From a virus: a stretch of DNA of 34,459 nucleotides. The stretch covers positions 1 to 34,459 of the IMG/VR virus record IMGVR_UViG_3300008217_000029; one strand, written 5' to 3'. Of this stretch, positions 1 to 34,459 are shown piece after piece. The notes beneath the pieces are model-generated. The model saw nothing but the letters and a program-made list of their open reading frames with translations. It was not told the DNA's origin and did no database searches. Position 1 is the first letter of the stretch. Every line of letters begins with the position of its first letter. Both the position numbers and the translations under genes were made by a program.

Positions 1-13
1 GTATTTTTTTCAT
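1..13 (-). CDS. Start of a further gene, cut by window edge
   Basis: ATG at 11-13 overlaps the preceding TGA (ATGA) and reads MKKI before the window ends. The same coupling pattern occurs at 2154-2157. MKKI starts are common in signal peptides, but four codons cannot establish identity. Confidence 0.35.
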
Positions 14-234
14 TTGCTAAAAATCCTTTTAATTCCTTTGTATACTTTGCTAATAGCTGCGGGCGCTCCCACTGCAATAGACCCCCCTTTAACTCTTGGG
101 TGATCAGATTTACTTGTTGCGTATCTATCTGATTTTTTCTTTACTGTAGGATCAGTTGTATGAGCGGTGACGTCTTGATGGAGTGGAGATCTTTTCCTTC
201 TTTTACCGTGCATGAATCTTCTTTTGCATTTCAT
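10..234 (-). CDS. Small, strongly basic protein (74 aa)
   Basis: Lys/Arg-rich protein: MKCKRRFMHGKRRKRSPLHQ at the N-terminus, a polar middle, then KGGSIAVGAPAAISKVYKGI and a basic end (KRIFSK). Met8 (ATG ending at 213) gives an equally plausible start, MHGKRRKRSP. A Gly/Ala hydrophobic stretch flanked by basic residues could be a short amphipathic or membrane-associated segment, or the protein could bind nucleic acid; nothing decides between them. Its TGA at 10-12 overlaps the ATG of the next gene. It lies 12 nt after the thioredoxin-like gene in the same cassette. Confidence 0.55.
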   Translation of the reverse strand: MKCKRRFMHGKRRKRSPLHQDVTAHTTDPTVKKKSDRYATSKSDHPRVKGGSIAVGAPAAISKVYKGIKRIFSK

Positions 235-246
235 AATTTTTTATTT

Positions 247-612
247 TTAAAAGTCACTCATTATAATTTCGTCAACAACTTCTTGCACATCTTCTCTTGT
301 TGCTAACATTTTAAAACTTAAATCTGCTTGGAATCTTTTAACCTCTTCACCATTAAAAACAATAATAGTAGGAACTATTATTATATTATATTCTTTTTGC
401 CAATCACCTTTATCTATAAGTATTCTTTTAACACCGCAATCTGTAAGTTTACCTAAATAATCAGCACCATTAGATTCATTCCAAGCAGCGTTAAATTCTA
501 CAACACATATATCTTCCTTGCAGAATTTTGTTTGACCAAAAGCGCCACTGCAAACTAACATAAAAGCTATGATCAGCATGTAGAAGCCAAATATTTTCCA
601 TGTTTCTTTCAT
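247..612 (-). CDS. Membrane-anchored thioredoxin-fold protein lacking CxxC
   Basis: 121 residues. A hydrophobic N-terminal segment (WKIFGFYMLIIAFMLVCSGAF) is either a signal peptide or an anchor; the Cys within it is not a good lipobox. The rest follows the thioredoxin pattern: strand VVEFNAAWNESNG in place of VVxFxAxWCGPC, then IIIVPTIIVFNGEEVKRF with the cis-Pro loop, and a C-terminal helix. The CGPC pair is absent (NESN at that site), so normal disulfide exchange is not expected. Other cysteines are FCKEDIC before the first strand and DCG in the middle. Likely exported or membrane-facing; a structural or chaperone-like role is inferred. A few Bacteroidota phages appear to carry similar proteins, from memory. 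Confidence 0.65.
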   Translation of the reverse strand: MKETWKIFGFYMLIIAFMLVCSGAFGQTKFCKEDICVVEFNAAWNESNGADYLGKLTDCGVKRILIDKGDWQKEYNIIIVPTIIVFNGEEVKRFQADLSFKMLATREDVQEVVDEIIMSDF

Positions 613-614
613 AA

Positions 615-812
615 TTAATAATACCCGGTTAGAAATGGATTACTCTCATCTATTGGGTTTTCTTTTTTATCAATCTTCTCTATATACTTCTTCAACTTCG
701 TTAATTTTTCTGTTACAGTTTCTTTATCCATAGAAGCCTCACAACACTCGTAGACATCGTCTTTTATAAGCGTTTTTACAGTATGTAACGCTTCAGTTGT
801 TTTTATACACAT
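615..812 (-). CDS. Small protein of unknown function (65 aa)
   Basis: 65-residue, mostly helical and charged protein (EALHTVKTLIKDD; ETVTEKLTKLKKYIEKIDKK) with three cysteines (one at residue 2, two adjacent as ECCEAS) and an aromatic end (FLTGYY). No signal peptide or membrane helix. It is packed between the membrane protein and the thioredoxin-like gene with a 2-nt gap on each side, which is the main evidence that it is real. I do not recognise the family. Confidence 0.55.
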   Translation of the reverse strand: MCIKTTEALHTVKTLIKDDVYECCEASMDKETVTEKLTKLKKYIEKIDKKENPIDESNPFLTGYY

Positions 813-814
813 AA

Positions 815-1090
815 TTATCTTAATTGATCTATTTTAACTTCGATTCGTTTAATATCCTCTTTGATTTCGGTTACATCTTCCTGTGTGGTTATAATGGTTT
901 GACGTATCATCTGATCTTTCATATCAAACTCCATTCTAGTTACATCGGGAGCTGGTAGTTCTTTTGCCTCTGTAATATCTGCTTGCAACATAAACCACAT
1001 ACCTATAATTGTAGATATCGCAGCGCCAATACCTATTAGTGTTTTTATACTAACCGTGAAGCCGGTGTCCTCATTTAATTCCTTTGCCAT
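815..1090 (-). CDS. Small membrane protein with coiled-coil tail, holin/spanin candidate
   Basis: Chosen start is ATG at 1088-1090 (MAKELNEDTGF), 20 nt after the barrel gene's stop; an upstream GTG at 1136-1138 would add 16 residues but overlap the barrel gene by 28 nt. The 91-residue product has one membrane segment (IKTLIGIGAAISTIIGMWFML) after a short polar head, then a charged coiled coil (VTEIKEDIKRIEVKIDQL). One N-terminal helix with a coiled-coil tail is compatible with a type III-like holin, an inner-membrane spanin component or a virion-anchoring factor. Because it lies in a post-tail cassette of secreted and membrane proteins, lysis or envelope function is plausible. No family was recognised. 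Confidence 0.6.
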   Translation of the reverse strand: MAKELNEDTGFTVSIKTLIGIGAAISTIIGMWFMLQADITEAKELPAPDVTRMEFDMKDQMIRQTIITTQEDVTEIKEDIKRIEVKIDQLR

Positions 1091-1110
1091 TTTATATATT
1101 TTGTTATAGT

Positions 1111-2157
1111 TTAAAAGATTACATAATTTACTCCACACTTAAAGTCATACCATTCTCTATTCCAATATTTATTATATTTTCCCTCTACAAATGTACCTAA
1201 ATGCTTATTTAATTTATATCCAAATATCACTCCACCTGAATAATCATACCATTGTTCTCCATCGTTATAGTTATGATAAGAGAAAGCTCCGCCATCATCA
1301 TAGTGCCAAGGCATTAAGTTAGTCCAAGCGTGTAACCAAAAATCTTTCTTATAGTAATAGTAATCTAAACCTACCACTAACGACTGTTGCATAGTTCTAT
1401 CTAACTCATCTCTTTTTCTTTCTGTGTAATTAGCTAACATTTCAGGTATAACAACCTCTTCCCAAACTTCTGGACTTGTAGCAACTACATCACCACTTGG
1501 ATCTGTATAAATAGAATTATATACATCTACATTATATCCTTCTTGTAAAGCTAAATAAGTATAATGTATTCCACCGTTATCTAATAACCACTCTTCTAAT
1601 GGATCGTAACCATACGGCTCTGACATTCTTTGAACAGCGCCTATATTAAGAGATAACTTACCTATATTATATCTATATCTTTGTGATGTTTCAAAATATT
1701 TTATATCCGCGAAACCATCTTGCAAGTATTCACCCTTTAGTATATACCAATTACCCACGTATCTTATAAAATGATTTTGATCTGTATAATCTATACCTTC
1801 TTGTCTTTTTATATCAGCTTCAAACAAAAATTCTAATCCTTTTACTTTACCTATATTAGCTCCATCAGACCATGAGTTCTCAGTACCGTCATAAAACGTT
1901 TGGGCTTTATTTTCATAACCAAATCTAGCAATTTTCCTTATTCCAAACGCTAAGTTGTAATCAAATGGAGTTTGTATTGTCGATGTTTCTAATCCATTCG
2001 TAACAGAGAACACATCTACGTCTGATAGTGATGTACCCCCACTAGCCGCTGCGTAAAACGTAGAGAATTTAAACGTCTTCTTACAGAATGCTTTATAATC
2101 AAACTGAGCGTAAGCTATATTTGATATTAATAAAATTAGTAATATTAACTTTTTCAT
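1111..2157 (-). CDS. Secreted protein, candidate outer-membrane beta-barrel (348 aa)
   Basis: Starts MKKLILLILLISNIAYAQ, a clear Sec signal peptide with cleavage expected after AYA, as in Flavobacteriia. The mature part is dominated by aromatic and polar alternation (ENKAQTFYDGTENSWSDG; HFIRYVGNWYILKGEYL; GVIFGYKLNKHLGTFVEGKY) and ends YVIF with a terminal Phe, as in many outer-membrane barrels. No enzyme motif was seen. The ATG overlaps the TGA of the giant gene (ATGA), indicating coupling. A phage-encoded exported barrel could alter the host surface, for example in superinfection exclusion, or assist lysis. Virion location is less likely because of the signal peptide. Barrel topology is inferred by eye. 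Confidence 0.7.
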   Translation of the reverse strand: MKKLILLILLISNIAYAQFDYKAFCKKTFKFSTFYAAASGGTSLSDVDVFSVTNGLETSTIQTPFDYNLAFGIRKIARFGYENKAQTFYDGTENSWSDGANIGKVKGLEFLFEADIKRQEGIDYTDQNHFIRYVGNWYILKGEYLQDGFADIKYFETSQRYRYNIGKLSLNIGAVQRMSEPYGYDPLEEWLLDNGGIHYTYLALQEGYNVDVYNSIYTDPSGDVVATSPEVWEEVVIPEMLANYTERKRDELDRTMQQSLVVGLDYYYYKKDFWLHAWTNLMPWHYDDGGAFSYHNYNDGEQWYDYSGGVIFGYKLNKHLGTFVEGKYNKYWNREWYDFKCGVNYVIF

Positions 2158-5100
2158 TTGAATACTGGTAGTTTAGTTTTTTTCCTTTTGGATTTTTTAC
2201 CCCTTGTCTTTTCTTTAATCTTTTCCATCTTTTCATTCTCAACATCAAGATTATATTGACTCCAACCGCCAAACATAAGTACTCTTTGATAAGCTTCGTG
2301 TTGATTATTTAAAGATTGTCTCGTATTTTGCGTCTTATTATACATTCTATTAGTTGGCGCGTTTGTAGTAGCTTCTATGTAATTAGTAACAGCAGACCAC
2401 ATTGGGTTGTCAATATCAAACGTTTCCATTTCGTCTATAACTTTCTTATTATAGTTAAGAGTTTTTTCAGCATTAACCATTTTCCTAGCTTTAATACCGA
2501 GTGGTGGTGATACATTTAACATTTCCATTAACACTGAGCTTTCGTCTGGATTATAATTTTTATCTCTTTGTTCGTGCCATTTAATTGCCATATTTTTTGC
2601 GGTAGCAATAACTGCTCCCCAAACACCAGTACCTCTTAAAACAGAATCAATGCTACCATTAACCACTCTTTCTTTCTTCTTCAACCATCTTTCATCTTCT
2701 TCGTCATCATCAAATAGCGCTAGAAACAACGCTGACTGTAAAGAATAGAATATTAAATTCTGTATTACAAAGTAATAACTTATCCTAGAAAGATTAGATA
2801 TATCACTTTGGAATTGCGTTGTGTTACCAGGTGTTATTCTTCTATTTTTAATATCTAAAAATGCTTTCTTACCTAATCTATTAAACTGAGAGGTAACATT
2901 TTGAAAAGCAAGTATAACTTTTCCAAGTGGTGAAGCTTGTTGTTGAGAAACCATGTCAGGTCTAGCTGATTGCTGAGTAGCTTCTGCTAAAACTTGAAAA
3001 TCTATCCAAGCTTTAGACTCAGCTTCTTTTTGACTCAACCCTTGTTTTAAATAAGTATTAATTCTATTTCTATAAAAAGTTGATCCGCCAGTAGCGATCG
3101 CCATATTATCCCCAATCTGTGTTGGTAAGAATCCAATCTCTAATAATTTCTTTATTGCTGCTTGGAATGGGTTTTTAGCGTCTTTAACTGTTCGTGCCAA
3201 CTCTGCTCCGTTAACATCTGTTTGAATTCCGCGACGCCTTTGCTTCATGAAATCGGAATTAAAGATTGTAGCCCAATCAGTCCAATACTGTTTTTGATTA
3301 GCAAAAGCCTTAGCTGCTGCAAATATGTTATTATCAGCGAAGTTAATAAAATTAACCATAGACATTTGCTGCAACACGGCCGACCTCATATTAAAGAACA
3401 TAGTAGAAGCAACGGATCCGTTTAAATAATTCATAAATCCATTCACTAATTTATTTTGTCCACTTGGTCTGTTTCTACCAGTTTCGGTTCTATAAAGTAT
3501 ATCTTTAATAGCACTCACCATACCCTCTCCGTAAGCGGCTTCTATTTTGTTTAGATTTTCTTGAGAGAATATTATTTCAGCGTTTTCATTAAACTCAGTA
3601 AAGAATTGTTCTCTACCAACCCTGCCGGTAGCATCATCTAAATCTGTTCTTATATCTCCAGCTTCCCAACTTTCAGAGGGTTTTACATAGGTTTCTTGCT
3701 TAGATATTATATTTAAAGTTTCAGCATAAGTTTGTAATTCAGCATCTGCCATAACTAAATCAACTAATTTTTGTTGATCAGTTTTGTTTAACCCAGGAAC
3801 CTTATGCCCATGTTTATCCCATAAATACACCCTTATAGCATCTTGGTGTGTAAAATCACCGTCTGGAGTTTTCTTTGTTAGTTTATTTTTAACATTTTTA
3901 AACTCTTTGTTTAATGATTTGTAATCATTAGCAATAGCTTGTTTAGCTGTATTCAACTCTCTGTAAGCTCTATTTAATGGTCTTACTAAAGCTTTTTCAA
4001 AAAAGTCTCTATGTTGATTTCCTTTTTTACCTTTACCTAAAAAGTTATATATTATCCCTACAAAATCTTCATGCGATGGCGGTATAAAGAATCTAAACTT
4101 ACCTTTATCAGCTCCGCGTTTTCTAGCTTTAATAGCTGAGAATCTCTTTTTAGATTCAATACCGGTTACATCTTCTAATATATCATTAAATTCAGTGTTC
4201 ATTGATTTACTAAATTTAATACCAGTTTTAGGTAAACCTTTAGCATCAGGATCTACTTCTAAAACTTTTTTAAGATCTATTCTTACTTTACCATCAACCG
4301 TTTTTATAACATTTTTTAAATCAGAATTTTTTTCCGCTACTTTCCATCCTATCTCTGTTACTTGATCCCTTAATTTAACTTTTCCATACATATAAGCAAT
4401 ATCTCCTTCAGTAATTTGATGCGATAATATATCTCCTTTTTTCCTAACTACATCCTCCACATTCATATCTCCAAAAGGTTGACCATAAGTATTAACAGCA
4501 CTCATTCTGCCGTCTGGAAAAAAATTATATGAAGCTATAGCTTTCCCGTCTTTATTAAACTCTTTTGTTGCAACCAACCAACCGCTAGGGTTGTACCGTG
4601 TAGATTTAACTACTATACTATTAACTCTATTTTCTACGATTTTAGTTCCAGCCATATAACCGGTTTCTTGGGCTGCTAATATTCTTGTTGTAACAGTTTT
4701 CTTATCTGCACTAACTATTCGAGTTTCCCTAACGAATTCTTGAATCTTACCGTCTATATTTGCAAGTTCTACTTTCTTAGTAACTCTACCTTCTTTAATT
4801 TGTATAACAGGAGCGTCTGTAGCGCCATCCATTCTATCCCAATACAAACCATTCGCGTAAAAGGATGATAACCTACCGTTTTGAAATACTATATGCTTTT
4901 TTGAATCTCTATATCCTATCCAATCAATCCAAGCATCATCTGTAAGTTTCCCATTTCTAGCTTGCGTTAAACACCAAGGATTAGAGTTCTCACCCCAATG
5001 ACTATTTATAATATCTCTAACAGCTTGCATCCCTTCTTTAGTATCTTCAACCTCATGAACTGTAATACCGTATTTCTTGTTGAAAACTCTACCTTCACCA

Positions 5101-8100
5101 AATTCTTTTACTTTATTTGGATTAAGAGGTTTCGCTTTAACTTTACCAGCATAAGCCTCTATAATTTCATTAGGATTATTATAAGAGAATAAATCTAATT
5201 TAAATCTTTCCGCTAAATTAATAGCATCTGTTATTTTAAATCTATCTTCTAATAGTTTTATATTACTAGTTGCCAACCATTTAGTGGTTATTCTCTCGTA
5301 TTTTCTCTTTTTATCAATAGGAATATTTAAACTGTCTATAAAGATAAACATATTATCTATAGTTTTAGATACTAACTTATCTCTAACTAAATCAGGGCGA
5401 TGTTTTGCTAGTGTTTTCTCATACTCAGTCCTATGACTTTTAGAAAACTTAATATTGTTATAATTGTTAGGACCACCTAAATTATTAATATCTCCAAGTT
5501 CAGACTTTATTGATTCTTCTTTACTTTTCATCTTTTCGCCTTCAACACGTTGACGTTTAGCCAGTTGAACACTTCTTTTAACATCGAACTGCTCTAACAT
5601 GTTATCAACAGCCTGAATATTCTGTAAAGCGTCATCTGCAAAGTATATGTCATTATAACCCTCACCAACTTTATCTGCTATCCATAAAGCTTTAGATTCT
5701 GATGTAGAAGATTCCAATGTAATTATATTATCAAAAGGTATGTTCAAACCTTGAGCGTCTAAAAATCTATATATAGCCATTTTAGCGGCGTGTGGTCTTG
5801 CTGTTAATATATAATTATCTTTTAAACCGTATTTTTTAGCCCTATCCATTGCCTTACCAAATAAAGGCCCTTTCTTACCTTCTTTTACTATATCAAACTC
5901 TGAGAAGTCAAATTCCCCATCCTGCTCTAGTATAGTAGCACCTTCATTAGCAAACTCCTCAGCACTTAACCTACCTTTAATATATCCTTTAGTAAATTTA
6001 TCCATTTTACCAATAACGTTTTGTGGCATTGCGTCCCCTATTTTGAGGTTGTCTGTTTTAACTTCTGCAAAATTATCACCAAATAATTTCTTAAACGCTT
6101 CTTTATTATTCTGTACCGACTCATGAGTTCTTTTTACTATACCGTCTCTTAATGAACGTTCTTTTCTAGCGCGATTTCTTTCCAATGCTGTTTCTAGAGA
6201 CGTTTCAACAAACACCATTTGCACATCGTAACCTTTATTTTTAAATTCTTGAACATGGTTTTTCATTTGTTGCAAACTATTACCAGTTCCATCTACAATA
6301 ATACCATCTCCTTGACCTTGAAATTTAGACTGTTTACGCTTAGCTATCATTCTAGCATCCCACCCAAGTGAACCGAACTTACTAGCTTGTTCTGGTGTAA
6401 AATCTTTCATGTCTGTAGGTAGGCCATGATTTTTCATTAACCATTCTAACGATATATCTTGATTAACAATCTTGAATCCTTGATTTTTTAAATCTAAACC
6501 TTTTATTACAGTTGATTTTCCAGAACCAGGACCACCAGCCATAAATATAACTTTTCTACCAGGTTGAGGTGTACCTTCTGGGTTTGGCATTGTATACCTA
6601 ACACCAGATTTTGTTCTAGCAACTGTATCATCAAAATCCCAAGCACTCATACCTCTAGTTGGATTTTTAGATGAGCGAGAAAACTTAGACGCATTATCAA
6701 TCGCTTTTCTTTTGTGTATATTTCTACTTAAAGGTGATTTAGTCGCGTTTGTCTTGCTATATTTTACCCCTGTTTCTTCAAATTGATTTATTATTTCTTG
6801 TCTAGCTTCGCTAGGACTTAAATGGCTAACGCTAAACTCCTCAGCTACATTATTTTCAGACTCAAGAAGCTCAATAGTAAATGGATCAAGACCATGTTTC
6901 ATTAATCTGTATATACCAGCGTGTCCATCTTTTAATTTTAAACTACCATCAAGTATTCTAGGTAGTACTTTATTACGAAAATCAATACCTAAAGAAGCTT
7001 TATAAACACCACTAGGATCGTTTATTTCTAATATAGAAAATTGACCTAACATTGCTTTTAATAGAGGTGTAATATTTTTAACGTTACCTGTTATAGCTGC
7101 ACCCACACCAATCTTAACTATCTCATTTATAGGTGTGTGTTCTTCAACAACGTCCTCAATCCCAATCTTATTATTTTCGTCAACTTGATGACCGTGTAAA
7201 TTAGCAGACTTTCTCCAGAAATTATTTTGATCTAAAGACGAGTGAATTACTAATTCATCAAACAACCAAATATCATTCTTATTTAAATCAGTTTTGAACC
7301 AAGTTTCTACATCTTTAAAAAACTGTAAAAAATTGTCAAACTTCTCCTTTTCATTCGTTTTTGTAAAGTCTAAATTTGCCGGGTTTTTTGCTTTTTTCTT
7401 TTTATGGTAATAAAATCTTTTAGCAACAATCTTTTTAGCACCCCTTATTTTTTTAGTTATAGGTACAAGCTTTTCAAAATGAGGCATTACTATATAAGCA
7501 GATCTATCCCCTCCCGTAAGCAATTCTTTTAACACGGCATAATGTTGAGGGTATTTATCTAAAAACTTATTCAGCCTATTACTCATACGTCGCTCCCACG
7601 TTACACCTAGTTTTTCATTCCAAAGAGCATTCACCATCTTTATAATTGCTGTTTTTTCTTCTATTGTACCTTTTATAAGATCTTCTTTCATAATAAGAGC
7701 AAAATCTCTTGGAATTGATTTTTGTCCCATTATTTCAGCAAAGTTACCATCCATCCATCCTTGCACTTGCTCCAAGAAAGGAGCGTTTAGATTAAAAGCG
7801 GTGTTAAATTTTTCATCAAGATCTTTCTTACGTATATCAACAAGCTGCTTAGCCATATTAATATCGCTAGAATCAAGTTTATATTTGTATATTATTTGTT
7901 TCCACGCTTTACTATTAGCACCATCGCCTTCTACAACTTCATGTGATAATTTAAGGATACCTTGACTACGAGAGAATTTAACAGTATCAAAAGTTCTGTT
8001 TTCAGTTTTTTGCTTATCTAACCCATTTAAGAAATTATCTATTTCAGCTTCTACAACTACATCAATATCATTAGAGTTTTCTATCTTAAACTTGTTAACA

Positions 8101-11100
8101 GCGTCTTTAGTGAGAGATTTAGCGATAAGTTCTGCTAATTTTTTTTGTCTCGCTAATAAAGTTGTATAACCACCCTCTATAAAAAATTTAGTAAACCTAG
8201 CTTTATTAGTCTCTATACTATATATACCTTTACCAGGATATGTTACCTTACCAGTTTCAGGGTTTACTCTTTTATCTTTCTCTCTACCTACTTTCTTTAT
8301 ATCAAATAAAGTCTTATAATTCTTTTTTATAGTGTTAACATCAAGAGCTTTTATGTGGTTTGCATAATTTAAAGCGTGATAAGCCTTATATTCCTCGCTA
8401 GCAAAACCCTCTACTGTTTTGGTAACCTTACCCATTTGTTTTTTAACAGCTTTCATAAACTCTTTTTCTATAAGAGCGTTTAATTGCTTAGTTAAATTTT
8501 TAGGATTTTGCTCCAATATATTAACCACTTTATTATAAATGGTTTGAGATACTACATCTTTATTATCAAGATTAACATCACTTAGACTTTTTAGTTTTCT
8601 AGCCTTTTTACTTGGTTTTGGTTTTGTTGGCTCTGGCGCTTTAATATCTTTAGCTTCTGATATATCTACACCCATTTGTTCTGTACCACCAATAGCTTTA
8701 GCTCTAGTGTATATTTCAGGCTGCCTATTTCTTAAGGTGGCATCTAGAAATGTTGTTACTTTATTTTCTTTGTTATATATATCAAACAAAGGTTTATTAC
8801 GACTTATTTTACTTCCATCTGGTAGCGTGACTTGAGGAAATATACCTAACATTTGTTCGTTTACAGCTTCTTTTACAGCCTGTATAGGTATATTACCTGT
8901 TGGATCAAATTTTAATGCTTTGCTAATTATAGGCCAATTTTTTTCTATTATAGCTTCAGCAGCACCAAATCTATCTTCTGGCGTTGATTGTGGAGATTGT
9001 TCTATATCAACTAGTGATTCATTATCTATTTCAGCATCTAAAAATTGCTGTGCTCTTGGACTGGTTTTAGATAGTTTCATGTCTGTAACAGCAACACCTT
9101 CACCAGCTAATGCTATAGCTCTAGCACTAAGTTGGTTTTTCTCTATACTTTTTTGGTAGTCTTTCATGAAATTATAAACTTGCCTACCATCTGCAAATTC
9201 TTTTTTGATACCAAACTTTCTAGCAATTTCTTGAACAAAGTTTTTCAATTTATCAAAAACGCCTTCATTAAAAGTTATATCACCTTTTGTTAATCCATCA
9301 GAAAATACAGTTAACCATTCTTCTGTAGTGTTAATATTTAAATCTTCACCAGTTTTAATTCTACGATTAATTTCTGTTTCTACGTAGTTTCTCTGATCTT
9401 CAGTTAAAGTATTTTTGAAACTTGAGATCAATTTAGTTTGTCCCTTAACATCTAAACTTTGCATGTGTTTAGCTATAACGCCGTGTAGCACCTCATGAGC
9501 GCCCACGTTTATTTGACCTGTTTTGCCAGCTATATCTTTATTTATAATAATAGAATCACCAACGATAAAACCATCAGAACCTGTAACGTCTTTAGCGTCT
9601 AAACCCATTTCTTTTGCTATCTTATCATAAGTTGCTTGTGCTGATAAATCATTTTCAGCTATAAGAACATCTTTACCTATTTTTTTACCAGCGGCTTCTG
9701 CAAAAGCAATAGTTTTAGATATAGATATATCACGTCTAGCTTTAGCAACTTCTTTAGCTATTGCTGTTTCTCCTACATCTACAGCACCTTCATATTTACC
9801 AATTATTCCTTCTATTTCAGCTTCCAAGACTGCTAACTCTTCTGCAGCGTTAGGAACTTTATCAATTCCTTTCTTTTCAGCTTCTATTTGTTTTAATTGT
9901 CTTTCTTGTTCTAATTTAACTAAAGTTTTCCTATCATCCTTGTCTGTTATTTTCTCATCGATTTGAGAATCTATAATAGCTTTGTTTTGTTTTCCGTGAG
10001 CTTTTTTATCTAAACCTGTTTGGTCGTTTTCAATTTCTAGATTAGCCATAGCAATATCCATATCGTCTGCGGTATCCACAAAATCCTTCATCTTAGCATA
10101 AGAAACTTTCTCCCCATTAATTTTATATACTGGTTTTTTCCCAAGTAAAGCCATACCAACATTTATAGGGGCTGTTGTTGTACCTGTTATAGCTTCAAAT
10201 CCAATTTCAGCTGGATCCATCTCTTGACCAGCAACGACTCGACCTGCAACCTCACCGATACCACCACCAGTAGCTTCAACACCAAGACCAGCTGCAACGG
10301 CAGTTATTTTTTTAGTTCTACCCGCTATATTTGCTGTTTTTAAAACACCTGTAGTTGCTTTACCAGCTAAACCACCGGAAAGAGTTTCTATCGCACCGAT
10401 AGTTAAACCTCTACCAATAGATTTATTTCTTATTTCTTGACCTTTAGGACTTTGTAAAAGTTCTAATATATTATCATCAGTAAATTCCTTACCTTCTTTT
10501 TGTAGTTCTGCTTCTATTAACTCTCCAAAAGTTAAAGCTGTTTCCATAGCTGTAGCGGCGCCACCTAAGGTTGCTGTAACACCACCAACGGCAGTTCCAA
10601 TACCAGGAATGAAACTACCAGCTGCAGCACCACCAGCGGTAGCGCTTGCTGTCCATTTTCTAGCTTCAGGTGAATCAGCTAAAGTACCAAGTTGAGTACC
10701 AATTGATTGAACAAACATTTCAGCCATTAAACCTGGGTCTTTTTTTATACCTCTAAAAAACGCCGCCCAAGTTTTACCTTCTTTTTCATATTGAGTGCTA
10801 AACCTTTTCATACGTTCAGAGGGTTTGTAATCCTCTGCTTCAGCTTGTTTTGCTCTTATAAATTCTTGAACAGAATCTTTAGATACATTAGAACCTTGTT
10901 TCCACATGTCCAATGATTCACCAGACGTACTAGCAGCCTCGTAACCACCAATACCCGCTCTATATAAATCACCAATAAAATTAACAAATCCTCCTGAATC
11001 TTCTATCTCTTCTTCTTCTAACGCTAAACCTACAGACACACCTGGTTGAATATCTTGCTTTGAATATTTCGTTTTAAAAGAATCTATATTTTTAGTGTAA

Positions 11101-11237
11101 AGCCCTCTTGTAGAAACAGCATCAAAAACCCTATCTTGATATTCTTCATCTTGATATTGTGTTGTGAATTCCTCAAAAGACTTAGTGTAAAGACCTTCTT
11201 CAGATAATACGTCAAAAAGTTTTTTTAATTCTTCCAT
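2154..11237 (-). CDS. Giant polyvalent ejection protein: zincin, kinase-in-HAD, repeated FSRS motifs (3027 aa)
   Basis: Largest gene here, in the T7 gp16 position. In order: two tandem GLYTK repeats (residues about 5-59); a Gly/Ala-rich hydrophobic region (about 195-235); a zincin-like domain with HEVLH at 581-585 and a possible third ligand at E639/E640; a P-loop kinase (GPGSGKST, K1574) lying between HAD motif I (DFDDT, D1534/D1536) and motifs II-IV (T1812, K1849, D1868/D1869); an unassigned domain with NPWCLTQA (W2088); and a helical C-terminus with hydrophobic YYFVIQNLIFYSLQSALFLA (about 2817-2840), reminiscent of LPD38-type polyvalent proteins. Six K(F/Y/L)S(K/R)(S/T) motifs at 720, 1087, 1492, 1518, 1930 and 2341 separate the blocks. 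Likely packaged and injected, possibly as cut fragments. No lytic transglycosylase domain was seen. Confidence 0.8.
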   Translation of the reverse strand: MEELKKLFDVLSEEGLYTKSFEEFTTQYQDEEYQDRVFDAVSTRGLYTKNIDSFKTKYSKQDIQPGVSVGLALEEEEIEDSGGFVNFIGDLYRAGIGGYEAASTSGESLDMWKQGSNVSKDSVQEFIRAKQAEAEDYKPSERMKRFSTQYEKEGKTWAAFFRGIKKDPGLMAEMFVQSIGTQLGTLADSPEARKWTASATAGGAAAGSFIPGIGTAVGGVTATLGGAATAMETALTFGELIEAELQKEGKEFTDDNILELLQSPKGQEIRNKSIGRGLTIGAIETLSGGLAGKATTGVLKTANIAGRTKKITAVAAGLGVEATGGGIGEVAGRVVAGQEMDPAEIGFEAITGTTTAPINVGMALLGKKPVYKINGEKVSYAKMKDFVDTADDMDIAMANLEIENDQTGLDKKAHGKQNKAIIDSQIDEKITDKDDRKTLVKLEQERQLKQIEAEKKGIDKVPNAAEELAVLEAEIEGIIGKYEGAVDVGETAIAKEVAKARRDISISKTIAFAEAAGKKIGKDVLIAENDLSAQATYDKIAKEMGLDAKDVTGSDGFIVGDSIIINKDIAGKTGQINVGAHEVLHGVIAKHMQSLDVKGQTKLISSFKNTLTEDQRNYVETEINRRIKTGEDLNINTTEEWLTVFSDGLTKGDITFNEGVFDKLKNFVQEIARKFGIKKEFADGRQVYNFMKDYQKSIEKNQLSARAIALAGEGVAVTDMKLSKTSPRAQQFLDAEIDNESLVDIEQSPQSTPEDRFGAAEAIIEKNWPIISKALKFDPTGNIPIQAVKEAVNEQMLGIFPQVTLPDGSKISRNKPLFDIYNKENKVTTFLDATLRNRQPEIYTRAKAIGGTEQMGVDISEAKDIKAPEPTKPKPSKKARKLKSLSDVNLDNKDVVSQTIYNKVVNILEQNPKNLTKQLNALIEKEFMKAVKKQMGKVTKTVEGFASEEYKAYHALNYANHIKALDVNTIKKNYKTLFDIKKVGREKDKRVNPETGKVTYPGKGIYSIETNKARFTKFFIEGGYTTLLARQKKLAELIAKSLTKDAVNKFKIENSNDIDVVVEAEIDNFLNGLDKQKTENRTFDTVKFSRSQGILKLSHEVVEGDGANSKAWKQIIYKYKLDSSDINMAKQLVDIRKKDLDEKFNTAFNLNAPFLEQVQGWMDGNFAEIMGQKSIPRDFALIMKEDLIKGTIEEKTAIIKMVNALWNEKLGVTWERRMSNRLNKFLDKYPQHYAVLKELLTGGDRSAYIVMPHFEKLVPITKKIRGAKKIVAKRFYYHKKKKAKNPANLDFTKTNEKEKFDNFLQFFKDVETWFKTDLNKNDIWLFDELVIHSSLDQNNFWRKSANLHGHQVDENNKIGIEDVVEEHTPINEIVKIGVGAAITGNVKNITPLLKAMLGQFSILEINDPSGVYKASLGIDFRNKVLPRILDGSLKLKDGHAGIYRLMKHGLDPFTIELLESENNVAEEFSVSHLSPSEARQEIINQFEETGVKYSKTNATKSPLSRNIHKRKAIDNASKFSRSSKNPTRGMSAWDFDDTVARTKSGVRYTMPNPEGTPQPGRKVIFMAGGPGSGKSTVIKGLDLKNQGFKIVNQDISLEWLMKNHGLPTDMKDFTPEQASKFGSLGWDARMIAKRKQSKFQGQGDGIIVDGTGNSLQQMKNHVQEFKNKGYDVQMVFVETSLETALERNRARKERSLRDGIVKRTHESVQNNKEAFKKLFGDNFAEVKTDNLKIGDAMPQNVIGKMDKFTKGYIKGRLSAEEFANEGATILEQDGEFDFSEFDIVKEGKKGPLFGKAMDRAKKYGLKDNYILTARPHAAKMAIYRFLDAQGLNIPFDNIITLESSTSESKALWIADKVGEGYNDIYFADDALQNIQAVDNMLEQFDVKRSVQLAKRQRVEGEKMKSKEESIKSELGDINNLGGPNNYNNIKFSKSHRTEYEKTLAKHRPDLVRDKLVSKTIDNMFIFIDSLNIPIDKKRKYERITTKWLATSNIKLLEDRFKITDAINLAERFKLDLFSYNNPNEIIEAYAGKVKAKPLNPNKVKEFGEGRVFNKKYGITVHEVEDTKEGMQAVRDIINSHWGENSNPWCLTQARNGKLTDDAWIDWIGYRDSKKHIVFQNGRLSSFYANGLYWDRMDGATDAPVIQIKEGRVTKKVELANIDGKIQEFVRETRIVSADKKTVTTRILAAQETGYMAGTKIVENRVNSIVVKSTRYNPSGWLVATKEFNKDGKAIASYNFFPDGRMSAVNTYGQPFGDMNVEDVVRKKGDILSHQITEGDIAYMYGKVKLRDQVTEIGWKVAEKNSDLKNVIKTVDGKVRIDLKKVLEVDPDAKGLPKTGIKFSKSMNTEFNDILEDVTGIESKKRFSAIKARKRGADKGKFRFFIPPSHEDFVGIIYNFLGKGKKGNQHRDFFEKALVRPLNRAYRELNTAKQAIANDYKSLNKEFKNVKNKLTKKTPDGDFTHQDAIRVYLWDKHGHKVPGLNKTDQQKLVDLVMADAELQTYAETLNIISKQETYVKPSESWEAGDIRTDLDDATGRVGREQFFTEFNENAEIIFSQENLNKIEAAYGEGMVSAIKDILYRTETGRNRPSGQNKLVNGFMNYLNGSVASTMFFNMRSAVLQQMSMVNFINFADNNIFAAAKAFANQKQYWTDWATIFNSDFMKQRRRGIQTDVNGAELARTVKDAKNPFQAAIKKLLEIGFLPTQIGDNMAIATGGSTFYRNRINTYLKQGLSQKEAESKAWIDFQVLAEATQQSARPDMVSQQQASPLGKVILAFQNVTSQFNRLGKKAFLDIKNRRITPGNTTQFQSDISNLSRISYYFVIQNLIFYSLQSALFLALFDDDEEDERWLKKKERVVNGSIDSVLRGTGVWGAVIATAKNMAIKWHEQRDKNYNPDESSVLMEMLNVSPPLGIKARKMVNAEKTLNYNKKVIDEMETFDIDNPMWSAVTNYIEATTNAPTNRMYNKTQNTRQSLNNQHEAYQRVLMFGGWSQYNLDVENEKMEKIKEKTRGKKSKRKKTKLPVFK

Positions 11238-11250
11238 GCTTTATTTAAAA

Positions 11251-12831
11251 TTAATCAAGCTCACCACCACCTGTAATAAAATTTGCTAAATCTAACTCAA
11301 ATCTCTCATATTCACTTTTAGCTTTAGCAACGTCTCCCGCGCTAAAGTTAACGTCATACTCACCCATTTCTTCTCCATTCTCATTATAAATTGTAACTAC
11401 ATCACCAGCTCTAGCGAACGGTGTGCGATCGCCTTTCTTACCTCTAAAACTCTTACTAGATTCAAAATACCAACCACTAGGTAGTACTTTCTTCATCTTT
11501 TTTATAGCACTATCTGCGCTTGTTAAAAACGTATCTTGATTCACTATACCTTTTTCTGGTTTGGTTTTTTGAAATTTCACTACCTCTTTATCACCTTCTT
11601 TAGTTACTATTTTTACATCTGTTATTTCTTTAAAATCAGATTCTGATATACCTAAAGATTTTCTAAAAGATTCAGAGTTACCAAAATCAGTTTCTCCATC
11701 TGACCAACTATCTTTAGCAGGATCGTAATCATATTTTACGTTAAACATGTTGAAACTGCTTTCCTTACCATCTTTTGCTATAACAAAGGAATCATATATA
11801 TCTTTGGCTACATCATAATCTAAATATCTATTACCACCTTGTACAGCTAATGCGTCACCACTACCTAACCATCCTGTTTCACCGGGGGTCTTAGTAGCAC
11901 CAGGAGGTGTATACGGTCTAAACGCTGCGGTATGTGTATTACGTAGCATACCTGGATTTTCTTTAGTGCCTAGTAAATGTTTTGTAAATTCCTCTGTTAA
12001 ATCTTCGTCTTTTAACTTTTCATATATTTTTTTGTATTCCGTTTCATTATTTTCTTTTGTAACGCCACCGTGATTTAATCTAATATATTCATCTATATAT
12101 ATAGGATTAGAATACATTAAATCACCTATTCCTTTTGCACCTAATTCATTCACTAGTGCTGTCACCATATTACTATTACCTAATTCATCAAAATCCCTTC
12201 CTAGTTGCGCATTCTTCATTACATCTTTTCTTAACGCATCAACTCCAGCAGCACCTAATCCACTAGTTAAAAAAGTTCCGTAATCAGATACAAGTTTTTT
12301 ATTACCATCTGCAGACATATATGATAATTTAAAATCTTCACCTATAGTAACGTCACCATATATAACTTTATTAGAGAATTTTTCATGATCTGTTTGTTGC
12401 CATAAGTGACTATATTTTGATTTTTTGTGTCTATTTTCCAAAGAAGCTTTTACCTTATCCGCTAAACCAGTCATTTCCGCATCTAAAGTTTCAAAACCAC
12501 TGCGTATTTGATTCATTTTTTCTATACATTCTAAATATTTAGGATCATCCGAAGCAATTCCAGATCCTATTATTTTAGCACAATCAACATATTCACTTTT
12601 TGCATCTGCTATTTTTTTAGTTATTGCGGGTCTTAATTCTTCTGGTATTTTATCAATACTTATACCAGCAGGCATTGTATTTATTAACTCATCGGTTATC
12701 CTTTTTTGCTCATCTAATTTTTTCGTCATCACATCCACCGCTGGTTGTGTTAATAATTTAGCATAGTCAGTGGTATCAATCCCTGACTCATACATTTTTT
12801 CTGCCTGTCGTATTAAAATTTCACTTGCCAT
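11251..12831 (-). CDS. Internal virion/ejection protein (526 aa)
   Basis: 526-residue hydrophilic protein between the gp14-like gene and the giant polyvalent gene, the position of T7 gp15. The N-terminal 150 residues are helical and charged (ASEILIRQAEKMYESG; ITDELINTMPAG). The middle contains YGDVTIGEDFKLSYMSADGN, and the C-terminal part contains AGDVVTIYNENGEEMGEYDV. No catalytic or membrane motif is evident. Its start (ATG 12829-12831) overlaps the end of the preceding gene by 11 nt and its stop is 13 nt from the giant gene, so the three ejection genes form one tightly coupled unit. Ejection role is inferred from order and neighbours only. Confidence 0.6.
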   Translation of the reverse strand: MASEILIRQAEKMYESGIDTTDYAKLLTQPAVDVMTKKLDEQKRITDELINTMPAGISIDKIPEELRPAITKKIADAKSEYVDCAKIIGSGIASDDPKYLECIEKMNQIRSGFETLDAEMTGLADKVKASLENRHKKSKYSHLWQQTDHEKFSNKVIYGDVTIGEDFKLSYMSADGNKKLVSDYGTFLTSGLGAAGVDALRKDVMKNAQLGRDFDELGNSNMVTALVNELGAKGIGDLMYSNPIYIDEYIRLNHGGVTKENNETEYKKIYEKLKDEDLTEEFTKHLLGTKENPGMLRNTHTAAFRPYTPPGATKTPGETGWLGSGDALAVQGGNRYLDYDVAKDIYDSFVIAKDGKESSFNMFNVKYDYDPAKDSWSDGETDFGNSESFRKSLGISESDFKEITDVKIVTKEGDKEVVKFQKTKPEKGIVNQDTFLTSADSAIKKMKKVLPSGWYFESSKSFRGKKGDRTPFARAGDVVTIYNENGEEMGEYDVNFSAGDVAKAKSEYERFELDLANFITGGGELD

Positions 12832-13714
12832 AATTTATTTTTTTGCTTTTTCTTTTATTAAATGGACTTGGTATTTGTTGTATAGGATTACCCCAAATGT
12901 CATACTCGTTATTACCAATGTTTATTCCAGTACCAGTTGATGGCTGTCCAGTTGTATAAGGTCCAAATTGGTTTCCAAATCCTTGTGGGTCCGCGCCCCA
13001 ATCGTAACCAACGCTTGGGTCGATGTTAAAACCCGTTCCACCAGGGGTTGTACCACCCATTTTAGCTGTCGTGCCACCACCCATTCCACCAGCTATAGTA
13101 CCCAAACCCGCGCCTATACCAGCTATCATTTGTTGTCTAGATTGTTGTCTAGCTCTGTTAGCCGCGGTAACTCTACTCATATCCATACCGTATAATGTTT
13201 CCATTCTTTGTTGTTCTCTTAGAGACACCGCTTGTTCACCATAAGCTTCTAATTGTTGTACTTTAGCTGCACCTTGTGCTCGTAATCTTTGGTTCATGGC
13301 TTCTTGTTGTCCAATAGACGCAGATATCTGTTGTGTTTGTAAGGTAGATTGTCGCGCCATTGCTTGTGCTAAACCAGCAATACCGGCTCCACCAGCTGTT
13401 CCACGTAATCCTTCTAATATATTCGCTCTTTGTTGTGCTCCTTGTTGTGCTTGGAATTGCGCCTGTTGTTGGTTTACGGTTAAGTCTTCGTAAACATTTT
13501 CCATATCAGCATAGGGATTTACATATTCTTGTTGCATATAAGCTGCTCTAGATTTTTCCATTGCCTCTCTAGCTTCACGTTGTTCTCTCCTTCTACGTTT
13601 ACTACCAATTAATCCACCTAAAAGACTAGCGCCAACTTGAGCTATACCCATCCAAGCCATTGGTGGAAGTTTTAGCGGAGACGGTTTCCCCATCTTTTTT
13701 AAACCTACTGCCAT
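12821..13714 (-). CDS. Internal virion protein, T7 gp14-like
   Basis: 297-residue protein in the first position of the ejection module. After a short basic leader (MAVGLKKMGKPSPLK), a hydrophobic Gly/Ala segment WMGIAQVGASLLGGLIGS is followed at once by KRRRREQREAREAMEKSRAA, matching the membrane-inserting helix plus basic helix of gp14-type proteins. Residues about 75-190 are Gln/Ala-rich helical (NQQQAQFQAQQGAQQRANI), and a second Gly-rich segment (MIAGIGAGLGTIAGGMGG) lies at about residues 195-215. The C-terminus is Gly/Asn/Pro-rich. Its inferred role is to leave the capsid and form a channel in the cell envelope for DNA entry. The last 11 nt overlap the next gene, suggesting coupled translation. 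Confidence 0.7.
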   Translation of the reverse strand: MAVGLKKMGKPSPLKLPPMAWMGIAQVGASLLGGLIGSKRRRREQREAREAMEKSRAAYMQQEYVNPYADMENVYEDLTVNQQQAQFQAQQGAQQRANILEGLRGTAGGAGIAGLAQAMARQSTLQTQQISASIGQQEAMNQRLRAQGAAKVQQLEAYGEQAVSLREQQRMETLYGMDMSRVTAANRARQQSRQQMIAGIGAGLGTIAGGMGGGTTAKMGGTTPGGTGFNIDPSVGYDWGADPQGFGNQFGPYTTGQPSTGTGINIGNNEYDIWGNPIQQIPSPFNKRKSKKINYGK

Positions 13715-13760
13715 AATATTATTGTTTTTATCATTATTTTATAATTACACTTATTATCAT

Positions 13761-14156
13761 TTATTTACTACTCTCAGAAAACTCGGTACTAGTCGCGAAT
13801 AATTCTGCTTCGTATGGAGAGTCATTTACAAAAGTTGTTTCTGCATAATAACCAAGTAAACTACTTAAATTAGCCTGATTACTTTTACTGAACATTATAA
13901 AATCACCTAATCCCAATCCATTTGCTATTACTGTTTGAGCGGTTGAAGGTATACTTGGATTTATTTCAATAACCATTTCATTATTAACCCTATCAACACT
14001 AGTACATTTCCCTATATGTACAATACCGGTAGCAGGAAAATTTTCATTATCAACAGTATCAAATCCTCCGTAAGATTGATTAGGACAATAATAAACCTCA
14101 TCTCCAACTTGTAAAGACTCATTTATATCATGATCAAAAGCAATTGTTATATCCAT
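13761..14156 (-). CDS. Small structural protein, fibre or neck associated (131 aa)
   Basis: 131-residue acidic protein starting at ATG 14154-14156, 12 nt after the fibre gene. It begins MDITIAFDHDIN and VGDEVYYCPNQ, an SH3-like small beta start, has a hydrophobic core around ITINPSIPS-like strands, and ends with GLGLGDFIMFSKSNQANLSS then LLGYYAETTFVNDSPYEAEL and TEFSESSK. I associate that ending with short virion proteins of marine phages that form a small beta domain, but no function is established to my knowledge. Two cysteines only. It precedes the ejection-protein genes and may be a fibre adaptor. It carries an FSKS sequence, probably by chance since it lacks the preceding Lys. Confidence 0.6.
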   Translation of the reverse strand: MDITIAFDHDINESLQVGDEVYYCPNQSYGGFDTVDNENFPATGIVHIGKCTSVDRVNNEMVIEINPSIPSTAQTVIANGLGLGDFIMFSKSNQANLSSLLGYYAETTFVNDSPYEAELFATSTEFSESSK

Positions 14157-14168
14157 GTTTAAATTATT

Positions 14169-17100
14169 TTATCCTGGTATTGACAAGAAGTTATCGAAAG
14201 CAAATGTTGAAGTGAAACTATCTATTCCAAATGTTGTAATTTTTCCTGTACCCGCAATAGTACATATACCAGTTGCCTGTCCTCCATTAGGACTAAGTGT
14301 CGCAGTTAAACTACTTATATGCATGTTAAACATACTGCTAAACGTTAGCGTATCGTCTTTCTGTATAGTTTGTTTTTCTGAAAGTTTAACGGCTGTTCCG
14401 GTGATACTTTTTACCGTTATTGTTTTGTTAGTATTTATACCACCTCCAGTAACTATCATTCCAACTCTTATACCCGCTACATTATTTAAGTGAACAATGT
14501 CTCTATCATTACAATCACCTTCTCTAACTTTTTTTGCAACCGTGTTTAAAGTATTAGAAAAGTCAGATGATTCAGAATCAATACTAGAGAACCGTGGGGC
14601 TCTAGATGTTGCTAGGTTACCATCGCTTTTTGTAGCTGTCATACTTATGGTAATATCTCCATTTGTTCCTGCGGCTCTATTAGCTTTACCTGTAAATGTA
14701 ACTGTACCATCTACTGTTACATTTGAGAGGGCTGATGAAGGTGCAATTTCCACTATCGGATCTATATATTGATAAATAGAATACGTAGGTAGCGTGTCGC
14801 AATCTGTAGAAGAGTATCTTGGTACATCATCACCTAGTATAGCCATTAAAGGATATAAAGTTATGTCATATCTATTATCTGGCATTTCAAATGTTAGTTC
14901 TGTTTCGTCAGCTATTGTTTGAGCATCTGATACGTTTATTGTTACACCGTCTGGGTCGACACCTTGCGTGGTAGATAGTTTAATAAGTCCAATCGTCGGA
15001 TTATTACCGTCAACTCCAGTACCTGTAATCCTCATATCATTTTCTAGATCACTTGTATAATCTAAAGTTAACGAGGTCGTGGCAGACGCAGCGGTTTTTA
15101 ATGTTCTTTTAAATTTCTCTAGAGGTGGAAACTCTTGTGTGAAATAATACGCGCCGCTATCTGGTATTGCTACTTCTGTTATATCTGTTTCTTTTGCAAA
15201 GATAATGCTAGCGTCAGCTGCAAAAGTTAGGTGTGAGGAAATAGATATGTATGTAGTTGAAGTTTCGTTTATAGCATCTACATTAGTTTTAACAGAGTCT
15301 GATATACCAGTTATTTTTACATTTCTTCTTTGGCCATTTAGTACTATCATTCCAACTTCAAGACCTGTTGCGTTATTTAACTCTAAAGTATTAGAAGCGC
15401 TAATAGCTGTTTTTATAGTTTTAGTAATTTTACCAGAATAAGGTAAAACGTTTCTACCATTCTTGTCTTTTATAGTTAAAGAGAAAGTAGAGCCTGGAGT
15501 ACCAACAACGCTTATATTCCTTGAGTCTCCACTGCTATCAACACTCGATGTATCGATACGCAATGCTGTTATTTCTTTTACTTGTGTTTCCGTAGATGTA
15601 TCCACTTCTTTAGCTATTTTAGTTGTAAATATAATATTGTGACCATCTTCTTCATATATATCAAATCCAGTATTTTTATAGTTAACATTAAATGTTTTTT
15701 CAGTAACATATCCTCTGGCATTTTTACTTTCTGATTCAACTTTTATTTTGTAATTCTCCACACCAGGGAAATTCATATTTAATGATGGTGGTTTTGAGTA
15801 GTAATAACCTTTTTTTGCTCTAAACTTTACGGTGAAAACTTCCGCGTTAACGTCTTTAGGGATCAACGCTGATAACGAGACTAAAGAAGGAGAATGGTTT
15901 TCTGAAAAGAACAAGGTGTTATCGCTAGTATTAACAACCATCTCTTGATTGGTATCTTTTGTACAACTAAGTTCCACGGAGTAAGGTATTGTGTTCAATC
16001 CTTTAACGTTTATATCTTCTCCTTCTGGATTTGCAAGTTTTAACGATGATCCCGCTAAACTCCAACAACTAGTAGGAGATGTATAATTACACTGAGTTCC
16101 TGACCATACAAAGTGGGGGTGACTAATAGATTGATAGGTCCAACTGCAAACAGAATCCGGACCGGGGATGTTACAACTACAGGTGTATTTAGTTCTTTCT
16201 AAATTTCCCACAGCTTGTGTTGGGAGCATCACAGGGTAGGCGCTTGAGTATCCTGGATAGGGTTGAGACGTTTGCAAGTTTATAGCTTGAGAGGCATTAA
16301 CAAGGTTTCCTTTTCTACCCGGCCAATCTAAAACCATGTATGCATGGCTCAAACTATTTGGTGAACCAAAATATGGAGAAGTATAATCAGCGTTATTATG
16401 TGGTGGACCGGCTGGCAAGTTGTTTGGATTATTGTTACTAATAAGGACCGGAATAGGAGTTATTTGGTGTTTCGACCCAAAGTCCACTATAGGCCAACTT
16501 CCATCAAGGTGTGCTTCTAATTTCATAAAAATTTGTACATAACAACTATCATCAGTAGTAAAAACGTTACAGGGAGGGGTGCAATAAGAAAGTTGTGAAT
16601 AAACGTGTACTAAGGAATATTCCCATTTACCAAGGTATTGATGATTTCTATCATACAGAGTTATTATATAATTACCTCCACTCATGTTAGAAAATTCAGC
16701 GTTTGTATAATAATTACCATCAGCATCATCTCTACATATAGCCATCATTAACCAATCTTTCCCAATAAAACCATCGTACCCATAAGTGTTAGGATCGTAC
16801 AAGTTCGCTATGGATTGCCCATCTGGCCCATAAGTACCTGCCACATTCCAATATGTGCCCCCTCCGTCTGTTGAGCTATTATAAAATCCACCTTTACTTA
16901 ATGCTCCCCCGTCTCTCCAATTATAATCAGGAACAACAGTTGGCTTATAAGTACAACAACCCGTATCACCATAAGGTGTCCAATTACCTGGAGGTTGAAT
17001 ACCTTGCCAATTTGTGTAGTTAATATTAAAATCACTTACATAACTATTACCACAATCCGTATCTGCGTTAGGATCGTAATTAGTAGCCGCTGGATCTTTA

Positions 17101-17570
17101 CACCCGTGAACAGGTTGTGTATAAATACATGAACCATTATCTTGTGTTGCTCCCGCATAATAATTTAAAGCCGGTGTTCCAGAGTTAACACTTCCGTATT
17201 GTGGATTGGCGTAAGTACCTTGATTATTTATATAATCATTACCCCTAGTACCATCGTCCATGCAACCGTAAATAGCTAAACCTCCTTGTCCGCAGCATTC
17301 ATTCATCATACAATTAGCCCAATCAATCTGTGCAATTAACTTTGCTCTAGCCATAGTTCCAGTTGTATTAGCCAACATATTTGTCCAAACGCTTACTCTA
17401 CTCTCGAACCATCCACCGTTAGGCCAGTTAGCAGAAGAGCATCCCCCAAAAGCAGGATGATTATATCCAGCAATTTGCCAAGTGAGAAAAGCTTGGGAGT
17501 TACCATGCGCTACAGCAATGTTAGATACTTGGGAGCAAAAAGATGTTATTCCAAAATCTATGCAAGCCAT
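14169..17570 (-). CDS. Large tail fibre/appendage protein (1133 aa)
   Basis: Probable host-recognition appendage. The N-terminal half (to about residue 500) is rich in Cys, Asn, Gly and Tyr. It includes GCKDPAATNYDPNAD at residues 156-170, preceded by a related TQDNGSC segment: the GCxDPxAxNYxPxA...DGSC unit widespread in secreted proteins of marine Flavobacteriia. The C-terminal half is beta-rich with three diverged repeats of about 85 residues centred on GLEVGMIV (Met741), DLENDMRI (Met846) and GIRVGMIV (Met1038), each ending in a (L)TF(S/A/E) strand. The start MACIDFGITSFC is unambiguous after an A/T leader. Presence in the tail region and modular composition support a fibre or spike; a receptor cannot be named. 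Confidence 0.65.
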   Translation of the reverse strand: MACIDFGITSFCSQVSNIAVAHGNSQAFLTWQIAGYNHPAFGGCSSANWPNGGWFESRVSVWTNMLANTTGTMARAKLIAQIDWANCMMNECCGQGGLAIYGCMDDGTRGNDYINNQGTYANPQYGSVNSGTPALNYYAGATQDNGSCIYTQPVHGCKDPAATNYDPNADTDCGNSYVSDFNINYTNWQGIQPPGNWTPYGDTGCCTYKPTVVPDYNWRDGGALSKGGFYNSSTDGGGTYWNVAGTYGPDGQSIANLYDPNTYGYDGFIGKDWLMMAICRDDADGNYYTNAEFSNMSGGNYIITLYDRNHQYLGKWEYSLVHVYSQLSYCTPPCNVFTTDDSCYVQIFMKLEAHLDGSWPIVDFGSKHQITPIPVLISNNNPNNLPAGPPHNNADYTSPYFGSPNSLSHAYMVLDWPGRKGNLVNASQAINLQTSQPYPGYSSAYPVMLPTQAVGNLERTKYTCSCNIPGPDSVCSWTYQSISHPHFVWSGTQCNYTSPTSCWSLAGSSLKLANPEGEDINVKGLNTIPYSVELSCTKDTNQEMVVNTSDNTLFFSENHSPSLVSLSALIPKDVNAEVFTVKFRAKKGYYYSKPPSLNMNFPGVENYKIKVESESKNARGYVTEKTFNVNYKNTGFDIYEEDGHNIIFTTKIAKEVDTSTETQVKEITALRIDTSSVDSSGDSRNISVVGTPGSTFSLTIKDKNGRNVLPYSGKITKTIKTAISASNTLELNNATGLEVGMIVLNGQRRNVKITGISDSVKTNVDAINETSTTYISISSHLTFAADASIIFAKETDITEVAIPDSGAYYFTQEFPPLEKFKRTLKTAASATTSLTLDYTSDLENDMRITGTGVDGNNPTIGLIKLSTTQGVDPDGVTINVSDAQTIADETELTFEMPDNRYDITLYPLMAILGDDVPRYSSTDCDTLPTYSIYQYIDPIVEIAPSSALSNVTVDGTVTFTGKANRAAGTNGDITISMTATKSDGNLATSRAPRFSSIDSESSDFSNTLNTVAKKVREGDCNDRDIVHLNNVAGIRVGMIVTGGGINTNKTITVKSITGTAVKLSEKQTIQKDDTLTFSSMFNMHISSLTATLSPNGGQATGICTIAGTGKITTFGIDSFTSTFAFDNFLSIPG

Positions 17571-17592
17571 TATAAATTATATTTTAAAGTTA

Positions 17593-18486
17593 TTAACATG
17601 GGGTTGATTGTATCACTTGTGAATTAGAATTTAATATAGATGAATTAAAAGCAGGATTAACCTCGACAATAATATGCTTGTCCCACGTATGGGTAGTTGA
17701 AACATTATTTATTGTATTTGTTATAGATCCCGCTAAAAAATTACCAAGAGCAGTGGTTTGGGAACCTTCAATTGTCATTCCCACTATAGGATTATGTGCG
17801 CCCTGTAAATTTGCACAAGGGAGTGAAAATGGACTCCTTAAACCATGGAAAGTACTATTAGAAGCTGCGCTACCTAAAGTAGATTCCCACAAAGCATAAT
17901 CAGGCGAAAGACATACGCCCGCACCTGTAAACTGTGTGTATATCGGTTGTTGAGGTGGTGTTACTGTCGGCGGTTGGTAATTCTGAACATAATCCCATCC
18001 ACATGGACAGGTTTTTATATCGTGCAAACAGGGTCCGCCCTCCGTATCTATCCAAGGTTTTATGATATCCCCTAAATAATCTTCAAAAGAATCATTACTA
18101 ATTAAAGTACTTTCACAACTGTTTAGACAATCTTGTAAACTGTTATAAATACCACTACCATTACCAGGGTCCGCGCATCCAATGTTGCCAAATTTGTCAG
18201 TTTTACAAGTCCAAGTTTGACAGCATCCCGCGCTTTGTCTAATGCCCACACCGGAACTACTTGGCTGTATCAAGCTTTCTACTACCCAAACCGTGTTATA
18301 TCCTAAAGGATTATTACCACCTATACCTCCTGCTTCTGAAATATAACAGTCACCAACCACTGGACTTCTACCATTAGGATTTGCAGCGTCTGTTATTAAC
18401 AAAGCTATAGAAGCTGTTATTATCCCTTGAAATTCATCAGGTTGGGGATTACATATTCTTGTTGTATAATTATATGCTTGTGCCAC
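17593..18486 (-). CDS. Cysteine-rich tail appendage protein (297 aa)
   Basis: Unrecognised fold. It starts at GTG (18484-18486) reading MAQAYNYTTRIC. I count 14 cysteines, including CCQTWTCKTD, a C...C pair around GIYNSLQDCLNSC, CLHDIKTCPCGW, and a terminal Cys. A Pro/Thr/Gln linker (PPTVTPPQQP) divides the protein near residue 175. The spacing WxC...CxxPGNGxGxYxSxxxCxxxC resembles repeats in marine-phage appendage proteins and bacterial extracellular proteins, so disulfide-stabilised surface structure is likely. No signal peptide is present, so any disulfides would form outside the cytoplasm, for example after lysis. It lies in the tail-fibre region, between two other structural genes. Likely receptor-binding accessory or fibre; confidence in function is limited. 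Confidence 0.6.
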   Translation of the reverse strand: MAQAYNYTTRICNPQPDEFQGIITASIALLITDAANPNGRSPVVGDCYISEAGGIGGNNPLGYNTVWVVESLIQPSSSGVGIRQSAGCCQTWTCKTDKFGNIGCADPGNGSGIYNSLQDCLNSCESTLISNDSFEDYLGDIIKPWIDTEGGPCLHDIKTCPCGWDYVQNYQPPTVTPPQQPIYTQFTGAGVCLSPDYALWESTLGSAASNSTFHGLRSPFSLPCANLQGAHNPIVGMTIEGSQTTALGNFLAGSITNTINNVSTTHTWDKHIIVEVNPAFNSSILNSNSQVIQSTPC

Positions 18487-18535
18487 GGTTTATTTATTGT
18501 TCATTTTATTAAACATATATTTTATCTATTGTTTA

Positions 18536-19138
18536 TTATTGATTAATTACAGGTGTATTGGTTACCATCCCTATTCCTTGTGTTGAAAATTCTTGAGTAT
18601 CCAAATTACCACTAGCTCCAGATATTGGAGCTAAAGATCCTCCGTCTACGGACGTTCCATTCTTCCATATTGTTTTTTCCCCTATTATATAGTTAAACCA
18701 TTTACCTTCTTTATTTATAAATTCACCTTGCCACTCTCCTGTTTTAATGTTCTTACCACCAGGAATCATACCTGTTTGTTGATCTGTTGTTATTAAATTA
18801 GCATACCAGCCTAATTTAGGTTGATTATTGTAATATTTTCCATCATTCGGGTTTTCTATTACTTTAGATTGACTTCCTTCGTAATTTAAAGTTGTAAAAC
18901 TTTTTATAACGCTAGGTAAATCATTAAATAAAACTGTTATAGAGGATCGAGTGTTAATACTTCCACTGACATCGTAAAAACTATTTCTATCTACAGAATC
19001 ATCATGATGCTTCCATAATATACCGCTCAACGCTGTGTAGTATTCATTATTTAAACTAAAACCAACTTCTGGATTGATAGTTTTAAAACTTGCCCACCCT
19101 CTTGATCTCTCGCTAAAACTTATAGTTATGTTTGCCAT
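18536..19138 (-). CDS. Detached C-terminal domain of the large tail protein (200 aa)
   Basis: 200-residue protein starting at ATG 19136-19138. It opens ITISFSERSRGWASFKTINP, continues VGFSLNNEYYT and LWKHHDDS, and later has SVIKSFTTLNYEGSQSKVIE and GKWFNYIIG. In phages I remember, this block directly follows the YDxRKxxYNVTL segment at the end of the large tail protein, forming one polypeptide. Here it lies in the same reading frame as the 1927-residue gene but is separated by 27 nt containing two more in-frame stops after the first TAA. It is therefore best read as a gene fission product that still assembles with the tail protein. Start choice is clear: ATGGC in an A/T leader. Confidence 0.7.
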   Translation of the reverse strand: MANITISFSERSRGWASFKTINPEVGFSLNNEYYTALSGILWKHHDDSVDRNSFYDVSGSINTRSSITVLFNDLPSVIKSFTTLNYEGSQSKVIENPNDGKYYNNQPKLGWYANLITTDQQTGMIPGGKNIKTGEWQGEFINKEGKWFNYIIGEKTIWKNGTSVDGGSLAPISGASGNLDTQEFSTQGIGMVTNTPVINQ

Positions 19139-19165
19139 TATAATGTTTTATATTTGTTTTCATCT

Positions 19166-22100
19166 TTAATAACCTTTACCTTCTCCTCCACCTGTATCGC
19201 TACTTCCTCTACCTCTACCGCTACCTCCACCGCTACCTCCACCGTTTCCTCCACCGTTTCCTCCACCGTTAGTTCCACCATTATCATCGATAATAATTCC
19301 ACTACCACCACTAGTAGTGATACCACCTCCACCAACCGTTATAACTCCTCCCCCTATTACGCCACCGCCAATTGATACTTTTGGTAAATAATCTATTAAA
19401 GTAACGTTATATAATGATTTTCTACTATCATAACTACCTATTATTTTATTTGCAGTTTTTAAATTATCTGCAAACCAATCTTTCATACCATGATCTGATA
19501 TAGGTGTTAATCCATCTCTTGATAATCTCATTACAGCACCTCTTTCTTTATCTGTAAAATAAGCTCTAAACGATTCTGAAGCAAATGATTCTGGATTTTT
19601 AGATATTCCAAATTCACCAACAAATGGAATAGTATTACCTAGAACATTACTTGTAGCTGTTATATTTCTAGTATCATCAGCATTATATAAAGCGTCTTTA
19701 TTCGATAATACTTTCAAAACTTTATCTTCACATAGCGTAACTAAATCAGTATCTCTCGTGTGTAATTTTTGTATACTACCATATTCAGGGTTTAAATCTT
19801 TAGTAATATTTTCAGCCATTATAAACTGATTTAATCTATTTACACCATTCATAGAATTATATATTCCAGAGAATATCAACCCGCTTTTTCTATGTTCTTC
19901 TTTATATTGTTCAGCTAACGTGGTAGATGCTTTAACGCCTTTATCTATAGTTACAGCATTAAATAAATCTCTAATTCTATTTGATTCTACTCCATTACCA
20001 AAAGTATAACAGTTGTAATATGGTAACGTTTGGTTTTCACCGTGTACTAATGCGTTTAAGAATATTTGGTTTTGAGTTTGATAAGTACTTGCGGCTATTG
20101 ATCCCCAAGCACTATAAGGCCATTGAGTATCAAAAGCAACAGTAGCTGTTACTATAGTTCCATCTGGATTTGTAAACGACAGTATATCACCTTCATTTAA
20201 TACTTGACCATTATTAAGCTCTAATAAAGTTGACGGTTGAGTTGATCCAGTTGGAATACCCCCCTCACAACCAGTTATAGAAGTTACAGTGGTTGGTATG
20301 GTGGTAGTGGAGATTGGAATCGTAGCGCCACCTGTAAAAGTAAATACCGTTCCCGCTGGCATAGTTGGACATGGTGCATAAACTATATTACCACCGGCAT
20401 TCCACGCTGCATCGCCAAGGACAATAGCTTGTTGGTTTTGGTTTGGTCCTTGGTTTGTTTGAAGTTGATGGATAACTGTGTTTGGCGGTATATTACCACC
20501 GGAATCTGTAATACCCATTCCAACTGTTATATTAGCATATGGTGCGTCCAAAATTATCCATTCACTTAAACCTGGGGTCGAGAAAGTGCACCAAGAAGCT
20601 TGAGCCCCAGCATGTGTAAAAGTATTTCCCCCAGTAGTGTGGCCGCTAGAAAGAATAGTTGTAGGTGTTCCTGATACGTAATTTGTTGTAACTGTAGCTC
20701 CGTTAAGAATCATATTAACGTCATCCCAGCCACTCAAAGTATGTGTTCCTTGTGTATTAGACCGGTACATAGATACTGTTGCTCCAGGTTGTATATACAA
20801 CTCTTCAGTGCCATCACACATATTCACAGGGTAGTTTTGTCCTATTTCATAATAAATATCTAATCCGACATCTTCTTTAGGCTCTGTTTCCCAAATAGCT
20901 GGATGAGTTGGCATATCTTGTTTTTGATCATAGTAAGGTTCAACAAATTCTATACCAGCCTTAGTTATTGTACCACCCATATTATCAAGACAATCATTAG
21001 CACCAGGACCTTCTGGGGTAATATTAGTGTTTGGAGGTTCGGTTGCTCTATAGACATTACCGGTATTTTGACCTCCATAAGCCACGGCCCCTGCGCCAGA
21101 ATAAGTTCCTGCAAAAAGATTCATAGGTATTCCGTTTGGATTATTTGTAGGGTCTTTTGAACCAGGTTCTATCAATTTTAGCGACCACCTTACTCGAAAA
21201 TCAGCCCATCGGGGCTGATACCTTTCCTGACCTACTACATGAATATTATCCCAATTTCCATCCATTTCCATTACATTATTTAGATGGTAAGTCTTTGAAA
21301 CACTACCAATCTCATACTCGATATTATCTGGATCATCTATAAATCTAAATATTTTTCCAGATGATGATATTCTTTGTATAAACTCAGCTTCACCTTTATG
21401 TAAACCACCAATATTTTTCCATGTGTTTCCACTAGTATGCCTGAATGGCCAATTCCTTGTCCCAATCCAAGATATATCTATTTGATCATTACCTTCTACG
21501 GCTCCTACACCGGTATCTGACGTAAGTGCTACAATATCCGCGCCATACGTAGATGACGTCCCAGCAGTCACACCTAAAAGCCTATATGTAGGTTCTTGAT
21601 CTATAAACCACCAACCACCTTCAGCACCACCGGTGCTACCAGCGTTACTATTTGCCCATGGAGTACCTGGTTGTATTGCATTACCACCACTATAGTGCGC
21701 TAAATTTAATTCTGATATATAGAAACTAGTCATATCACTTCCTCTGGTTGGTTGGAGTGCATTTAAGTCACTGTAACGAGGATAAATATTACCGGTGGTA
21801 GGATTAGTATAAACCCCAGTTCCACCTCCACTAACCGCACCTATCTCATAAGCAAGAAAATCTTCACCCCAAGTTGGGTCGTCCGCAACAGACGTATAAT
21901 GATCCCCAAAAATACTTAAATCCTGACCTTCAATAATCTCTGGAGCTAGAGGATTTTGAGTAGAGTTGTAACCCATATAATAAAACAACTTTTGACCTTG
22001 AACAAGTCTAGCCGTTGCATCCGCTTTCGATTTAATATGGGTTTGAAACACTCTTTCTTCTCTGTCATCATGTATTTTAACAAAGAATCTACCATCGAAT

Positions 22101-24949
22101 TCAGGTTTATTTTCAATTATCTTTTTTTGTATCTCTACAACTAAATCTGATATAGCTGTACCCGAAGTATTTCCAGTTGACGTGAACGCCATATCATCAC
22201 CAAAAGCTTCTGTTACAACTATTTTATAATCTTGCGTGGCTGTATTCTTAAAAGTTATATTTATAATATCATACCAGTTTGAATGGGTTGTGTTATTGCT
22301 AGTCTTTACACGCATTTGTAATGAAGCATCTCTATCGCCCAATATACTTGAATAAAGCGATTGTTGGTTGTTCATGAATTGTAAACTAGCTAATTCACTA
22401 TCTTCCCACTGTGTTTTCTTGATTTTAATGCTTTTACTTCCTTGGAGTGGAAATCCTGTAAAATGACCAGGACTATTAGTGGTTGTAGCGGCATCAAATA
22501 TAGCTAATATTTCCTCTGTTGTTTTTATAAAATCCGGGGCTTCATTTTTAATAGCCAAAACCTTATATCTAGAATACTCTTCTACAGCCTCAGCTTCCTC
22601 TCCAACACCTTTTTTTAATATCAATGTTGTTTCTTCATCAACCTTGTTCCTATCTTCTGAAGGAAATGACAACCAAATACCTTCGTCTTCACCGTCATAC
22701 CAACGATCCATAGCTAGATTATAATATTCGTTTGAAATTTCTTTTACAAAGTATTTAAAAGAATCTGCCCAAAACGGTGGTGGGGTTATTGTTTTTATTG
22801 CTAAAGAATTTGATGTAGCTGCACGAGAGTGTTCTACTTTAATAACACCACTAGGGTGTGTTATCACTGGTGTTTCTCTACCGTAAATGTCTTTATAAAC
22901 AACACCCAATTGATAAGTCCTAACCGATTTTAATGACTTTTCAGGAAAATTTTTAATGTGTACAGGATCGCTATCCAGATACAATTGAAACTCTGGTTTC
23001 ACTTCTTCATCAGTATTAGAAATTAAGTTATAATTTTGTAAATAATTACCATAAATTAATCTGTTACCAGTTACTTCTTGTCCTAAAGCTTTTCTAGGGA
23101 CATTGTCCCAAGGCCTTAATAATTGATTTGAAGCAACTACAGCATGTATTAAATCGTCTTTTATTTCAAAATATCCTCTGTAATCACCAGTCCCACTTAT
23201 ATTCCATTCTGGATCTTTATCATCAAATGATCTTATTGTATATATATTAGGGGAATCAGATTCTTTATATAAAATATCTATTTCAATAACGTCTAATGGT
23301 ATATTTGGAGGAATAAAATCTTTTATAACCAATTTTTTCAAATCATTTGTCATACCTAAATTATAACCTTTTTTAGGATGATAATCAAATTCACTAGGTA
23401 AAAATGCTATTTCAGAAAATGGAGAGAACGCAGAGTACTCACCATCTTCATATTTGTATCTATAGCCAAATTTAGGAAATTTTAATTCATATAAAGAATC
23501 TTTTTTAGGTTTAAGTTCTATATACCATGTTTTAAGTGTATTATTATCTATTTCAGCTAAAAATAAATCACTAACAAATATTATTTTAACTTCTAGATTA
23601 CCATTAGTAGGAGACTCAACAAGTAAAGGATTAGTAGATGTTGAATCTGAAGATGTTACAACTAGTTTTACTTTTATCGGTCCTCCACTCGAATCTGAGC
23701 ACTCTAACACGTCTCCAACACGAAAATCAACTGGTAAATCCAACTCTATCATAGTATTATTACCTGCTGGATCGCTATTAACTTGTTGTGAGGTAGTACC
23801 AGTTTTATACACACCTGTTAAAGCGCCGACCGTACCGTAGAACATAAATTGTGATACTTGTCCTGAAGTAGGATTAACAACTCCATTTGCGTCCAATCTT
23901 TGGATAGCACTACTCATCTCTAACCTAGGAGGCATTAACGGAGATTTCTTTATAACTGTAATATGTCTTTCTTGGAGATATTCTTGTATACCAAAAGGAG
24001 GATTTAGCAGTATACCATTATGAGACGTGTTTATTATCGTTGCTTCATCAACTACAAGTTCAGTGTGTGTTGTTCCAGGGACTGTAATTCCGTTAAACGT
24101 ATAAGGATTTGCAGAGTTTTGATTAACATTACAAGCTTGACATACACCTAAGCTAGGTATTGAACCTTCTTTTCCTCTTGTTATATTTACTTTTTTTGGC
24201 TCAGAATAATTATCTGTCCAAAATAGCATGTCATCAACTATATTAACACCCGTTATAAGTCTATCACTACGAAAGTTAAGAACTCTACCTCCTGGTCCAC
24301 AGCAGTCATTTGCGGATCCAGATATAAAATTTACATTATTTAAAGGAAGTGGTGGTAGTGGCCCGAAAGTGGATCGAATATGACTTGATAAAACCACTGT
24401 GGTAGATGTAGGTATTTCCGTTATTATAGGATAGGGTTCTTTTTGAGTAAAAGATAACAAACCACTACCACCCCAAGTCGCTTGCATACCTATTCTTAAT
24501 CCATTTGTACTAACTACCGTATATATTAAATCACCGCTGGGAGAGACAGATCTATCAGTAATTTTAGTACGTACGTTATAAATATCAACTATTACAGGGA
24601 GTGTTTCGTTATTAACGCTGTTATATTCAACTACAAGATCGGAAGATACCACGTGAAGAGCTTCAAGTGCCGTTGATGACATTGGTGCTGGTGGTTTACC
24701 TGCTATAAAATAGTATACTTTGTTAGTTTTATCATCTGTAATACTACCTACGCACGCACTGCTATCGTCTGGCACAAGATTAGAAATCAAACTATTTCCT
24801 AAACAAGTTTGTACAGTACCCACATTAGATCCTTCTGAAGTTAAAACCTCAACATTTAACGCGTCTCTATACTCACTATTAGGCACTAATCTTTCGTCTA
24901 AGTCTTTATTCATTCGACCAGACGTAAACGTGTGTTTTAACTCTGGCAT
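19166..24949 (-). CDS. Large tail protein (1927 aa), stabilisation/tube type
   Basis: Very large beta-rich virion protein in the slot occupied by T7 gp12 (tail nozzle), though far longer than its about 790 residues. The N-terminus reads LKHTFTSGRMNKDLDERLVP followed by NSEYRDALNVEV, a start I associate with large tail proteins of marine Bacteroidota phages. Residues about 150-160 (NGLRIGM) and about 1473-1500 (NITVGMGITDSGGNIPP) resemble the GLxVGM beta repeat also found in the 1133-residue appendage gene. Residues about 1700-1850 include the C-terminal segment IIGSYDSRKSLYNVTLIDYL, then a Gly/Ser/Asn low-complexity tail. In relatives as I remember them, this segment runs straight into a domain that here is the next gene. 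The start ATG follows the adaptor stop by 4 nt. Confidence 0.7.
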   Translation of the reverse strand: MPELKHTFTSGRMNKDLDERLVPNSEYRDALNVEVLTSEGSNVGTVQTCLGNSLISNLVPDDSSACVGSITDDKTNKVYYFIAGKPPAPMSSTALEALHVVSSDLVVEYNSVNNETLPVIVDIYNVRTKITDRSVSPSGDLIYTVVSTNGLRIGMQATWGGSGLLSFTQKEPYPIITEIPTSTTVVLSSHIRSTFGPLPPLPLNNVNFISGSANDCCGPGGRVLNFRSDRLITGVNIVDDMLFWTDNYSEPKKVNITRGKEGSIPSLGVCQACNVNQNSANPYTFNGITVPGTTHTELVVDEATIINTSHNGILLNPPFGIQEYLQERHITVIKKSPLMPPRLEMSSAIQRLDANGVVNPTSGQVSQFMFYGTVGALTGVYKTGTTSQQVNSDPAGNNTMIELDLPVDFRVGDVLECSDSSGGPIKVKLVVTSSDSTSTNPLLVESPTNGNLEVKIIFVSDLFLAEIDNNTLKTWYIELKPKKDSLYELKFPKFGYRYKYEDGEYSAFSPFSEIAFLPSEFDYHPKKGYNLGMTNDLKKLVIKDFIPPNIPLDVIEIDILYKESDSPNIYTIRSFDDKDPEWNISGTGDYRGYFEIKDDLIHAVVASNQLLRPWDNVPRKALGQEVTGNRLIYGNYLQNYNLISNTDEEVKPEFQLYLDSDPVHIKNFPEKSLKSVRTYQLGVVYKDIYGRETPVITHPSGVIKVEHSRAATSNSLAIKTITPPPFWADSFKYFVKEISNEYYNLAMDRWYDGEDEGIWLSFPSEDRNKVDEETTLILKKGVGEEAEAVEEYSRYKVLAIKNEAPDFIKTTEEILAIFDAATTTNSPGHFTGFPLQGSKSIKIKKTQWEDSELASLQFMNNQQSLYSSILGDRDASLQMRVKTSNNTTHSNWYDIINITFKNTATQDYKIVVTEAFGDDMAFTSTGNTSGTAISDLVVEIQKKIIENKPEFDGRFFVKIHDDREERVFQTHIKSKADATARLVQGQKLFYYMGYNSTQNPLAPEIIEGQDLSIFGDHYTSVADDPTWGEDFLAYEIGAVSGGGTGVYTNPTTGNIYPRYSDLNALQPTRGSDMTSFYISELNLAHYSGGNAIQPGTPWANSNAGSTGGAEGGWWFIDQEPTYRLLGVTAGTSSTYGADIVALTSDTGVGAVEGNDQIDISWIGTRNWPFRHTSGNTWKNIGGLHKGEAEFIQRISSSGKIFRFIDDPDNIEYEIGSVSKTYHLNNVMEMDGNWDNIHVVGQERYQPRWADFRVRWSLKLIEPGSKDPTNNPNGIPMNLFAGTYSGAGAVAYGGQNTGNVYRATEPPNTNITPEGPGANDCLDNMGGTITKAGIEFVEPYYDQKQDMPTHPAIWETEPKEDVGLDIYYEIGQNYPVNMCDGTEELYIQPGATVSMYRSNTQGTHTLSGWDDVNMILNGATVTTNYVSGTPTTILSSGHTTGGNTFTHAGAQASWCTFSTPGLSEWIILDAPYANITVGMGITDSGGNIPPNTVIHQLQTNQGPNQNQQAIVLGDAAWNAGGNIVYAPCPTMPAGTVFTFTGGATIPISTTTIPTTVTSITGCEGGIPTGSTQPSTLLELNNGQVLNEGDILSFTNPDGTIVTATVAFDTQWPYSAWGSIAASTYQTQNQIFLNALVHGENQTLPYYNCYTFGNGVESNRIRDLFNAVTIDKGVKASTTLAEQYKEEHRKSGLIFSGIYNSMNGVNRLNQFIMAENITKDLNPEYGSIQKLHTRDTDLVTLCEDKVLKVLSNKDALYNADDTRNITATSNVLGNTIPFVGEFGISKNPESFASESFRAYFTDKERGAVMRLSRDGLTPISDHGMKDWFADNLKTANKIIGSYDSRKSLYNVTLIDYLPKVSIGGGVIGGGVITVGGGGITTSGGSGIIIDDNGGTNGGGNGGGNGGGSGGGSGRGRGSSDTGGGEGKGY
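19219..19278 (-). repeat. 12-bp tandem repeat coding for a Gly-rich tail
   Basis: Five consecutive 12-bp units, on the plus strand CGCTACCTCCAC twice, CGTTTCCTCCAC twice, then a degenerate CGTTAGTTCCAC. They encode GGGS/GGGN-type repeats at the C-terminus of the 1927-residue tail protein. Such arrays change copy number readily by slippage. Confidence 0.85.
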
Positions 24950-24953
24950 TTAG

Positions 24954-26285
24954 TTAGTGTTTTATTTGTTTAGATTTACCCCTCAATATTTGAGTGATTT
25001 CCTCTAATTTTATATTTGATAATCTTAATTTCGCTTTCCTAGTTTCTGCAAATTTTTCTTTTTTATATCTGTTAACTATGTATTCTGGAATCCCCATTCT
25101 AGTGGATAAAACAGCATGGGCGATCCATTTATACATTGCCTCTTCTGCAAATTTATGAACCACCATTTCTTCATCTGTACCTAAACCATCACTTATATAT
25201 TCTAATATAACAGTTTTTCCAGATATATTAGAACTAAAATGTATTTTTCCAGTATTACAATCCATATAAAACGAACCGTTAGCTTGAGCGTGTTGAGGAT
25301 CTAGTCCATATCTTCGTCCTCCAGCTGGCCAATAAGTATCATCTTGGTAATCGTCTTGATTTTCAGATGGAGTTCCAGATTTATAATTTGACCACGTATC
25401 AGATTCAGCTTGTGTAGTTATTTCAAGATCATAACAAGTTACATTATCTATTGTCCCGACAAAATTAGTTGGAGCGGCAGAACGAGCGTGAAAATTAAAA
25501 TTTCTATTCTCATCTTGCATAGCTATGGCCCAAGAAGTATTTGAATCATTTACAAAAATGTCTTCAGTAACCGTGTAGCTACCAGTTTGGGTTTGTACCG
25601 CGCCACCTCCTTTAAAGGCCTCAGTAGAAGTACCATCACTTGCCACTAATAGGATTTGTACTGAACCTGACACAAGACTAAGATCATAAGAAACTCTGTA
25701 AGTATGCCCTTTTTTTATCTCAGCTGCTGATTGATGTAATTTTTTATACTCTGCAGCGTCAGCATCAATATATCCACTACTATTCCAAGTATACGCTAGC
25801 GCGTTAGGATTTGGATTAGTTGCGGAATTACTTTGTGATACCCAACTACCTAACCCATTGTCAAATCCATTATTTTCTAAAATCTCCAAAAACTCTTCAT
25901 CATCTCCAGAAGGATCTTGACTTATTGCTATTGGATTAGATGTTTTAGAGGTAGGATATATAATATGTTCAATACCAGCAGAATCACTCCATGTTAATTT
26001 AACGTAGTTAACATAGTCTTGTGGTAAAATCATTTTTAGTGACGGTGGTATTTCTAATTCTAACGTTTTACAAGATTTAAATGTATCAAAACTTAATTCT
26101 TGTATAGCTCTTTGCGCATGAAAAGCAACATCAGTTCTTTTTGCCTTACTTATTAATTTATCTTCACCAACATAAGCTATCATAAATTGATTCACAATAT
26201 TATCTAATGATGTAAATTGGTACTTCCCCCAACTGCTACTATCAAGATAATAGTCTACTTGTGTTGTGTTACCTAATAATCCCAT
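24954..26285 (-). CDS. Head-tail adaptor-like protein with carbohydrate-binding-like insertion
   Basis: 443-residue protein. The flanks look like one adaptor of the T7 gp11/P22 gp4 type: residues about 20-110 contain FTSLDNIVNQFMIAYVGEDK and RAIQELSFDTFKS, a helical bundle followed by LPQDYVNYVKL; residues about 290-443 contain SENQDDYQDDTYWP, GKIHFSSNISGKTVILEY and helices ending LRGKSKQIKH. Between them (about residues 134-290) is a jelly-roll-like block opening ENNGFDNGLGSW and closing FVGTIDNVTCYDLEI. That opening and closing pattern is typical of CBM4/9-like carbohydrate-binding modules. The gene begins 4 nt after the preceding stop. Adaptor assignment is moderate; the inserted module is inferred from pattern. 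Confidence 0.7.
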   Translation of the reverse strand: MGLLGNTTQVDYYLDSSSWGKYQFTSLDNIVNQFMIAYVGEDKLISKAKRTDVAFHAQRAIQELSFDTFKSCKTLELEIPPSLKMILPQDYVNYVKLTWSDSAGIEHIIYPTSKTSNPIAISQDPSGDDEEFLEILENNGFDNGLGSWVSQSNSATNPNPNALAYTWNSSGYIDADAAEYKKLHQSAAEIKKGHTYRVSYDLSLVSGSVQILLVASDGTSTEAFKGGGAVQTQTGSYTVTEDIFVNDSNTSWAIAMQDENRNFNFHARSAAPTNFVGTIDNVTCYDLEITTQAESDTWSNYKSGTPSENQDDYQDDTYWPAGGRRYGLDPQHAQANGSFYMDCNTGKIHFSSNISGKTVILEYISDGLGTDEEMVVHKFAEEAMYKWIAHAVLSTRMGIPEYIVNRYKKEKFAETRKAKLRLSNIKLEEITQILRGKSKQIKH

Positions 26286-26289
26286 TTAT

Positions 26290-27018
26290 TTATTGTTTTT
26301 CTTGTTGAATATCTTTCATTTCTTCTTGTGCAGCTACTTGGTATAAACCTACATCTTTCATGACTAGACCAGATAGTTGTAGTATTTTTAAAACTAAATT
26401 AGTTTCTTCAGAGGGGTGTAGTTCAAAATCAATAGATGGTGGAGTACCATTAAACTGTGCGTATCCATTTACTACAACATATGCCCATTCTACCCTGCCT
26501 GGTCTTCTTATATAATTACAAACAACTCCAGAAGTTCTTTGGATAATTTGCCCAGCTACAGAATTCAGACTACCAAATAATCTAATTAAACCATTTCCAT
26601 CAGGTATATAAACAGGTCTCGAGTTTTTCGGGTGCATTAATGGTGAGTTTTGAATATATGCCCAGTCTTTTTCGTTTACCCTTTCAGCCTCTCTTGTAGT
26701 ACCAGCAATATCAAGAAATACACTACCTAATCTGTATATAGGTGGATTTGTGGGTAAAGTGGTTGCACCGTTAGTTACAGCTGCTCCTTTAACTTCAAAT
26801 ATATCTAGTTTCTCATTTATTAAATCTAACATGTCAGAAGTCTCAGTCTCATTACCATGTACTCTACTAAATTGATTTATATCATAAAAATACTGCTCAA
26901 ATATATCCATTTGCGCTTGATTTGCAAATAGATTAAATTCTTGAGGAGTTATATATCCTCTTTGCTCCTTATTAGCAATAGCTAAAACTCTTTGATACAC
27001 CGTATCTATATTTACCAT
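26290..27018 (-). CDS. Neck/tail structural protein (242 aa), possible adaptor
   Basis: 242-residue protein directly upstream of the larger adaptor. The N-terminal 60 residues are helical and characteristic: VYQRVLAIANKEQRGYITPQ, then FNLFANQAQMDIFEQYFYD. The middle is beta-rich (PIYRLGSVFLDI; RPVYIPDGNGLIRLFG) and the C-terminal helical part (LHPSEETNLVLKILQLSG) is followed by a Gln/Glu tail. I associate this arrangement with a conserved structural protein of marine Bacteroidota phages found beside the connector genes. Position between capsid and tail genes suggests a head-tail connector or tail-tube component, equivalent by order to the T7 gp11 region. No enzymatic motif is visible. Start ATG lies 2 nt after the preceding gene's stop. 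Confidence 0.65.
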   Translation of the reverse strand: MVNIDTVYQRVLAIANKEQRGYITPQEFNLFANQAQMDIFEQYFYDINQFSRVHGNETETSDMLDLINEKLDIFEVKGAAVTNGATTLPTNPPIYRLGSVFLDIAGTTREAERVNEKDWAYIQNSPLMHPKNSRPVYIPDGNGLIRLFGSLNSVAGQIIQRTSGVVCNYIRRPGRVEWAYVVVNGYAQFNGTPPSIDFELHPSEETNLVLKILQLSGLVMKDVGLYQVAAQEEMKDIQQEKQ

Positions 27019-27020
27019 AA

Positions 27021-27185
27021 TTATTTTTTGTTTTTATATGGAACAGCTTTGTTTAAAGCCTCTTTTCTTTTATTACATCCACAATCTTTTATCAGTCCAT
27101 TTGAATGTAAAAAATTTGTTAGGGACTTTATTCCGGTTGTCTTTGTAAATTTTTCTATTGTATCTCCTAATCCTTTTGATTTCAT
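27021..27185 (-). CDS. 54-aa basic protein with C-x-C motif
   Basis: Small gene of 54 codons plus TAA, from ATG at 27183-27185, ending 2 nt before the next gene's ATG. The product starts MKSKGLGDTIEKF and has a compact helical N-terminal half (TTGIKSLTNFLHSN), then DCGCNKRKEALNKAVPY and a Lys-rich tail. A Cys-x-Cys followed by a basic helix and LN..xPY resembles small proteins I have seen in Bacteroidota phage structural operons, whose role is unknown. With only two cysteines, metal binding would need a dimer or partner. The tight spacing on both sides and the sensible amino-acid composition argue that it is real. It could be a small neck or DNA-binding protein. Confidence 0.7.
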   Translation of the reverse strand: MKSKGLGDTIEKFTKTTGIKSLTNFLHSNGLIKDCGCNKRKEALNKAVPYKNKK

Positions 27186-27210
27186 TTGATTATATTTTTT
27201 ATGTAGTTAT

Positions 27211-27234
27211 GCAATCGCCCCGTAGGGCGATCGC
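27211..27234 (-). other. Stable UACG-tetraloop hairpin in the intergenic leader
   Basis: In minus-strand RNA, GCGAUCGCCC pairs with GGGCGAUUGC (10 pairs including one G-U) around UACG closed by C-G, an exceptionally stable UNCG-class tetraloop. It lies 14 nt after the stop of the 275-residue gene and 25 nt before the 54-residue gene. No U-run follows, so it does not look like a normal intrinsic terminator; an mRNA 3'-end protector, processing or pause element is more likely. Confidence 0.6.
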
Positions 27235-27248
27235 TTACTACAGTTAGA

Positions 27249-28076
27249 CTACGAATTTAATCGTTTTTCAATATTGGAGTAAATCTCCATTCCTTCATCA
27301 GTTTTAAACCAAGCAGCTAAAGCTGAATAAGGATGTTCATCAAATGGGACGTTCATTAGTTTTCTGTTATTAGATCCCCAACTAAATGTTCTTTGATCAG
27401 AGGACAATTTTAATACCCCCATTTCTGTTGCTTTAATACCAAAGTTTCTAAGGACAACGTTTTCATCTGTTACAAGTTCTAAGAATAATTTAGGATTTCT
27501 CTTAGCATATAGTAATAAATCACGCTTAAGTTCCTTAGAACTCATCTTAGATACTTTAGAACCAATCTCTACTCTCATAACAGCCTCTGCTATATCAATA
27601 TCTAAGTTTTGAGCTGCGTTTAAGGCAGCTATCTCCATCTCTAATATTGCAACTTCATCAACAGCTACTTTTACCGCGTTAAATTCTTCAAAAATAAGAC
27701 CTCTATGCGGATGATATAAAGATAATAATTTTTGTAATGTTACTTTATTTCTAGGAACAGATAAAGTTCCATTTCTAAAGATAATATGATCTAACCTTTG
27801 ATCACCCTTCATCTCATCAACAAAGCAGGTTTTTTGATTTTTAGTATATTTTAATTCTCTTTCGTAACCCTTTTCTTCATCAAAATAATAAATATCAGCT
27901 GCTTTAATAATATGTGATAATGGTTTTAAGCGACCTAACAAATAGTAAGTTCTATCTTTTATTTCCCAACTGTCTTTTTTTGGTTTTGGTTGTTCTACAA
28001 CCGGAGCGGTTTTAACCGCTACTTTTTCTTGAACTTGAGGTTCTTCCACCTCAACTTTTTTTGTTTTCCTTGCCAT
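27249..28076 (-). CDS. Conserved-looking phage protein of unknown function (275 aa)
   Basis: I cannot assign a domain. Residues 1-40 are Lys/Glu/Val/Pro-rich and probably disordered. The rest looks well folded: an alpha/beta part with YYLLGRLKPLSHIIKAAD, then FDEEKGYERELKYTKNQKT, then helices (LEMEIAALNAAQNLDIDIAEA; KVSKMSSKELKRDLLLYAK). It has no signal peptide, membrane segment or Cys-pair motif. It is the first gene after the capsid terminator and is followed by a stable hairpin, so it may be expressed separately from the head genes. Its position between capsid and neck genes suggests a head-completion or DNA-associated role; this is inference from context only. Confidence 0.7.
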   Translation of the reverse strand: MARKTKKVEVEEPQVQEKVAVKTAPVVEQPKPKKDSWEIKDRTYYLLGRLKPLSHIIKAADIYYFDEEKGYERELKYTKNQKTCFVDEMKGDQRLDHIIFRNGTLSVPRNKVTLQKLLSLYHPHRGLIFEEFNAVKVAVDEVAILEMEIAALNAAQNLDIDIAEAVMRVEIGSKVSKMSSKELKRDLLLYAKRNPKLFLELVTDENVVLRNFGIKATEMGVLKLSSDQRTFSWGSNNRKLMNVPFDEHPYSALAAWFKTDEGMEIYSNIEKRLNS

Positions 28077-28106
28077 AATATAATATATAATAAAATTAAT
28101 AAAAAT

Positions 28107-28140
28107 AAAAGGGAGTGGAGACTAAGCTCCACCCTCTTTT
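28107..28140 (-). terminator. Intrinsic terminator after the major capsid gene
   Basis: In minus-strand RNA, AAAAGAGGGUGGAG pairs with CUCCACUCCCUUUU around the loop CUUAGU, giving a 14-position stem with one A-C mismatch and one G-U pair. It is followed by a U-rich run (UUUUAUUUUUAUU). It begins 10 nt past the capsid stop and ends 31 nt before the next start, so it can separate high capsid expression from the downstream genes. Confidence 0.75.
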
Positions 28141-28149
28141 AAAAATTGC

Positions 28150-29625
28150 TTAGTTCAATAACATAAAGTTATTTGCACCTTGTGTAATTAAACATCTTTC
28201 AGTAAGATAATGAACTGTCATTGCATCTAAATCAGAAGTAGATGCTCCAACTGAATCAGTGATCCAAGTTTTGAACTTTCTACTTTCTACTTGAGAAGCT
28301 CTATAACGCATGTGTAAGAAAGGTCTTTTAAGATTCTTTCCTAATCCTTCGTCATAAACTGTTGATACACCTGCTGGTATCATAACTGCTCTAACATTGC
28401 TAACAGTATCTAACATACCACCTCTTGTTGCTTTATCGTTTAGATATTTCCAATCAGATTTATAGAAGTCGTAAGAACCTCTTCTAAAACCAGAGAAACC
28501 TAAATTAAGCGCCATATCTTCTGAGTTGTTGAATACTCCGTAAGAAGTACCACCAGCGCCATAAGAATTCATAGAAGCTAACATGTCATCAATTGCTAAT
28601 GCAGTGGTCCTGTTACAGAACATCATGTTTTCTTCAATAGCGCCTTGATTATCAAACTCAGCTAAGATAGCGTCAAATTCTGCTAAATCAGTAGCTGCGT
28701 TAACACCTGTAACACCAGATGATTTGTTACCTCTATCTTCGATAGCATAAAATAAACCTTCAGTACCAAAGTTAGATCCAAATGTAGGTCCAGCTGTATC
28801 AAGTGTAGAATTAGTAGCGTTACCTTTTCTAGACTCAATCATTGACATTTCACAATAATCTGTAAAACGTGCTCTAGTATCACCTTCGCTTTTTAGATAC
28901 CAAAGATAACCATTTTGCCCTTCTTCACCAGTTACTTCAATCCAACCAATAGCGGAAGTATCAGATCCAGAAACTGAAAATCTGTCTTTCATAATGATTG
29001 GTTTGTTAGTAAAAGATTTAAAACGAGCTTCGTTAGTATTAGAAGCGTGGTTAGTATCACTTGCCCCTTGACCACTAGTACCTTTTTTGAAATCAGATCC
29101 ATAAACTAATATTCTACAAGTTTCATCATTAGTATCAAACCCAGTTGCATTTGTTGCGTGAGCATACTCATAAGGTAAACATGTAAATGTAGTAGTTGAA
29201 GGATGATTTGTAACATAACCGTGGTAGTGACCACCAGCTACTGATATAAGAACTGTATCACCAACTCTAACACCGTGTTCTGCTATCACAAAATCGGGTG
29301 CTGATCCTGCGTTTCCATCGATATCACTAACAACTGTAATAACGGAATCCGCGATAGATACTGTTCCTATTAAAGATATGTGTAGTCTAGATTGCTCTGA
29401 CCACACTACTGCGTCTGAAGCCATAGCTTCTTCTGCTCCAACTTGCTCAAGAAAACCAGCTATAGTTCTCTTACCGAAAACTTCAGCTTCTTTCTCCATC
29501 AAGTCAGGCAGATATTGTTGTTCCCACCCGGTTGAACCGTCGCGGAAATCTAAATAATTTGAAGATAGTGTTAACTGTTGTGAACTTGGAACACTATTCA
29601 AATTATCACCTGCTGTAATTGCCAT
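28150..29625 (-). CDS. Major capsid protein
   Basis: 491-residue protein immediately after the scaffold-like gene, and the only gene in the cluster followed by a clear intrinsic terminator, as expected for the most abundant transcript. The N-terminus (SSNYLDFRDGSTGWEQQYL) is followed by a helical segment and then a beta-rich inserted region (about residues 75-150, with IADSVITVVSDIDG and VRVGDTVLISVAGG) that could be a surface domain. The C-terminal half has the mixed alpha/beta character expected of an HK97-type subunit. Start ATG is at 29623-29625 after an A/T-only leader. Identification rests on synteny, length and composition; I did not recognise a diagnostic motif. A decoration or minor head protein is the main alternative. 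Confidence 0.75.
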   Translation of the reverse strand: MAITAGDNLNSVPSSQQLTLSSNYLDFRDGSTGWEQQYLPDLMEKEAEVFGKRTIAGFLEQVGAEEAMASDAVVWSEQSRLHISLIGTVSIADSVITVVSDIDGNAGSAPDFVIAEHGVRVGDTVLISVAGGHYHGYVTNHPSTTTFTCLPYEYAHATNATGFDTNDETCRILVYGSDFKKGTSGQGASDTNHASNTNEARFKSFTNKPIIMKDRFSVSGSDTSAIGWIEVTGEEGQNGYLWYLKSEGDTRARFTDYCEMSMIESRKGNATNSTLDTAGPTFGSNFGTEGLFYAIEDRGNKSSGVTGVNAATDLAEFDAILAEFDNQGAIEENMMFCNRTTALAIDDMLASMNSYGAGGTSYGVFNNSEDMALNLGFSGFRRGSYDFYKSDWKYLNDKATRGGMLDTVSNVRAVMIPAGVSTVYDEGLGKNLKRPFLHMRYRASQVESRKFKTWITDSVGASTSDLDAMTVHYLTERCLITQGANNFMLLN

Positions 29626-29645
29626 AATTTTGTAATTTTAAATTG

Positions 29646-30857
29646 TTATTTTTGTTTAATTTTAAACTTAAAATCAGAAGAATCTTCACCTAATACTCTA
29701 ACTTTTATACCACCGGCTTCAATTTCACCATGAGCTTGTCTTGGATTCATGTTCACGTTTTTGGCTTTAGCAACACTATCTTTCATAGCGTCTGCTTTTC
29801 CTTGTTCGTAAAAGTGATTAGCAACAGCATCAGCGTTCATTGCGGTATAAAGAGATTTATGATAACCCTTAGCATCTTCCATCAAGTTCTTTTTATTCAA
29901 AAACTTTTTGACAAAGTTATTGATGTCGCTTTGAGTTTCTTTAATCTCGTTAGCATCTTTAACGTTAAATCTAAATTTCTTATCTCCGACATTATATTCA
30001 AAACCTTTGAACTTGTCGTTAAAAACCTTATCGGTTTTTTGTAAGAATGTAGATGTAGCTGTATCAGCTGTTTTCTGATTTTCCTCAGATTCTTTGTTAT
30101 ACCTATTAAAGAAATCCATAGCTTTTTGTTGTTCTTGAGTCAACTTTGACCCAGCTTTGATATCTTCATAGTATTTGGATTTGTTCTCTTCCAAGTGAGT
30201 TTTAGCGTTGGCAACTTGCTCTTTTAACGCTAATTTTTTTCTTCGTATATCTCTTTCGTCGTCTACATCTTCGTCGTAAGAGAAGTTGTCTTCCATAAGG
30301 AAGTTAATTTCTTCTGTATTTAAATGAGGTTTTGTTTGTCTGTAATGTTCAAATAATAAATCTTGATCTTCTAATTTACTATAATCTTGATTAAGTTTTA
30401 CGTAATCATTTAAATCACCACCAGTTTCTTCCATAAAATCCATTAATTTTTGGATATTTTCTGGTATTGGTTTTCCAGTTACTTGAGCTTCAGCAACAGC
30501 TTCTTCAACTTGTTCTTGAAGTTTTTCTGTTTTCTCCTCTACTTCTTCATCTGTAATTTCTTCTAAAACAGGTGTTTCAGTATTTTCTTCTGTAGATTGT
30601 TCAGCAACCTCTTCTTTATCAGTCGTTTCTTCAACAACCTTTTCTTGAACATCCTCGGCTTTTGTGGTATCCACTGGTTGCTCATCTTCTTCTTTTTCTT
30701 TTGGTGGGTTACTTAAATCTACTTTTGTTACACCATCAGGATCGTTACTGAATTTCTTCATTGATGGTTTTTTCTTTACTTTAATCTTTTCGACTGTATC
30801 GTCTACTTTTGGTTGCTCGATAGTCTCTTCTACTATCTCTGTTTTCTTTTTTGCCAT
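29646..30857 (-). CDS. Scaffold-like capsid assembly protein
   Basis: 403-residue, highly acidic, low-complexity protein between portal and major capsid protein, the usual position of a scaffold. The first 30 or so residues are Lys-rich (MAKKKTEIVEE; KVKKKPSMKK), residues about 50-130 are dominated by Glu, Asp, Thr and Val, and the remainder alternates helical charged segments (for example ALKEQVANAKTHLEENKSKY) with a short beta-like patch (FKGFEYNVGDKKFRFNV). No serine-protease or other catalytic signature is visible, so it does not look like a protease-scaffold fusion. The C-terminus is basic (FKFKIKQK), as expected if it docks on the capsid shell. Function is inferred from composition and position; sequence alone would not identify it. 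Confidence 0.65.
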   Translation of the reverse strand: MAKKKTEIVEETIEQPKVDDTVEKIKVKKKPSMKKFSNDPDGVTKVDLSNPPKEKEEDEQPVDTTKAEDVQEKVVEETTDKEEVAEQSTEENTETPVLEEITDEEVEEKTEKLQEQVEEAVAEAQVTGKPIPENIQKLMDFMEETGGDLNDYVKLNQDYSKLEDQDLLFEHYRQTKPHLNTEEINFLMEDNFSYDEDVDDERDIRRKKLALKEQVANAKTHLEENKSKYYEDIKAGSKLTQEQQKAMDFFNRYNKESEENQKTADTATSTFLQKTDKVFNDKFKGFEYNVGDKKFRFNVKDANEIKETQSDINNFVKKFLNKKNLMEDAKGYHKSLYTAMNADAVANHFYEQGKADAMKDSVAKAKNVNMNPRQAHGEIEAGGIKVRVLGEDSSDFKFKIKQK

Positions 30858-30884
30858 AATATAATATAATAATAGTTAATAAAT

Positions 30885-33296
30885 TTACCTTGGATCAAAC
30901 GCACCTAGATAGAAATCTCCACTAAGTATATCATTACCTGCAGATTCAAAGTTCTTAGGTGGTTTTTCATTATTTCTTTGATCAATCAACTCACTTTGTT
31001 GAGATGCTTGAATTCTAGTTCTTTCGTCTTTACGATCTTCTTTTTCTTTTTCTTTTGTTTTCTGACCATCTGTCTCAATACCCTTTAATTGCATATTATA
31101 TTGAAACTCTAAAGCCATTAATTCTTTTTTATGCATTACCTCTTGCTCCATTTTTTGAGATTCCATTTGAGATTTCATTTGCTCTAATTGAACATCAGCT
31201 TGTGTTTTTGCTTGATTTTTTTGAACTTCTAGTTCAGCAGACGCTTGTTGAGTTTGCATATTAGCTTCTGCTTGTGCTTGGATATTTTGCTGTTGTAGAA
31301 TTTGATCTCTTTCTTGTTTCTTTATTCTCCTCAACTTTAAAACTTGATTTGCTAATTTGATATTCTTTATTTCTCTAACATCAATAGCATCTTCTAATTC
31401 TATACTTTGTTGAGCTAATGCTTGCTGTATATTATTTTCTAGCAACATTTTTTCTTCTTCATCTGGCATTAAATCTATAAATATCCCAAAATCATAAAGA
31501 TGTAAATTTTTCATTTCATCTAGTGTTGCTACGTTATGGGCTCCTATAGCTTGTACAAAAGCATCTGCTGTTGGAGAGTATTCTAATATATCAGATATTC
31601 TAAGTGATAAACACTCTGCAATTTCAGCTGTCAAGAATAATCCAGATTGTAATATATGTCTTGTAGCAGTGTTAGAATTTGCAGCGGCTAATTTTTGAAC
31701 ACCTACTAAAGCGTTTTTATCTGGTAAACTGCCATCTCTTGCTTCATTAAGACCAGTTACGTCTCTTATCATTTGTAAGTAGTAGTTGTAATTAGTAATT
31801 AAAGTTTGTATTTTATTTCCACCACTACCACTTGTAATTTCTTGAATCGGTACTTTACCAGGATTAGGATCGCCGTCTTGAGTAAATGATCTACCTATAA
31901 CACTACCAGTTTGGAAATACATATTTAACGCCTCTTGTGGATTATAGTTTGTTCCATTACCTAAATCTATTTCAGCTAATCCATCAGCGTCTAAATAAAC
32001 TCCATCTGGAACCATTCTAGACATAACTTGCTGTAATTTAAGATGTGTTAACTGAATCATATCTGCAAAACCAGTTATCCGTCCTACTAAACTTTCTATT
32101 TTTCCATTATATATTCTAGGAGCTACAATAGCATAATTCATTTTAACTTTAGTAAAATCACTTTTAGGACGTAGCATGTTTCTTGCCATCTCCCATTTAA
32201 GTATTTTATCTGTACCAAGAATCATTGCTCCATCATACAAGCATTCTATAGATCGTAATAATTTTGAATATCCACCTTCTTTATCTGATGGTGGATCAAA
32301 ACTATCGTCTTTTGCTAATATTTTATCTGCACCAGTTCCAGTTTCTTTTACTTTATACACCTCATTCATGTAGGTTTTGTAATTAAAGTATAGAATTTGA
32401 ATTGTATTATTGTCTTCTTTGTCTACAGAATATCTATTAGATTTGTTAGTAGATTTATTTTTCATTATATCTTCAAGATCACTTTCAGATAAATGAGGAA
32501 ACTGTTTAGCTAGTTCGTTTACTGGAATGGATTTAACCTCACCAACGTAATATATATCGTCAAAATAAGGAGAGTCAGTGTATGAATAAACAAGATTAGC
32601 TGGATCAACATAATCTATAACAACACCTTCCGATGTATTAAATGAAGATTTCACAGCGCCTATACCTAAAACAGTTAAATCATAGAAAAATCTTTTCTTT
32701 ATCCATTCGTAGTTACTCCCTTCCATTAAAACATTTATTGCTTGTTCTTCAGCAATTTCTACAGCTTGTTTATAGGTCAGTTGCATATGCAAATCTAACT
32801 CCTCTTGAGAATCTGGTAAAGTTTCTTTAGCGTTCTCGTATAAGTTAATTCCAAATGCTTCAGCAGCGAAATCATTTATTTCTTGAGAACGCATATCTCC
32901 AAGTATAGATTCCATATATGCAGTTCTTTTACTAACACCAAATGGATCTTGAGAATATGCTTTTATATCGTAAGTTCTTTCGGCAATACCGTTTACTACT
33001 ATATCTACAAATTTAGAAATAATTGGAACTGGTTTCCAATCTAGATTTAAATAGGACAAATCACCATTTATTGATAACTCATCCTTATATTTTTGAATAG
33101 ATTGTTCTCCTCTAGCATACAATCTTAAATTATGAAAATTGTTTTGATTAGTTCTATATCTATTAGAACCTCTATCATTATTAAACCATTCCGTCTCTAT
33201 AGCTTTACCTACTTTTAAACCATAATCATAACTTAACTTCTCAGTATCACTTACGGTTTGACTTGGAAAATAACTTTTAATGCCAGACTCTGCCAT
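30885..33296 (-). CDS. Portal protein
   Basis: Dodecameric ring at the capsid vertex through which DNA enters and leaves. The 803-residue protein sits between terminase and scaffold/capsid. Its central region has portal-like features, including a stretch reading MIRDVTGLNEARDG followed by ALVGVQKLAAANSNTATR, which I associate with portals of Bacteroidota phages, including crAss-like ones. From about residue 650 to 765 there is a long Gln/Lys/Glu-rich, Met-containing segment predicted to be coiled coil, making this longer than T7-type portals (about 540 residues). The start is the ATG at 33294-33296, 2 nt after the terminase stop, in an A-rich leader without Shine-Dalgarno. The portal role is well supported; the phage family is less certain. 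Confidence 0.85.
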   Translation of the reverse strand: MAESGIKSYFPSQTVSDTEKLSYDYGLKVGKAIETEWFNNDRGSNRYRTNQNNFHNLRLYARGEQSIQKYKDELSINGDLSYLNLDWKPVPIISKFVDIVVNGIAERTYDIKAYSQDPFGVSKRTAYMESILGDMRSQEINDFAAEAFGINLYENAKETLPDSQEELDLHMQLTYKQAVEIAEEQAINVLMEGSNYEWIKKRFFYDLTVLGIGAVKSSFNTSEGVVIDYVDPANLVYSYTDSPYFDDIYYVGEVKSIPVNELAKQFPHLSESDLEDIMKNKSTNKSNRYSVDKEDNNTIQILYFNYKTYMNEVYKVKETGTGADKILAKDDSFDPPSDKEGGYSKLLRSIECLYDGAMILGTDKILKWEMARNMLRPKSDFTKVKMNYAIVAPRIYNGKIESLVGRITGFADMIQLTHLKLQQVMSRMVPDGVYLDADGLAEIDLGNGTNYNPQEALNMYFQTGSVIGRSFTQDGDPNPGKVPIQEITSGSGGNKIQTLITNYNYYLQMIRDVTGLNEARDGSLPDKNALVGVQKLAAANSNTATRHILQSGLFLTAEIAECLSLRISDILEYSPTADAFVQAIGAHNVATLDEMKNLHLYDFGIFIDLMPDEEEKMLLENNIQQALAQQSIELEDAIDVREIKNIKLANQVLKLRRIKKQERDQILQQQNIQAQAEANMQTQQASAELEVQKNQAKTQADVQLEQMKSQMESQKMEQEVMHKKELMALEFQYNMQLKGIETDGQKTKEKEKEDRKDERTRIQASQQSELIDQRNNEKPPKNFESAGNDILSGDFYLGAFDPR

Positions 33297-33298
33297 AT

Positions 33299-34459
33299 TT
33301 ATTTTTTGATTATTTTAGACATACTACCTTTGTTCTCGTATTTAGAAACCTGTATGTTTAATTTTGGTTTTTCTACTTTTGCATTTGGAGCATATAAATG
33401 CCTGTTGTTTGCCATGATTGCTAAACCTGAACTAATAGACGCATCAAACTTTGTCCGCTTATTTATATCAAATCTCGACCAATCATTTAGCAAAGCGTTA
33501 AAATATAAATCTCCAAATGTTCCATCTTGTTTCATGCCCACGTGGTCTTGTATATACATTTCAATCGCAGCTGCATGAGCTTGTTTTATATCTTCGCTAG
33601 AGTTAGGGATTCCTCCAACTTCTTTTTCTGCAACGGACAACTTATTCCACAACTTGTCCGGTCTGTTCATACTAAACCCTCTATATCCTCTTCTTCTAAG
33701 ATAATAAAGTAATCTAGGTTTATTATTTTCCGCAAGGATTGGCATGCCATAAAACGCTAACGCCATTAAAACATCTTCAAAGAATATTTCTGCCGTTGGT
33801 GGTCTTGATAAATACTCTAAAAAAAAGCTGTTTGCAGGGGCGTCTTCCATTGAGAATCTTGTTAATCCATGAAGTGCACCTTTTGATCCCTCTCCATCAA
33901 CTGTTCCTGATATATCGTAACTATCACATCCAAACGCCCCCATGTGTTCGTTACCAGGATATTTTATACCATTCTTAAGTATAACTCTATTTTGTAATCC
34001 GGTTTTTGGGACCCAACTAACTTTAAATCTACCTTGTTGATCTGGATAAAATATCACTTGGGTATCTTTTACTCCGTTCACCCATTGAAAATTACCTTTA
34101 GTAACCCCAAGGGTTCTAGACATTTCTTCATTGTAGTCTATCTGTTCGTATATCTTAACTAAATTAAATATACTTCCCTTTGCCTCATCTCTAAAAGCGT
34201 GTTCAGTGGTTTTTGGAAATTGCCTGTAAAACTCGTTTAAAGCATCGTGATCACCTTTTAAGCCATCAGCTTCATTTTGCCAATGTTCTATAATACCTAC
34301 ATCTATTAGTTCACCATCTGGGCCGAACACATCGTGGTCTGGTGTATCAAAAACTGGAATTCCGTGCTCATCAATAAATCCTTCGTAGTTCCACTCCATT
34401 GGGATAAACAGAGAATATAGACCAGACTTTGTTTGGCCATTTCTATTTCTCTTGGTGAC
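33299..34459 (-). CDS. terL: Terminase large subunit, C-terminal part (partial at window edge)
   Basis: Motor/nuclease that cuts phage DNA and packages it through the portal. Only the 3' part is present. The frame stays open from the in-frame Met at 34399 through the 20 further codons to the window edge, which read ...GLYSLFIP then MEWNYEG, so the real start lies outside. The visible part corresponds to the region after the ATPase plus the RNase H-like nuclease: FGCDSYD (Asp codon at 33923-33925) fits the first catalytic acidic strand, and FDASISSGLA near the C-terminus fits the late conserved acidic position. The Walker motifs must lie beyond the edge. The gene ends 2 nt before the portal start, the standard terminase-portal order. 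Family assignment rests on these motifs and on context; no search was run. Confidence 0.85.
   Translation of the reverse strand, partial: VTKRNRNGQTKSGLYSLFIPMEWNYEGFIDEHGIPVFDTPDHDVFGPDGELIDVGIIEHWQNEADGLKGDHDALNEFYRQFPKTTEHAFRDEAKGSIFNLVKIYEQIDYNEEMSRTLGVTKGNFQWVNGVKDTQVIFYPDQQGRFKVSWVPKTGLQNRVILKNGIKYPGNEHMGAFGCDSYDISGTVDGEGSKGALHGLTRFSMEDAPANSFFLEYLSRPPTAEIFFEDVLMALAFYGMPILAENNKPRLLYYLRRRGYRGFSMNRPDKLWNKLSVAEKEVGGIPNSSEDIKQAHAAAIEMYIQDHVGMKQDGTFGDLYFNALLNDWSRFDINKRTKFDASISSGLAIMANNRHLYAPNAKVEKPKLNIQVSKYENKGSMSKIIKK

Follow-up and report, generated by a model that had tools for sequence, protein, structure and literature searches.

RNA-virus polyproteins contain one cis-encoded protease and several matched sites between functional units. 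A comparable arrangement, with one putative protease and several matched inter-unit sites, is seen in a 3027-residue protein from a viral DNA of 34,459 nucleotides (IMG/VR record IMGVR_UViG_3300008217_000029), the whole of which is referred to here as the window. It differs from the RNA-virus polyproteins in being encoded by a DNA phage, in being probable virion cargo, in the zincin type of the protease, in cassette-like exchange of its parts, and in that its cleavage is unproven.

Zincin processing of phage polyvalent polypeptides was predicted by Iyer et al. in 2017 (PMC5512222). The zincin-like MPTase polyvalent proteins described there are large and multidomain, carry an embedded zincin, and are encoded beside portal and terminase genes, all of which holds for the 3027-residue protein. 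An FSKS/FSRS separator is not mentioned in that paper; the present analysis adds the separators, the dialects in which they are spelled, and the link between dialect and zincin. A literature search found no explicit cut site for zincin processing of phage polyvalent proteins.

The P1 internal proteins DarA/DdrB and DarB, which are packaged, injected, and multidomain, resemble the organization inferred here. Processing is reported for a darA-operon product (PMC5512222) and believed for DarA (PMC9024508), and the capsid-packaging signal of DarB is its N-terminal 30 residues (PMC9024508). The accessible portions of both papers describe no repeated separator motif in these proteins. The N4 vRNAP, which contains an HExxH domain, enters the virion without processing (PMC5512222; PMC12633501), and this counts against a self-cleavage reading. 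Ejection proteins of SPN3US and phiKZ are packaged and processed at a short consensus that some of them carry more than once (PMC5694885). Their protease acts in trans on an A/S-x-E motif and mostly removes propeptides (PMC5694885), whereas the 3027-residue protein has its candidate protease in the same chain and its motifs between modules.

Same-locus proteins were compared from phages of Cellulophaga, Flavobacterium, Tenacibaculum, and Maribacter. The large structural proteins of phi40:1 (gp101), elemoA, Gundel, and Panino occupy the same genome position and have parts similar to family members, but the separator motif is not above chance in these cultured phages. This includes the zincin proteins of Flavobacterium elemoA and Tenacibaculum Gundel; MW202828 is likewise not above chance. 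The phi40:1, phi19:3, and Panino proteins are without HExxH. Gp101 of phi40:1 is annotated as structural from MS/MS.

Layout of the 3027-residue protein and its separators

Polyvalent proteins are expected to combine several unrelated domains, and the 3027 residues include a zincin, a kinase, a HAD domain, and further modules (Table 1). The gene is adjoined by portal and TerL packaging genes on the shared strand, as membership in this class would require. From the gene context and MS-annotated relatives, the protein is inferred to be virion cargo, probably, though this is not shown for the present Bacteroidota phage. A 1927-residue protein in the window matches PF25731 crAss_MUZ above the cut-off (29.7 vs 27 bits), giving, as a single trait, the muzzle expected of a Crassvirales-like phage. 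The window portal is nearest to those of Pachyviridae/Pervagoviridae-type phages.

Table 1. Positions in the window of the polyvalent protein gene, its modules, and its separators
Feature	Residues	Positions	Strand	Basis or remark
Polyvalent (multidomain) protein gene	3027 aa	2154..11237	(-)	TerL, portal, virion proteins, muzzle-like protein on same strand
N-terminal stretch	1-85	10983..11237	(-)	Two ...GLYTKSFEEF..QY-type repeat copies, from sequence
N-terminal module	85-431	9945..10985	(-)	phrog_32588 match, E 4.5e-38
Zincin-like metallopeptidase domain	481-720	9078..9797	(-)	HExxH and Glu 59 residues on, invariant in 37 relatives
HEVLH, predicted catalytic motif	581-585	9483..9497	(-)	Within zincin-like domain
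Separator 1, KLSKT	721	9063..9077	(-)	140 residues past HEVLH; in pLDDT<50 linker
Module M1, function unknown	727-1086	7980..9059	(-)	Appears two-part
Separator 2, KFSRS	1087	7965..7979	(-)	pLDDT<50; homology stops here in ~20 relatives
Module M2, function unknown	1092-1491	6765..7964	(-)	Between separators 2 and 3
Separator 3, KYSKT	1492	6750..6764	(-)	Segment of low pLDDT
Separator 4, KFSRS	1518	6672..6686	(-)	Helix end, directly before HAD strand
Polynucleotide-kinase-like P-loop kinase and HAD phosphatase	1524-1900	5538..6668	(-)	Pfam Zeta_toxin/AAA_33
Separator 5, KFSKS	1930	5436..5450	(-)	Edge of disordered linker
Module M4, mobile	1936-2340	4218..5432	(-)	Elsewhere in relatives, with same IKFS[KR][SA]H leader
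Separator 6, KFSKS	2341	4203..4217	(-)	Conserved start of C-terminal module
Conserved C-terminal module	2346-3027	2157..4202	(-)	No internal separators

N-termini resembling the first stretch occur in 5 relatives. In the zincin-like domain, H112, E113, H116, and E171 (alignment numbering) are invariant in 37 sequences, giving the HExxH and downstream Glu expected for an active peptidase. On this basis the domain is a predicted zincin (gluzincin-like) metallopeptidase; peptidase activity is inferred from sequence alone. Its structural model, of moderate confidence (pLDDT 69.6), had no significant Foldseek match, and a profile of the domain found nothing significant among PDB sequences. Outside phages, only very weak matches to the zincin family were found in the other 394 Bacteroidota genomes searched. 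For the kinase/HAD block, the top Foldseek matches are T4 polynucleotide kinase/phosphatase (E 1.5e-6). 

The original prediction was that six copies of K[FYL]S[KR][ST] partition this protein. All six are present in the minus-strand open reading frame, five at the residues given, while the first begins at residue 721 and not 720. Shuffles that preserve composition contain 0.05 copies on average, and six were never reached in 2000. The domains do lie between the motifs as described, with HEVLH preceding the first copy and the kinase/HAD between the fourth and fifth. Partitioning is incomplete, however: copies sit at boundaries, but some boundaries have no copy, e.g., where the N-terminal module meets the zincin, and the block of residues 727-1086 itself appears to be two-part. 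Other long open reading frames of the window lack the motif save isolated partial matches, and a general trait of this phage's virion proteins is rejected, the motif being essentially confined to the polyprotein. Codons vary among the six copies (Ser TCT/AGC/AGT, Phe TTC/TTT). A DNA-level repeat or recombination target is rejected on this ground, and selection therefore acts on the peptide.

The motif in relatives and at module seams

Among 571 candidate relatives, the comparison of tag spelling covered approximately 120, and 50 proteins were held out for repeat tests; motif recurrence was assessed in 84 non-redundant relatives. Among these 84, FSKS, VKFS, and KFSK are the tetrapeptides that recur most in unrelated contexts, FSKS in 25 versus 2.2 expected. 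The profile [VI][KM]FS[KR][ST] has 107 matches upstream of the C-terminal module and 1 within it, and column-permuted profiles average 6. HExxH is present in 74 of 77 relatives; the other three are HDxxH variants with zero upstream copies. The first copy follows the zincin HExxH in 48/48 proteins. No above-threshold copy upstream of the C-terminal junction is found in 26 of the 74 zincin-bearing relatives, in some of them because of the dialects described below. Some copies are paired, 15-27 residues apart.

Alignment across homologues, put forward as a check on boundary placement, locates the motif at module seams. Homology breakpoints fall within 5 residues of a copy in 11.2% of cases versus 2.2% expected, a five-fold excess. 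M1 tails of relatives are similar up to VKFS and unrelated beyond, and M4 relocates together with its IKFSKSH leader. Repeated matched sites between functional units, as expected of a self-processing polyprotein, are present. As single-sequence queries, M2 retrieved only 3 loci and M4 only 1.

Site spelling and the zincin of the same protein

The residue three positions after Phe (F+3, or X) falls in the classes S/T, D/E, G/N/A, and R/K. It is common to the copies in one protein and tracks which type of zincin the protein has, far off in the chain, and does not track the domains next to each copy. Within-protein concordance is 87 versus 60 expected in the discovery set and 42 versus 23 in the 50 held-out proteins (p 1e-4 for each). 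Of 44 proteins with zincins of clusters 8/9, 42 have S or T at X, compared with 4 of 29 with other zincins. The motif window correlates with the zincin (Mantel p 0.0005). With all other regions accounted for, the zincin core retains r 0.376, whereas each other region gives -0.11 to +0.10. Taken singly, X far outperforms every other column (r 0.434, against 0.189 for the runner-up).

Pairs of proteins were also matched for similar C-terminal modules and different tags. In 36 pairs the remaining copies of a protein agree with its own tag class, in 1 they agree with that of the partner, and 5 pairs are tied. Tag class is identical in 86% of pairs with close zincins and distant C-termini, against 32% with close C-termini and distant zincins (39% of all pairs). 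Categorical prediction from zincin type holds in held-out relatives (p 0.007). The single-column effect of F+3 repeats only weakly there: it is small (r 0.114) and columns next to F+3 reach a similar r, although its permutation p (0.0025) is the lowest of the columns tested. Judged from sequence comparison, co-variation of the site with the cis zincin passed its test, with this weaker single-column effect in the held-out set.

The self-cleavage reading and its alternatives

In a protein that cuts itself at the tags, tag spelling would be expected to follow the type of its built-in protease, as it does here. The proposal that the copies are processing sites has strong indirect support from the module boundaries, the first copies C-terminal to the zincin, and the F+3/zincin co-variation; cleavage is not shown. 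The likely interpretation is a cassette polyprotein whose embedded zincin recognizes and cuts its own tags, releasing modules, although cleavage has not been observed. The copies would be recognition sites of the zincin and probably cut sites.

The polyprotein, which is probably packaged in the virion and injected, has fixed parts at both termini; between them lie the embedded zincin-type metallopeptidase and effector modules whose series varies. A six-residue tag, [VI]-[KM]-F-S-[KR]-X, bounds each effector module. In the proposed mechanism, the zincin would recognize and cut the tags within its own polypeptide, with X as a main specificity position and its four classes as dialects. The step from recognition to cleavage, a scissile bond at or adjacent to K/R-X, packaging, and timing (assembly, virion, or host cell) are all inferred. 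Somewhat favored is the wider proposal of an uncultured Bacteroidota phage clade with self-cleaving effector polyproteins, in which the protease and its cut sites have a private dialect in common, site-bounded cassettes are swapped from phage to phage, and the sites are re-spelled upon a change of protease type.

Co-variation demonstrates recognition, not cleavage, and some zincin proteins, N4 vRNAP among them, are carried in intact form (PMC5512222). The tags may be bound but not cut by the zincin or its neighborhood, so that the protein is held, ordered, or inhibited while it is packaged or ejected, with the zincin as a clamp or switch. This is considered unlikely given the invariant HExxH and downstream Glu and the location of the sites at module seams in linker-like, low-confidence structure. 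A different protease, either phage capsid-maturation or host, could also use the tags, since a prohead protease cuts giant-phage ejection proteins at a short motif (PMC5694885). Yet the tag tracks the cis zincin better than any other region tested, and no prohead protease was recognized among the scanned window genes. The motif also differs from A/S-x-E: the cleavage motif of prohead-protease substrates of that type ends in Glu, while the core here is FS[KR]X with an acidic X in one dialect only. Such a protease is quite improbable.

The second original proposal, signals for docking or loading by which the modules would be directed one by one into the capsid or through the tail, would suit multiple copies, one per module, in a protein that is probably virion cargo. 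They fail to predict that X follows the zincin, paired copies 15-27 residues apart are needless for docking, and P1 DarB relies on an N-terminal signal (PMC9024508); docking has only a slim chance of being correct. The clustering of breakpoints at the motif fits a recombination seam or passive linker that merely supplies short homology for module exchange. Given that the codons differ and that X goes with a remote domain rather than with the neighboring ones, this explanation is scarcely credible.

The KFSKS-like tags are explicit candidate sites, with a proposed specificity position, for the processing proposed in 2017. If the self-cleavage reading is true, they would provide a rule for dividing numerous phage proteins that lack annotation into their working parts, and a natural set of proteases with varying site preference. 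Exchange of injected effector domains without wrecking the protein would also be explained.

Beyond these relatives, the motif is at chance level in the known crAss001 cargo proteins. Full conservation across phage polyvalent proteins is unsupported, as most of 23 LPD-type proteins have no copy. In this mostly Pseudomonadota set, [FY]S[KR][ST] is nevertheless approximately four-fold above shuffle (12 vs 3), and [LI]S[KR][ST] and [FY][KR]S[ST] are raised too.

Recurring tag and module seams

The 3027-residue polyprotein contains six copies of a KFSKS-like tag, confirming the six repeated motifs of the original prediction; the motif positions given there stand for five copies, with the first off by one (721). 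Shuffled versions of the polyprotein hold a mean of 0.05 copies. The six are spelled with different codons (TCT, AGC, or AGT for Ser; TTC or TTT for Phe), which shows that the recurring unit is the peptide and not the DNA. In AlphaFold2 models, pLDDT is <50 in the segments that hold copies 721, 1087, and 1492; copy 1930 borders a similarly low-scoring segment, and copy 1518 is at a helix end. The prediction around copy 2341 is too poor for judging its structural setting.

Features of the 34,459-base virus record
Feature	Position	Strand	Polyprotein residues	Remarks
Terminase large subunit, portal, several PHROG virion proteins		minus		
1927-aa protein		minus		crAss muzzle match
Polyprotein ORF	2154-11237	minus	3027 aa	after virion genes and other genes
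N-terminal duplicated repeat	10983-11237		1-85	
Paired separators	6672-6764			just before HAD
P-loop kinase plus HAD	5538-6668		1524-1900	kinase seemingly inserted within HAD
Module M4	4218-5432		1936-2340	
Six tag copies			721, 1087, 1492, 1518, 1930, 2341	F+3 in order: T, S, T, S, S, S

A search with the whole polyprotein identified 13 relatives, 41-82% identical to it over their best segment, and one with its C-terminal module added 80 more loci; together they yield a discovery set of 84 non-redundant proteins. The C-terminal module is common to all relatives, and in most its homology starts within one or two residues of the motif. With no prior motif, FSKS, VKFS, and KFSK are the most frequent tetrapeptides in unrelated contexts upstream of this module, with KFSR and FSRS next closest. 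An iterated profile converges on [VI][KM]FS[KR][ST]; positions downstream of this are not conserved. It has 107 matches in ~145,000 upstream residues versus 1 in 54,600 residues of the C-terminal module; column-permuted profiles average 6.

Leaving out the C-terminal junction (the copy that starts that module), 11.2% of local-homology ends fall ≤5 residues from a copy, compared with 2.2% at shifted positions. The 21 proteins sharing module M1 largely resemble each other as far as FD.VK[FY]S, and straight after it they are unrelated. M4 is found in six relatives, at a different place in the module order in four, and five keep its leader, IKFS[KR][SA]HR..YEK. In the window polyprotein, M4 sits between HAD and the C-terminal module with a tag on each side; in relatives without M4, a single tag joins the two. 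The placement of domains between motifs in the original prediction is confirmed, with one qualification: some module boundaries have no tag.

M4 itself is a mobile module of no known function that contains SNPWCL and many short beta strands. Around the kinase, the WDFDDT HAD motif precedes and the remainder of HAD follows; many relatives have HAD without the kinase. The best Foldseek matches of the kinase/HAD segment are T4 polynucleotide kinase/phosphatase. Separators paired 15-27 residues apart before HAD also occur in L040, L054, L058, L061, and L094, as though a short intervening peptide were excised.

Relation of the tag to the zincin

Of 77 complete proteins, 74 have HExxH, and neither this motif nor a Glu 59 residues downstream varies across 37 aligned zincin domains. 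Among the 48 proteins that have an upstream copy, the first copy is always C-terminal to HExxH. Relative to HExxH, copies are most frequent at +125 to +165, +450 to +600, and +775 to +975, and are at background level before it. HDxxH replaces HExxH in three relatives (L022, L078, and L096), which have no copy upstream of the junction.

The residue three after Phe (F+3) at the junction is S/T, D/E, or G/N/A, and also R in the held-out set described below. Because modules are exchanged, zincin distance is nearly uncorrelated with HAD distance (r -0.02) or C-terminal-module distance (r 0.03). Among 26 columns tested singly, F+3 correlates best with zincin distance (r 0.434; next best 0.189), and the top seven of 272 placements of a seven-wide window are those containing F+3. 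In a model that combines all regions, r is still 0.376 for the zincin core; the pre-zincin region, zincin-to-junction region, HAD, and C-terminal module range from -0.11 to +0.10. Junctions are S/T in 42 of 44 proteins of zincin clusters 8/9 versus 4 of 29 for the rest. In 13 pairs, nearest neighbours by C-terminal module have zincins of different groups; nine of these pairs also differ at F+3, all nine in the predicted direction.

A fourth class, R/K (FSKR, FSRR), occurs at the junction of L257, L281, L286, and L304; upstream copies include FSKR in L257, L281, and L304 and FSKK in L286. Some unrelated polyvalent proteins of Pseudomonadota phages and prophages carry [FY]SR[ST] 129-158 residues past HExxH; in LPD-type L149, L157, L160, and L169, [FY]S[KR][ST] lies at that distance or near MuF_C boundaries. 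This small set suggests that the separator may predate the window's phage group.

Agreement within proteins and replication

Upstream copies tend to share an F+3 class within a protein; in the discovery set, 87 agreements compare with 60 expected (p 1e-4). Among new relatives, L278 pairs an FSKD junction with upstream FSKE, FSKD, and FSKE, and L257 an FSKR junction with FSKR and FSKK. The held-out set comprises 76 proteins from two further scans, none of which shares a stretch of >88% identity over 400 aa with the discovery set or with another of the 76. Within-protein agreement, tested in 50 of these with a clear junction and zincin, is 42 versus 23 expected (p 1e-4). S/T is found in 14 of 25 proteins with zincins nearest clusters 8/9 versus 10 of 43 others (one-sided p 0.007); many assignments are at 26-45% identity and some junctions are mis-located. 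Tested by single column, F+3 has the lowest p (0.0025) with a small r (0.114), and neighbouring columns are similar. Replication is therefore graded: strong for within-protein agreement, moderate for the categorical zincin link, and weak for the column-level peak.

Relatedness was controlled in the combined 122 proteins using 42 pairs with similar C-terminal modules (distance up to 0.4) and different classes. A protein's own class fits its upstream copies better than its partner's in 36, worse in 1, and equally in 5 (sign-flip p 5e-5). Close zincins with distant C-termini share class in 86% (21 pairs, not independent), close C-termini with distant zincins in 32%, and all pairs in 39%.

Recognition, probable cleavage, and inferred virion context

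A recurring seam peptide that follows a protease, with a key residue matched among copies and to protease type, is what cognate sites of a cis-acting protease should look like. The evidence strongly supports recognition of the tags; that they are also cut is its most natural reading, though without proof. The original proposal of processing sites is supported and sharpened to this extent by the seams, the post-protease position, and the F+3 matching. If X, the F+3 residue, is P1', cleavage would fall at FS[KR]|X; this is a guess that rests on P1' usually being dominant in zincin specificity. Zincin processing of polyvalent proteins was predicted in a 2017 analysis, which names no site in the portion of its text searched (PMC5512222). 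N4 vRNAP contains an HExxH domain, yet it enters the virion and is ejected without being cut (PMC5512222, PMC12633501); a clamp or regulatory role for the tags therefore cannot be excluded.

That the polyprotein is virion cargo is only a contextual inference from its gene neighbourhood and from same-position proteins of related phages. The best annotated relatives of the portal are a spring-water podovirus record and Maribacter, Flavobacterium, Cellulophaga, and Tenacibaculum phages, which encode a 1691-3859-aa structural or uncharacterised protein at the same genomic position. In Cellulophaga phage phi40:1, this protein is annotated as structural from MS/MS. Several relatives also carry, at their N-terminus or close to it, the repeat found at the N-terminus of the polyprotein (~40 residues, ..GLYTKSFEEF..QY..); by analogy with P1 DarB (PMC9024508), it is a candidate capsid-targeting signal.

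Follow-up and report, generated by a model that had tools for sequence, protein, structure and literature searches.

In a giant protein of a marine phage, we found that a P-loop kinase is inserted into a HAD phosphatase, and homologues whose insertion site is naturally empty prove that the kinase is truly an insertion. The protein is encoded in a 34,459-base virus record from IMG/VR, hereafter named the window. All HAD and kinase motifs lie within one 3027-aa frame, at the residues reported in a preliminary description of this DNA. The order given there was also borne out, i.e. HAD motif I, followed by a complete P-loop kinase, and only then HAD motifs II to IV (Table 1). The full motif set of HAD phosphatases (DxDx[T/V], S/T, K and an acidic pair) is present. 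The preliminary description had in addition bounded the unit by FSRS motifs: FSRS/FSKS sequences are indeed found at residues 1518 and 1930 of the window protein, and FSKS directly follows the HAD in several homologues, but the upstream copy is missing in many of them. In the 3027-aa protein, the broader pattern [KR][FYL]S[RK][ST] recurs at residues 721, 1087, 1492, 1518, 1930 and 2341. These repeats, situated at apparent domain boundaries, are possible candidates for processing or linker sites.

Table 1. Features of the HAD-kinase unit and of the protein that contains it (window positions, strand and residues of the 3027-aa protein).
Feature	Residues	Window position	Strand	Basis or remark
Giant multidomain (polyvalent-type) protein, 3027 aa		2154..11237	-	One open frame; contains the HAD-kinase unit
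HEVLH zincin-type metallopeptidase motif	581-585	9483..9497	-	Motif match only; bears on the assignment as a polyvalent protein
HAD core, N-terminal piece: strand S1, motif I (D1534, D1536, T1538), first flap strand	1530-1551	6585..6650	-	Motifs, alignment with HAD-only units, model strands E12-17 and E29-34
HAD motif I, DFDDT	1534-1538	6624..6638	-	Motif position
Inserted P-loop kinase	1552-1752	5982..6584	-	Pfam, invariant residues, fold matches
Kinase Walker A, GPGSGKST	1569-1576	6510..6533	-	Motif position
Kinase IVNQD (includes D1594)	1590-1594	6456..6470	-	Motif position
Kinase D1649-G-T1651	1649-1651		-	Within the inserted kinase
Kinase lid, RNRARKERSLRDG (R1687/R1691/R1694)	1687-1699	6141..6179	-	Motif position
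HAD core, C-terminal piece: second flap strand, motif II T1812, motif III K1849, motif IV D1868/D1869	1753-1893	5559..5981	-	Motifs, alignment, weak PHROG 415 match
HAD motif II, ILTAR	1810-1814	5796..5810	-	Motif position
HAD motif III, K1849 in SESKALW	1849		-	Motif position
HAD motif IV, FADDA	1866-1870	5628..5642	-	Motif position

IMG/VR was searched with the unit and the search was then widened, yielding 155 distinct units, that of the window included. Two classes of homologues came out of it, one collinear with the window and one with the same HAD but without the kinase: 99 units are HAD-only, 55 are fused HAD-kinase units, and one carries another insert. From D1534 to D1868, every one of the 99 HAD-only units spans 135 residues, whereas the fused ones span 334 (38 units), 337 (12 units) or 332-335 (5 units), and the HAD parts of the two classes reach 60-63% identity. 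Alignment of the filled site, VRYTMPNPEGTP-[kinase]-YIKGRLSAEEFA, with the empty site of HAD-only units, VKYTTPDGKTGTLNAEQYA, puts the break just past motif I, at the loop of the beta-hairpin flap. In the structural model of the window unit (pLDDT 80.6, pTM 0.65), the kinase is bracketed by strands 29-34 and 235-240; in the HAD-only model (pLDDT 68), the same segments lie six residues apart, as strands 29-32 and 38-41. A C1 cap is by definition a segment inserted midway in the flap hairpin of a HAD (PMC8069645), and the predicted position of the kinase corresponds to such a cap. Since the alignment, the model strands and this definition agree, the earlier proposal that the kinase occupies the HAD cap position is correct. 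Two trivial explanations were discarded: a chance association of two unrelated motifs, given 99 empty and 55 filled homologues of near-constant spacing, and an assembly chimera, given the same architecture across many independent contigs.

Both active sites are conserved. In all 55 inserted kinases, residues G1571, G1573, K1574, D1594, D1649, T1651, R1687, R1691 and R1694 are invariant. The residue following the Walker lysine is more variable among 99 kinases examined, being S in 52, T in 17 and G in 30; GKG is also present in adenylate kinases. On the HAD side, T1812, R1814 and K1849 are kept in 155/155 units (with the register shifted by a one-residue insertion in one of them, L061), as are both aspartates of motif I; motifs I and IV were partly retrieval criteria in this census, T1812 and K1849 were not. 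When the search was made with the kinase pattern only, the HAD residues were again present in nearly all complete matches. One exception in that search is the fused homologue L261, in which the motif IV segment of the HAD is lost and the kinase is intact. Loss of the HAD catalytic residues in close homologues, which the preliminary description had named as evidence against its reading, was thus not what we observed. Between close pairs, dN/dS ranges from 0.05 to 0.21 for the kinase and from 0.03 to 0.19 for the C-terminal HAD piece, so that both domains are under purifying selection. With catalytic residues essentially invariant, both are likely to be active.

We found that the kinase is a movable cassette that has passed between phages. 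On the HAD tree, five changes of state are needed to account for the carriers, and a single carrier clade is rejected (p-AU 0.0006). In five carriers (L048, L050, L057, L058 and L066), the flanks of motif I are 95% identical to HAD-only relatives (versus 80%), and in the first four the C-terminal HAD is 83-85% identical to HAD-only relatives (versus 68-70%). The kinases of these five nonetheless nest among those of the main carrier clade, with identities of up to 85%. From these sequences, the simplest reading is transfer of the kinase as a cassette through a double crossover. One ancient insertion followed by vertical descent only is excluded by the HAD tree and the mosaic flanks. Two fused HAD-kinase giant genes (L076 and L105) were also observed on opposite strands of one contig, IMGVR_UViG_3300025131_000066.

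The nested layout is found in the window and about 99 homologues. A tandem layout, in which an uninterrupted HAD is directly followed by a kinase of the same family, was found only in L284 and L285 (approximately locus positions 1900-3080). Two independent tandem domains, the outcome that would have spoken against nesting, are therefore absent from the close homologues but do exist in these two distant relatives. Among 104 kinase-bearing frames, the HAD piece is absent in only three, all at contig ends, and of the HAD-only records among 50 records searched whole, none carries the kinase elsewhere. Because of the tandem pair, the rarity of these exceptions and the HAD-only records devoid of kinase, we consider the kinase as tied to the HAD, in two geometries; kinase and HAD are thus functionally linked. 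In the single unit with another insert (L115, IMGVR_UViG_3300031957_001881, positions 2551-3003), this flap position is taken by an unrelated domain, roughly 144 residues long, that matches ART-PolyVal weakly (E 0.0011, below the cut-off); a search for this ART-like insert found it in no other contig. Tentatively, and with more doubt than confidence, the flap may be a cap-exchange site, where unrelated catalytic domains would be swapped by phage recombination, each becoming the lid and having its active site coupled to that of the phosphatase.

We then compared the two domains with known families. The kinase matches Pfam Zeta_toxin (PF06414) with an E-value of 8.8e-13 (48.6 bits, for a curated cut-off of 22.3), and AAA_33 with a slightly lower score (E 3.1e-12), also above the cut-off. 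The HAD half of the window protein is under the Pfam detection limit. Of the 31 homologues scanned, 11 match PHROG 415, "polynucleotide kinase", with a best E-value of 7e-5, and in the window the match lies over the HAD half. In BFVD, one virus relative is annotated as a UDP-N-acetylglucosamine kinase, and database entries of related virus proteins are otherwise uncharacterized. With the model of the whole unit, Foldseek returned T4 PNKP and Pnkp1 as first matches. The closest folds to the kinase are the Pnkp kinase of Clostridium thermocellum (Z 16.9), O-phosphoseryl-tRNA kinase (16.0) and T4 Pnk (about 15), and further neighbours are adenylate kinases (about 14) and zeta toxin (13.9). The HAD-only model has the Rossmannoid HAD fold and matches many HAD structures. 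It is closest to the Pnkp1 phosphatase domain (Z 9.4 and 9.2 upon VIA-align re-scoring), followed by the C-terminal domain of Nir2 (8.0) and class C acid phosphatases (7.3). The value of 9.4 is only modestly above that of unrelated HADs, for a model of low confidence (pLDDT 68), so this likeness is suggestive, not decisive. Foldseek gave nothing at E <= 0.001 for the same model, its first rows being DegV/FakB proteins, and for this reason only the re-scoring is informative. A profile search of the HAD against PDB entries gave no direct sequence link, and a profile alignment with T4 PseT extended no further than motif I and the residues that follow.

Fold similarity and genome context together suggest a role in end-healing, its substrate, packaging of the protein and the use of a ligase. 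In the scheme we propose, the unit is one HAD phosphatase in which a P-loop kinase of the polynucleotide-kinase/zeta type, complete and seemingly active, has opened the flap hairpin, the C1-cap site. The kinase would phosphorylate 5'-OH ends and the HAD would remove 3'-phosphates; a phage or host ligase could then seal the ends that host nucleases had broken, and the protein would be packaged and delivered with the phage DNA. In our judgement, there is about an even chance that the unit is such a PNKP-like enzyme for end processing, delivered by the virion and arranged in a new domain geometry. An ATP-dependent DNA ligase (PF01068) is found in 12 of 50 records, including all 8 records of at least 57 kb; ligases occur in both the fused and the HAD-only record classes, and are common in phages generally. 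In a profile alignment made with hhalign, the acceptor-site residues R38 and D85 of T4 Pnk fall on L1597 and G1650. As they have no counterpart, the phosphate acceptor may differ from that of T4 Pnk. Further points count against end-healing: in sequence the kinase scores slightly higher as Zeta_toxin, 99 of 155 relatives do without it, and capped HADs favour small metabolites, PNKP being of the uncapped C0 type (PMC8069645).

This preference of capped HADs for small molecules is also what would be expected of a metabolite cycle, in which a zeta-like small-molecule kinase (acting on a UDP-sugar, a nucleotide or NAD) and a small-molecule HAD phosphatase act on the same or a related compound and rewire host metabolism on entry. 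Zeta_toxin is the best Pfam match, the zeta fold is among the structural neighbours, the BFVD annotation points the same way, and the zeta catalytic Asp67 and UNAG-contacting Thr118 have counterparts in D1594 and T1651. Arg120, which contacts the UDP phosphates and completes the UNAG-contacting set, falls on N1653, a variable position (N/G/A), however, and the kinase fold is nearer to polynucleotide kinases, as the HAD is to the Pnkp1 phosphatase. As this arginine is missing, we favour end-healing over UDP-GlcNAc phosphorylation. More generally, having weighed the folds, PHROG 415, the ligases and the Arg120 position, we favour the PNKP-like role and regard a metabolite cycle, its main rival, as unlikely.

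The exact C1-cap site, the near-constant insert length and the unrelated ART-like domain at the same site in L115 would also suit a kinase serving mainly as a regulatory lid, whose ATP-driven motion gates the phosphatase, its own substrate being secondary. Every kinase catalytic residue is kept, though, and in the tandem relatives the kinase cannot be a cap, which makes this reading improbable. Repair of RNA may be considered as well, i.e. the healing of tRNA cut by host anticodon nucleases, as done by T4 Pnkp with Rnl1 or by Pnkp1-Rnl-Hen1, and Pnkp1 of the latter complex is among the fold neighbours. Yet a search for members of the RNA_ligase family gave matches in no more than 2 of 50 records, in each case on a frame scoring higher as DNA ligase. 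Since the matches are so few and lie on ORFs of the DNA-ligase type, a tRNA or RNA repair role is little supported, and we hold it to be very improbable.

The delivery part of the end-healing proposal comes from the genome around the unit. Homologues of the 3027-aa protein are frames of 2500-4500 aa, and terminase and portal homologues are among the other genes of the window. Being giant, multidomain and encoded in the midst of virion genes, the 3027-aa protein is probably packaged with the phage DNA, and we infer delivery because gene position, size and the HEVLH zincin motif fit the published phage polyvalent proteins, which are likewise giant and multidomain, lie near virion genes and have a zincin HExxH (PMC5512222). 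Text searches of that paper gave no HAD, zeta or polynucleotide-kinase domain, and the kinases found there are protein kinases. The closest cultured relatives of the window terminase and portal are those of phages of Flavobacterium, Cellulophaga, Maribacter and Tenacibaculum. Two frames of 200 and 1927 aa (window 18539-24949, minus strand) were matched above the Pfam cut-off by models of the crAss-like muzzle protein. Small proteins with signal-peptide-like starts are encoded at 247-612 and 1111-2157 (minus strand), one being thioredoxin-like and one resembling an outer-membrane beta-barrel, as judged by eye; these features fit a Bacteroidota host. PADLOC gave a single weak match (VakA, E 0.0036). 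Neither the HAD nor the remainder of the 3027-aa protein was found in any of the phage records searched. Cellular homologues are limited to 9 contigs, all from metagenome-assembled genomes, and these are probably viral carry-over.

How does the unit compare with known systems? T4 PNKP (PseT) and bacterial Pnkp1 likewise combine a P-loop kinase and a HAD phosphatase in one polypeptide, but in tandem and with the kinase first, whereas the kinase of the window unit interrupts the HAD, between its motifs I and II. Human PNKP has the phosphatase before the kinase, an order seen in tandem in L284 and L285; unlike it, the window unit is nested, has no FHA domain, and resembles it in sequence only in the P-loop region. 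Zeta/PezT UNAG kinases share with the window kinase the GT motif and the catalytic aspartate, but the latter lacks the Arg120 equivalent and sits in the middle of a giant phage protein. Kinases of the marine T4-like phages HTVC008M (AGE60463.1) and Melnitz (QZI95068.1) belong to the same subfamily, being 36-40% identical over the kinase and sharing its VQxNxxxFxxLFG-like C-terminal signature, but are free-standing proteins of about 220 aa without HAD motifs. We rate the unit as one that would work like PNKP, yet departs from its tandem domain arrangement.

A literature search limited to open-licence PMC papers found no description of a P-loop kinase as a HAD cap. In known kinase-phosphatases the domains lie side by side; here one enzyme lies within the other, at the position where HADs ordinarily gain the caps that select their substrates. 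The empty, nested and tandem versions present in nature constitute a rare test set for how a domain insertion creates a bifunctional enzyme, and bear on whether a kinase can act as the lid of a phosphatase. If the end-healing proposal is true, abundant marine phages would carry end-repair in a protein entering the host at an early stage of infection.
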